DNA of 64,000 nt from Sclerodactyla briareus (Eukaryota; Echinodermata; Holothuroidea; Dendrochirotida; Sclerodactylidae). The first letter of the stretch is position 1. Every line of letters begins with the position of its first letter. Under the pieces are notes generated by a model. It ran no database searches. It was given only the letters and a program-made list of their open reading frames with translations, and had not been told where the DNA came from. Location: contig JAODTK010005660.1 of the NCBI GenBank assembly GCA_026419785.1, forward strand, positions 186,001 through 250,000, written 5' to 3'. The translations under genes were made by a program, and so were the position numbers. Below, piece after piece: positions 1-64,000 of this stretch.

Positions 1-580
1 TGGAGGATCTTTGACTACAAAATTCTGAACACCAGAGAAGAAGTGTTTTATTCTTTGACCATTTCGGCAAAAATTGACCCCTGGATGACCTTCGAGCTCA
101 AATTCCTAAACATTCCGAATACGTATTCGATCGATGAAAGCAGCTATCACGATGATCTAATCTATTCTGGGGGAAGAAGCCGTCCTACTGGCCGTCCTAC
201 TAAATCGTAAAATTTGACTTTCAAGATGTCTTGAACTCAAAGGTGGGAACACCTCATATGGACCAATGGTCAATGACAACACCAATATCATGATCATTCA
301 ATTCAATTTTTGGGAGGAAGAAGCGTTTCATCATTTGACCTACAAAATGTCCGTTTTGGCAAAATGTTTACCCCAAGATGACCCTTGACCTCAAATGTTG
401 AAACACTCAGGAATACTATTGGACATGTTTAGTACTGACCAACCGTCATTATCATCCAATACGATATGTGGGAAATTGCAGAAGGGAGCATTTTATCTAG
501 TATTTGACCCTCAAAATGGTCATTTTTACCATCAACACCCCCCCCCAGGGACCTTTGACCTCTAGTCCCTGAACACCATG
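1..580. repeat. Degenerate tandem repeat, about 140-165 bp monomer, about 4 copies
   Basis: A block of the form GAAGAAGYGTTT...TTTGACC recurs at about 36, 174, 317 and 481, so the spacing is 138, 143 and 164 bases. Between these anchors each monomer has further shared words such as GATGACC, TTGACCTCAAA and GAATAC. The copies are strongly diverged and the array is cut by the left edge of the window. No reading frame runs through it. It resembles the CCTTTGACCTT-rich dispersed repeats seen elsewhere in the window, but I cannot name the family. Confidence 0.6.
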
Positions 581-591
581 CATTTAGCATT

Positions 592-3240
592 CAGTGGCGT
601 CGGCAAGAAGGAGGCACGGGGGAACGTCTACCGAAACAAAGTGTATCCCCCGGGTCCCCCTCTTTGAGATGTGGAGTTTGAAAAAACTGGTTCCGTCGAT
701 ATTTTTTCGAAACTAACCTGACTAATGTTGCTTCAAAATATAGCAAATGTAGCACCACATTACATGTGTGACCCTCAATTATTCACACCACTCCCCTCAA
801 ACCGCTCTCCCAGGACGGCGATCGCGAGCTTACCCGGAATTCCCCTCATGAAAGAAACTGTGGCCTCCGTTCCTCCTGCCCCCACCCCCCTCTCGGAATA
901 CTGAAGTCTAGTGACCCTTGTTCCCGATATTAACGTGCGCCTTTCACGAACACCTGAAATACACTGTATGAGGAGAAACATTTGCCTATTTTTTCACGAA
1001 ATGTGCTGTAACTGATTCCTAGTTGGCTTCGATCCAACATTCCTGAATACCCGAGATAACCTTTCCTGTTGCTCATTGTGAATAAGTTTCAATATATCTC
1101 TCAAACGTTGTAGAGAGTATAAATTTGGACGCGAAAATCTGCTGTGAGTCTTTCTGTCTGTTTTTGTCCCCGTCTGTTCCCAACGACAACAATTAAATTC
1201 GCTCAATAGTCCACAAACGACGAATTGTACGGTCTGGCGAACGCTACATCATCAGTTTGTCAACCACTTGTCATCGGTCAGTTTTTAACTGAATGGCTGT
1301 TTTTTAGCTTTCGACCGGCTGGTCAGAAATAACTGTTTGTTATCACACCTGTGTTACTGAATTAGTCGTTCACATTCTTGCACAAATATGTCTCCATTGA
1401 ATTGGTTTCCTTGATGTGTTAGCAAAAATTTCATTCCTATTCCCGCCATGTCGAATACGGTAGGACAATAATTCCATCTGCTTTTTCCCTCTCTGTATTC
1501 ACGCCTTACATATATAGGAATCAAGATGGGTTCTTCTTGATCAAATTTCCAAATTTTTGAGGCATCCCGCCTTTGTCCCCGCAGTTAGCCGAATAGGTTA
1601 AGTGAATATGATCATGCACGCACCTGTGCGTCTACATCAACATACAAAAGTAAATACGGTACATACACAGCCATGAGCTATAATACTTTTAAAACACATT
1701 AGGGATCTGTGCTTCATGTGTTTTCCTGCGCCAGTCGGGGAAAACTGCTAGTAGAGGATTACCGTAGGAGGGTACCGTTATGATGGAATTAACAAAACAT
1801 GATACGTCTCTATAGGGGCACGACCGGTACTTTAGAGCTGACCCCCCGCCGTCTTGGCAATAATAAAAAACAACACAGTTCCATGGTGTCTTGTGTATGT
1901 GGTCATTATAAATATCACGAGAAAGCGACCCTAACTTTTATCCATTGCTCCGGCTCGCTCTCACCTCAATGAAGGTCAATATCACAAGGATATGTCGCTT
2001 CAACTTGACGTACTATTCTCTGGCCTGGGGGAATTCGATTTTTCACATGAGCCCGCGGAAAAAACGCGTTAGTGGCCTTCAACAAAAAGTACGTCATCAG
2101 TTCTACCTCGACACCTCTGATGTCCCACGTGTTCAGCCGATGTGTCTATTTTCAACACCGTGATGGGTGGCAGGTTGGTTTATAGGCTATTACATTATTC
2201 TCATTTAGGTTCCTCCGACGACCTTAAGGCCAATTGCATTCGTTTGGAATCAGTTGAAGCATGACCGTTGTGCTGCAAACCCCCGCCGTTATTCTACTGC
2301 TCACGGCAATACTCTGTGTGAATAACCTATGAATCAAGATCTGGGGAGTATTTTCAAATCCCAGAGGCCTTTTTGAGTGAATTTTAAGCCTACTCTATGT
2401 CTATCTGTGACGAAACCATTACTACGTATTGCTTTGATGTCATGTAGGGACGGCACCACTGGGTATTCGGTAATCTCAGAAAAAGTTTCTTACACAGCGT
2501 GCTTTTCATTGATTGCTACAACATCATTGAACTTGTTTAGACCCTACCCCTCTTCCATCTGAGCTCGATTCCACACATTTCCAATCACCCTTGGCAAATG
2601 AGGCCCTATCTCTAGGGTGAAAAACTAGTTAACCTGACAAATTCGAAATTCGCCCGCAGTATTTTTATGAGCTGAATAACAAAAATAGACGAATTAAACG
2701 CTTCAACAGCACATACACAACCAGGTCATGCAGTGAAGTCGCATCGCACTAATTTTTATATAAATAGTGTGTCCAGCATTCTTCGGCAGTTTCAATAGCC
2801 AAATATTCGATATTCATCGGATTACTCCCCTATCATGCATCACTCGATTTCGTGAGGTCCATCGAACTGCTCCGCTAGACTACGGAACTCCACGTCATCC
2901 TATAAACAGAGGACACCAAATTACAATAGACCTACTCGTATGAAGCGGAAATATACTTTTTCATAATCTCTGATATTTCCAGCATCCCCACATACTGATG
3001 GTCGTCCATTTACTATCATCTTCTCTTAGCATCTGTCATTTTAACCGATTACGCCACATAGGCCTATTCACCCAGCATATGGCATATTACAGTGCAGTGC
3101 TTAGTGGAGCCGAGAATCGCATAACGTCAATAATTTCTACATCGTTTCGAGCATTCACTCAGTCACCGGTCGACGCGTCGGTATAATAAGTGACTTCACA
3201 TTCTAATAAAATATTTATTCAACTAATCAATTCATCATCC
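592..3240. other. No supported gene; one possible transposon terminus at its left end
   Basis: At 592 the sequence CAGTGGCGTCGGCAAG, followed by a G/C-rich stretch to about 665, resembles the CAGTGGCGTA-type termini found at 31.1 and 56.7 kb. The right end cannot be placed. The rest has only short, interrupted frames on both strands, with no recognisable domain, tRNA or array. Confidence 0.4.
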
Positions 3241-3246
3241 ATCCAT

Positions 3247-3430
3247 CCACAAATGCAAAATCTTGTGTTACTAGCAACTTATCCTCGGTTTGTGTAAGAA
3301 ATTACACAACATTGTAATTGTTAAACCACTTTTATCACAAAGCTGTGTAATTTATTAGCAAAACACCGAGGTAGGTGTGGCTAGTTCCACAGTGTCTGCA
3401 AATTCTATACACAACTTTTTAAGAGTGTAC
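3247..3430. mobile_element. Palindromic MITE, decayed copy of the TACACTCT...TGTTGTGTA family
   Basis: The right end reads ACACAACTTTTTAAGAGTGTA, which is the inverted terminus of the complete copy at 45900-46102. The interior has the same nested palindrome: TGTGTAAGAAATTACACAAC on the left and TGTGTAATTTATTAGCAAAACACCGAGG on the right half, around a TTATCAC centre. The left terminus has decayed to a TCTTGTGTTACTAG remnant. It has no coding capacity, so it would have depended on a transposase supplied elsewhere. Confidence 0.75.
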
Positions 3431-4580
3431 CACCTGCATAACAGGGGTTACCTCCAGGTCGTCTCATTTCCTCAACAGTCAGAGAAAACTCGCGTCATGG
3501 CGGCATGCGAACTGTGGCCTCCAAAGGAAGAGGCAGCGATTTTCGTTTTCAACTAAGTTTGAACACGTACGGCCCTCGTGTTATAGCCGGCGGACAGTAT
3601 TATATTATTAGGCAAAGGGTATTAGCTCAGGTTGGGTTGAACGACCAGAGATCGTATTCGTCCCTCATTTTACAAGGCAGCGCAACTTAGCCCCCAGGTT
3701 GGCAGCGGCCGTGCGACCTAGATATCATTCGGATGAGAAGCTTCTATTGCAACGAAGTTACATTGAAGTCGTTAATGATGTAGGCCCTACATTCCTAATG
3801 GACTTTCTTACGATTATGGGGCGTGAAATTACTTTTTCCTATGGACCACCAACGGTGTGGTTAACCAGCCTCTGTTCCGAAACTAAGCCCGTAAGATTGT
3901 AAGAAAGAATGGAACGTTAGCAGCCGTCCGTCCGTCGCGTGTATTCGTCTCTTATGTGATAGGCACAGAAGGCACTAGGCAGATCTACGTTCTGAAGTTC
4001 GGCAAATCATAGGCTTTAAAGCAAATCACTGTAAAAACTGCCAAAGAGGGCCTATCCGTTGACGTAGTAAGAATTAATTACTACTCTGAAATGTTTAAAA
4101 ACTTGACCACTTGCCTGTCCTGATTATGGCTCTCGGCAAACCGTGTGGGCGCTTCTCGGAGTCCACGGGATTGTTCCTTTAATGAATTTCTCATCGAGTT
4201 TCGTGTTTAAACTATTTGGTCACTTTGGTCGTGAAGAGGGTTAACCCCCCAGAACCCCCGGGCGTACGCCACTGGCCAAAACTCAGATGACTGGATGGTG
4301 GCTTGCATGGGTAGCCCATAGAGGGATAACACATGGGTAGAATGGATTAATAAAAGTTTATCCTTCGGCCTTCAGCCAGGATTAAAAGTGAGGGCTACAT
4401 TTCTCCTCCCACTTGAGTCAATTAAAAAACTACCACATGTCGTAGGTGTCTGTATGTGCATATTTGCATGTAACAGTACGTCACCCCGCCTTCATATGGT
4501 TTTTGTCTCTCCTGATTTGTCAAGGGAGACATAGTGGTCACTTTGTTGTGTGGTCTGTCGTCTGTCGTCGTCTGTTTGTC
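3431..4580. other. No supported gene; short transposon-terminus remnant near 4270
   Basis: The only open frames (about 3505-3690 and 3699-3902) carry no recognisable domain. Around 4240-4275 a C-rich run is followed by GGCGTACGCCACTGG, the reverse complement of a CCAGTGGCGTAC terminus, so a decayed hAT-like fragment probably ends here on the minus strand. ATGGCGGC at 3497-3504 begins a 19-codon frame and is discussed as a finding. Confidence 0.4.
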
Positions 4581-4603
4581 GTCTGTCTGTCTGTCTGTCT
4601 GTC
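4581..4603. repeat. (GTCT)n microsatellite
   Basis: Five to six uninterrupted GTCT units follow imperfect GTCGTCT/GTCTGTTT copies from about 4550. The apparent short frames on both strands here are products of the repeat. Confidence 0.9.
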
Positions 4604-4774
4604 CGTATGCGCGGTTGATATTCCTGAACGCTGAAATGGAAAGCAATCATGCTGGAACCTTTTCGTGAGGTGCGCGGTGAAGAGGTGTCGATGTGCAACC
4701 ATGTTCGTCACCGACAGACCATACCCATTTGCCTAAATTGCATTTTAATGAAAATTGGCCCGGAAGCTTGCTTG

Positions 4775-5075
4775 TTGCTACAAGAGATCTCTTGGATCTC
4801 TATCTGATCTCTATTCTGATTTGCATAATTTCTGCGATATTTTTGAAGTTCGTTGGATTTGACGAAACTCGGTGGAGAAGATCGGTTTAACTATAGTCCC
4901 AATAAATTTTACAGTAGGGACGAGTCCCCCCGAAGGTCATTTATGTTAATAAGTCGCCATTTCCTCTGTCTAATTTGCATAAGTATTAAGAGGTTTGAAG
5001 TAGTTGGTTGAATCCTCATGAAACCTTGGTGGGTATGGTACATTTTGACCTGATAAATTTAACAACAGTGTCGGT
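4775..5075. repeat. Two TTTGCATAATT...AAACTTGGTG monomers (Helitron-interior-like repeat)
   Basis: The word series TTTGCATAAT, then GAAGTTCGTTGGATTTGACGAAACTCGGTGG at about 4820-4875, recurs as TTTGCATAAG ... GAAGTAGTTGG...GAAACCTTGGTGG at about 4975-5035. A GAAGGTCATTTATG segment lies between them. The same monomer fills the interior of the Helitron-like copies at 46.9-47.5 kb and 16.9-17.5 kb. Boundaries are vague and no terminal structure is visible here, so this may be a fragment of a longer decayed element. Confidence 0.55.
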
Positions 5076-5399
5076 AAAGTGTCACTTAAGCGTCATTTAT
5101 GATGAATCATTGCAATGAATTACGCAATTAGCGAAGTTGTTGTTTTGTAAAGGCCAATAACCATTGGATGAGTGCAGTTAGGGTCCTCGTAGAGATTGGT
5201 CATGCTTAATTGTGGGGTTCAGTGGATCAAACAACATAGAACGACGAGGTCAAAAGTCAAAGGTCAAGTCAAATGACCGTCAATCCATTTTTGGATAGTG
5301 ATAGAGCTCTGGTGCTACATAGACGAAACCAACTCCCGCTTCGATCTGAACCTTGTCCTCAAGTTACAAAGGCGATAGCATAGGCGTGTGTGTATGTAT
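5076..5399. other. No supported gene; GGTCAAAGGTCAAG-type words only
   Basis: A run of imperfect GTCAAA/GGTCAA words is present at 5245-5280. Nothing else is recognisable. Confidence 0.5.
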
Positions 5400-5715
5400 C
5401 TGATTACATAATGCTTTGGGGCTTGATGCATCACAACGAGGCAAGCATTTCTCATAAAACCGCTGCATCAAAGGGTACATTTTAAGGTCAGAAAGCTGCC
5501 AAATAATAACATTTCCTGCAAAACAACTTCTAGTGAGTGTATGCGATATGGCTGACATTTTGGGACGTCGTTAAGCATATCATCATGGGAACATTTTTCA
5601 TAGAAAACGTTATGGTAATCAAAGGTCATTCAGGCGTACTTATGGACAAAAAACTGCTAAATAATAGCATTTTCTCCAACAACCTCCGATATGCGATTAT
5701 GGCTGATGAAATGTT
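5400..5715. repeat. Diverged tandem duplication, about 150 bp, two copies
   Basis: The segment ending GCTGCCAAATAATAACATTTCCTGCAAAACAAC...GTATGCGATATGGCTGA (to about 5557) is repeated as ACTGCTAAATAATAGCATTTTCTCCAACAAC...ATATGCGATTATGGCTGA (to about 5706). The copies are roughly 150 bases apart. Each is preceded by an AAAGGTCA- or AAGGGTACA-like word. It is non-coding and of unknown family. Confidence 0.6.
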
Positions 5716-7135
5716 GAGGCATGGTGCTCATTATCGATGGTAATATTTGCCTGAAAACTGACATTATGTCATTAGAAGGTAGTTAAGGACTGATAATCAG
5801 AATGTTCATTAATCTAATAGTTATTCCAACGATTTCTCTCATCCCTGTACTATGACTGAAACTCCAGCCTCCAGCTCCAGCCTGTCTACCTTTCTTTTGG
5901 CCCCTCTGACAATTAAAGTTAGGGTTGTTTACATAGCTCTGGCAGCGTTTCTCTTGTAACAGGAAGGTAAAAAGTCCATGCTACCGCTACCTATTCAAGA
6001 ATGCAGGGTGTCAGGTTACACCTGCAGTAGAGGGCTTATATTGCCACTGGTGACAGTGTAGGGTGTGAGAAGCAGGGAAGTACATGGACTATAGAGATTG
6101 ATTCGGACCATATGGGTAATCGGGAGGGAGGAAACTATCAACTCAGTAATGGTTATAACCAGAGAGTCCAGGGTAGGTAGAATCGTGCGAAAAGACCAGT
6201 TGTGTTATGTGGTTGCTATGTGTTGCGGGATCAGTAAATGATGACATGAATGTTAACTATTTAAGAGGTATTAGATACCATTACGTGTTATACAACAATT
6301 ATCGATCATTTTGCTTTATTCATTTTCTTCATCAATCACCTTTCATTTCTGTGAATAGAGCACTCCTGTGGTTAATCAATATATCAAAATTATATTTCAC
6401 ATTAGGCTGGAGGACACTGGAGGTCATTCAGTGTGTCAATTTCGCATAGTGTTTTCCAAATTTCAAAGTTGGTTCGAGTTTCCTGGAAGCTCGGTTGGTA
6501 TGGTCTACCTTAGTTAGGCCCCAAAATGTTAACATTGACTCGAGTTACTGGGGGTTTTGCAGTGTGTATAAATTGCTCCATTCATGCAAATGTTCAAGTT
6601 TGTTGAATTCCCATGAAATGTATTAAGTGCGGTCCTGAGATATGTGGAGTGAGCCAATGGGTGAATAGGCAGTTGAATTTTGTGTCTAATTTGCATAATT
6701 TAGGCAATCTTAGTCACATGTCTACAAACTTCTACTTCTTTATCTTTAGTAAACATTGTCAATAATCAGTCCTCACGAATGTGAAATTGATCATGATTAA
6801 GAGGGTGTTAAATGCTAATATCAAAATCTTAAAGCAACACATTAAATGCCTTGTAACTGTTTGCTTGGTGACTATTAGATGGAACACTGATCGCGCAACC
6901 AGGCGAGACAACTGGGGGCGATCGCCTTGTTGTTTTGTTTTTCCGTCATGATGAGGAATAAAAAAGCGTATGCGTAAAAACTGCGACATTTTGATATTCT
7001 AGCTTGTAACTCGATACCCTTTTTGATGTTCATATAATGCTTACAACTTGATCAGAATCATGTCTACATTTTAGTTTTCAGGTAAAATGTCATCAGCTGT
7101 GCTAGTGAAGAAATCACACAGTCTTTTGGGCCTTC
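5716..7135. other. No supported gene; further TTTGCATAATT repeat monomers at 6450-6740
   Basis: Between about 6450 and 6740 the words AATTTCAAAGTTGGTT, GGTTGGTATGG, TCATGCAAATG and CTAATTTGCATAATTTAGGCAA mark one or two more copies of the monomer seen at 4.8-5.1 kb. The other short frames (for example 6207-6449 and 6759-6989) have no recognisable features. Confidence 0.45.
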
Positions 7136-7139
7136 TGGT

Positions 7140-7205
7140 TTTGAAGAGGTTCGAAGGCCCATATTCATGTAACAGACTTCCTTCAAACTAGCACAGGTGA
7201 AAAGA
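7140..7205. repeat. Dispersed repeat, paired with 54878-54945
   Basis: AAGGCCCATATTCATGTAACAGACTTCCTTCAAACTAGCACAGGTGAAAA-type sequence here is matched by an equally oriented, roughly 80% similar stretch at 54878-54945. The shared anchors are CATGTAACAGA, AACTAGCACAGGTGAAAA and CTCAAA. Neither copy shows terminal repeats. Confidence 0.65.
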
Positions 7206-7599
7206 GGACAATCTCAAAACCACACACCGGGGTGGTGCGGGTTGGTGGGGAGGTCCCACTCCAAATTTTTAGGTTCCAGCATGTTGCCTTGTTGAGTTAT
7301 ATTCCAATTTACCTTTCATGAGTCTATGATACACAGGGGAACAGGAACGATGCAAAGGCCGCCCTGGATCGAATGAATGCCAACCCGTAACTGCTGTTTT
7401 TGCGCTGTGATAACAGAAAGACAAAAATAGCATTCCCCAGTATGAAATAAGATTAAATTCATCTTGTGAAAGTTTCCCCCATTCGGTGCCCCTAGTTGTA
7501 GTCTGATAAAGGATTCTCCAATGGAAACCATGTGACTTTTTAATTACCAGATTAACTGGGATTCCACCGTTCCCCGTGACTCCACGAAGACTTGGAGAC

Positions 7600-8465
7600 A
7601 GGGAAAAACTGCAAAAAACCTAGAACGGTAAGCTCCCTGGTCCGTACAGAGTTAACCTGTTCCTCCTAACGTCCTTTGCGGATTGTTGTCTGTTTCGCTA
7701 AATCGCCTCCCTATTTACATTGAACCTCTAGTAGAAGGTGTGGTTCCTGGATTGGATTAAGGCAATGTTTCGCTCGGCCTATTTTCAAGAAAGTTAATCG
7801 TTCTCATTCTTGTAATTACAAGCCAGTTCGTCTTACCAGTGTGGTTTGTGAAGGGATTGAATTAATTATTAGGGATCATTTGGTGCTTTGGACCCCACAC
7901 TTTTTCATATACTACACACTCTTAACGATCTCGAAGATTATGTCCAAACTTGATTGAACAAATTTGCGACTAAACACTGAGTTGTATATAAGAAGTGACT
8001 TCGAATGATGATGTGGCATCTTTCAAATGATTAGACCGGGAATCTCGCAATGGTCTTCCGATTGGCAAATTTCTTTAACGCCGATAAAGGAAAATTGGTG
8101 CATGTCTGCTATAATAATGCCAACGCGTCTTTTAGTTTTAATTGCCGAAATCTATGTGTAAACTCTGGAAAGATATTGGGTGTTTTTTTGTTATTCTACA
8201 TGAAACCTTCCAAGTAGTATGGCGGGATCGCAAGGAAGGTAATTGGATTCTTGTCTTTTCACAGTTTTCCTTGACAAGCCTTGTTGTCAGCTTTCAGGCA
8301 GTTGGTAAGACTACACCCGGAGTATTCCGTGGCAAACGGAATTCCTATTCCGCGAAAGATTAGCTGCTAATTGAAACGTTTGAAGGGTTCAAAGTTGTTG
8401 TTCTGAGATTGTTGATTTCTTTCCGAGAACGTCGTGTTACTCCGTTACGCTCGAAAGTTATGGGA
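7600..8465 (+). pseudogene. Decayed LINE reverse transcriptase fragment (CR1/L2-like)
   Basis: Conceptual translation over several frames gives ordered pieces of a non-LTR retrotransposon ORF2. EGVVP and DWIKA occur at about 7733-7765. An unbroken stretch at 7772-7900 contains RPIFKKVNRSHSCNYKPVRL and TSVVCEG...IIRDHLV. A remnant NDLEDYV...KFATK...VVYKK lies at 7922-7995, where intact relatives have FADDTKVY. FNADKGKLVHVCYNNANASF follows at about 8073-8132, then LGVF, and finally HPEYSV at 8310-8330. RT blocks are in the right order, but the part between IIRDHLV and NDLEDYV (which should hold the catalytic VPQGSV segment and motif A) is missing, and the YADD/FADD aspartates are replaced. Many stops and frameshifts show it is dead. 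The 50.4-51.26 kb fragment is the closest relative in this window. Confidence 0.88.
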
Positions 8466-8769
8466 GATTATTTTTAGCTCTGCTCTCTGCTTGGGTTGTT
8501 GTCGTTAGGGTCCATTCATGATGACTCGTTAATTCTGACCCTTTCCTACTAAACTGACCCTAAACTAAACTGAGGCTAATTTTGTAATAGCTGGTTGTGC
8601 CTAATTCGCGCACTATCGGGTTAGCTGGATATTCGTCCGGGGGGTTTGGCTGGCCATATGTAATATTTTTTTCATTTGCATGGGCTGCAAGACGGGCAAA
8701 GGCTTAAAGCCGAGACTCCGCTTGAGACAAGGATTTGAAAGAGGCTATGGAAGATGTGAGAACAGCATG

Positions 8770-9800
8770 TTGTTCTAGACTAGAGAAGTTGAAGATTGTA
8801 GAAAGAGGGAGTTGACGACAGATGGCAAAGCATTTCCAAAAGCGAGAGTTCTGACAACGATCGGAAGAATGATAAACAGAGTTGACGGCGTGCAGAATGA
8901 AAACTTAATATCATGATAACATGCTGTCTTTGATCGGCCGAGTCTACCCGATATGAGATGAGTGTGGGCATAAAATAGGGCTAACCTCGGAGGAGCAATG
9001 CCCCCATATATAGAGATAGAAAAGTGTGCAAGACGGGCCCTAGAAGGAGTCAAAAGAAGTCATCTCCAATAAGTCTGACAGCTTTGGACTGTACTCTCGA
9101 GAATTTCAATGGCTGTCTGGACTGGTGCTCCCCCCAAACGTGGGATGAACGTAGTGGGGTATTCTGCAGTTCCCAGCTGGGGACGAATCTGTGCTTCATA
9201 GAGCCGCAGCAGATGACAGGCTCAAAGAGTTGTCGAGGAGCGGAAAGGCAGCCAGTTCTGGAGGCCCCTTGGGCAATATCTGCAACATAGGATTTCCAGC
9301 TGAGATCGGAGTCAAACGCATGCTAACAAGAACTATAGAATCTGAGAATACCAGGTCAGAACCTTCAAGAAATGTTGTGACAGTTTTGTCACGCTTTCGA
9401 GAGTATGAGGAACTTCAATCATCTTGGGATTGAACTTGACCATGATTATCACAACTCCACTGGGTTACATAGATAGTTTTTCGTTAAGAAGGTCAGCAGT
9501 TCACCGGCGTTTTGTGAGGCAATTAGAAGGGTGATTGAAACCAGTTGACAGGCTATAGCAAAAGAGAAGACTGGGCAGGATATGGCATAAGAAGGTCATT
9601 GATGAAGAGAAAAAACAAGGTTGGAGAGATGACAGATCCTTGGGGCACTTCTGCATTGATGTGATGAACTAACGATGTAAATCCATCGACACAAACAGCA
9701 ATCGACCGATCAGAGATAAAGTCAGAGATCCAGCGGATGCAGAGAAGGGTGGAGACCAGTGGAGTGGAGACCAATAAATAGAAATACAAGATCATATTAC
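8770..9800 (-). pseudogene. Decayed LINE, 3' half of ORF2 (Jockey/CR1-group)
   Basis: Read on the minus strand from 9795, the frame gives WISDFISDRS..., then VPQGSVISPT and FLFINDLL, the RT motif B' region with the thumb-side INDLL. Further on, in shifted frames, come VKFNPK, a SWKSYV-like region, LLRLYEAQIRP and GGAP...ALEILES-like text. A final open stretch at 8775-9053 reads TPSRARLAHFSISIYGG ... NALPSVVNS, which matches the usual C-terminal end of such ORFs (LDPLEHRR..., WNALPS). The first RT motifs and the endonuclease are absent, as in a 5'-truncated insertion. Several frameshifts and stops are present. Its family differs from that at 7.6-8.4 kb, which lies 300 bases away in the opposite orientation. 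Confidence 0.88.
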
Positions 9801-11750
9801 ATGTCCCTTAACCATTAATGTTTAATGAACAGTTGCAACAATACCGGCGTGGGTGGTTATTTTGTTTAAACGTAACCATACCAAGCCTAGCTGTAGCCGT
9901 GAACTAGCTCATTCGTTAACCTCCTGTTAGCTTATCCAAAAACCACCCATACCCTTCAGGGAGAGGACCTCCATTAGCCTCTTCATTGACTCACATACTA
10001 AATTCCGTTGAGGGAGTCGCTGGGGATCCCCGTGCCCTACTGGGAGGCCCAAGCCACTGAATATTTGAAAGCAGAGAAGTGTAGCAACAATGACACTTGC
10101 AAATTACCTTACTTCAACCGGTCACTTTTTTGGCTAGAGGAGCTTGGAGTTAGCAGACGACCTTCACTCGACGTGATTCTGTCCGACCATCAATTCTGCT
10201 TCAAATCACCTGGAAATATATTGTGAAATGATAGCTGATTCTCACCAAACTCACAACTTTTGTACAAATGTGCTCTTTCACATGCAGGCGAAGTCATACC
10301 CATCATATGTTGAATGGTAACATAAACATTGGTGTCAAAGAGTGTTTAGGCACTATTTTCGTCGGAACATCACTACATTTACCCACGCCGTGCCAATTTC
10401 CTTAGCTTCCTATTCCCGCATCAGTCCCCTTTCTGTTTATTGTCTAGTGATATTTTCGGTAAATATTGGAAATTTCGTTTTAGAACAATGTAAAAAGAGA
10501 CGATAGACAATTGTGTATGTAGCGTGAGTGTGTTGGCTAAAGTTCTCTCATTATCTACATCGGGTGATTATCGAACGAATAATATTCAAGTCACGTCGTC
10601 GTCAGAATCCGCCGTAGAGGTAATCAACTTTGTTATGTATGAACCTTTCCTCGATTCCAGTCACGTGAGGGAAACTGATTCCCAGGCGTGACGGCGGTGG
10701 AGTTTCTATCATGTAACTAGTATTGATTTATAAAACATACAGCTCCCCCCGTGGTGACCCTGTCTCGTCAACCGGGAGCGTTATTGTCCTTGACACGCTC
10801 ATGTTCGTAATTTTGTCAAAGACCTACATATCAGGCATTAACCTCAATTTCAGTAATCTTCTCGTCATTTGACGAATTGTATTGCGCCGTTACCTAATAG
10901 GCTCAAAGGTTGATGTCGCGCGGTCGTACTTTTTACTTCTTCTGAGTCCGACATAAGAGGAAGTTACTCAATTGATATCATCATCCTGATCATAAATCGT
11001 TAGATCGTCTCCAAATAACTATACCGATATTTGTCGGCGCCCAAAATTTACTTAGGGAAATGAATATTACACCAATTGTAGCGTTTTAAGGATTTTCCCG
11101 AGGCATAACCGCCGTTGGAGGTATACTCTCGGGGTAAATATATTAAGTAACGGGTTTAGATCTTAGAACAATAAACTTCTAAAAGTTAAAAAAAAAGTGG
11201 TCTCGCACTACGGTAATGTCTCAAGGAAAACACCTCTTTCATGTATGAGATCGAGAGTCGAGTAAACAATTAGAGACATGGACGAGAACTCAAAGACGTG
11301 TAGCGGTTCTTTGCCATATAATATACCTTCACATGAATAAGATGACCTATAGTACTGAGAGTGTTACGTATTACTAACTCTGCACCTAGTGTTATCGACA
11401 GTAGAGTTGTAAAAGCAATCTTTGAGCCCCTTATATCTCAAGAACTGCGTTTCGATTGATCTGTAGTAGGTTTCACCCATAAAGCACACAATGCTCTAAT
11501 TTATCCAAATATTTTCCGAACATCAAACAGAAAGACAGTCGGATCATCTGATTCCGAGTCATAGCCTATCAGCGATACGATCTCTCATCATGAACCTGTA
11601 TGGTAGTTTTTTGCCCATAGGTAACCCTGAGGACCTTCAATGGCACGACGGTTTATAAGATAACAGTTCCCATTCATGGTGGACACGTTGTTCTGAGATT
11701 TTAGCCACGCATAGAATTAACTGTCTCCGAAAGTTGTCACAGAAACAATA
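9801..11750. other. No supported gene or repeat
   Basis: Both strands carry only short interrupted frames (the longest, 10008-10226, is 72 codons and unrecognised). No array, terminal repeat or RNA-like fold stood out. Confidence 0.5.
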
Positions 11751-11879
11751 CCTATTCACCTTTTTTACATTATGGACCTTGATTGACCTTTGAAGATATA
11801 ACAGTGTTAATGGCACACTTGATACCCCCTCCATGATGTACACAATATCTTGAAATTAGCCCACGGCAGGAACTAACAC

Positions 11880-12002
11880 TCGAGGGGCGCGCTGGCGCAA
11901 CCCTCATAGAGATGAGTCCTTCGAGGGGCGCGCTGGCGCAACCCTCATAGAGATGAGTCCTTCGAGGGGCGCGCTGGCGCAACTCTCATAGGGATGAGTC
12001 TT
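11880..12002. repeat. 41-bp tandem repeat, three copies
   Basis: Units start at 11880, 11921 and 11962. The first two are identical over the repeat and the third has two substitutions (CTCTCATAGG for CCCTCATAGA). Each unit contains GGGGCGCGCTGGCGCAA and a small inverted repeat CTCAT-AGAG-ATGAG. The near identity suggests a recent expansion. The GC-rich unit contrasts with the AT-rich flanks. Confidence 0.95.
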
Positions 12003-15000
12003 TTTAGTGCCCCCGTCGAAGAGTCTATGCCTATGTAACACAAAACGACTTGTGTGTAAAAATTTACATCTTGAATAATTTCTTCATCGGATCATTACAA
12101 TTGTTCCCAAATTGCCTGATATATCTCCCTGGTGTATGTAGGCCTTCCCTTGTTTTAATTTTTACCTAAAATTGCCAGCATGTCGTCCTTGATATTTCAT
12201 CTATCTGCAGATTGAACTTTGTTGTTGTTACGTGATTGAATAAACCTAGTAGAACTATCCGAAATTTCCTCTTTCGAGTTTTGTCTGATTAAATTATGAG
12301 TTTTCAATTTTAGTTCCCTTGTCGTCACAAATTTCTACCTGTGAATTCTGAGAATCACAAGGAATTGAAATTGATACAATTCTGTTATATTGCTGAAGAA
12401 AATACGAATTTTGTTTTTGCAATTTTGTTGGTTTTGTTTGCAATGCTGTTACTGATAGTTGTCGCACGAACACGATGTTTTTGGCTGTCTTATGCCTGAC
12501 TTTGAATAACACACGAATACATGACGTTTTTTAGTCCCTGTTTTGACTAGTATGATGTACAAGCCATCCTAAAAAAATTCAAACCACGCCAGGAACTGTT
12601 ACGGAAAAGTGTGCAAGGGACAATAACTATTTGGCAGTTTTTTTTTGTTTTGTTTTTCAGAAGTCCCTTGAATGATCTTTGATGGTATGACTATTTATTT
12701 TGGAAAAAATTCCCCTCCATGATGTACATATTGCCCTTGAGTTTCTACATTGCCGAGTACTGTCATTGAAAGTTTTCATATTTGAGGACAATATCTGAAG
12801 ATAAAACTTCGTTCAAGTCAGTAAACTTGGACGTCCACATCGAAATGCACGAATAACATGTACACCGTTCTTATGGGAAATTACATTAATTGGCGACTCG
12901 CAGTGTTTCGAATTTTCCTTTCGCCACTAGGGGGAAATAATGTCTGGGCGGGAGGTATTCGCTGATGCGATTTTGATGAATTACAAAACACGCCCCCCCC
13001 CCCCACACATACACACCTAGCGGGGGAATTTACCGGAATGGCGAGGATGAGTCTGTCCTTGGCGTAATCAAATGAAACATGCCTTCACTGTTCAACATCT
13101 ATGTGCATATATTTAGGTACTATACTTCAACCTTAATTTTTGCCATGTTTGAACTTGATCCGTCCACCCCTGTCTAAAGAAAGTCATATTATTATAGTAG
13201 TCTCGGCCATTACTTACTCAGCGATGAGGACTTTACAATGGTGAATTTGCGGCGATAAAGATTTGGTACTACATGTTTGTTACTCGAATCCCTCGAATTG
13301 AATGGGATGCTTACGAGATCTGGAGACGGTTAAGATTCAATATCAGGATATACAGTGGCTCAGTCTCAAATGCGGTACTTATACCTGTATACCTCGCTTT
13401 AAATGAACTATTGTTTTAAAACAGCCTAAACCGGTAACACAAATGTATGTCGAGCTCCATGTCTTAAGAGCCCTTCAACTGACGCAACACTATATCATGC
13501 GTGCAAGAGCCCGGAGGTCGGCGAATGCTGTCAAATATATTTTGCACGGGTCGCAAAGTGTAAACGTGTCATCGAATGAACAGCCAAAAACCAACAAACA
13601 ACTGCATGGAACGTTGAGGGACACAGTGGTATATAATATGCATCAGTTTGTTCCGTGGATTACTCTGTGTTAGATGGATATGATGGATTTCAGTTTCGAG
13701 TATTTTCTCACCAAGTTAAAAATTGCTTCACACCGTATACCGGACCGTCGCGCACACTGGCCGAGTGTCAGTTTCTACATACATCCGGCTATAATACACT
13801 GTTAGAGAGATGATGGGACGTTTCCGAATAATTAACGTACATAGCTATTTCGGATTCACGTCCCTTCAGACAAACTAGCAACAGCTCGTTCTCCGTGGAT
13901 CGTTCCTAGAAGTCGAGAACTAGGCCTATACTTCTAGAGGGGCACAATCTGACACACTCTCATGAACCAGATGCCGTATACTATTACTAGTACAACGTAT
14001 ACTAGAGTGGAGTAGGAGCATAGGTCACTATTGTCAGAGAAGTAATCCACTGGTAAGGCTACGTATTCCACTTTGTTGCCTATATATTTACTATTTACCC
14101 TATACTGAAACCTCTTTTCATGATCAGTTGGAGGAACACGCAACGGGAATGGCGTACATCACTGACTCAGTAACTGACAAGGTTAGGTGGAAAAAGGTTC
14201 TCACCGGATCTTGTTTCATTTACGGAAACCCCTGTTTTCCCGCTCATTTTACCATCAGTCTCCATCAGTCACCCGTAAGTATGATTCATACCTAGCAATA
14301 AGACGTATTCTAATCCATTCTTTCATATCGTCGACTTTGGGGGGTTTTGAACAATATGGGAGATGTCTTCAGCTTCAGGAAAGGCTATTCTTATCATTCT
14401 TCTGATCAAATTTAATCGTTCTCTATTGGAAATATTAAGTAAAGACTGAACAGAGGAGCCCAGTCATCCATCTGTTTGCTAACGCATCACAGCAGGTCTG
14501 TAAAAAAAAAAATGATGCAAAAGGATAGTTATAGGCCCTTATCAACGTTACTTTGCGATGCCGGTGCGGCGCACGTCGTAACACTAACAGGCTGACAGGC
14601 GACTATATGTCATCGAAAGTAGCCTACTTTCATCATATCATATCATTTATTTCAGGCCTATATATTACATCAAATTATTCTATATTCCGAAAAAATCTAT
14701 ATGACCAGACAGCGTAGTAGTCGGCTCTTTAACTATGACCTAGGCTGAACCAATCCGAAGAGATCGGCAGGGACATCGCAATTTGATAGGTGTTCTACCA
14801 GGATTTGGGCAATCTATTTCACGAGATGTCCATTTTGATGTGAATGGACCGTGGTTGAGACGTGAGAAATTAATGGAGAAGAGAGTCGAGCTGAGCTGTG
14901 CTGAGCTGAAGTTTCCAACTATAACAGAATATTCTTCAGGGGGGTGACGCCCAGGACAACAGACTTCACATTATGTCGATATCTAGAGGACTAATGAACT

Positions 15001-15375
15001 TCTCACGGGTAACGAATACCTATGAATTTATCCAGTTTCAGGAGTTAGCGTATCTTCAGAATTGTTGTCTTTACAGCTCCTCTGTAGTCAACTAGGCCCT
15101 GAACCCTCACAAACCTTCCCTGCGGACTGGCGTATATTCCCCCCCCCCCCCCAATGAACTCAGTGTGTGGTCCTGTTCGCAGCTTATAAAGTCAGTCTTC
15201 TGTTAACGTGCAGTCAATATACGAACGATAAGTTAGTCGTAACGCTTTTTTATTAGACTATTTATGAAGTGTCATATTCAGTGTGGCTTTATAGCTCTGA
15301 GGGGACTACAACTACGTCACTGTACTAAAAGAGCAGTGAGAAGGTATTCTCGTCTGGCTTCCTCTGCTTGTAGGC
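12003..15375. other. No supported gene; a few dispersed repeat words
   Basis: CCCTCCATGATGTACA at about 12715 repeats that at 11828, followed in both by loosely similar text, so a low-copy dispersed repeat spans roughly 11760-11880 and 12660-12790. CACGCCAGGAACTGTTAC at about 12585 resembles CACGGCAGGAACTAACAC at 11862. C homopolymers occur at 12991 and 15141. Short frames such as 13443-13673 and 14187-14405 are unrecognised. Confidence 0.45.
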
Positions 15376-15461
15376 TAGGCAATTCCGTATTTCAGTGTTA
15401 AAAGCAGAACCACGTCACGACATATGGAAATAATAATATTATTGAATTGAAATATTCGTTC
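15376..15461. repeat. Left member of a direct repeat flanking the Helitron-like element H1
   Basis: GGCAATTCCGTATTTCAG...GCAGAACCACGTCACGACATATGGAAATAATAAT...TGAATTGA...TATTCGT is repeated in the same orientation at 16417-16499. Identity is about 80-85% by eye, with small gaps. The two copies are 1041 bases apart and bracket the H1 element. Confidence 0.8.
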
Positions 15462-15509
15462 CATTATTACAACGGTGACCATATTGTATCATTGCAAATC
15501 ATGTCTCGA

Positions 15510-16365
15510 GTAATGATATCCCCACATGGGGATATTATTGTTTTTTTCTTCGCCAGCGCCGCCGCCGCCGCCGGAAATTTTCGTGTTAGCGCGATAACTC
15601 TCCAACCCATCATCGGATCGACTTGAAACTTTGCACACATGTTGTCGACCTCACACCAGCTCGGATGAGTTCGAAAGTAGGCGTCGCCGCACACCCACCA
15701 TGAGGGTGGCCATCTTGGACTTTTTACGGTACTTTTTTATCGCTGATTCACGCGTTTCGGAACATGGCGATCGTTTTGAGACCAACTTTCGTTTTCGCCC
15801 CATGGACCCCACCTGGCGGCCATTTTGGATTTTTTGCGAAACTTTTCTATCGCTGATTCGCGCTTTTCGGAACATGGCGATCGTTTTGAGACCAACTTTC
15901 GTTTTCGCCCCATGGACCCCACCTGGCGGCCCCGTTTTGGATTTTTTCGCGAAACTTTTCTATCGCCGATTGCGCGTTTCGGAACATGGCGATCGTTTTG
16001 GGATCAACTTTCGTTTTGGCCCCAATGGGACCCCACTAGGCGGCCATTTTGATTTTTTACGAAACCTTTTCATCGCAGTTTTGCACATTTTGGAACATCG
16101 CGATCGTTCTGAGACCAACTTTCGTTTTCGCCCCATGGACCCCACCTGGCGGCCGTTTGGATTTTTTCGCGAAACTTTTCTATCGCCGATTGCGCGTTTC
16201 GGAACATGGCGATCGTTTTGAGACCAACTTTCGTTTTAAAACCCTCATCGGACCCCACCCCTCATGATCTCAGGCATATCGAATGAGGTTGACATTGTCT
16301 CTCCCCCTGATTGCTCAAATGTGGGTATATACACGTTGGCGATTTACCCGCCAGGCGATGTCTAG
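15510..16365 (+). mobile_element. Helitron-like non-autonomous element H1
   Basis: The 5' part has a 20-bp palindrome (ATATCCCC-ACAT-GGGGATAT, 15516-15535), then GCCGCCGCCGG...TGTTAGCGCGATAACTC...CATCGGATCGACTTGAAACTTTGCACACATGT. This block is shared with H2 (46.9 kb) and H3 (17.4 kb). The 3' part has ATTGCTCAAATGTGGGTATATACACG, a TGGCG/CGCCA stem at 16337-16353 with a 7-nt loop, then 8 nt and CTAG at 16362-16365, followed by T. A hairpin just upstream of a terminal CTRR and insertion next to T are established features of Helitrons. No Rep/helicase frame exists, so it would be non-autonomous. The class assignment is inferred from termini only; the exact 5' end is uncertain. Confidence 0.55.
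15705..16240. repeat. 110-bp tandem array, about five units, inside H1
   Basis: The word GGCGGCC(ATTTTGG) and its variants occur at about 15705, 15815, 15925, 16039 and 16148, spacing 110, 110, 114 and 109. Every unit contains GGAACATGGCGATCG, TTTTGAGACCAACTTTCG and CCCATGGACCCCACC. The 196-codon frame at 15631-16221 and opposite-strand frames are by-products of the repeat, because different units are read in different frames. Neither H2 nor H3 has this array; their interiors use another monomer. Confidence 0.92.
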
Positions 16366-16416
16366 TTTCGTCAAGTAGTTGCAAGCTTTCTCGATGCAGG
16401 GATTAACGTGGTATGG

Positions 16417-16499
16417 GCAATGCAATTCCGCAATTCAGCGCCATGCAGAACCGCGTCACGACATATGGAAATAATAATAATAGTGAATTGACTATTCGT
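16417..16499. repeat. Right member of the direct repeat flanking H1
   Basis: Same orientation as 15376-15461, with shared GCAATTCCG, GCAGAACCGCGTCACGACAT and ATGGAAATAATAAT words. A poly(A) run of more than 20 A lies shortly downstream at 16568-16591. Confidence 0.8.
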
Positions 16500-16908
16500 C
16501 CAAGCGTTTCGGCGCAGCGTCTATACTGGTATAGGCGTTTTCGAAATTAGATTAAATAGGGTCCCCCCAAAAAAAAAAAAAAAAAAAAAAAATTTGTCCA
16601 ATCTATCGCGGTCAAATTTATCTCACCTGTCCAATAATCATCTGACCATAGTATTCATTTTCCCGGGAGAATTCCTTTCATTTGGCTGACCAGGGTTTGA
16701 AATCACAGACAGGGATTATGCCTATCTAGGACCACCACTGATAGGTAATAACCGATGACAGCCACCACCATTATGTAAGTATATGACCAAAAGCTTATAG
16801 CCTACACTACATCAAGAGGCCGGGTATATATAGAGGGTAACCCCCGGGTACGAGATCCTATTAAACTAATCCTATGGAATTTGACAACTGTCCACCCACT
16901 TCACTAAA

Positions 16909-17545
16909 CTAGAATGTGCAGGTGGGTACATCCCCGCAGAAACAGCCTCTGTGGACCTCATTTAGAGGAAGCACATTCAAATATGTCCATTGCCCTCGCG
17001 TTGTTCAGGTCCAACTGTAGTCCACATTCCCCAAGTTTTGGTTAAGTTGGGAGAATTGCATGATTTAGGCAAATTTGACCTCCTGTGACCTTGAAATGAC
17101 CTTCATATTGTATAGGACTAACAACGGGCCCACATCCACGGAGTTTTGTTCAAGCCGACGAAGTTAGAGAAATTGCGGAAAAAACACAAATTTGACCCTC
17201 TGGGTGGACCTTGAAATCAACATGTTATTCCGGACCAACTTTTGTCCCCACCAACTGAGTTACGTGTGAATGGGACTAACTTTATATTTTCGCTGAAAAC
17301 ATAAGTTTTCGAGTAAAGCCTGCAATGAGGGCAGCCAGACATGCGGTAATAATGCCCAATTTCGAACGCATCGAGAGGTCACTGGGGCGGACATGTGCAC
17401 CAAGTTTCAGATCAATCGGATAAGCGTTAAAGAGTTATTGCGCTAACGCCTGAAGTTTTCGGCGGCGGCGGAGCCTGGGACGGCGCCGGCTACACACTCA
17501 AAAACACAGTATCCCCGGACACTACTCGTGTCGCGGTAATAATAT
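16909..17545 (-). mobile_element. Helitron-like non-autonomous element H3
   Basis: On the minus strand it starts near 17545 with a GACAC-GAGTA-GTGTC hairpin (17518-17532). It then has GTGTGTAGCCGGCGCCGTCC, GCGTTAGCGCAATAACTC, CCGATTGATCTGAAACTTGG and TGCACATGT, closely matching the H2 5' block. The interior has two or three monomers with AATTTG...ATGCAATT...AAAACTTGGGG and AAGGTCATTTCAAGGTCA. The 3' end is a bulged GC-rich stem at 16918-16937, then a few bases and CTAG at 16909-16912, followed by TTT outside. It has no protein-coding capacity. Confidence 0.55.
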
Positions 17546-17641
17546 CGTTAATGGTACGAACCCCCCTCAATCCCTCACCGATTCCGTTGCGGTCTTTGTG
17601 GTCACCTTGCCGAAGTCAGAAAGAGTTTATGCAATGAAGCT

Positions 17642-17642
<1 letters not shown>

Positions 17643-17692
<50 letters not shown>
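17643..17692. repeat. (GT)n microsatellite, about 25 units
   Basis: Uninterrupted GT dinucleotides run for about 50 bases, then degrade into GTATGTGTACGTACGTG. It lies about 100 bases beyond the outer end of H3. Confidence 0.97.
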
Positions 17693-17699
<7 letters not shown>

Positions 17700-19384
17700 C
17701 GTACGTGATACTTCTTGTCAGTCGCTTCTTTTCAGCACGAATTCCAACGGACACAAGCAATGCAATGTTTCATCAACATAGGCCGTCATAGTCTACAGGC
17801 CGTTCGGTCACAGAGGGTTGCAAGTTGCAACACCATCCTTCTAAATTTCCGAGCTTAGGGGCTCATTCTCGTACAATCCACAAAATACCAGCAATACATT
17901 TGCTGAGGGTAAGTACTCTACATGTAGGTGTTTCTATTGCCAACTTGTGTATGAGTGTACTGGTTCTGCAGTGGGAGACCCCCATGCCTCCCACTGCAAT
18001 AGAAAACTTAATATTCAGTCCGCATAATAAAATAATGCAGATTTGATTGATTTGATTTGTCCTCTTTAGTAAATTTGAAGTAATGCTCTTGGCCTAGTTT
18101 AGGATCCTTCCTTTCTACTCATCACTGTCATGTGTATTTCGATCTGTATTTTGATTTTACAAAAGACCTCAATGATTAACTGCCATTTTGCGAATCTCTG
18201 ATAACGTTTGTTATTAACAGCATTTCTAAAACATTGCTGTTCTGATTTGATCCTTCATTTAGTTCTTATATTTGAAAAAAAAAAACAAAAAACAACAAAC
18301 AAATATGAGTTTGTATATAATTGGAGTGATAACTGGTTTGTACGTGATAAATCCCCTTTTGCCATGAGCACTCTTTGGCAGTAACCTCACTCTGTTCATT
18401 TTTTATGTGTAGTTAACTTATTGTTCGCTGTCACCATGAAAATTGTCCAGCCCCTTCGTCATACGTATATTTAATTGATTCCTTTTAGATGTTGGAAATC
18501 AGATATGGAAAATGTTTACATTGTCTTTGCATACATATAATTGAAAAAAGAAAAAGACCAACGTATAAAAAGTTATGCAATATTTATTTACAAGTAACTG
18601 GACCAAGGTACATTGGCGGATGCACGATAAATTTTGATTACATATTCCTCGGAAATCACTTCTTGAATACAGGCAAAATATCCTGACAGATCTTGAAGGT
18701 TGCTTTGTCTTTCTCATTTCAATACAGACACTTCCATTGTCTGTTGATCTGCCAACCAGAGCTAACCGGTCTGTAAGTAGTGGTTAAGAGACGAATTACA
18801 TTTTTGTACTTGTGAGTCAAATCCGATGGTGCAGCAATAATGACTTGCGGCCGTAGAAACTGGGCTGCCACTTCCAATGTGTCAGTGGCCAGTAGGTTAT
18901 AACACAATGTGGTCCCGACAACAATGATGAGACGAAGATAATGCACCACTAGCCATGAGGGACGAATAAGGAAAAACCGATTTGTCAGAACAACGATTCT
19001 AAATCTTCTAAATACATTGCACACATTTACAGTACTTTAGCTATTTGATTGAATTTTCGGGTGCCTTCTTAGTTCATCTTTATAAACACATTTTATTACT
19101 CAGTATAGTATTATTATATTTCATCATACCTCAATATATCTCATATTAGACAGCCTTTACTTCCAATGCGTAACTGCAAAAAAATATGACATACATGAGA
19201 TTGCAGGCCATTTAAAAAAAAATTGCGCCATCTTGCATATGGCCTATAGAAAGGCTTCGAGTGTACTAAGATTACTGTTTAATTGACTTCCTCGTGCCTC
19301 AAACTATCAATCGACAGGGGCGGCGGAATCATTTAAATATTGTGGGGGGGGGGGACATATGAGGGCAGCACCGTCTAAGCTTGG
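17700..19384. other. No supported gene; one unrecognised 101-codon frame on the minus strand
   Basis: The minus-strand frame 19024-18719 is open for 101 codons and reads as a mostly hydrophobic start (ILVVL/LIIVV-like clusters) followed by a more polar end. I recognise no family and see no promoter, splice signal or partner exon. At 19316, CAGGGGCGGCGG followed by a G run of 12 (19343-19354) is a likely transposon terminus similar to the CAGGGGCGTAG family. Confidence 0.4.
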
Positions 19385-20160
19385 CCAGCATCGTTTGGCG
19401 CGTATCGTACATAGGAATTGTTAGTTTTACACACCCCCAGATTGCAGAACGTCACTCCCGGACCGTAATGGCGTAAGCAACGTCCCTAAAATTGGCAATC
19501 AATTTCAAAATTCATTATTCAAGAAACGTTCTTGAAGGAATGATCGATGTCTACTCTTACAATTCGGGCTAGCCGCCACCATAGTGGGTAGCGTAGGGTA
19601 CAAGGAAAATTTCGTTTCACAGACCCCCAGATTGCAGGAAACGGCAATTCCCGCGCCCGTATGGCAGTGAGCACGTCCCTAAAAGTGGCAAATAATTTCA
19701 AATTTATATTTCAAAGAAACGTTCTCTGAAGGAAGGAAAATGATCGATGGTATTTATTACAATGGGGCCAGCACAGTGCGCGCGTAGGGTACAAGGAAAA
19801 TGGTGAGCCCTTACGAATCTCCCAGATTGCCGGAAACGGTTAATTCCATGTCTTATGCAGAAAGCAACATCTCCAAAATTACACTAATTCGGAATGGTAT
19901 ATCTCAAGAAACGCTCTTGAAAGAAATTGATCAGGCCTATTCATTAAATATAACAAATATTTTTATTTACAATTCGCGCCACATCAGTTGACGCGAGCGT
20001 ACAAGAAAATAGTCTTGAAGACCACCCCCCCAGATTGCAGGGAGCGCACTTCGTGACTATATGGCAAGAAGCAATCACGGTGAAAATGACAATAAAATTT
20101 CCGAAAGCTGATCGATGTTAATCCGTTACATTTTATCGTGGGTCGCCATTTCTACCTCGC
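19385..20160. repeat. Satellite-like tandem array, about 190-207 bp monomer, four copies
   Basis: The phrase CCCCCAGATTGCAGG recurs with its last AG at about 19440, 19630, 19825 and 20032. Each unit then has an ATGGC(R)...AGCA.C.TCCCTAAAA.TGGCAA segment, AAGAAACGTTCT(T)GAAGGAA, GATCGATG, a TTACAAT segment, and GCG(C/T)AGGGTACAAGGAAAAT before the next unit. Spacing is 190, 195 and 207. The copies are moderately diverged. A frame at 19800-19991 lies within unit 3 and has no independent support. Confidence 0.88.
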
Positions 20161-21419
20161 ATGTTTTAGAGATCGTCCATCGAGGACCCTTTCCAATTGG
20201 GTTGGAGGCTGCGGCCGCAGATTGAAAATTTGCATTGGAAACATCCCTGTCAGGGAAATATGTGCATTTTTCGGGCATTTCGACTAAAAGGATTTGAGCC
20301 AGTCAGCAGACAATTTGGGTCATTTTTTCGATTTGGTTCCGTTCAAATTGTTCGTCCAAAGTTCTCCGTCTCAGAAGTTTCTCTATCGCTTCGGCCTGTT
20401 AGTGCCATACACGTAACTCACGTAACCTCATACTGATGTGACGATCCCTGCGGCCATGTTGTTGTTGTTGCTATGCTTTCATTTTAATAAAAAAAACAGC
20501 ACGTTCAGGCTGGCAAAAGCCAGTCTGAACAATAAGGATCAGAAGTAGACTAAACTGTGGTCAGTGTTAAGAAATGGCAGTTGATTCCGCGTGGTTGTAG
20601 TGGGGGGAGGGGGGGGGGGGGCAAACATGAAGGTCCAAAAAACCCAAATTATCTTGGGGCCTTATCATATGTTGGAGAAATCATATTTGCCGAATTGACA
20701 AAGTATTGTATAATGCGGGGCAGATCGTATTATAAATGTAGCGGAAAAAAGACCGAATTTTTTGTCCATTTCGGCCTTCTTACACATAACATTAAGCAAT
20801 CTATAAGAAATAGATTAGACCTTTTTTGGTATGGCCGTACTGTCTTTCCCCAGTCTTTCACCAGTTTGCAAAATATGGGGGGGGGGGCAGTGATTATATG
20901 GTCTCCACCAAAAATCTTGAGGAGGACATGTCCCACAGTGATCGCAGCCCAGTAATAAAAGACACCTTCTTGATTCTTGGTGGCCTGTGAGTAATTTGGA
21001 GACCGCGTTGTTTGTGAAACAGTGTGAAAATGGTGGCCATTGGACGCCATCGGATTTCAAAGTTTCCAACACTGGGATTTTGGGGAGTTTTAGTATGTTA
21101 ATCTAACATTTTTCTGGACGTATGTTAAAAAAAAATCAGTTTGTTACCAGACATGTCCATCTTTAATCTAATGGCTCTAGTGGCCATTATGTCCATGCAA
21201 CAAGTTCCAAATTCCGGAGTGCCATTGTTTGCACTCACAGTTGAATTTCGAAGGGCGCATCACGAGTAGATTCACCGTGGTTACTTGGCAGTCAGGAAAG
21301 TCAACATTTAGAGCAAGAAAAAGTTCACGGAAAGAGCGACGGAATGGAGTGAAGTGAAAAGAAACGTCAGAAACGAAGGGAGAGTGAGGCCTACAGTGAC
21401 AACACTCGGTGTTCAGGTG
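20161..21419. other. No supported gene; unrecognised 132-codon frame and G homopolymers
   Basis: The + frame 20557-20955 is open for 132 codons but crosses two G runs (20604-20620 and 20877-20887), giving Gly-rich patches, and overlaps long minus frames. I see no domain, signal or splice context and read it as chance. Confidence 0.4.
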
Positions 21420-22650
21420 ATGGTGGTGAAGAGTATCGAGGGGATGAGAGATCGAGTGATGTAAGCGAGGATTACTGAAGTGAGGAGGCAATGAGAGGGA
21501 ACAATGGTCGGAATAGATGATGAGTGAGGGAGTGAGGGTTTGAGTGAGGAGGGTGATGGGAGTGAGGGTGGACGGGAATGAGGTGATGGGAGTGAGGGTT
21601 GACGGGAGGATGAGGGCTGATGGGGACGTGAGTGTTGAGGGGGGAGGGTTTGACGGGAATGAACGGTTGATGGGAGCCGAGGGTGATGGGAGGGAGGAGT
21701 TGATGGGAGTGAGGGCTGATGCGGAGTGAGTGCATGTTGATGGAAAGAGGGTGACGGGAATGAAGGTTCGAGGGAGCGAGGGTTGATGGGAGCGAGAGTG
21801 ACTGGGAAGAGTGGGATGATGGGAGTGAGTGTGGATGGAGGTGAGGTGACGGGAAGAAGGTGATGGGAGCGAGGGTTGATGGGAGGGAGGTTGATGGGAT
21901 TGATAGGTTGATGGGAGCGAGGAGTTGACGGAATGAAAGTTGATGGGAGCGAGGGATGATGGGAGGGAGGTTGTGATGGGAGTGAGGGTTGATGAGAGCG
22001 AGGGTTGATAGGAGGGAGGTTGAGGGGGTGAGGGTTGATGGGAAAGCGAGGGTTGATGGGGAGTGCGTTGATGGGCGTAGGGTTGACGGGAATGAGGTTG
22101 ATGGGAGCGAGGGTTGATGGGAGAGAGAGTTGAGGAGTGGAGGGGGATGGGAGTGAGTGTTGATGGGGAGTGATGGTTGATGGGGAGTGATGGTTGATGG
22201 GGAGTGATGGTTGATGAGGAGGGAGGGTGACGGGCGTGAGGTTGATGGGATCGGGGTGTGGGAGTGGAGGGGTTGATTGGAAGTGAGGGTTGAAGGGAGA
22301 GTGAGGGTGATGGGGAGCGCGGGTTGATGGGAGTGGTGTGTTGATGGGAGTGAGGGTTGTGGGAGTGAGGGTTGATGGGAGAGAGGTTTTGATGGGTGTG
22401 AGGGTGGATGGGACGAGGGTGATGGGAGGGAGGGTGATGGGAAGTGAAGGTGATGGGAGCGGAGGGTTGACGGGAATGAAGGGTGATGGGAGCGAGGGTT
22501 GAGGGAGCGAGGGTGATGGGAGTGACGGTTGATGAGAGAAGAGGGTGATAGGAGGGAGGGTTGATGGGAGTGAGGGTTGATGGGAAGGAGCGAGGGTTGA
22601 GGGAGCGAGGGTTGATGACGTGAGGGTTGATGTGTGGATGTGAGAGGTGA
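21420..22650. repeat. 1.2-kb degenerate G-rich minisatellite, unit about 16 bp
   Basis: The + strand is built of imperfect copies of TTGATGGGAGYGAGGG, with ACGGGAATGA and ATGGGGAGTGA variants, for at least 70 units. Base composition is extremely strand-biased: G-rich on +, with almost no C. On the minus strand this leaves a 427-codon frame (22755-21472) consisting of His, Pro, Ser, Leu, Thr and Asn, of the form HQPSLPST. Because 16 is not a multiple of 3, successive units are read in all three frames, so the frame is open simply because the unit lacks stops in any frame. I do not call it a gene. Confidence 0.95.
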
Positions 22651-23039
22651 TCGGAGTGATGAGTTAGCAGTGTGATCGTGATGAGAATGGTAACGGTGGT
22701 AATGAAAGGATGATGAGTGTGATGATGATAACAGGGTAGAGTAAAACATGAGCAATAGTGGACTGCGACTGCTGAATAACGTTTCCTAAACGTAGGAGGG
22801 TAAACATTAGTGCAAATTAATTTTACTGCTACCGCACTGCTCTTTGAGGCTAAAAAGTCAACAGTGGATGGAATACTCCATAGTTGTCATCTCAGATGTA
22901 TCAGATTGTTAATGCTTTGGAAGATGTCAGCATTTTAGAAGACAAGCTGGTAAAAAAGGTGAGTTGGGAAGATCATTGTAGATCGTGAGGCAGATATAGT
23001 GGTATCCTAGATCAGGCTCGCATCAAATTACACGTGGGG
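22651..23039. other. No supported feature
   Basis: Right flank of the minisatellite. It contains only short interrupted frames and no repeat that I could match. Confidence 0.5.
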
Positions 23040-23052
23040 GTTACTTATGTAG

Positions 23053-23190
23053 ACGTGTTGTGTTTGTGATGTGTGTTTTTGTGTGTGTGGTTTGTGTGTG
23101 GTGTGTGTGTGTGTGTGTGTTTGTTGTGGGGTGTGTGTGTGTGTGTGTGCGTGGTGGGTTGTGTGTGTGTGTGGGGGTGGACTGTGTAGG
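23053..23190. repeat. Imperfect (GT)n microsatellite
   Basis: GT dinucleotides interrupted by GGTTT, GTTGTGGG and GCGTGGTGGG segments. The 77-codon His/Thr frame on the minus strand and the Cys/Val frame on + are by-products. Confidence 0.95.
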
Positions 23191-23594
23191 TGTAAGTGTG
23201 TCTTATTGACTACGTCACATGATGACATAATGTTTCCAATGCCAGTGAGCCTTGTAAACATGTGAAGCTGTTCAATTCAAACAGAAAAAACAAACAGAAG
23301 GGTTCATAGTTGGTGTCGTATATCCTAGGAGTACATGAATTTGATCGTTTTGGGGTTTGTCAAAGGTCACAGGAGATAAAAGTTTCAAAAATCATAGTTG
23401 ATCGGGTGCCTAAGTTATCAGACCTATAGCATCTCATACAATTATCTTGCTACGAAGAGACATTGCCATTCAGACCATATATTTGACCCTGTGGATCTCA
23501 TTACTAAAAGGAATAAGGACAACCATTGATGCAAGGAATCACCACGCAGCGTTGCATTTGTCAGTCAGTGGGTTTGCGTCCAAAAGGATATCAT

Positions 23595-23815
23595 CGCGAA
23601 AACTTGGTGGGGGCAGCCTATTCGAACTGACCCTCAATTCATGGTGAATTTGGAGTCTAGTGGTGGGTCTTTGAGATACTTTCTCGACTTAAGAGCTTGT
23701 GTTCCCCTAATCTGTCAAGGTCAAAAAATAGCATCATGATTTTTTTCATGCAGTTCTGCTTTGTGGAAGTACTGCTACTTTCTCGGTTCCCCGGTGTACG
23801 CCAGCATGGATGCTG
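23595..23815. repeat. Dispersed repeat copy, matched at 31700-31945
   Basis: The last 100 bases (from ATCTGTCAAGGT at 23709) align with 31837-31935: ATCTGTCAAGGT, AAAAAATAGCAT/ATCATGCAT, TCATGCAGTT/TCACGCAGTT, a GTGAAAGT-type word, TCTCGG, and CCAGCAT/TCAGCAT. Upstream, ATTCGAACT and GGTGAA words are also shared with looser spacing. It is non-coding and of unknown family. Confidence 0.7.
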
Positions 23816-24668
23816 TTTAGTGGTAAGCCAACCTTCAAATTGGCCACAATCACATAGACGCGGTGCGATGACACCAAAATAATATGTTCATATGTGGGAG
23901 ATTGTGTGTCTTTAGACTATAGGCAACCTTTGCGAATACTTATACTAGCCCACAGGGTCTTGTTCAAAAGGTTAGAAAGGGTCGTGCCAACTAATACGAC
24001 GTGGTACTACGGTTTTTTTTTTTTTGGATACCCTATTGATCATAACAGAATAACTCCAGGAAAGTGTCAGAGAGTAGAGTAGAAAAAACCAACCTCTAGG
24101 AGAAGAGGACCGCGCAGAGACACCTCTCTGGCTGTCCAACCCTTATGATCCTGACGTTCGATTAATTACCGGTACCACTGAACGCATATTACGAAACTGA
24201 ATCCACAACTGTTCTCGCCAAAATGGCCGCGCGGTGGTGGTCACCGTTTTGGCGAGTGAAAATTTTAAATCAATTCTAAAAACTGTTATAAATCAGGTAA
24301 TAATCTCGGAGATGAGAACATTTGAATGACGACGAGCTTAATGATAGATAAAACGGACGTTAGGCACAAGGCCGGACAGAGGGTGCCAGTCGATAGTTTT
24401 CGGTGACCAACACCCAGGCAGTAGAGTGTGACTCTCAACAGGAGTCCATGACATTTTCTTTGATTCTGCTTGATATATGAATATTTTCATTACGAACGCC
24501 GCGGTAGTGAAGGTAGTGAAAGTTATCATAAACAGTCTGCTATATTCAAGCCGATACAGCGAGTATTACTTATGCGACCAACATTTCGATTCTCCATTTA
24601 TCACGACCTGTTCCATTCCTGTGCCGAATGCAGGAGAATCTTTTAAGTGGGTTTTGTGTAAGTGTATG
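23816..24668. other. No supported gene; one short inverted repeat
   Basis: CTCGCCAAAA near 24217 is mirrored by TTTTGGCGAG near 24250, enclosing GGCCGCGCGGTGGTGGTCACCG. The left arm with AAAATGGCCGC resembles a YY1 site, but this is weak. No recognisable frame is present. Confidence 0.4.
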
Positions 24669-24706
24669 TATGTGTGTGTGGTGTGTGTGTGTGTGTGTGT
24701 GTGTGT
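24669..24706. repeat. (GT)n microsatellite
   Basis: TGTGTGTGTGG followed by about 14 further GT units. Confidence 0.95.
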
Positions 24707-24769
24707 AGTGCGGAGGGGAGGGGGTATGTGACCCCTAGTCTTCATGTCTTTTTGGACGCGGACGTAAAA

Positions 24770-24958
24770 TTGCGGTCCCGGGAGCAGGTTAGGAATGGTT
24801 ACACGCCTGCCTCGATATCACCGAGCAATAGCTCGAGAACAGGAGGCCTGCCGTTAATCAACGGTGCTCATCCTTGATCAATAGGGCCGGCGTTCATGGA
24901 TGAGCCTCTCTTGCCTCCTGAACCGAGAAATTACCATCAAATCAAATCAAATCAAATT
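24770..24958 (+). mobile_element. SINE-like 3' segment with (ATCAA)n tail
   Basis: CGGTCCCGGGAGCAG...CCTGCCTCG is shared with 29240-29275 (CGGTTCCGGGAGCAG...CCTGCCTCG). The segment ends in a 3' simple tail, four ATCAA units at 24937-24957, typical of LINE-mobilised short elements. A promoter head is not visible in this copy. Assignment to a SINE is an inference from the tail and the shared body. Confidence 0.4.
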
Positions 24959-26810
24959 AAATAATACATCCCTTAGCGTCAGTTGATGCGGCGCGGAAGA
25001 ACTCCTGAGCTATTGGGATCTGTTATTTTTGGAAACGCCATATTCACGATCGGGGGGGCAAAGGAAAGTCATGATTATGGTGGGGACGAGTTGAATGGAA
25101 ACGCTCTCACCAAACAAAACAACACATGTCGTTTAACATGATTGACGTTCAGTTGCTGTGACGTTACGTGACAAAACATTTATTAGTTTACGGCCCTGTG
25201 AATGAAAGGATTAGGAACACTACATCGCTGAGTTCCCCAACAAACAAAGTATACGCATCGCATATGAGGAACTGATCTTGACCATGCATTATTTGGTGTA
25301 TATGAGATATAATTGGTTATCGATCACAAAACATGCAAGGGACACTGAAGTTAATGCTCGCAGTTTTGTGGAACAATGAGAGGACCTGCCCATTAACAAC
25401 TATTAAAAACTTTGGCAGCCTGAAAAAAAACAAAACACCTGGACCACCCACCTATGTCAGATATACATAGTACTGACACCTCCTCTGGTGTGAATCAATA
25501 AGATAATTAGGGACCTGTCGCTGATTTATGTTTTCTTACGCCACGTGGGAAAAAACTAAGTTCTGAGTGGAGGTTTCTGTAAAGGTGCTAATGGATTGCA
25601 GAAAAAAAGATGTTGTCCCCTCGAGAGCATCGACTGGTAATTGAGACTGAGTCAACCTGCCTTGACGTAATCGCGAAAAACCACATGTTCCATGTACCCT
25701 TCAGGTACCATCATGTGACCCTGATTCATTAAATGGACGGTATAAATTTTCGGCCGTGATCCCCCCGCCCTCCCCTGAAGGTGGAAATATTATATTCGTA
25801 TTGTCCAGGGTGATTTATCTTCATGATTGACTGTGTTTCTCGAGTTTGGAAAGTATTGGCTCTCAGCGAAACCGCCAGATACTCTATAGTAAGCTATGGT
25901 CCTTCGTATAAAAACAAACACCTTTGCGAGGGTCAGTTTTTGTCATGTTCATGTGTACATACACACTAGTCGAAAGGGAAGATGAATGGAACTAACACAT
26001 TAACGGGGAGGGGAATCAGTTAGAGTTAAGTTGTATGAGTTATAAGTGTAGGTATTCACCTCATAACATCAATATGCATACATTTACATAATTTAATACA
26101 AAAGAGGTCTATATACTGATTAGCATAGTATATGAATCCAGATAGGTATGTGGAGTGGGATACGGACCAGAAATAAGTCGGACTTTTCGAGTTATGGTCC
26201 CTACAAGGCATTGGTATTGGTATCTACAGGAAAAGAAGGAAACGGAAGTGAAAAAATGGTAGAGGCAGGAAGAGAGAAGCAAAGGCGAGGAAAAAGAAAG
26301 CGAGAGATACCCTGATAAGATTTGAAAAAAAAGCGTTAGAATGGTCAATGCACCATCAGAGGATTCATCTTCGATCTGGCGGATCGTCTGGAGCAAATTA
26401 TTTTAATTTATCTTACAGTTTTAGAGAATTCACACGGTTCAAGTTTTTTTTTTTCAATCAGGGCTCAATACTCCAAGAAAGAAGTTTACACCAGTTCTCC
26501 GTATTGATTGTTATTCCTTACTGTTCCGTGTACGGATGTGTGAAAGTATGTCTGTTTCGTGTATTAAAACTATGGGGAAAACACGAATTCGTGCAATGAA
26601 AGTAATCGAAAAACGCCAGGCAAAATCCCATTATGGAATTTGTCAGTATAAAAATAGTCCCAACGTATACATGGTTGAAACGTTAAGTATTTCAAGGTTT
26701 CTCTGAACAAATGAAGCCGGTACTGGGAACGGAATATAGATAATTATATATAAATGTTCGTCGCGGTAACTTATGCAGGGCACCAAGAGTTGATACGCCT
26801 CGGCAAGCCA
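24959..26810. other. No supported gene or repeat
   Basis: The longest frames (26109-26396 minus, 26348-26599 plus) have no recognisable domain. A purine-rich patch lies at 26225-26330. Confidence 0.5.
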
Positions 26811-26975
26811 GATGTGCAATAATTCGATAAACCGTGTTTTTCGCCGATAAACTGAGCAGAGTTTTCGGCGATAAACCGAGTTTATCGAGCGAAAAAATGA
26901 AGTTTATCGACCGATAATAAACTCGGTTTTATTCGGCCGGGAAAAAAACACGTTTTTGTCGAATTATTGCACATC
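26811..26975. mobile_element. 165-bp foldback/MITE with 17-bp perfect terminal inverted repeats
   Basis: The left end GATGTGCAATAATTCGA (26811-26827) is the exact reverse complement of the right end at 26959-26975. Inside, the palindrome continues imperfectly (CGTGTTTTTCG on the left against AAAAAACACG on the right). The centre is made of repeated CGATAAAC(T/C)GAG words in both orientations (26833-26935). The whole element can fold into a long hairpin. It has no coding capacity. No obvious target-site duplication is visible (flanks AGCCA and GGCGG). Confidence 0.85.
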
Positions 26976-28050
26976 GGCGGCCATAACGTAGGGCATAAGC
27001 GAGTTCGGTTCCCTATTTTCGTCAACTGTGAGCAGTAACAAACCGGTGACCATTCTCGCCAACCGGCCCTATTGGTAGCTGAATTTATGTACTGATCGTA
27101 TTCCTTGCTCCGCACTCCTTGACGTAATTGGTCAGAGTGTGTGAATATACCAGTTGGATCGTCAGACGTATATTTGATGTTTACTGTTACCATGCATACA
27201 CACCCCTGCCTTCTCGACACTGCCCGGTGTGAATATAACTCGATTCGTTTTTGTAGACTGCTCTGTTAGACTGTAAGATGGATTTCAACTATAGGAGTAC
27301 AGTGATTCTTTCAGTACTACTTGGGGTCGTGGTGTTCGTTCCACCGCTGTGACCAAGGATGAATTGCACCACGAAGAATGCTAATGAAAGACAGTAACAG
27401 CATGGGTACCACACGGCTTGGACTAATATATTATGCTTCCATGTTGGGTGCTATCAGCCGATAGCTACTGGTACACGTTGATGAGACATTGAATGATTAT
27501 TTACTGCCTATTGACATATTAGTTGTTGTAAATTGAGTCGCCGAAGACTCTTTTGCTTTCACTTTGACTTTCAAACGAACCTTTATCGCAATTATCTCTC
27601 AGTTGCAGCTTTACAATCAGTTACAGTATGATGTTATGATAACGATAATGCTGTTATAGAGATTTCATTCGGTACATACACGCGCAATCTCGGCTGCACG
27701 GACGTTGCGCAAAAACAGTAAGTTAAACAACTTCCCTGAACAAAATTCTTCAGCCCGCCCTACAAAAAAAACGTACTAGGGCATGAAGTGAAAACGAATA
27801 TATTGGCGTACATTCGCAAATAGTTTAATTGACAATTTAACCATACACGTATTCGATTACTCTATGGCCGCAAAGTACCAGATGATTTTAGTTTGTGAGC
27901 ATGCGTACATGTGACCGTAAACTAGTTTATTCTGGTAAAGTGGATAGAGCTATTGATCTGAGCCCCCCCCCCCCCATATTCATTAATAAGTTATATACCT
28001 CTTGCACAATTCTAAACGTGTGTACACATGTGTCATCTCGCTTGTTTCGA
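26976..28050. other. No supported gene
   Basis: The minus frame 27220-26882 (112 codons) overlaps the foldback element and shows no domain. A C run lies at 27963-27975. Confidence 0.5.
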
Positions 28051-28122
28051 ACTATACTATACTATACTATACTATACTATACTATACTATACTATACTAT
28101 ACTATACTATACTATACTATAC
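28051..28122. repeat. (ACTAT)n pentanucleotide microsatellite, 14 units
   Basis: Fourteen perfect ACTAT units plus a partial unit, without an interruption, indicating a young or actively slipping array. Confidence 0.98.
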
Positions 28123-28281
28123 TTCTGCTGTAAATTTCTTCACCAGTAGGAGACTCATACTCAACATTCGTTGAATCCATCTATTACTTGGGGCCACTCG
28201 GTGGGGGACCCTATTGACTTGAACGATTGTAGGCTCGTCGCACAACTACCACACATTTACAGCCTTCAGACACGAAACCTC

Positions 28282-28343
28282 ATTGGGCGGGAAGAGTATA
28301 GGCGACGGATATAGGCGGGAGTGTCATCTGCTGCGCCTGCGCA
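28282..28343 (+). promoter_or_regulatory. Possible promoter: CCAAT, GC/E2F and NRF1-like sites
   Basis: Within 62 bases there are an inverted CCAAT box (ATTGG, 28282-28286), a GC box overlapping an E2F-type GGCGGGAA (28286-28293), a second GGCGGGA (28314-28320) and a palindromic NRF1-like TGCGCCTGCGCA (28332-28343). Such clusters are typical of TATA-less animal promoters. At 28403 an ATG opens a 14-codon frame (MSTVVENVLESHEQ) that ends exactly at CAG|GTATCT, a possible 5' splice site at 28444/28445. I found no convincing downstream exon, and two short upstream ATGs precede it, so this is only a candidate. Confidence 0.35.
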
Positions 28344-28449
28344 GTGTCTGTCTGTCAGTGTCAGTTTTGTCATGCTTGAGCTGTAATTCGAATGATATGT
28401 AAATGTCGACTGTCGTGGAGAATGTCCTTGAATCTCATGAACAGGTATC

Positions 28450-29132
28450 TAGTGTTCATTACGATTTTACTATTCATCATGTAAGATACGACGAGGTGGT
28501 AGGTATTGCAAATCACATCTTCGGTGTGGGTAACTTAAACTCGATCGTGTTTTACTTACTGAAATATTTTTAAACCAAGACTGCTGCAGCTCGTACGTTT
28601 AACAAAACAACGAGGGACGAAAATCAAACACATGGGTGGAGGAAAAACACGTTCTTTCACCGATTATGTTTCGCTGAAGGAATCTCTTTTCAGCATCGGT
28701 ATGCTCAACCTTTTCGGCCAACAGTTCGCCCTGCGGTATTCACCAACAGTCGTTTTGCGGTGAGGTGAGTACAAATTAAAACTATCTATTAACGAGGCAC
28801 ATCTAGGTGGGAGTCGCTTTTGCGACTTTTGAAAGCTAGCATATGTCGTCGTTCAATGCGTTACTCTTAGTGTTAGTATTCCATTTGATATATTACCGTT
28901 GGTTTGAAACAACAATTGAACAAATTAAACAAATCTGTGGTTCCGAGTGCTTGGAGTGTTTCGAGGAAGCAAAACTGATTTTGCAACTTACTGCAATGAT
29001 GACTATAGTGATTGTTTGTGAAGGGTCCTTATCATTCATTTATTATCATTATACATTTCTCGATGGCTTATACTAGTTAGTATATCCGCCTTATATGAAA
29101 GAAAGAACCCGGAGTGCACGGGGAGTAGAAGA
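28450..29132. other. No supported gene; unrecognised 77-codon frame 28843-29076
   Basis: The frame begins with a hydrophobic stretch (LLLVLVFHLIYY) and contains a CGSECLECFEEA segment, then a second hydrophobic stretch. It lies about 400 bases downstream of the possible promoter, but I see no link and no known family. Confidence 0.35.
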
Positions 29133-29298
29133 GTGGTTTGTCGGTAGAGTGGCCGACTCGCACATGTATACCCAGGTATTCCCGCGGTTTATTTTCAAAG
29201 CTTCACTCCCCTGCTGCTATGCCAGGAATCGTAACGTGCCGGTTCCGGGAGCAGCATCATCAACCCCTGCCTCGTTAAACTCTGGGCACTATTTGTGA
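29127..29298 (+). mobile_element. tRNA-derived SINE-like sequence
   Basis: TGGTTTGTCGG (29134-29144) followed by TAGAGTGGCCGACTCGCACATG looks like a tRNA D-arm/A-box region. A degraded B-box-like GGTTTATTTTC lies about 50 bases further on (29187). The body CCGGTTCCGGGAGCAG...CCTGCCTCG is shared with 24770-24840. No simple tail is seen. This is a decayed copy. Confidence 0.4.
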
Positions 29299-30503
29299 AG
29301 AGACTGCGATTGTACATGGTTCTCAGTAACATCAATTGGACTTGGGGTATGCGAACCATTCCTTACGGGTTTATCAGTTTCGCTTCGTCGCTCGGATGTC
29401 GAGACCACATAGCTACAACACAGTGTGTAGAATCCCCAATTGGCTATTCTGGTACTAATTAGAGTAACGCATATTACCACATCGCAAGCACCAGAGTTCC
29501 CTCCTTCCCTCACTCACTAAATCCTAATACGGTACGCACTGTATAGATACCAGGCAGTGTACGGATATTTTCAAATATTTCTAACATGGGTTGAATGCCC
29601 TGCAGTAGAGTTTAGCCTGGTTGTCCCTCTTTTAAAGCCCTATCACAGTATCCATCACTCCTGGTATTACACAAGACCGTCATTGTACTCCCTGTAGGGT
29701 TACCCTGGTAACCTATTTAAGGCGCAGTTTGTCCATCTCCCCAAGTTTGCGTTTTAACGGGCCTATTGGTCCCCGATTTTCCCGGATAGGCCCTATAGAA
29801 TACCACTGGCGGGGCTATTTAGCTGTCCACAACACATGTGACTTGAACTTTGGGTGACCTTACCGGTTTATATAGGAAAATGGTCAGATGGTCACGTACT
29901 TTCTAAATGGGTTTTTAATTTGCCAATATATGTTGGCATATTTAGTGTCGTATCATGGCACCGAAGGGACTTTAGCTAGTTCTGAGAATATCCGTAGTTG
30001 CGTCTTCACGATATACCTTGCTATTCAGTGGTAATATAGCCCTATAGACATATGGAATTATCATAATAAATAAATCGAAATCTACGGAACTGTTTTTTAA
30101 GCAAATCTGCCCATAACTCCCCTGTCGATCACAGTTTACATTACAGCTGTCCCGCATTTATACGGTTACTGAATATCACAGTCTCGAATGAGCAATGGTT
30201 GCAATAATCCATACATGAGGGGATCCCTCCAGCTATTTAGGAAATTTATGGACGGTTTTCTTTTTTTTTGATATTTCGGGATTCGGCCACTCGTCGATAT
30301 ATGCAATACGTAATGACATTTGTAGGCAATAACGGTTTTAGACAACCGACTGGTTGACAATATATTACATTTGATTGACGTTAAATTCCAATGAGAATAA
30401 TTTTCTACTACTCGAGGCGGACGGTTCAATCCCCTCCACTATAAGATCGGTATACTATACCGTTTGAACGCCCGTGCAGAAAACTAGTTCTTCGTCCTTC
30501 GAT
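29299..30503. other. No supported gene
   Basis: Short interrupted frames only. TTACCCTGGTAACC at 29700-29713 is a small perfect palindrome. Confidence 0.5.

Positions 30504-30585
<82 letters not shown>
30504..30585. repeat. 82-nt poly(G) tract with a single T
   Basis: 52 G, one T at 30556, then 29 G. It is flanked by ordinary unique-looking sequence. The length may reflect sequencing or assembly noise. The poly-proline frame on the minus strand is a by-product. Confidence 0.98.
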
Positions 30586-30587
<2 letters not shown>

Positions 30588-31149
30588 CAACCTTACCTTA
30601 CCTATTTTCGAACATGAAGCTCCCTTAACTGCTTGAGGTGACTTGCTGCATAGACCGCACAATAGGATCGGTTAAGGTCCCATTCTTCTATGTCTTATGT
30701 TCGTCAAGTCCTACATACTGACATAATGAGGCATTAGCTCGGATTAGTTCTCAGTTCGCATCGTCACATAGTAAATGTGCGCTCTGTGACCCAATATAGT
30801 CGATATCCAGTCGATCGTCGAATTGATAGATTTTGGTATTACCGTCTCTGTGAAATGCCCTTTACTGCGTAAAGCACACTTAGTAGGCTCTCACGGTTAA
30901 TCGTGCTTCATAAACAACGAGTTCATGACCGGCCATAGCTGATCCAGTTGTTTACGGCCGTTTAATATGCAGAAATTGTGTTGCCACGAGTTTTCGCGAT
31001 TTTACCTGATAAATTAATGCACGGGGAATAAGTCAGAACTACTTTAACGATGAATCAAAATCACATACTTTTTTTTAAGTCGAGGCTGAGTAAACATCAG
31101 CCGTTTTCGTGAACTCGAATCCTCGCTATGTCCTCTCGCATGGAAAGAT
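30586..31149. other. No supported feature
   Basis: No frame, repeat or RNA-like structure that I can support. Confidence 0.5.
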
Positions 31150-31440
31150 AATTACCGGACCCCAGTGGCGTACACACGGAGGGGGGGGGGGGCGGGCAGA
31201 ACCCCCATGCCCCAAGTACAAAAACGTTAACACAAAAAGTGATTTTTTTGCGCAGTTCCGTAGAAAAGGTTCTGCAGCTGTTATTTAGCGCATATTGCAG
31301 CCAGCAAGTGTCTAGGGCCCATCCCATATATGTACTTAGTTGCAATAGGGAGGGTTGTGAGGCCATTTATGAGGGTGCATTCCCTGGGTTCGACCTCAAA
31401 ACTCCCCCCAAGACAAAAAAATTCTCTATCGTACGGCGCC
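31149..31440 (+). mobile_element. Non-autonomous DNA transposon fragment, CAGTGGCGTA family copy 1
   Basis: It starts CCCAGTGGCGTACACACGG, then a G run and CAGAACCCCC. It then aligns with 56703-56960: TTAACACAAA(A)A.TGATTTTTT, CAGTT(C/T)C.T.GA, TTTAGC...TTGC.GC.GCAA, TGTCTAG(GG/TG)GCCCAT, GTACTTA.TTGCAATA/ATA and ATTTATGAGGGT. The 5' CAG(T/G)GGCGTA word is a common terminus of hAT-superfamily elements, which is the basis for the assignment. The 3' terminus was not found. Confidence 0.65.
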
Positions 31441-31699
31441 TGCCGGACCAAATTAGCATGACGCAACGGTGCAGAAAAATCGGATGAAACAACGACTCTC
31501 TCTAAATGAGACCTTGCACCGCCACTTTTGCGTCGTTCATGGCAGACGCTGATGTCGATAACCAGTGTTGGTTCTTAAAATAATGTTTATTTTTTTTACC
31601 ATATTATAAGCGGAAAAAAACTTGTGGTGATAGTCTATTTCGAAACTTGACCCCAATTATAAATACCAGTGGTCGGCTGTAAGAAGTTTAACCTCCCGA

Positions 31700-31945
31700 A
31701 GGTAATTGGTGGGGTAAACATATTCGAACTTGTGACCTTCCATCGCGGTGAACTAATGTGGTAACAAATCCGTAGTAGGTCTTGGATTACTCTTCGCGGG
31801 TTTTTCTTCTGAGCGTTGTCGTAGTTTTTCGCTCATCTGTCAAGGTTTAAAAAATCATGCATACTATTTCTGTCACGCAGTTTTGTTTGGTGAAAGTGAC
31901 GCGTATCTCGGCTCTCCAGTGTTTTGCTCAGCATTTTTTGTACTC
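31700..31945. repeat. Dispersed repeat copy, matched at 23595-23815
   Basis: Same orientation as the partner. The best-conserved part is ATCTGTCAAGGT through CTCAGCAT (31837-31935). Confidence 0.7.
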
Positions 31946-34105
31946 TTTGCAATAGGCCTATACATGCTTTCGACTGAGCACCTTGGGGCCAGTTACGGTT
32001 GGTGCCTGCTACGTTATTAGACATATCCATAAGTTACTGCGTTAAAATCAACAGTTTTGTCCGCTATCCATCCACAGTATTACTGTAAGAACAAGTGTTT
32101 CTTAACACATGGTGAAGTACAAGAAGGAGTATTTATTTACTGCTGACTGTTTCATTTTCCAAACTAAGGTATGTTGCGTCCCGGCAAACAGATTCACAGA
32201 TACATTGTGACACCCCCCTGCAGAAACCATTCTAAAAAAATATGTAGAAAAGCGTATTAACCCTCCCAATTTATAAGCCCTTGGCCCTATACGTTAACCT
32301 GGTTACCCATATGAAACCCCTACATAGCATACCAGGGAACGAACTAACTCCACAAGCATGACAGTGGGATAGGGGCCTCTGACCGCGCTAACGAACGAAG
32401 CCAAAAATGTGTTCCTAACATGCTAAACAAAAACTTTTTTCATTACTATCATAAAAATTACTACCCACTCATGCTGTCCATTCGTCCTCATTGAACTACT
32501 AGTACTGTGAATAAACTAATCAAGCCAAACGATTTCTGGTTACACATATGAAAAAAGGATAGGAATTGCATTTAAAAGTTTCCTTAGTTTCCTTGTTTTT
32601 AATTCACTATTGTTTATCTGGGAACAACTGAGGGCTTGCATCTTTTTACAGTTTCACCGAAGTGGAAATATGATGGGGCTTTTGCTGGGCGCATAAGCAC
32701 ATAATAGGTCTAATCCTTAAAAAGCCTACTCAACTGCGATAGCTCACGATCTTGATGTAACATTTATAGGCTCCAGGGGAAGAAGAAAAGATACGGGAGA
32801 TCCGTCCATCCTTCACTGTTGAAGCAGTCTGCCGCACGTCGTGGTCATCGACACAACCACTGCACTACAATAGTTAATGGCCCCATCACTTTGCGCACCT
32901 ACACTCTAATTTTTTGCAATATTTCCCCCCCCCCTTTTATGACTCAGATGCAATAGTACTACAACCATTAGGAATCACCTGCTCGCACGTCTTCGAAAAG
33001 AATACATAAACGGGGTCATAAAGCCCTATCCGGTGAGAATTCCAAAGAACGGTGGAAGACAACAAAATCAGTCTTTCCATTTGGACCCCACCTCTTTGCC
33101 GCATTTGGCTGTTCGGCACGGGTCGACCTGTCACTGAGTTGGACGATTATCTCAGAAGTTATACATACAATAGGTACGAGAAGATACCTTAATTTTAATA
33201 CAAAAGGGCGATTTGACCAATGAAACGATGGAAACGGTCACAAAGACTGAAAACCATTGCCCATTTACGGAGGTAATTAGAGTTCAATGCAGCACTTATT
33301 TCATGTCCTCCTTTTCAGCCTCGAAGCTACCTACTGGTATCGATTGTATTGACTCATATGAAAACTACAATTGAAAAAAAAAAAATCTGTTGAAACGATA
33401 GTATTAGTAAACTTCGTGACTACGTGGGATAGATCCTTGTGGAAAATGAATACATTGTTACGGCCGGCCGTTTTTTTATGGGTGGTTCTGTAGTTCCCTG
33501 TGTCACGGTGCTAAATTGCGGTAGTGTGGACCAGGTTTTACCACCCCTCCAAGCTTTGGGAGAAGTGGTTTAGGAATGAAATACTCATGGGTCTGTTAGA
33601 CTGGGGTACGTAGTCGATTTCATGTTCTGTAGAGGCTGCCCATAGCATACCAATCTTCCCCTAGTCTTAATTCAATCGCATTTCAAGGTGCTTCCACACA
33701 AACGCGTTTCGAGCGAAGGGCGTAGCAAGTGTCCAACGTTCGGCGATTGGACGCTCGCTGATGCTTTTCCACCCGCGAGCGGAAACTAGGTGAGCGAATG
33801 GATAGTTTCAATTTCACTTTTTGATTCCTTGACGAAGTCAGAGGAATCTATGTAGTCAAGCCGGCAGGTGGTGTGAAGTATGTTATTGTGGTATGCTAAC
33901 GGCATGGATTCGTAAAACACAATACACTCGACACCTGGATGGTTGAAAGCTCATACTTGGTATGTGCGTTCCCCATGATGAGTACACGAAACCCTATTGT
34001 TGTGGGTCCAGGTCAAAGGTAGAGGTATTGAGGTCACCAGAGGTCAAAGTATGAATACTTTGAAATGCAGGTGTAACTTTCTTATCACAGCGTTAAAAGA
34101 ACCAA
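31946..34105. other. No supported gene or repeat
   Basis: AT-rich sequence with short frames. AGGTCAAAGGTAGAGG and GAGGTCAAAG words at 34010-34050 resemble the GGTCA-rich repeats. Confidence 0.5.
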
Positions 34106-34615
34106 TTGGTTGATGGAGAAAAAGGGAAATGTCAGAACGTTAGGTTGCCCATTGATAAGCTGAAACAATCTCCCATTTTGTCCTGTGTCTGGCTATGGTG
34201 TCAGAAAAAAACAAGGATCACTAAGCATGTTGGCGTTCGGTTCCGTTCGGATCTTACATCCCCACACCACTTCCAGTGGGAGGCTTCACGTCGGGGGAGA
34301 CGAATTATTTTCTTTATGAGCCGGTTTTTACAGATGCCAGTTCATTCCGTCGGGGAGCGTGGCCTTCCATCACGGCGTATAGGGGAAAAGAGTTTTAAAG
34401 AAATAATATATTACACAAACTACAGCATGCTTGGGTGTTGGTTTGTAGGGTATAGGGTGAGGTTCGCGTCGGGGCATGGGGCTGCCGGCACTTTCCTTGT
34501 TCCATATGCCACCCCTCTAGCCATCACCGCCCGCCTCAAGTGTCATTTCCCAAAACACCATCGAAATGGATGTAAGTGTTGTTCGTTCGCCCGGCGATTC
34601 GAGCACAATAGCTAA
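34106..34615 (+). other. Unrecognised 169-codon open frame
   Basis: This is one of the longest frames in the window that is not explained by a tandem repeat. The translation has no motif I recognise: a basic, Cys-containing tail (CKCCSFARRFEHN) and scattered hydrophobic residues. There is no clear signal peptide, repeat or catalytic pattern, no adjoining exon signals and no related copy here. A chance frame in a moderately GC-rich patch is the simplest reading; a fragment of an unknown mobile-element protein is possible. Confidence 0.15.
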
Positions 34616-36557
34616 AATAGGTCGAAATAATTACACCCTGACGCTTTGCTTAGCTCATAGCGGTGTTAACCTTCGAGCGGATTACATTGTTTTCACATTA
34701 TAGATTACAAGACGCTCGGATTGCTTGCTTTGCTGGCGGTGTGAAACAACCTTCACACTTTACGGTTGTATCTGCCTTATCTCCGTTTGCACATTCAGCA
34801 CCTTCCCCGTTGACTAAGCCCCTTCGCCGTCGACGCTCAACAGAGCATGATCAGAATTCATAGGATGTAGCCCTGCGTTCAGGTCATCCGATAACCTGAT
34901 GGTGCCGGCTAGGTTTTAAGTGAGGAATCACGATCGACAGGATATTTTGAGTTGTTAAATAGCGTGGCTTACAGTCACTATTCCACTACATTCCTGTATC
35001 CCACGGTCCAGATCGTAGGGTGGGGGGGGGGGGGGGGGGTTGGGTGGTCGTACCCCGCTCCGACAAAATGCCACCGCAAATAGTAACCACTACGCTTACC
35101 TATTTGGAGTTCAGTTCATGCATTCCTAATCGGATTCCTCGCATCGAAAATATAAAGGGTTGTGAAAAATACTCTGCCAGTTGTCAGAGGAACTAATTTA
35201 TATGATTTCGTTCTCCAAACGTCCAGTCGCCAAAGCGTTTCAGCGTTTAATGTTTTATATATTACACCGATACGTTTTTATGGACTCTCTGTTGAAGATT
35301 CAGCAGAGAAAGAATATTGTTCCTACCTACTCGAAGGTGGTGACTTCCAGTTAACCGCCGTCATCATGCAATTGAAGGAATTGCCACCATGGCGATAGTG
35401 GTAAAAGACCGCACAGCATAGATTATATAGGAACATTTGTTGAAGAGATTAATAGGATTAGGAGCTTAGGAGTAATACAGGTTTTGGGAATATACGTGGC
35501 CTTACTGTCTGTGGCACCCTTGCAGAGTCACTTATTAATGTATTCGAGGTATACTGGCCTTCGGTGCCACGGCGCTGTTAGCACGAGGTAAATTCACCGT
35601 TATGTGACTATCAGAATCAATTGTTTCTTTGATCTCTGCCACTGGAGAGAGAGAGGGCGCAGTTTACAATAATCTCCAGTTGGTAGAATAAACCGAGGCC
35701 CGCGAACGCCTGTTTCATTGTTTGCGAGAACATGTTTTGTTTGCAGGGAACCACATATTGTTCTTAGTTCATTGTAATAAACCGGGGGGGTTTAACGCCA
35801 AGTGAATACAAAATACAAATTGCCGCACCTTACTGACTAGGTGGAGGGAACGCCTTTCATGGGATTTTGTATTTTCCCGGAGACCATTTTCAGCATCATA
35901 TCCAGTGACTGATAGCAAACAGTCTGCCAATCTCGGTGAGTTGTATCGGTCCGTTTTATCGGTGCCTTTTTGTCCTCTGTTAGAAGTTAGAACTCTACTA
36001 GTTTCCAAATATGGGCATGGAAATAGCCACATAGGGAGGCAATTGGTGTATGCCAATTTATGAAAACTAACAGGAAACTAACAATCGACTAACACGCATA
36101 ATTATCATCCTATTTCTAAAACTAGCCAAACTAAAACATTATGGCAATAGGACCATTCTAATATATTTTAGCTCAATTCATTTTCATTTAGGGTTTCTGT
36201 GTAACTTCCTCCCTTCCTGCGTATACGCATCCCGAAAATATAGTTCTCCTGTCTACGATGTTTAGCTCAATGACCCTACCACCTCAGCCATGTGGTAGGG
36301 TCTATGAGCGGCTTTCACATTGTCTCTCCTCCCCCCCCCCCCCCCCCCGTAATGTCAGATTCCTGAAATTTCTCAAGAGTAAAATGGAATTTCTCAACAA
36401 AGCAACATTGCTAGAACCTCCATGTTGGGGGTGGGGTCTTGATAAGTCCACTTTTTTCATCTGTGCTCGTTTGAAGCAAATCTGTTACATGACCATTGGC
36501 CTTCAACGACAACCGCTTCGTCTTCGACCACTACCCCAGTACCCCTTGCCCTTAAAA
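34616..36557. other. No supported gene; 19-nt G run at 35021-35039
   Basis: Short frames only. A (GA)n-rich spot lies at 35647-35656. C/G homopolymers occur at 35021 and 36330-36348. Confidence 0.5.
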
Positions 36558-36596
36558 CTCTACGAGACGCACCTGTTCAGTGCGTCTCGTATAGAG
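36558..36596. repeat. Short near-perfect hairpin
   Basis: CTCTACGAGACGCAC (36558-36572) pairs with GTGCGTCTCGTATAGAG (36580-36596) over a 7-nt loop, with a two-base bulge. It could be a stem-loop in an RNA or the tip of a foldback element. No further palindrome extends outward. Confidence 0.75.
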
Positions 36597-36887
36597 GAGA
36601 CGAAAGTTTGAATGGTCTAGGCTACTGCAGTACCCACACGCATCAGAGGGCCTTTATGACAAATACACTCACAAACATGACGAAATGCAGTGGACTGTCC
36701 ATACGCTCATACCGCGAGAAACATCTTGATGATGTATGTTTTTGCCCTCATTACATATGGCTCCAACAGTAAAGGGGGCGAGATGACAGGCTTTTCTAAC
36801 ATCACACAGACAAAAACCTCGAGCATTTAATACAGGATGCAAGCCCGTCATTTCCTGAGCTAAAGTTTGCACCTGCGCTCACTGCAG

Positions 36888-37075
36888 AGACGTAGCGAGC
36901 GGGTGTGTGGGGGCGGGGGTCGGGGGTTACGAGATGGGGTGTGGGGGTGTCACACCCCCAATAATTTATGCTGTCGGCATTTTTGTCTGTCGCAAATAGA
37001 GAGTCCCGGGAGGAAAGGTGAAGAGAGCGGATGAGGAAGAAAGGAGGAAGGCTGAATAGAGAAAAAGAGAATCGG
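36888..37075 (+). mobile_element. Repeat family with GTGTCACACCCCCAATAATTT, copy 1
   Basis: GACGTAGCGAGCGGG...GGGGGTGTCACACCCCCAATAATTTATGCTGTCGGCATTTTTGTCTGTC, followed by an A/G-rich AAGGTGAAGAGAGCGGATGAGG segment, aligns with 55900-56060. GGGGGTGTCACACCCCC is itself a perfect palindrome. A GTAGCGAGCGGGGG start is typical of several invertebrate transposon termini. The right end is not defined. Confidence 0.6.
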
Positions 37076-37779
37076 AGGCTTCTTTATCGGTTATTCCGAT
37101 TCCCCAGTTATCCATTTGGTAAACTCATTCACCAATCCAATCACCCGATGCCTGCTAGTTGAGAACCTGATCAAATAATTGATCACTAATCACGACTACT
37201 GGTATAGCTAGGCCTCAGCTAGATGAATGTCAGAATCGCCAGATGGAATTGGAGGCCTCCGTGTAGACCGCAGCCCACGAGTCAGAGAGTGCCGCGCGGC
37301 CCAGGCTAATGCCAGTCGATATTTGTCAATTATTAAATCAAATTTGTACATGTTTCAATCCAATTGCTGCAATGGACTCACTTATACTACAAGCTTGAAC
37401 CCAATTTTCTCGTTACTTATTTGTCACTTGGCTATCTTTCGATATATGAATATTTATCCATACACATTTAGGCTAACTCCATTATTTAACTCAACTCTGC
37501 TTTTTCAGCAATTTTGAAATTGCAAAAAAACCTGCATGCAACTGATTACTTACTGTATGTACAATCAATGAGAAGTATTCGAATTTCGAAGAACTGTGAA
37601 GAGATAGTGGTGCTTTTGAGAAGTATTTTACCTGTTTCCCGTTTACAAAATAGAGCTCTAACCTATGGGTATAATGGCGCTTTATAGTTGTGAGCGAGTC
37701 TTTTCCGGGAACTATTACCTGAAAAATATGAATTTATGACTGGAAATCACCCCTCAGAAGTTACCCTATATGCCCCAAA
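37076..37779. other. No supported feature
   Basis: AT-rich, with one 96-codon frame (37227-37517) without recognisable content. Confidence 0.5.
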
Positions 37780-38287
37780 TTGCATGTGAAGATGCTCGAG
37801 TTCTAAAAAAATTCCAGAAGCGAGGGGTCACCCCTCCCCGTATACCCCTCCCCCAGGAACTTTCCGAAGCAATAACCACCAGCCCATGCCCCCTGTCCCT
37901 GAATCCTCCTACAGCACCCACTAATTGCAACAGGTTGAGCCCGAGCGGCACTACATTACATTCACCAATGTTCAGCATACAGAATCTGAGTCCAAATTCC
38001 GATTGTATAATCTACTTTCCAATATAGAGTAGACCGGCATGCAATGTTTCTTCGTTATCCAATCGAATCTTCTTCTGCCGACTGCCATGAAAAAATAATA
38101 TAAGAAAGGAAATTCTACTCAGCACTAATTTTCCTTGAAATATTCACCAATTGCTCTGAGGACGTTTCAAAACCAACCAACCCCTCCCCTTAGACCCCTC
38201 CCCCATATCAGTAACCATTTACAGATCTGTCGTCAAATCAGAGCCCCCACACCCCCAACTGAAAACCCCTCTCTACGCCCCTGGCCT
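37780..38287 (-). mobile_element. CAGGGGCGTAG family element, minus-strand copy
   Basis: Read on the minus strand from 38287 it begins GGCCAGGGGCGTAGAGAGGGG, then TTGGGGGTGTGGGGG, GACAGATCTGTAA.GGT.ACTGATATGGGGGAGGGTCTA.GGG and TTTTGAAACGTC.TCAGA. This order is matched by the + copy starting at 38706. The interior is non-coding. The left end (about 37780-37860) is again rich in CCCCTCC runs. Confidence 0.7.
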
Positions 38288-38703
38288 CACTGAGCCGATG
38301 CCGAGAGTATTTCCTCAGTGGAGTCACTGAGGACATTCTGAAGGTAGTATACACTGTCTTGTGGACTAGGTTTGTCCCTATTCTGTATCAAACTTCTACT
38401 GAACAGTATTGAACTTTGTACAGGGTTACCCCGATAAACCCAGTTTTATAGCAGTTGTTCATTCGACTGACTGATGTTTTTAGTTTTCGGCTTTCACTCA
38501 GTTATACTGTCCATGTCGCCTTGGTAACCCTTTCCTGGATAGGACTCATTAAATCCGTGGCGTGGTCACCAATAAAAGGTGTCCACGCACTCTCTAAATG
38601 TATGTCTTTTGTTTTGCTTGGTTTTCACATTTATGGAGTATTGTATTGATTGTCGTAATACAGCACTAAAGGGACAATAGTTAGCCTCGATCCGAAGCAA
38701 TCG

Positions 38704-38900
38704 GAATCAGGGGCGTAGCGAAGGGTTGATGATTGGGGGGTGTAGAGAATATGTATGCCGACGGATCTGGTAACGGTGACTGATATGGGGGGGAGGGTCT
38801 AGGGGCGGGGGTATCCGGTGGGTGGAAAATTTTGAATATTGAAACGTCATCAGATGAAATCTTGGTGCAAGATCTTCAGTAAATATTGGGCGTCAGTAAT
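38704..38900 (+). mobile_element. CAGGGGCGTAG family element, plus-strand copy
   Basis: It begins TCAGGGGCGTAGCGAAGGG, followed by GGGGGGTGTAGAG, GACGGATCTGGTAACGGTGACTGATATGGGGGGGAGGGTCTAGGGG and ATTGAAACGTCATCAGATGAAA, matching the minus copy 420 bases to the left. The two copies sit head to head, with 38288-38703 between them holding no other feature. Confidence 0.7.
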
Positions 38901-39587
38901 TACTCGACGCCGCTCACCACGCCAAAAGATTTGCCCGATTTATAAACAATGCCAGATTTTGCTGCAGCTCGTGAGTATTGAAGCAGACCATCACTACACA
39001 CTGGCGCGAAGCGCGCAAAAATTTGACACTTCAATGGTGCAATTGTCAGCAAGTTTCGGCCATTTAGTACTTCTTCTTTCCACTTATGCATTAGGGTATC
39101 TTCTAACCAGATTTTTAACTTATTCTGTGCCCAAAGTTGGGTAGTTTCCTGCCTGAATTTTTTATCCAAAAAAAAAAAACTGGGGTGCCCTTAATCTCTC
39201 GCCGTGTACTCTAGCTCTGTCCCGCTCGCATGATTCCCCGCCTAAACCGACTTTTTCATGTTCCATATGAGAAATTCTTTCTTGATTGTTTTCAGCAAAA
39301 TGGCTTGACTTTTTCTATTTTCTCTGGGCTATAGGACCAGAAACAACAACTTCTCAAAGAACTGTCAGTGTCATGGAAATAAAATGTCAAACGCTAACGC
39401 CTATTCCCCCTTTTGCCGATTGCCGACAGACTCGTCACTCGTCCATTACAAACCGCCTGGCAACGGCGTCACATTATATATATGTTTGTCCAGCGTGGCC
39501 ATCTCTTGCCGACGCTGAATGGCATTAGCTAATGAAGAGCCAAAAGTCGACAAATTTGCCGATACTAAATTCTGGCTTCCGTTTTCC
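38901..39587. other. No supported gene
   Basis: The 101-codon frame at 38839-39144 begins inside the transposon copy and shows no domain. A poly(A) run lies at 39168-39179. Confidence 0.45.
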
Positions 39588-39738
39588 TTCTATTCCTCTT
39601 CCATTCTCTGTCTCCCCCTTCACTCCCTTACTTCCCTTTTCCTTTCCTTCCCCTCTTTCTTTCTTTCCTCCTCTCCTCTTTCCTCTTCTTTTCCTCCTCT
39701 TCTCTTTCCTCTCTTTTCTTTCCTCTTTCTCTCTTTTT
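39588..39738. repeat. Polypyrimidine tract, about 150 nt
   Basis: The + strand is almost pure C/T (CTTCC, TTTCCTC, CTCTTTC words) with very few purines. The Arg/Lys/Glu-rich frame on the minus strand and the Ser/Phe/Leu-rich frames on + are by-products. Mirror-symmetric parts could adopt a triplex. Confidence 0.9.
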
Positions 39739-40004
39739 CCGAATCTCGAAAGTTGCCGACGGCATGAAATTATGGGTTCGCTACAGCCCTGATCGGAATT
39801 AGTTCGCATTCGGTGTTCCTTGCGTCTGACGAAATGGGATGTAGAACTGCTCCACAACACGTAGAATTATAATATTGGTATAGGAATCTACACAATAATT
39901 TTATTACCAAGTGTTTTTTGATTCTTTACAGCGCAAAAGGAAGTATTATCAGGCACAGTGACACAGGCCGTGTTTACGTGCTGCGAATGTGTGTGTACGC
40001 GTGG

Positions 40005-40027
40005 CTTCTCTCTCTCTCTCTCTCTCT
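40005..40027. repeat. (TC)n microsatellite
   Basis: About eleven perfect TC units. Confidence 0.95.
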
Positions 40028-40502
40028 GTTGTTTAAGTTCAAGTAGGCATGTATGTTGCTCGTGTAGAGCGAGAAGCTTTGTTTTGTTACCTGCCAAGGT
40101 ACCCTAAGGTAAATGGAAAGCCAAAACCGAAATATTTGAGGACAATACTCCTATTGGCTAGGGACTAGTTTGAGAAGGTGTAATGGAGCATATTCAAACA
40201 TATTTGCCATTATGTCATCCAAAGTCATCAAGGTGGGGAGGTGTACATAAGTTCCCCGGAGGGACGCGATCCACAGCCGGAAAGTCTTGGCGGGAACCTC
40301 ACCCTAACCCCATGTTTAAGAAAGATGCTGGGAAAAAACAGAAAGGCAACGGTAACAAGCTTTGGATGGGAGAAGGGATATACTTTCGATCTTACGCCTA
40401 ATTGATAATATCTTAGGTAGGTCAGTGAGGAAAGTAGCAGGTACACATGCAGGTGGGGTGGGAGCCATAGGCATTATAATAACATGCTTGTTCTGAGCGG
40501 AG
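40028..40502. other. No supported feature
   Basis: A 72-codon frame (40183-40401) is unrecognised. Left flank of the LINE fragment. Confidence 0.5.
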
Positions 40503-40880
40503 TAACCAGGTTCCGTGTTTTCAGCTCAATCGTTCTTCCAGTCTTCGTTGTTGAACTGAGGCTACCTCACTTCGCCGTATTCTTAGATACCGCTTCCAGG
40601 ACTGGGTGTCCAACGACAGGGTATCTGGGGTGGCGGATGTCATGTAAGCTGCCTATCTGCTAATATAATATATGGAGCATATGGCGCGCCTCCCGTCTAC
40701 ATCCTGTCCACCGTGTTCTGTCTCCACGGGACCCCATGGACTGTTGGATTAGGGCTGTCCGCCAGGGCGGCCACGTAGCTATGGTTGGCGCAGCATGCTC
40801 GGTTTCATCCCTCGGAGAGTTCGGGGTAGGAAGGGGTCAGGCCTGGTTGCTTGCTCAGAGAAGGCTGCGTGATCGGAAGT
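40503..40880 (+). pseudogene. Decayed LINE 3' end, same family as 51263-52040
   Basis: Translation gives RFRVFSSIVLPVFVVE (40507-40557), then in another frame TSLRRILRYRFQDWVSNDR (about 40561-40619), HMARLPSTS (about 40679-40710), GRPRSYGWRS (about 40768-40797) and GLVACSEKA (about 40844-40870). The blocks have the same order and spacing as VISD...SLCRILGYRWQDHVSHAR, HMARFPADDPTH, GRPRSSWLAQ and GLVACLEEAG in the second copy. This is the C-terminal region after the RT domain. The RT core itself is absent, so it is a 5'-truncated copy with frameshifts. Confidence 0.85.
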
Positions 40881-41466
40881 GCCTTCCATGCATGCGCTCC
40901 CACGGGTGATTGTGTTTGGGCAGAATGAATAGTGAGGGAATTTATGTATTGAATGAAAGTCGGTGATGTCCGGAAAACGGGTGAATCCGGTGCCCCTAGT
41001 GCGCTTGATTTCCCCACGACCAGAGAAAACTTAAAAAAGGCGATAACTGTTGTTGCTTGCTTCCAAATCGGTCGATCAACGGTATTTCACGCCCCTTCAA
41101 GTACTGAAAAGACACAGACTTCGAATTGCTTTGGAATTATTGATATTCAAAAATTCTGCCGACCAAGTTATTCACCGCCTGAGGCGACAAAATGGGAAAC
41201 ATTTCTCAACTCAACTTCCACCACTTTCCTCCATAATTTATAGGTCGCCGAAGTCCGATCAAATCATCGTACATATTTTATCACCACTCCAATCCCAGCG
41301 ATAAAATTATCGTATCGTATCATATCACACTAGTGTGAACAGCACTTAATCAACTGGGCGCGGACCAATCAACTGACACACGCACTACTATGACTATGGT
41401 TGCCCGTGCATGTCTGCAAGTCTTGTGGAACAAGGTTGACTTTTTCATGAATGGCGGCGGTAAATT
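40881..41466. other. No supported gene; a CCAAT box at 41366
   Basis: TGGGCGCGGACCAATCAACTG (41357-41377) and GAATGGCGGCGGTAAAT at 41450 look promoter-like, but they lie in the 3' flank of the minus-strand LINE and nothing downstream supports a gene. Confidence 0.35.
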
Positions 41467-42785
41467 TGTCCTTATTTGCTGCTAGTGTTGTACGTAGCTT
41501 CTAAGTGTTGTATGTCGTGAGGTCGATTAACAGGTGACGTGATGGCACTAATGGGAATCGAAAGGTGACAATTGATTGCCATATGAAAAAAAAAAAAAAT
41601 GGTGAACCCTCTGACACGACGCCTGGTTGCAAGAGGCTGCCATCCCAACTCCTTCATCATATTGGCAACGGCCTCGGCGGACCTAGATTTGAAGTCGTTC
41701 AAAAGCAGCCCTACGTGACAGAATTCATTCAAGAGTATAAACAAGATTGCAGTATGGGGGTCCCACACACTCGAGGATTATTCAAGTAAGGGTCGCACTA
41801 AGGGTCCCTAATGCGAACGCCTTGACGCCTTGTGGGCAAGATGGAGATTTCTCATAACAACAGCAAGAGTATGATTCGCAGTGGCGGCAATTGGTTAAAA
41901 AATGATCATAAGGGACGATTAATTGTCAGGGTAACACCAAGTAGGAGTGGTTCTTTGTCTCTCCAACTACACGCTGGGTCTGGTACTGGAGAGAAAGTTG
42001 CTGACCCAACGGGTTGTTAGTGGTATACCATATGGAAAAGTTTCTGAGTAACCTCTGGTGGAAAAAAAAAAAAAACCCCCCCCAAAAACACTCAAAAGCA
42101 TTGCTGAAGTCCATGATAATCAAGTCCACCTGTCTCCTATTATTAAGGGACTTGGCATGGTCATTCACAGTGAGTATGAGTTGAGATTCCGTAGAATTTT
42201 CCTACGGAACCCGTGTTGCTCGTCAGTTAGAATGGAATACTCATCAAAATGATGCATGATGCTGGAATGGATTATATGATCCAGCACTTACAGCAACACT
42301 AGTAAGTGAAACAGGGCGACCATTCTCAGCGTGTGACCCATCACCTTTCTTATAAATGGGGGAGATATTGGCTGTAGCCAGGTCTCAGGGAGGCCACCAG
42401 TGTCCAAAGATCTTTAGAAGATCAGGCTCAGAGCAGGGGCCGGCTCTTCGGCAGCAGTTGGAGGATACGTGGGCCGATACCTCGGACCCGTTGACTTGTT
42501 TGGGTCCAGGCTTTTCGGCAGTTTAATAACCCCTTCCGGAAAGATGACAATTCATGCATAGGGGGGATGTTACTAGGATGCTCCTGAGGGAGGTCATCTT
42601 TTTCAAGAGTAAAAAACACTTTTGAACTGGTTGTTCAAAATTTGAGCCTTTGCCCTATTATCAGCTACCAAGCTGGCACCATCTCTGAGACCGGGTATTC
42701 CAATAGAATCAACCTTAAGACTTTTGATAAAGGTCCTGAACTTCTTAAGGGAGTCACTACAAATAGAAGAGTATGGCTCTTATAG
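41467..42785 (-). pseudogene. Decayed LINE ORF2 with internal deletion (CR1/L2-like)
   Basis: On the minus strand from 42740: KKFRTFIKSLKVDSIGIP, GASLVADNRAKAQILNNQF (linker before RT), then NKSTGP, LDTGGLPETW, KKGDGSHAENGRPVSLTSVA (RT motifs 1-2), and AKSLNNRRQVDLIIMDFSNA at about 42150-42090. That stretch is RT motif A with its catalytic aspartate still present. HQRLLRN and TQRVV follow. The frame then jumps directly to VMRNLHLAHKASRRS, VRPLLE, SSSVWDPHT (about 41770), ELGWQPLATRRRV and SPVNRPH, which form the C-terminal end. The part that should carry VPQGTVLGP and the YADD motif is missing near 41930. Frameshifts, stops and an A/C homopolymer interruption at 42060-42085 add to the decay. 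The family resembles the 49.5-kb 3' end. Confidence 0.9.
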
Positions 42786-42795
42786 GCATTCTTAG

Positions 42796-42868
42796 GCAAG
42801 TGCGGAACATAACTCGCACCGCTACAAAGCAATTCTTTGTAGCGGTTGCGAGTTATTTCCGCACTTGC
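42796..42868. repeat. Hairpin with 34-bp arms and 5-nt loop
   Basis: The left arm 42796-42829 (GCAAGTGCGGAACATAACTC...CTACAAAG) pairs with the right arm 42835-42868 over a CAATT loop. There are only a few differences (GGAACATAACTC against GGAAATAACTC; CGCACC against CGCAACC). It starts immediately beyond the 5' side of the minus-strand LINE fragment. It could be a foldback remnant or a snap-back duplication formed at the LINE 5' junction. Confidence 0.9.
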
Positions 42869-43279
42869 TTGAATTAACCGTAGCTGTTATAATCTCTCTT
42901 TTTCTTATAGACATTGAAAACACGCTGTTTGCGGTTGTGCAAGCGTCGGACACTTTTAGTGATCCGGAGGTTGTGTGCACTTGGAAACCAGATTTGATAG
43001 CACTAATTCCGTTTTTCTGTAAGGAAAAAAGCTGTAAGAAATTACCAAATGTTCACAATTTGCACCGAAAAAGGAGATGAACTATGTGGCAACACTGCTG
43101 AGGACTTGAGAAGTACAAGCAAGTTTGAAGTATGTGACACCCTTTAAAGGACAATGGAAGTGGTTGAAGGTCAAGGTGAAAGTCAAGTCCACGTCCCTTA
43201 AGTAGTTTCCATATTGACAATATATCAAGTTAATACCCAAGGGCCCTTCAACCCGGCATAAGTAAAGAAAGCATGGGTA
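42869..43279. other. No supported gene; unrecognised 71-codon frame
   Basis: The frame 42865-43080 begins inside the hairpin arm and shows no known family. GGTCAAGGTGAAAGTCAAG words lie at 43168-43187. Confidence 0.4.
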
Positions 43280-44095
43280 ACCCGCGGGGTCTTAATAAAC
43301 ATGATTTCCCACTAGGGCGATCACTGTACTTTAGTCATTCACCCAATGAGGCTGAGACACAACTTTCTATTTTTATACATCAGTGATGGATATATTTGGA
43401 TATTTAGGTTCTCAAATGCCAGAAAATATTTCAGCTGAGAAAATTATATAGCAGACACTGTCTACTCTATAGTCGAATGTAAATATATGAGGTGTATGAT
43501 GGCTACTAAATTGAATCCATAAAATCTAGATGATTAGACTCTTTCTCCTCGTAATTACACAACACTGCATGTGTAACTAGTACAACTAACCCAAAAATGT
43601 GCAGTTCATTACACACTAGGTGTGTAAATCTACACCATTCCCTAACTTTCATACACAAACTTTACATAATATTGTGTAATTTCCGCACATTTTGGGATAT
43701 GTGTTCTAATTACTAGTCAAGAGATAAACTCGCTGATCCCACATAACACTATCTACATGAAAGCTTTTGAGAACAGCTCAGAACCTATTATTTCAAATTT
43801 AAATACTCTTTAGAACCAGTTAGGCCTAAACTTATTGCTGTTCAGTGTAATATTTCTAATGTCTGCAATATACGTACAGTAGTTTACTAGTTCCTCTTGG
43901 TTTGCCGAGTTCGTTTGTTCTTTTAGCTCGCTTGCTTGTTGTTTGAAATGATCTTCTTTTTTTTGCTTCTTTGGGGAGTTTGCCAGCCTTTCAATTGGGT
44001 CCGATAGGCTACTATAAACAGATAAATATACAGCAGGTTAGGCTGACACCAAGTCGTTGCTACTGAAATGAAGTTACTTCTCAACGCGATTACAC
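43280..44095 (+). repeat. Local duplication, copy 1 (filled), related to 46572-46870
   Basis: Shared in order with copy 2: GGGTCTTRATAA, ATTTCCCAYYAGGG, TGRCA.AGTCAATG/GGCTGAGACACAA, CTATTTTTAYACA, CATCAG, ATATTTCAGC, GAGGTGT, GATGRGCTACT, CAGGTTAGGCT and CTTCTCARCG. The copies are roughly 70% similar by eye. Copy 1 carries about 495 extra bases between 43509 and 44002, bounded by GATGGCTACTA (43498-43508) and GATAGGCTACTA (44003-44014). Confidence 0.75.
43545..43715. mobile_element. GTGTAACTAG-type palindromic MITE relative inside the insertion
   Basis: TTACACAACACTGCATGTGTAACTAG at the left and ACATAATATTGTGTAATTTCC...GTGTTCTAATTACTAG at the right frame an interior with ACCCAAAAATGTGC / GCACATTTTGGGATAT. 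The latter pair is a perfect 11-12-bp inverted repeat. It uses the same TGTGTAA/TTACACA vocabulary and a CTAGTTACACA-like inner end as the 45900-46102 element, but lacks its TACACTCT termini. It is therefore a relative or subfamily rather than a full copy. Confidence 0.6.
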
Positions 44096-44850
44096 CAGCC
44101 TGCCCAATCAAACGTGTCTACACGCCCACGTGTCGACAGACTGACTGATAACCGTCCTACATGGCGTATAATGAGGAATTCATTCGGGCATCTGTGAATA
44201 TGAATGTTTTGAGCTCCACACTCTGAAAAAACATCTGTGTCGAATGGATTAGATTGGATCGTTTGGGGACCGAACGATTTTTTTGTCAAAATATGACGGT
44301 CATTAAATGTTGTACTGACCCGATTGTGGGTCATTTGATCCAATGTATTCAGAGTGATAATTAGCCACAACAGTTAACACAAAACTAGGGGAATGCTCGG
44401 AGTAACAAAACAAAAGTCCATCATTAATAGGGAAAGACAAGGAAAACCAAGAATATATATTCTGTCCTGTTAATCCCATATTATAGCGACATTGTTACAG
44501 TTACAGTAAACCTTCGATATTATAGCGATGTTGTTGCAGAATTTATTGAAACTTCTGAATCAACTCTCGACACCAATTGTATGAGGCCAATCAACCCAAT
44601 GTCCAATCGAATTTGTTTCTGCTCAGCGTATATGGGCAATCCTTCTGATGCTAGCAAGTATATTGCATGTACATCTTTCATTATTCATGAAGATATTCTA
44701 TATACCAACTATAGACATCGTCAGGCGGGTAAAAGCGCTGACATGTATATACCTACTGAAAATTTCTAGAAATTTCCCAAAGGCATGGGTGTTTGGAATG
44801 CATGCCGCTGACTCAACACCCACCCCACCCCCTCCCACACACACATCTGG
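44096..44850. other. No supported gene
   Basis: Short frames only. TATTATAGCGA is repeated at 44479 and 44517 within two diverged copies of about 38 bp. Confidence 0.45.
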
Positions 44851-44854
44851 TATA

Positions 44855-45112
44855 TGACGTCACAGTGGAGAGGTTTAGAAGCCTCCCACGCTCCCACTAA
44901 ACGTCATCTTAATATTCTCATTATCTTGTGAGCGTTTGTAAGTGTTTTTTTTTTCAATTCAGATCACATCCATATAGTTAGTTACAGGATTTCCATGCAC
45001 ATTTTTTACATTGCCTTAGCTTCGTATTACAAGGGAATCCGCGGTTCCCGCGTGACGTCACAAGAAGAACTCAGCAATAGACGATTGTGCCTTATTGGCG
45101 AACACGGATTGG
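44855..45112. promoter_or_regulatory. Two CRE palindromes and two inverted CCAAT boxes
   Basis: TGACGTCA occurs twice (44855-44862 and 45053-45060). The second is embedded in CGCGGTTCCCGCGTGACGTCACAAG and is followed by ATTGG at 45094-45098 and 45108-45112. CRE plus closely spaced CCAAT boxes is a common promoter combination, but no exon or transcript start is evident on either side. Confidence 0.3.
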
Positions 45113-45234
45113 CTGAAATTGTGCCTCTCTATTTTTTTTCTTGAAACCAACACGCATATACCAGATGTTGTTCTATTAGGCTTCTTTACGACCTCTTGGC
45201 CTTCAGCTGGATATAGGAACACTAGGGCTTCGTG

Positions 45235-45875
45235 TTTGCAACCTACGTGTATGCTTTGAAGTCCATAGATGTTTATAATCTCCTGATATCCTGCTTACAA
45301 GTTTTTCCGGTGTTAACCCCTCCTAACTGCACTGATCATCTTGAACTAGTACGTAGAACATTAAAAACAAACAAAAACAACAGGGTCCTCCCCCTTTATA
45401 TCTGCAACCTACATACTACTTCGGAAGTTCTTGGTCTTGGCAATTCCTTGATATCGTGCATGCTCATAAGCTGCTTAGCCTTTGACCTCCCCTGACTTTG
45501 ATCACTTCTATGAAAACAACGTTCTTCCTCATTATATTAGCCAGCTACATATCTACTGTATTAATGCTTGGATTCCTTGATGTCGTGCTAACAAGCTCTT
45601 TCGGTTTTTTTTTTACATCTCTTGACCTCTCCATGACCTTGAGCTAATACCAAAAAACAATAAAGTTTTCTCCCTTCACAACTATTTTGAAGTTATTTAA
45701 TGTTTGTAATCTCCTGATATCGTGCTCACGGTTTTACCTCTCCTGACCCTGAATAACCTTGAACTGGTAAGGAAAACAATGAGTACTTTCTTTCCATGTA
45801 AGCAAACCCTATTGCCTAATTAATTTTGAACTCTATAAAGTTTTGCGCTGTGGAGATATCCTGCACACACACATA
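45235..45875. repeat. Diverged tandem array, about 130-163 bp monomer, four to five copies
   Basis: The word (C/T)TCCT(T)GAT(A/G)TC(G/C)TGC recurs at about 45280, 45443, 45573 and 45709, with a weaker GAGATATCCTGC at 45850. Between the anchors each copy has a CTTTTTCGGTTTTACCTCTCCTGACC-like segment, a TGAACTAGTA.GAAAACAA segment and AGTTCTCCCTTT. A 87-codon frame (45232-45495) is a by-product. It ends 25 bases before the MITE at 45900. Confidence 0.75.
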
Positions 45876-45899
45876 CATCATGCTTGCGTGACTATATAC

Positions 45900-46102
45900 T
45901 ACACTCTTAAAAATGTTGTGTAACTAGCTCACCTATCCCGGTGTTGGGTAAGAAATTAAACAATTATTGTGTATAGTCCGCCCGATTTGTGTAATTTTTA
46001 CACAACCTTTACATAGTGTTGTGTAATTTCTTACACAACACCGCGATGGGTATGCTAGTTACACAGTGTTATGTAATTATACACAACATTTTTTAGAGTG
46101 TA
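45900..46102. mobile_element. Complete 203-bp Tc1/mariner-type palindromic MITE
   Basis: The left end TACACTCTTAAAAATG.TTGTGTA (45900-45922) is the inverted complement of the right end ending TTTAGAGTGTA (46080-46102), with one mismatch over 23 bases. The outermost TA on each side can be the TA target duplication of Tc1/mariner-type insertion. Inside, a second palindrome pairs CGGTGTTGGGTAAGAAATTAAACA with TGTGTAATTTCTTACACAACACCG, so nearly the whole element folds on itself. There is no coding capacity. Decayed or related copies lie at 3.25 and 43.55 kb. Confidence 0.88.
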
Positions 46103-46571
46103 GATTCATTTTGCCTTCGGCAAATTATAAGAAGTACTGGCAGTCATATTCACACAACCAATTGAGATCTTGAAAGTATTGAGCTGTACGCCGTATTTCA
46201 GTATTTAGGCTACGACTGACTAAGAGGTTACTAAAGGCGAATATTCGTACATCCTGAAGACTAATAAACATACACACATACACATCTTACGTACTAAAAC
46301 ACGACAGTAAAGTAGGAATATTAAAATGTTCAGAATTGTTGGACAAAATTACCATCTGGCAATACTGTTGAATAGAGCAAGGAGCCATGGAAAATGTGAT
46401 TCCCTTGATTAGGCCAAGGACGTGCAACGCCACTTTTAATTACCGGTTCGCGACCGACCTCCAATGAGTTCCGAGTTTGATAATGAAAAGTCAAAATAAT
46501 AGCTCAAGGGACGTCTGATCGTTTACATTTTCCTCAGGGGAAGCAAATGAAATAAACGCCTATGTGCAATG

Positions 46572-46870
46572 TGCATGGGTCTTGATAACATTGATTTCCC
46601 ATCAGGGTGGTTCAGTACTCAACTCGACATTTATCTGACAGAGTCAATGTAACACAATCTGCTATTTTTACACACATCAGCCATGACACCTTCATATCTT
46701 GTTCTAAAAACGTCAAAACATATTTCAGCGAATGCAACCACATATGAAACACCTCCTACTAGAAAAACTAGGTACGAGGTGTCCGATGAGCTACTGAATA
46801 TCACAGGTTAGGCTAAAACGAAGTCCAAAGCTTCTGGGAAGACAGAGTGGCTTCTCAGCGTAATTAAATT
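46572..46870 (+). repeat. Local duplication, copy 2 (empty), related to 43280-44095
   Basis: It matches copy 1 in order but reads straight through CCGATGAGCTACTGAATATCACAGG (46783-46807), where copy 1 has the 495-base insertion. Its right end meets the Helitron-like element H2. Confidence 0.75.
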
Positions 46871-46879
46871 TCCGCGACC

Positions 46880-47474
46880 CTGGAATTGTTCGGGATATTA
46901 TGGTTTTGGGTGTGTAGCCTCCGCCGTCCCAGGCTCCGCCGCCGGAAACTTTAGGCGTTAGCGCAATAACTCCTGAACGCTTTATCCGATTGATCTGAAC
47001 TTGGTAAACATGTGCGCTCTAGTGAATTCTCGAACGAATTCGAAAGTGGGCATCACTGCAATGCTGGGGGACGCTAATTAAAAAGTTAGTCAGATTTGAG
47101 CGCAACTTGGTGTTTGGCTACAATTGATCCGAAAAATTGGAGGTCATTCCAAGGCGAAAAAAAAAAAAAAAAACATCAGAGGTCCAATTTGCATAATTTA
47201 TGCGATTTTCCGAACTTTGTCAGATTTGAACGAAACTTGGTGCATGGGGGAAATATTTGTTCCTGACAAAGTTTAATGTCATTTCACAAGGTCACATGTC
47301 AAATTTGCATAATCCATGTAACTTCCATGGATTACAACAAAACTTGGTGGATAAAGGCTATCTTGGTTTCTGACCAAAATGGAGGTCTTTGTGAGTGGTA
47401 CATATCTACTTCTTCCCAATGATTGCTCAAAAGCGGGATATATACGTGGGCGGTTACCGCCTACACATGTCTAG
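46880..47474 (+). mobile_element. Helitron-like non-autonomous element H2
   Basis: The 5' block GGGATATTATGG...GTGTGTAGCC.CCGCCGTCCCAGGCTCCGCCGCCGG, GGCGTTAGCGCAATAACTCC and CCGATTGATCTGAAC matches H1 and H3. The interior has two to three monomers of AATTTGCATAAT...GAACTTTGTCAGATTTGAACGAAACTTGGTG. The 3' end has GATTGCTCAAAAGCGGGATATATAC, an 8-bp stem with a 3-nt loop (GTGGGCGG-TTA-CCGCCTAC, 47446-47464), 6 nt, and CTAG at 47471-47474, then TT. A short hairpin followed by CTAG and a T flank fits the Helitron 3' signature. The 5' boundary is uncertain by about 20 bases. Confidence 0.58.
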
Positions 47475-49162
47475 TTATTTCAGTTATCCGACTTGCTTGA
47501 GTCAGGGATATAGCCATAATCTCATCGACGAAGTAGGGCTGGTGGGTGAGGGTGGTTAAACACTGCCTTTAAGCCTACTAATAATCGTTCTAGTTCTCGT
47601 ATGAGGCAGCGTTCTAGTTATCGTATGAGGCACTTCCAATCTGGGTAGGGTAGGGCATTTTTAAGGATAATCTCAAAATGAATCTCACCCTCGAAACGTT
47701 GACCAATTTGACTGCAATCGAATTAACCTATACTTCTGAGATAATGGATTTACCCTCATTCGTGTAATCGAGATATTTCAATATGGATTTCCGATAACTT
47801 CAAGGAAAATAGAGATGAAGTAGAAGGAGAAGGAAAATACACCCTATAAGTTTACATTTCCAACTTATTACTCCCCAAATCAAATTTCAAATTTTATTTC
47901 AATTTATTGTTAATTGGTGAGTGTATCTTTGAGTATACCTCTGATGTTAGCAAGATGAGTATATCCATTGTTCCACTGGGTGAGTTTACAAGGAAAATTC
48001 TGTGAATCTCGTGTATCCTTTGATATAGCATTACCACATGAGAATAGCATTACTGTATTAACTGTGTAGGCCCGAATCCATGTGTAGACGCAGTGGTGCA
48101 TTGTTTCAACAGATACACCAAGATATTTAGTGCTTCAATGTCATATGTGTATAATATCAAACTCCTTAGTACTTGTCCTTGAACTGCCTTGAAGAAAATC
48201 AGCCCATAATTAGTGTTTTGAATTATTTTGCTGACATCACTGCTTGAAAAATGTTCCCTTCCAGGATGTACACACGTTCCCTTCCAGGGAGTAAATCTAC
48301 CGTGAATTTCAACAATGCCAAACACTGGACGTGGTTATAAAACATTACCAACGCACAGGGTAATTATTGTCCCCAATATAAAGGAGCTAAGATACAGGGA
48401 CTGCTTGCCAAAATATATATATTTGTCGGATTTTGTCATAGTGCAGTAGGGGTCACCCCGCGGCTGGAGGGATAGTGGGCAACATGGCTATGACAATATG
48501 GTTTGATGGCAGATGTTCAGTTAACAATATTCATTACTATATTACTTCGTGAATTTTGAGACTCGTGAAATCCGGGGGGTAAGGTCGTGAGGGCGGTAAA
48601 TGATATCACTGTCGGAGGCACTATGATCCTGTGTCTTGTAAGCATGTAGGGCCAATTGCCCTGGCACATGATTTTAGCCAAGACGCGTATCACGGAACTT
48701 TGAGCCGTTTAGTAGCCCTTTCTTATTCGTTTGATTCAGTCGGGGATCTATGTGTAATGTGTGTGAGAGTGGGTGTGTGCGTGCGTGTGTATGTATGTAT
48801 ATATGTATGTACGTATTCCTGTAAAACATTGTATATATATGGTAGTCTGGAGTAGCATGATCGGGTTGTCCCAGGACTGAAAAAATGGGCCCGGTAATAA
48901 GAGAAGTAAGGGTTTGGCTAATACCTCAGTATCATGCCGCTCGTGGCTCCCACATCGGTGACGAAACGTGCCCGGATTTATGGCAATGATCACTGACCGA
49001 TTGAGGTCTCCCTATTTCAAGGAGGTCTGTCAAGTGCTTTTATGGTAATATCTACCGTAATCTATAAGTCTTCATTTAAATATATTTATTGCATTCCATT
49101 ATGTATCGCTTGTAATTATGGGATTCATTGTTACTGTGTCGAAATATGCAATAAACAGTCCA
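47475..49162. other. No supported gene; overlapping unrecognised minus frames at 47910-48325
   Basis: The minus-strand frames 48325-48050 (91 codons) and 48101-47910 (63 codons) overlap. The second ends in TAA shortly before AATAAA-type words (about 47895-47910 on the minus strand), which is reminiscent of a 3' gene end. I recognise no family in either and see no splice evidence. CGTATGAGGCA with GTTCTAGTT is repeated at 47588 and 47611. A GT/TATG-rich stretch lies at 48757-48811. Confidence 0.35.
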
Positions 49163-49246
49163 TATGTATGTATGTATGTAGGTATGTATGTATGTAGGTA
49201 TGTATGTATGTATGTAGGTATGTATGTATGTATGTATGTATGTATG
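49163..49246. repeat. (TATG)n tetranucleotide microsatellite
   Basis: About 21 TATG units with four TAGG interruptions (GTAGGTATG), suggesting higher-order duplication of a block of roughly 12-20 bases. Confidence 0.97.
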
Positions 49247-49467
49247 TGCGCCATCCTAGGGGGTCATGTGGGGCCGGTGTGTGAGGCCGGCTGCTGAATT
49301 GAATTGGAGGTGGGGTACTACATTCATATTACCTAAACGAGTATTGAGTCAGGGTGGTTACGGCGCGTGGCTGGCATCCCCCGTGCGCGCTCACTATTTT
49401 ATTATATCTGGCAACACCACAAACTTCTCAGTGGAATCATGCCTCTACGTCATGAGATCCCTACCAT

Positions 49468-49840
49468 CAAACAGTCAAAAGAACGTTTAATGCTCTGAAT
49501 AATATACATCGGCAAGCTGCTAGATTTTGCAAGTCAGAATTCGATAGAGAACATGGAACTGTTACTAGAATCTTTGAAGAACTTGACTGGAAACCGCTTG
49601 AAATAGAAAGGAGGACAAACCATGTCATAAATGTTGTATACAATGTGATCCATCTTGTCGACATACCTCTCTTGAAATATGTTCCAGGAACAACGTGGTA
49701 CAAGAGGACATGCCCAGAAGTTTATTCGGCCCGTAACAATTAGCTTATAAATATAAATAAAACTTCCGCTACAACGTGATTGGAATTGTTTATCATCCCA
49801 AGTCGATAACATCAAAACTCTAAACGAGTTTAAACGCTAA
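49468..49840 (+). pseudogene. Decayed LINE 3' end (CR1/L2-like C-terminus)
   Basis: From 49480 the frame reads RTFNALNNIHRQAARFCKSE, then HGTVTRIFEELDWKPLEIER and a CPEVYSARNN end at a stop near 49740. After a frameshift, FPLQRDWNCLSSQVDNIKTL and NEFKR, then a stop at 49838-49840. This is the stereotyped C-terminal end of such ORF2 proteins (RQAARFV, LGW.PLE.RR, RDWN.LP, SFK). The upstream sequence does not continue the frame, so the copy is 5'-truncated. A frameshift shows it is dead. Confidence 0.88.
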
Positions 49841-50430
49841 CTGTAGAGCCAATCCAGACCCCAACATAACCTTCTTGGCTCTCAAATGTTGTCCAGTGGA
49901 TGTTTTGCCGCCTATTAGATCCAGATCCCGACATTCTGAAATTTGTTGTGTTCATTTTACTAGCTGTCGCTTGGGTGTTTCAGCTCTGAGGTACGGGCTA
50001 GCTGTTATGCGATTGAAGGGCAAGTTAGTCGTTGTCAAGGATGTGACATGTGGGTAGATTTTCACAGATCGGGATCGAGCTTTAACAGTTTAAGGGAGTT
50101 GTTAATGTTTAGGAGGCTAAGAAGGATGGGTTCGTTCATACGCGATCTGATTGTGTTAAACTGTCCGAGTTTGAAGCGAAATTGAGGGCGCGTGCATTAG
50201 TGGCAGAATACGACTTCTTTTCTGAGCATGTACATTTCCCTACTCGGAAGCACAATATTGTGGGTGTAGTCTTGAGTAGTATTATTCCTGATTCATGGAC
50301 AATGTAGGAGTATCGGTAAGCTTGGTGCAAGTGATGGCCGTGTTGTAGCATTTCATGTGTTTTGTTCAGAACTCGTTTCTTGTTCCAGAAGGCGGATTTG
50401 TATGATATTACCGGATTCCTGAGTGAAGTA
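49841..50430. other. No clear feature; possibly more LINE sequence
   Basis: It lies between two LINE fragments on the same strand. I could not align it with confidence to an endonuclease domain. Confidence 0.35.
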
Positions 50431-51262
50431 ATTTAGCCTGATTTCTTATTTGGTTTAATTGCTGTTGACTCATAGATTGGTTTTTCCCTTGGCAGTTTTG
50501 TGAGGGAATGAGAGTGTACATTCGTTGGATTATCGTGCGTAATACGAATAAAAAGCATTGTTGGATGACAAGGGATGTTTTTCACAAAATGAAACGGAAT
50601 TTGAGGTGTTTTATCGTTCTGTAGGCTCCTTGTCATATATGGATCATTCAGCAAAGCTCAACAAAAGTTACTCAAGCAATTACTCAAGTTTATGGTGCCA
50701 AATGGGATTTTGAGAAGAAAGTTGCCTCCAATATTGAGGACAATTTTCATGCGTTTTTCACCTATATTAAGCTGAAAGTGAAAAAAAAATAAACACAGCA
50801 TTGGTCCTTTATCAGATCCAGTGGTTAGCGAGATATATCTAGGGTTTTCAACAGTTATTTCTTTCTCCTCGGTTTCCTATAGAAAGAAGAACTTTGATAA
50901 TTTTGATAACCTCGTTGTTATCTCTTAGTAATGTATTAGCAATGTGGTTTGTACGCCTGGCTAAAGAAACAGCAGAAATTTAGGAACTATAAAGCTCTTG
51001 GTCCGGACGTATAGTTAACCTGTTTCTCCTAAAGTCATTTGTTGATCAATTATTTGTTCTGTTAGCTCTCATTTCAATGAAAACTCTACCAGAAGGTGTG
51101 GTGCGAGGATTGGAGGGAGGCAAATGTTTCCAGTGTGATTTGCAAAGTGACGGAATCAATTATTAGAAATAATTGGGGGTATTGTTTCAATGATTTTAAT
51201 CTGATTTGTGAGTCTCAGTATGGTTTCAGATAAAATCGTTCGTGCTCGACCAATTCGTTGGG
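50431..51262 (+). pseudogene. Decayed LINE ORF2 middle part (pre-RT linker to RT motif 2)
   Basis: Pieces in order: IIVRNTNKKHCWMTRDVFHK (about 50530-50595), AKWDFEKKVASNIEDNFHAF (about 50698-50760), SIGPLSDP (about 50801-50825), KALGPDV (about 50991-51012), ANVSSVICKVTESIIRNN (about 51121-51174) and SQYGFR (about 51214-51231). They match the linker and first RT blocks of CR1-like elements and resemble the 7.6-kb copy. Stops and frameshifts are frequent. The sequence switches at about 51262 to a different LINE family. Confidence 0.85.
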
Positions 51263-52040
51263 CCTTCAGGTGCCAGGGACAAGACTAAGATCCAGTCTCT
51301 TGTGGAATCTTGGACAGTGCTGCTGGGCAGCCAGATGTTGGGCGAGAACGTGGAAGTGACCAAGTCATTTGTTTACCTCGGCAGTGTCATTAGTGACTCT
51401 GCTTCTTGCGAGCCCGAGGTCAGTGGACGCCTTGGACTGGCATTTGGCGGCATGAATCACTAGATAGTGGTGTCTGGCGTCGCGTTATCTGAGCAAAAGA
51501 ATTAAGCTCCGTGTTTTTGGACGCTCAGTGCTGGGCTGAGACGGCGATTAGATTCCTTTTTTACTACCTCGCTTTGCCGCATCCTCGGTTACCGATGGCA
51601 GGATCACGTATCTCATGCCAGGGTTCTCGGGGGGCGGGGTAGTGAAGGTATAGCGGTTAACTACCTGATTCGCGATCGCCAACTGCGCTTCTTATGACAT
51701 ATGGCGCGCTTCCCGGCGGACGATCCTACCCACTGCGTCCTGTGGCACAGGATCCGGTGGGTTGGGGCCGACTGCCGGGACGCCCCCGTAGCTCATGGTT
51801 GGCACAGCTTGTGGGTACACCAGGGAGTTGGGAAAGGGGGGGGGGGGTGGGGCCAGGGCCCAGGCCTGGTCGCTTGCCTGGAAGAGGCCGGCGTGGCTGG
51901 CCTCTCCCGAACGCCCCTCTCTACGCGGTGCTTGAAACTTCATCGCCCGCCACGACGGCCCACAAGCTGATTCTTGTCCTGGGGTCGCGTGCGGGCCGCG
52001 TGTGGTCGCCTGGGGCAGTGGAGGCATGAGCCGAGCCGGG
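51263..52040 (+). pseudogene. Decayed LINE 3' end, second family
   Basis: A clean frame to 51463 reads KTKIQSLVESWTVLLGSQML, then ENVEVTKSFVYLGSVIS and SCEPEVSGRLGLAFGGM, the region after RT motif D/E. Then RRRLDSFF, TSLCRILGYRWQDHVSHAR (about 51545-51620), RQLRF, HMARFPADDPTHCVL (about 51698-51742), GRPRSSWLAQL (about 51778-51812) and GLVACLEEAG (about 51868-51897). The blocks are spread over three frames with a G run at 51836-51849. The same blocks in the same order occur at 40503-40880. Local GC content (51690-52030) is well above its surroundings. Confidence 0.88.
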
Positions 52041-54877
52041 AATCGGCCGCTTCCTTAGCGAGTATTTCGACGTACCGAAACGCTACGGTAGGGTTCATGG
52101 ATGTACGTGTGCGCATGCCTCGTGAGGCTCGTGGGTCCTATGTATGTGTGTAAGCTGGCCTAATTGGAGTGGTGTATACGTACACTCACTCCCTAACAAG
52201 TATTCATTTCGGCAGTGTGTGCGCCTTTGTAGGAAGCACCAACGCTCTCCAAAGTTCTTAATGTAGCGTAAATACCAAAGGCCTCTCGGAGCTTTTCCAA
52301 ACCATAGAAGGTAGAATTTCACTTGAACGAAAATGAGACAGTAGCCTTGTGGAAAATAATAAAAATGAACACAGGAAAAAACGAGAATGAGACCAGAACC
52401 TCTAAAAGAAGAGAAGAAAGATTAATGACAGTGCGATGTACAAAAGTAAATGGGTATATGAAAAAATGTAAACGTGAGGACACATTTCATATGAAGATGA
52501 TCACAGAGAACATGCGTGACGTTGCTGCCACTTTACTATGTCGGAAAATACAATACACATTTTCACACACGACACGGCATTGAGGCCCTCCCTGAGTACT
52601 GCTGGCCACAAAATATAGCTATTATCCTAATTTTGTAATCTAGCATAATCTGATAACGATGTCATATCACCTCCGGGCTATCATAGCCTATACCATGGGA
52701 ATTTACGCTGGTACAAAAAACAAGCCATCGGCGGCCCAGACGCGAATTTCGACATTTTTATTGTTCAGCTGGTTGGCGGGTTCAACTATAAACATATGGA
52801 TTCCATAAAATCCACCTGATTTCAATGGAGAAAAAATATATTTCCGATGAAAGCTGTTACGATGTGGCCAGAATTTATCTGGAAGCTCACAACACTGAGA
52901 AGCAACGGTTCGCGCGGAAATGGAATTCCTTCTATCTGCCGGACACTCGACCTTCCTTTATTTGTTCATTGGTCCAACGAATATGACGAGACCGTGCGGG
53001 AACAAGGATTTACAACTCAGTCACAACCAGCCCTGGATGAACTCGGGCCATTTTAGGCCTGACCCAAGGGGGCTATTGCGGCATACCTTATCCGTCAGTA
53101 TTTGAGTAGCTCCTCGGAATTGTTTCGGCCGGGATTTGAATAGCGCAGAAAAGGCTAGGCAAAGTCTGGAAAAAATTATCGTACTTTACAACAAATTACT
53201 GTATAGTATTCTAAGGTACAGTAGGGCCTATAGTAGTAGGCCTACTAGTAGTTCTATTATCCCCGCGTAATTGGTTTGTCGAGGCGGATAGACCTCGAAC
53301 TGACGAAGAACAGTCGAATAGTGGAACTATGGTGTATATGGACGTTCCTTGATCCCATGAAGAGAGCGCCCTACTGTAGGTAGCGGTTATACAGAGTCTG
53401 TCCTGCAATGCCTTGCTAATGTGATTACGTAAGTCTCAACTCCTCTGCTACCTCCCAAATACGGTATGACGGTGGCGATGGACGTGAGTAATCCGCTTAT
53501 TTCAGCTTATATTGATGTTAGCGCTTGGGTTCCATAGATGCAGAAGTTATAGGCCCTATGCGCTTTGCGAGGAATTGTCGATATTTTAGAAGGAATTAAA
53601 CTGTATTATGAAAGGGCCTTGAAAATTTAGCAACGCGTGGATAAGGACGTTTGAATTGCTTTATGAGGAAGATATTCCATAGAATTAATTTATCGTGTGC
53701 GGTTTTATTGCCGCATCCGTGCACATGTAAAACCAAAAAAGTGTTTTGTTTTTTTTTTTGCCTATATACTCAGTATTCGTCGCTTTTTATTTCGTGGTGG
53801 ATATTGTTGCTGCTGCGGAACTTGTTTCTATCTCTGTAAACCAATTGCAGCTCATCAGTATCATGTTTGTACTCGCATGAGTCTGTCATTTATGGTGTCT
53901 GCCACATAGGAAGACCACATTCGCATCTATGAAGCTAGCCCTATTCCCTGCCTATATGGTATCATAAGTGAGTAAAAATACCCCAACTATTTGCATGATA
54001 TTTATATCTTAACGAGGATCACTAGTATATATAGGTCCTACTTATAAGCAACGTGCAGAAGTCAATTCATAGTAGAATAACAAGAACAAACCATCAGGAT
54101 TTGGTGGCGATACACCCACAAATGAGTGAAATATTGTGATTTTTCTGACTTGCGCCATTGACTGCTAACACAAAGTTCTCGCTATGAATGAGAATTCGTT
54201 CGCACGTTGCCTATAGGTCCGCTTTATAGTGGAACAAAAACAGCACATAACAAAACTACGACGGCACATAGCCTTAGGCTTATTAGCCTATCAGAACATT
54301 AGCAAACGCATAGGAACTAACCTCTTTGAGTATGTTTCTTCCGTCTTTCTACTAATCCCATCAAGGTTCTAAACGGCAAAGCCGTAAATGCACCGAGTCT
54401 ATACTAAACGGCGTTCGCATAGCCCCTTTGTAGTTTAAATTGGTCACATGAATGTATTTACGGTAATACTTCCATACATACGATTTTACGAAGCACGCAT
54501 TAAAACTTGAACGTTGGACGAGGGGACCGACGTGAGTATCCGACTTACACTGTTGCGCGAACAGTGATTTCTTTCCATTCACCTCGCGAACGACCGGAAA
54601 GAATGCAAAGTATTGTTGTTGACATGTACAGACACACAAAGAATGGAGTGACCATAGTGGTCTCTCCTAATTCTAGCTTGTTTATTAAATTCCTTCACCT
54701 TTTTTTAAGAATTTACATTGTAGGCCCTAAGGTATTTTCAGTAAAATTAATGACTATCATATTGGATCAACATTTCTGCGTCCCCACCTATCAGTTCAGA
54801 CTGTTCCATTGTCAATAGAGGGACACTATGAAAGCTCAAAAAAAAATTTCCCCCTAAATTTCAGTAGCATCCTTAAG
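52041..54877. other. No supported gene
   Basis: Short frames only, for example a Lys/Glu/Asn-rich 86-codon frame at 52323-52583. At 53219-53252 a run of GTAGGGCCTATAGTAGTAGGCCTACTAGTAG forms a small palindromic patch. Confidence 0.5.
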
Positions 54878-54945
54878 GCCAATGGCCATGTAACAGATTT
54901 GCTTCTAACTAGCACAGGTGAAAATCGGTAGACTCAAATCGGCTG
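54878..54945. repeat. Dispersed repeat, paired with 7140-7205
   Basis: AAGGCCAATGGCCATGTAACAGATTTGC...AACTAGCACAGGTGAAAATCGG, same orientation as the partner. Confidence 0.65.
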
Positions 54946-55899
54946 ACATTTGGCCTGGGTTTTCTGCTGTCATAATGTGATAAATAGAAAGTATCAAAAG
55001 TCCTGTCCCCTATTTACATGACCATTGGCCTTTAACGTTGAACTTGATCAATGCAACATCAAATTCACATGACTTAGTATTTTAATGAGACTGATCCATT
55101 GTTTGAAGAGGAGAGGTATTATTTTATTTATTGGATTGTGAGTCGGTCATCCTCTAAAAATGCTGTGGTGTCGGTAGGTGGTTGTTGGTGTAATATAGTA
55201 GAATTTATTTCAGTCACAAGTTAATGAGCTACCCAGGTCCCGGATTTACATCTGTGGGGGCCCTGGGCATAGACTCACGTGGGGCCCCAGCTCCGACAAA
55301 TAAGGTTCGTCTATGAAAAATTCAAAGCTGCCTAACCGGTTTGTGCCACCCCCTGGGTCTTTTCCCGCTCCCCCTTCCGCACACATACGTGGGCACTAGC
55401 AATATACTGAATATATTTGATTAACGCGGCGAGATTCAATTAGGGCACTTTCTAACGTATAACAAAGTTGGTGCGTCTCGCGCCGACCCCAAGACTTTCC
55501 CCACCCACCCACCTCCGACCAGAATTACTATCCTAGCAAAAAATTGTATTTCGCTATTCCCGTGGAAACCTACCTTATCATGATTTTGCATGCTTTCTGT
55601 TTAGATAAATCCCGCACAACGTCACTGAAGTCAGTTCTCGTAGATGTCATACTCGATGCTCAATGGCTTATAAGCGGTAGACCGGTACTCCCCATATTCG
55701 CTCTGAGCTGTGTTTTTATTTATTTTATTATGAATTTCATTTTACTAACAGACCGCTCACCGCTGCAGTTTGAAACCATTAGGACCAGGTGTATACCATG
55801 CGAAGTACGATTCAACATTTGAACGGGCATTACCGGCCCTTGTCGTGAATCCACTATATAACGCTCTGTGGCGTGACTGCAGTCCGGTTGGCTCACCCA
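54946..55899. other. No supported gene; probable transposon terminus at 55232
   Basis: CCAGGTCCCGGATTTACATCTG (55233-55254) followed by GGGGGCCCTGGGC...GGGGCCCC is a G/C-rich, palindromic start like that of invertebrate DNA-transposon ends. The partner end was not found. A 92-codon frame (55544-55822) is unrecognised. Confidence 0.35.
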
Positions 55900-56060
55900 G
55901 GTCGTAACGAGCGGGGGTATGATTTGGGGGTGTCACACCCACCCAATAATTTTCGGTCTCCGTCGGCCACTTTTCGGTCTGTCAGCAAAAAGGATAAAGA
56001 GGAATGAAAAGAAGACGAAAAAAGGAGAAGAGATACCGAAGAGGTAGAAGTAGACTGTCT
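55900..56060 (+). mobile_element. Repeat family with GTGTCACACCC...AATAATTT, copy 2
   Basis: GTAACGAGCGGGGGTATGATTTGGGGGTGTCACACCCACCCAATAATTTTCGGTCTCCGTCGGCC, then CTGTC and an A/G-rich segment, parallel to 36888-37075. Confidence 0.6.
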
Positions 56061-56185
56061 TATGAAACTAGCGAAAGAGTGGAAGGCAAGGAGAATGGAA
56101 GTAAGGGAGTGAATGTGAAGACAAACCGGGAATAAATCAACAAACTGAAGCCAATACCATAAATCTATTATCGGCTATTTTACTT

Positions 56186-56686
56186 TTGGCTCTTCATCTA
56201 ATGGCCCCCATCAGCGCTGGCAAGGAATGGCAGGTCGGCGGCAAATCAGATAATGTGACGCCCGTCGCCGGTCGTGAATTGACCAGTGACCGAGGTCTGT
56301 CGGCAATTGGCAGAGAGGAAATAGAGGCGTTAGCGTTTGACAATATATTTTTCATGATGAGTTGGTGTTTGACAGTTTCTTTGACATTTTTTGTTCTTGG
56401 TCCTAGATCCAAAGATTACATACATTTTTGCAAGACTATGGTGTACCTGCACTGCGTGACTGCAGTCGGTTGGTCATACCGCTATCCTAGGTGGTATTCG
56501 TTATCAACAAAGAGTTTTGAGAAAATCCCTGATTGTACCAGCTCGATTTCACAATACGATTATGAAAATTTTGGGGACCCTGTTTGTGGGGGGGGCCACG
56601 GGCCACGTGCCCCGTCGGCCATGCTTAAATCCGGCAATAGAGCTACCACCACAATGAGTGCGGAAATGCAAAAGAATAATTTGTAG
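56186..56686 (+). other. Unrecognised 166-codon open frame
   Basis: The translation has one hydrophobic segment near its middle (SWCLTVSLTFFVLG) and a Gly/Pro-rich end created by a G run at 56590. No domain, signal, splice context or paralogue is visible. It directly precedes the CAGGGGCGTAG element at 56703. Probably chance. Confidence 0.12.
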
Positions 56687-56702
56687 AATAATTACCATTG
56701 GT

Positions 56703-56965
56703 CAGGGGCGTAGTACCCACGGGGCGGTTGGGGGTCAGAACCCCCCCCCCCCCCATGACCGAAGTTGATCAATATTTTTAACACAAAGAACTGATTTTTT
56801 ACAGTTTCATGGAGTTTTTGCGCTGTTTTTTAGCAAATCTTGCCGCAGCAATTTGTCTAGTGGGCCCATAAATTGTACTTATTGCATAAGGGTGAGCATT
56901 TATGAGGGTCGGCACATCACTTGTGTTCCTACTCAACCCTTGTGTTCCCCCACGACAAATCTCTC
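56703..56965 (+). mobile_element. CAG(T/G)GGCGTA family, copy 2
   Basis: It begins TCAGGGGCGTAGTACCCACGGGG, then CAGAACCCCC and a C run. It aligns with 31149-31440 through GGGCCCATAAATTGTACTTATTGCATAAGGG and ATTTATGAGGGTCGGCA. It is about 70-75% similar by eye and non-coding. Confidence 0.65.
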
Positions 56966-59900
56966 GGTCCGGGCGGCCCTGCCCAATTGGTCATTGACCG
57001 TTCTAATAATGAATAAGTCCTACAAGAATGAGTGGGGCTTATATTCTTACCTCAACTGGATTCAATTGTTCCTAGCATCAGATTCCCCAATCTCCCCTAA
57101 TAAATGTGAGCTAACTCTATAATTGGATGCAATTTCTGTAACGAAATTAGTACAGTCGCTCGAGCTGAAATAGTCGTGAACGGGAAACTGTTTGGCTCTA
57201 GCTAGACCCACGTGCAGAGGCGCCCCAAGTTCGTCAATCGTATTCGGTTTGAGGTCACTGTACTATAAATATTATGTTCCTATAAGACCTGTCATTTATA
57301 TCTCTGAAATCGTTCACCTTCTTTCATTTCGAGACCTTTGTTCCGTAGGGGTTGAATGATACGTTGTTGCTGTTCTTACATAATTCATGAGGTACCAATA
57401 CCAATGATATTCTCTCTTCTTCTTCTATTTCGTTTCTCGAAACGCTGCGGGCCGGTCATATGGTTCACGGACGCGTTGCGTTCTTCACAACACATCCATC
57501 ACAACCTTGACTGTTCATGTGACAGCTACCAAGCCCCTACTCGTGAGCGCCTTTTCCCTGGCCCTGGTCTGGCTCCGCACAGTAGCGTGTTGAGGTAAAA
57601 CGTCGTACCCCGCAAGCGTGATTTTGGGACGAAATCATGAAAATAAATTAACCCCCAATGTTTCTAACTTTCGTGCCCGTTACCCGTGTGCTCTCATATT
57701 ACCAAGAAGGTTTGATCTGGTGGGCTATCCTGGTGTTGAATCTTGAAATTCAGGGAAACCGAAGTGTCGAGTGACAATTGGAATCAGCGAAACGCCCTAG
57801 ACAGCTTTTTATGTTTTCCTCCCCCGTGCTTCACATCAGCAGCCCGAACCCAAGTACTGACCACAGCTGAGTAAGCATGGGTAGCACTGTCAACCAGGGG
57901 CGTCGGCGTCAGACGCGGAAAAACCCAGGCATTATGCATACTGTTATACCCATGTGTAGCCTGGATGTATCGATTAGTTTTAGGAAGTAGGGGTATGGGG
58001 TATGGTTTAGTGAGGGCTACGGTTACTGTATGTTAAGGTGTTTTTGTGGGTAACGATAGATTTGGATTACATCTGTTATCGGAATCTGATCCAAACCCAA
58101 CCCCTATAGGCAAATCCCCACACTAATTCTCATTATCCAGTACAGTTACACATGGGTATACATTTGCAATCATGCCAAAACGCTTCCTCCCAACGTTCCG
58201 TAAGTACAGCAAACACCCTAAAATTTACAAGAAGCTTCAATTTGTCATTCCTAGAAATATTCTCGAAAATAGTCAGTTTATGGCTTCTGTCTACAATTCA
58301 CTTTTTCTATACACCTCTTTAGTTTTTGCCTCACAGAGGATTTACCAGGGTCCCATTGATGGGTTTCCGAATGGGCCAGAAAATATGTGGAATAAACTAG
58401 TGTGCCACTAACTTCATGACGTGATCTACCTAAGCTGTGCGACACCATTGTTGCCGTGCTCGAATTTTCAAAGTAAAGTTCTCCGTTGCCAAATGCGGAG
58501 CTCCAATGGTCTTTCAAAATAATAAATAAAACTTAAATTTTACGAAAAGGGATTTCACTTTCACCAACAGTATATTTATACAATTATATTCTATGAAAGC
58601 AATCGAACACCATTGATTGCCGCGAATCTTAGCGAAAACCTCAAATTATGGTCACTTCTCAGATGCACGTGAGCCCGAGATGGCCATTTTTTTTTCAAAT
58701 TAAAATGATTTCATCTTAGCCACCGCATGTTTGAGCGGCTTTATACTAGCCAATCGAAGCGGCACAATTACTTAACCGCTCATAGCGCGGAACTTCGAAA
58801 TCGAGTCTTCTCACCTGCCAATGCTATTCCATATGATCATTTCAATGTTATAATTCAAAAATTAACTTGAAGCATTGTAAGTATGCATTCTACTTAGCCA
58901 ATCTATGTTCTTGTGATTCCCAGTCTGTCCACGCGAAGAGCGCCACCATTGTGCCGCGGAGCGTATCATTTTTTTTTTTAAACTTAATCACATTGAATCA
59001 AATAGGTGATTTCCAGTGTTCATTTTCATAAGAGATTTAAAAGTTAACTTGAGTTTCAAATAAGAATGAATTCCAGCCACCGTAACCTCTCTATGTAGTG
59101 TCACGCAGCGTAGCATATCTATTAAAGTAAGGTCTATTACGGTGCGAATGGTATGCCATCTAGCCATTTCCATCTGAAATGAATGCATCATCAATAACCT
59201 TCAACAAAGAAAGTGAATTCACCCCTTAGCCGTGGCTATGTAACATTCTCGCAAATTTGGTGTTCTTACCAACCCAACTATTGCAGCCCGATGGTCATTT
59301 TTTTATATTCAAATTTAGATAAACTTCAAACACTAACAGAATATCACGTCAGTCATTTTCAATGCGATGAGAAGGATATTTGTGGGTCGAATGTTAGTTA
59401 GTCTAGATGAGCATTAATACCAATGAAATATTCTATAGCCCTATATATAAGTGGTAACAATATTAATTGCTAAAAGTGATTTTGGATATTTTATTAACAG
59501 TGACGTTCTAATACTGCCAACTCGTCGTTTTCCAGCGTTAATACGTTCGTTAATATTTCCTACATTTTCTGGTTTGAAAAACCTTAAGAAATGGATTGTC
59601 GTCACTTAAAAAATAAATCTATGTAAACCTGTAACTGCACCCCCAACAAAAAAACTTGAATAATTTGAAACCAATGGGTTGAATTTTCAACGCATTTTTT
59701 CCGTCCCAAATAAAATTGATACTAGATATTGAGAGATTGATCCCAATACCGAGTTGTGCTCACTTACGATATTTGTCTGACGGCATGCAAAATTCGCCGT
59801 CTCTCGTTCGCTGACGCTAGCAGACGACCTCCATCTCTAACACATTTTTCCTAACCTGTCTTCATGGTGTGCCTGATTGCACAATCTGGTGGACCCATTT

Positions 59901-61358
59901 TGGGCCCGTGGCAAGCTATTCGGTAACCCCCATAAAATTAGACAAGAACAACTGAAAATAATCAGGGAGATCCAGCGTGGATTTCCTCGAATTTTGATGC
60001 CTTTTAGACTTTCGGCCGTAGAAGTCTTGAGCCGTACTGAACCCTGATATTTGTCCTTTGTGGCGTGTGTATGTTTCGATGATATCACAGATCACGGCCC
60101 GAGCTTAGGAAGATATTCGAAAGGCAATGCATTATTATTCTGAAATAAAGGGTTCAAGTTGAGGTGTGTGGGGGAAATTGACTATATAGTCTACCTTTCT
60201 ATTTTTGCGAATACCTGTTCAATTTGAATTATGACAAATTTTTACGACCCCTCTGACAAAATTTGGGGGGCGCCCCCCCCCATCCCCGGGCCGGGCCCCA
60301 ATGGGCAACGACGCCATGCTGTCAACTCATAATGAACGGATCAGGGAGAGATATTTGTACCGGGTGTATTTTCCCGGTATGATTAGTAGAGGGAACTAGA
60401 CGGAAATTCGCACCCACACCTGAACATCTCGAAGATTTAGCAGGCTAGCAAGTTTTATTTTTCTGGGGGAAAACTAAGAATGTGAATTAAACTCTCTGAT
60501 TCCAAATTTCGCGCTTCCGTAATATTACTGAATAAAGCTTATCTCTTACGGCAGCAGAACCACAATGGAAACGAAAAAAAAAACACACAATCCAGCAGGA
60601 CCGGTCGAGCAGAATATATTGAACGCACATCCGTTTTTTGAAGTTCGATTTGCCTCTACGATTACAAACCAGTAGCTCAGTTATTCAAGGGCGGAACTAT
60701 CGACCAACTTATGATGGTTTTCTGGTGAAATCAGTGAGGAATGCTGAAAATTATATGGTATTGTATTTTTGTCCTAATTATATTTATAAGGGGCGTGGCT
60801 TAAAGTATTAGTTCGCTGAAATATTCTGGTGAGCACGATAAGGGCAGACGACGAAAGAGATTTTACTCCATACTTGGTTGGGTGGTAGTGGATTGTCCCA
60901 TAGTGCGAAGCATGAGTTCCCTAGAGGTCTTTTTCTCAACCCCCTCCATTTGTCCACACCCGGCCCATCCGATTGTCAGCAAACTTTGTTGATGATTTTC
61001 AGTGAGGTGATCCTGGCAAAACTGCCAATGGTATCGCCATGAGCTGTTCACGGTGACAGTTAATGAGATGACAATTAATATTGGGGCAAAAGGAACATGA
61101 GGAAACAATAGCAGTTCGACGCTTAAAGAGTGTGAGACAATGATTAGGCTGGCACGAAACCAAATTACCCACAAAAACAATCTCGGGAAACAATTAGGCG
61201 TGATCAGATGTCTGAAGATAGGTTATAGCTAAAGAAATGTCTCCATATTTTCTTCAAATTATAATGGAGAGAAACGTTTTTCTTTTTAGAGGTCAACGAA
61301 ATGTTTTCGAACTATCTGTGCCGTAGTCGTTCCGTACCCGCCCGGGCTAGAGTGGCGT
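56966..61358. other. No supported gene; two transposon-like termini
   Basis: CAGGGGCGTCGGCGTC at 57896 and the G/C-rich GGGGGGCGCCCCCCCCCATCCCCGGGCCGGGCCCC at 60265-60300 look like further non-autonomous transposon ends without identified partners. The remaining frames (for example 60863-61180 minus, 105 codons, and 59837-60088 minus, 83 codons) have no recognisable domain. Confidence 0.4.
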
Positions 61359-61366
61359 GAGTCTAT

Positions 61367-62130
61367 GTTCAGTGGTGGCGCCAGGATTTCCCCCAGACGG
61401 GGCGTCCGAGTTCCCGACGGGGGTCAAGTTCCCCGACGAGGCTCACTCTACCCCCAGGTCAAAAACCTGCATTTTGATGTTTTCATTTTAAACATTGTTC
61501 TTGAAGAAAAAAAAAAACGAAAACATGGAACATTACACATTGTGGGAGGGCAATGTTTATGTCATTAGCTTCCCACTCAATCAGGCGCCCATTATCCGTT
61601 AGCATAGGGTCAGGTATTTCCCAGATAACTGCACAAGCAAACCTGGGCACTGGTCGTGAAAGCACAAACTCTATATACACAGAGGCAAAACAGTGTAGAC
61701 GGCAGGAACGAGCAACTCCCCAAAAGAATTGTAAGCTTAATCTCTTGCAAGGACATTTCGAAGATGTCCATAAGGCTGGTGTATCCTATGAGATAGTCCA
61801 CGATTGTTAGTCTGTAGAAGATGATTACGCTCGAGCGAGGAAACTTGGCAATACTACAGAAATATAGGAGGGCGCGCGGGCGCGCCGAAAATTTCAGCTT
61901 CAATATAGGAAATTTTCACTATAAAGAATTTTGGAAAATTATACTGTCGGGTCACCTCCCGCCCCCCCCCCCCTGGGCAAAAAAGCCTTAGTGGGGTTTG
62001 TACATTTTAGCGTACCCACTCGGCTCCCGACGAGATGGGAAAAAATTCCCCGATTGGGGGGGGCGGCAGGCTTCCCGACGGGGGGGGGGCCTGGCCCCGT
62101 GCACCCCCCCCCGCGGCGCCACCATTGGTC
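61367..62130. mobile_element. 764-bp TIR element with apparent 8-bp target duplication
   Basis: The left terminus GTTCAGTGGTGGCGCC (61367-61382) and the inverted right terminus GACCAATGGTGGCGCC (62130-62115) match at 13 of 16 positions. The flanks are GAGTCTAT (61359-61366) and GAGTCCAT (62131-62138), differing at one base, consistent with an 8-bp target duplication as made by hAT-type transposases. Subterminal regions on both sides repeat TTCCCGACGGGG-like words (61412-61440 and about 62025-62090). The interior has no transposase frame; 61553-61810 is open but unrecognised. Confidence 0.65.
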
Positions 62131-62138
62131 GAGTCCAT

Positions 62139-63435
62139 CTAATAAAATAATGATCTAAGGAGTATGGCTACGTTTCATGGGTGTGTGCATTTTCGGGTCG
62201 ACATCCAATGCTACCTTTTCCGGCATACTGTGTTCCAAGTGTCGATAAACGGGTAGTCGGCCTTCGGGGAGCTCTAGCCCCTCCGACGGTGGAGGGAATT
62301 GAGATTCGTTCGGGGTTTTCCACACCCCCCCCACCCCCTCCTCGTTAGACGCTCACCGTGACCACGACCCCCGCCCCCTTCGTACACCTTACTGTGACAA
62401 GATCCCCGCAAAGTGATTTTTTTTCACAAGACTGTGAGAAATAAGAAAGTCAGAACTGAGAAAGAATTTGGAAATTATGGCCAGCATGTCATCGTGGTCA
62501 AGGGGGGAAACAGTGTGAGAACGCGTGCGGGTAGAGGCTGGCATCCACGTCAGGGTTCTCTGGCCCCCTGTCGCCCCGCCCTGACTGCGTCAAATTTCAT
62601 AACAACAGGCATCCGGTTGTTGAGATTATTTCAGGATGTCAGGGGAAATAATTGAGGAATCATTAACGAAGGGCCTTCAGCCTAGTTACTACAGTTCGCT
62701 TACATTTACACGTTTAAATTGGCGGCACGACCCAACAACTACGGGATTCAATACAAGGCGAACTTTGGCAAAGATATTTCCTGATATGCTAGACGTGTCA
62801 CGTGAACATTGACACCATTACAAATAGATTTATAGTGGGTTTCACCTGACTTTTAAGGGTGACCGAAGTAGGTTAAATGGCGTGACCTCTCCACGCATTC
62901 ATGCACCATTCTGCACGTCAATCGATAAAATGAAATAGCGCCCCACCATGAGTGTCCTGAGGTTATGTCGAACCTTGTGTCTTAATGCAGATGTTGCTTT
63001 GCCCGCTCTAAAGGGCAGAAAGAAGTTACATATAAGACTGGGATTTTCCAATGCGGGAAGAACGGGATGCGACACGCTTGAAGTCGGATTCACCCGACTA
63101 CAACCTTAGAAAACAGTAAGAAAAAACGGTAAATGATTTGCCAGTAGATTCAGATTCCATGGGTTCCAAAGGTTCCATACTGGCAAAAGACATCGAAATA
63201 ATATGAACAGGCACTGAGTTGTCAACATTAGATTACACGTGTTCGATGCGGCAAGGATGCCGGTCGCGTCACCGCAAAAGAGGTTATCATTAGAGGAATA
63301 CTATGTCCGATATCCATCAGTTGCGTAAGATAATAAACGGTATTTTCACGACATGATCATCATCCTCCTCAAAATTTCGACTTTCACTTTCATGCTGCAT
63401 CCATACCTAGGCAGTATCCTAGCCTAATCAAACAC
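62139..63435. other. No supported gene
   Basis: A C-rich stretch lies at 62320-62380 and short frames elsewhere. Nothing recognisable. Confidence 0.5.
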
Positions 63436-63560
63436 GGAGCGGTGGTGGTCTGAATGGCTATGGGGTTCTCTTTGAAAACCGGTGAGTGGTCAGTTCGAGT
63501 CCAACGTTGTTCACACCCTGAGCCTTTGTACCTTGCTTAAGGTTATTAAATTTACTTTGA
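63436..63560 (+). mobile_element. tRNA-derived SINE head
   Basis: A-box-like TGGTCTGAATG (63446-63456) and B-box-like AGTTCGAGTCC (63492-63502) lie 46 bases apart, as in a tRNA gene, each with one mismatch to the RNA polymerase III consensus. Stem pairing in the T arm is poor, so it is not a functional tRNA. The following TTCACACCCTGAGCCTTTGTACCTTGC resembles the CCCTTGGGCAAGGC-type core that follows tRNA heads in several animal SINEs. The tail was not identified. Confidence 0.5.
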
Positions 63561-64000
63561 AAGAATTGATGGACGTCACGGAACGCGAGTGGATAAACAC
63601 GCACCCTGATAAACCGGAAGATCCTCAACTATCGCATTTTGCTATACAGGATCAAAGTGGGGTCTATAGTTTTGTATTGAGCTAGTATCCACACAGTCCC
63701 CCGGTGGACGTAATAAGGTGACATTTTTGTACTTTCTATAGCGATGGTCTAGTATACGACTAAAATTCGGTCTGAGATTTGCTTTGCACGTAATGATAAA
63801 TGGAACGTGAGTGTAATAAATGGAAAGTATCAAGACTCAAGTCATGGTTACATAGACCATTTATACTTTACATTCCATGAAGGACACCAAAAGCTATCGC
63901 ATATACTTGCTATACCCTGCACTCTTCATTGAATTGAACAAGGAGGAACAGGACCTACCTTACACCGATCGACTAAAAAAGCGGGAGGGGTAGGCCATTC
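63561..64000. other. No supported feature
   Basis: Short frames only, up to the edge of the window. Confidence 0.5.

Follow-up and report, generated by a model that had tools for sequence, protein, structure and literature searches.

Repeat Elements of the Window

The window, that is, the whole stretch of DNA that was analyzed, comprises 64,000 nucleotides of the Sclerodactyla briareus genome (contig JAODTK010005660.1, positions 186,001 to 250,000; G000:C2903:186001-250000 in the searched genome of 319 Mb and 3171 contigs). It contains three elements of one repeat family, H1 of lineage A and H2 and H3 of lineage B (Table 1). All three had been recognized in the original prediction and are real, with ends that shift by 2 to 14 bases. 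As had been proposed, a head is common to them (BLAST within the window; H2–H3, 6e-42; H1–H3, ~1e-13; H1–H2, ~1e-11), and H1 and H3 also have a tail in common (4e-6).

Table 1. Family features in the window, with the basis of each assignment.
Feature	Position	Strand	Basis
H1, lineage A element including terminal TT, 852 bp	15516..16367	+	Ends compared with aligned copies
H1 5′ hairpin, ATATCCCC pairs with GGGGATAT	15516..15535	+	Fold z -2.31, 6/200 shuffles equal
H1 CCG microsatellite	15556..15574	+	Sequence
H1 head block	15578..15693	+	Profile match, E 7e-27
H1 110-bp array, 4.8 units, five profile matches	15707..16259	+	Repeat listing and profile
H1 tail: inverted subterminal repeat, 3′ hairpin, CTAGTT	16295..16367	+	Profile E 9e-21; fold
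H2, lineage B element, subtype C tail; left arm of 3′ hairpin gone, eroded 5′ end	16907..17540	-	5′ limit by eye against relatives
H2 117-bp-type array, three profile matches	16993..17298	-	Best E 8.5e-15
H2 head block	17336..17452	-	Profile match, E 2.6e-26
H3, lineage B element including terminal TT, 611 bp, eroded 5′ hairpin	46866..47476	+	5′ limit by eye against relatives
H3 head block	46950..47074	+	Profile match, E 6.5e-32
H3 117-bp-type array	47080..47394	+	Sequence and profile
H3 tail: inverted subterminal repeat, 3′ hairpin, CTAGTT	47407..47476	+	Profile E 2e-20; fold z -2.17
Solo tail of family type, no head found adjoining	44712..44756	-	Profile match, E 2.5e-6
Stray 117-bp monomers	4819-4909, 5019-5061	+	Profile search

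The family layout consists, from 5′ to 3′, of the ATATCCCC/GGGGATAT hairpin, a CCG microsatellite, the head block, a tandem array, the inverted repeat GGGGATATA, the 3′ hairpin, and CTAGTT. The 18-mer and 16-mer that had been quoted for the shared 5′ block are both exact in H2; H1 differs in both (GTGTTAGCGCGATAACTC and TCGGATCGACTTGAAAC), and H3 has the 18-mer intact and the 16-mer one A short. The predicted interiors are present: the H1 monomer is 110 bp, and the monomers of H2 and H3 are about 117 bp and related to each other.

Other repeats lie in the window. A direct repeat of 87 bp (83% alike) flanks H1 at 15373-15459 and 16416-16499, about 50 bp beyond its ends, and is not a target duplication. 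Upstream of the solo tail at 44756-44712 (-), a degenerate repeat with weak self-matches (~45300-45750, minus strand; units ~145 bp by eye) is possibly a third array type, and no head was found for it. An inverted repeat of about 150 bp (69% alike) with ACACTCTAAAAA ends forms a small foldback-like element at ~45900-46065, a 16-bp minisatellite of about 69 copies at 72% occupies 21528-22632 and has long open frames on the minus strand, and a 41-bp unit is repeated three times (97% alike) at 11880-12000. A tRNA scan and an Rfam scan (gathering scores) of the window found nothing.

Terminal Hairpins and Subterminal Inverted Repeat

The 5′ hairpin is kept in H1 (Table 1) and, in its inner part, in H2 (z -2.63; 5/200 shuffles equal), and is eroded in H3 (z 0.55; 137/200); its partner GGGGATAT is seen in most of the listed heads. 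ATATCCCC recurs in inverted form as GGGGATATA, usually 36 bp from the 3′ end, so that the inverted repeat is asymmetric. The match extends to 8 or 9 of 9 bases in 17/25 copies and is perfect in 8/25.

Each copy had been predicted to end in a hairpin followed by CTAG and T, and this description fits H1 (z -1.45; 14/200 shuffles equal) and H3 (5/200), in both of which the hairpin is followed by CTAG and TT. It does not fit H2: comparison with the relatives L076 and L077 shows a loss of about 15 bases that include the left arm, and what is left folds like shuffled sequence (z -0.46; 58/200). Across 23 tails (21 distinct), 87.5% of the cells of the 3′ hairpin are paired (0/500 shuffles), the covariation score is equaled in 1/500, and one pair is present as GU, UA, AU, and CG. 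Against this stand the outermost pair, which fails in 9/21 tails, and the number of doubly changed pairs, which is not above that in shuffles (315/500).

Copies, Termini, and Target Site

Searches of the genome listed 1670 candidates with the H1 query, 4083 with the H3 query, and 3192 with the H3 head query, of which 40 per query were scored, so that these totals are listings of candidates rather than copy counts. The 82 loci examined comprise 30 obtained with the H3 query, the 20 best places (49 match rows) obtained with the H1 query, 20 obtained with the H3 head alone, 3 stretches encoding a Rep domain, and 9 plain stretches; some places are present twice in the set, and L001, L031, L063, L066, and L067 were left out of the tree and the profile tests. 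Family pieces occur in 2 of five 10-kb stretches picked by position, two of the five lying beside the window. Consensus lengths are 788 for lineage A (12 copies), 639 for lineage B (15 copies), and 923 for a double-headed subfamily, D (9 copies), with median divergences from consensus of 8.8, 5.6, and 3.2%, respectively.

A common boundary across copies, which had been named as a requirement for the family, is found at both ends, where conservation stops sharply at (T)NATT/ATATCCCC in the heads and at CTAGTT in the tails. Heads were alignable on ATCCC or a near variant in 38/42 cases (three lacked the motif and one was a repeat or too short; 4/38 are plainly mis-anchored), and tails on a CTAG-like motif in 44/55 (nine without the motif and two repeats); the anchor columns of both alignments are high by construction. 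Among the bases preceding the head anchor, T(-7), A(-5), T(-4), T(-3), A(-2), and T(-1) recur in 29-35/38 heads and positions from -8 outward are near background, and in the tails the second T after CTAG is kept in 43/44 and conservation ends there. The 5′ terminus, which remained to be defined in the original prediction, is ATATCCCC behind (T)NATT. Among 25 copies with both ends (29 tried), the bases before the insert are TT in 21, ATT in 20, and TNATT in 18, and background frequencies in the fetched DNA are 2.5% for ATT and 0.7% for TNATT. The base before the insert is T, and the predicted insertion between A and T is not supported.

The joined flanks of the 25 copies were compared with the fetched loci and the window, and two insertion loci have unoccupied counterparts. 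In both, the insert stands behind ATT and a target duplication is absent, as had been anticipated for empty sites. At L047, a lineage-B copy (434-1099) lies inside a lineage-A copy, between array and tail, and when its flanks are joined they align continuously, apart from gaps of a few bases, with all five lineage-A copies tried (L031, which is H1, L033, L036, L038, and L042). L059 contains two unoccupied paralogues of L023, which are 77% and 76% alike and both have ATT before the junction; the second covers just ~10 bases of the left flank, and both are below the 90% threshold given in PMC4067079. A further case, L008, was dropped, its match to L009 being uninformative. The counterparts of L047 and L023 identify the insert as ATATCCCC...CTAGTT, and the cut may equally be written T^T because TT is present in both the target and the element end.

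These termini bear on two other classes of transposon. Canonical Helitrons (Helitron1) have 5′ TC and 3′ CTRR with one 3′ hairpin and insert between A and T. The CTAG end, the hairpin upstream of it, the T that follows, and the lack of target duplication at two loci agree with such an element, but this family begins with ATATCCCC behind T rather than with TC behind A, and its 5′ hairpin and asymmetric inverted repeat are both absent from the canonical type as described in the available text of PMC3627910. Membership in that group was rejected on the 5′ end and the target and is very unlikely. A miniature inverted-repeat (MITE) or foldback element mobilized by a TIR transposase would account for inverted repeats near both ends, yet one repeat is at the 5′ terminus and the other usually 36 bp inside the 3′ end, and the combination of terminal inverted repeats with a target duplication is not found; the unoccupied sites of the two loci led to the rejection of this origin, which is extremely improbable.

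Head Lineages and Their Arrays

In a head tree built by a quick method from 79 head blocks (126 columns; 52/76 inner branches unresolved), the 20 heads of lineage A group in one clade (SH-aLRT 98). A single change of array type is seen over 66 head rows, nine first heads of D and four others having been set aside. The 110-bp monomer was found at 0/30 loci of the H3 search, 20/20 of the H1 search, and 0/20 of the H3-head-only search, and the B monomer at 30/30, 2/20, and 20/20, respectively; the two occurrences in the H1 set come from the nested copy in L047 and from a flank of L033. Each of the two head lineages keeps its own array in the copies examined. Lineage-A copies were gathered with the full-length H1 query and are a biased set, so that mixed elements in this lineage may have been missed.

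The interiors had been taken to be freely interchangeable within a fixed shell, and this is not borne out: array type follows head lineage, with the lineage-A set drawn from a full-length query. Repeated exchange of arrays into one shell might be suspected from the related shells of A and B with their different arrays, from the composite structure of the D elements, and from the solo tail of the window, which adjoins another, degenerate repeat. The single change of array type over 66 heads and the absence of the 110-bp monomer from all 20 H3-head-only loci make such a history quite improbable.

The shells of A and B are 82% alike in the head block and 91% in the tail; crude tail typing of the 12 A copies, which have clipped ends, gave 6 A, 4 B, and 2 ties. 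Kinship of the A and B monomers was not detected by profile comparison (160/1000 shuffles equal). Their arrays could nevertheless be strongly diverged offspring of one monomer, which would need zero replacement: the periods are similar, the A/B alignment continues past the head block in phase, and one of six phase tests and a junction test gave 3/200 and 31/2000. The other five phase tests (17, 25, 44, 125, and 146 of 200), the profile comparison, and the fact that the reverse complement outscores the forward strand argue against common descent of the monomers, which is unlikely. One replacement in lineage A accounts most simply for the 110-bp array.

The B monomer may derive from the element itself. 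The head block scores 22.2 against the B monomer profile (shuffle mean 11.1; 0/1000), with about 34 bases in register, and by simple scores the D head resembles two D monomers (1 and 0/1000) and the B head resembles Bm2 (5/1000), whereas Bm3 (451/1000) and Dm4 (365/1000) are unlike the head. Since the monomer resembles the head block in register, the 117-bp array may be home-grown. A likeness between the A head and the A monomer (6 and 7/1000) was not accepted because the two align out of register and through low-complexity sequence, and because the profile test gave no signal (634/1000).

Composite and Concatemeric Elements

Subfamily D has two heads, a lineage-A-side head standing before a lineage-B head, array, and tail. 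The first heads fall on the A side of the tree (98) and the second heads within B, the tail is 99% identical to that of B, and a short 5′ palindrome is present in 9/9 copies. As D is a composite of both lineages, modules do fuse. The start of a B-type repeat stands behind the D first head, which suggests that B-type repeats were once present on the A side too and were replaced once in lineage A.

L064 (130-1705) consists of three units head to tail with joints CTAATT-ATATCCCC; the two leading units are without the 3′ subterminal repeat and hairpin, and the last unit has both. L064 was rejected as proof of rolling-circle read-through because CTAATT also matches the TNATT target and the hairpin-less units have deletions in common, so that self-insertion with tandem duplication fits too.

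Relation to Known Helitron-Like Elements

H1, H2, and H3 are likely to be copies of one old, abundant, noncoding transposon family of the Helitron2/HINE (Helentron) design, in which the different interiors reflect history rather than frequent swapping and modules have fused in D. The structure agrees with the prediction of a rolling-circle-type family that is non-autonomous, has fixed ends around central repeats, and is related to DINE-1/HINE. The family is a new one of an already known type, and its HINE/Helitron2 membership rests on structure: a 5′-terminal/3′-subterminal inverted repeat, a 5′ hairpin, a 3′ hairpin, and a TT target without duplication.

Among described systems, Helitron2 also has hairpins at both ends, a 5′ T, a 5′ repeat that is terminal and part of the 5′ hairpin, and a 3′ repeat that directly precedes the 3′ hairpin; that 3′ repeat is ~20-30 bp from the end, compared with usually 36 bp here (Bao and Jurka, 2013; PMC3627910). 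DINE-1/HINE elements of mite, mosquito, and flies have subterminal inverted repeats, a 5′ inverted repeat, a 3′ stem-loop, a T-rich target without duplication, and central repeats in some copies (Thomas et al., 2014; PMC4067079). They differ from the present family in the position of the 3′ repeat, which is ~38-60 bp from the end in mite, and in having known autonomous partners (PMC4067079). Helraiser and canonical Helitrons have a 3′ hairpin and a CTAG end in common with this family, and the head-to-tail end joints of Helraiser resemble the unit joints of L064, whereas their 5′ TC and A|T target are absent here and they lack the 5′ hairpin of this family (PMC4778049; PMC5876387).

A closely similar plan is described for Cg_HINE of the Pacific oyster, which has a 5′ subterminal repeat accompanied by an inverted copy of itself, a microsatellite, central tandem repeats, and a 3′ subterminal repeat with a palindrome, and lacks a target duplication (Vojvoda Zeljko et al., 2020; PMC7492417). 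Its monomers are mostly 140-180 bp and its target is TT (PMC7492417), compared with 110 and 117 bp and (T)NATT here, and likeness of monomer and head block in register was found in the present family. Group 2 of Cg_HINE has related flanks and unrelated arrays, each array being tied to its flanks, and fly DINE-1 has related flanks with unrelated arrays between species (PMC7492417). Similar ends with different arrays are thus an arrangement already published for oysters and flies. The occurrence of different arrays in one element, and of one array across elements, is likewise noted in PMC12628747, as are plant arrays in which several 5′ ends go with a single 3′ end (after Xiong et al., 2016).

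Proposed Propagation and Origin of the Central Repeats

The family probably copies itself by a rolling-circle mechanism. A Rep/helicase encoded elsewhere would nick the 5′ end and peel off one strand, this displacement would halt at the 3′ hairpin, and the product would be inserted at a T-rich site. The Rep domain PF14214 occurs in 3 stretches at 2 places in the genome, and the family end pair was not seen in 19 kb around one place and 17 kb around the other; among the Rep places examined, no autonomous partner is linked to the family ends. Near one Rep-domain stretch, L061 carries a 220-codon open frame (2131-2790; G000:C2926:121131-121790, plus strand) with the stretch GESNAGKSW, reminiscent of the helicases of small DNA viruses.

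In Helraiser, the 3′ hairpin acts as a terminator, its loss raises read-through, and exact head-to-tail joints occur in circles (PMC4778049; PMC5876387). By analogy, a missed 3′ hairpin in the present family might plausibly let replication run into a neighboring copy and generate composites like D. Whether HINE-type elements capture their central repeats from satellite DNA or grow them internally is left open in the available text of the oyster papers (PMC7492417; PMC8268682). A tentative proposal, which we regard as possible rather than probable, is that the shell makes its own array: the B monomer would have arisen from the head block (its ~34-base core) and grown when rolling-circle replication missed the 3′ hairpin, D and L064 would be fossils of this process, and the array of lineage A would be a single later replacement.

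This genome allows head block, monomer, composite, and concatemer to be examined side by side, which makes the origin of the central repeats testable; otherwise the family is one further genome for a published pattern. If the proposal is true, a self-made array would favor internal growth over satellite capture as the origin of HINE-type central repeats.
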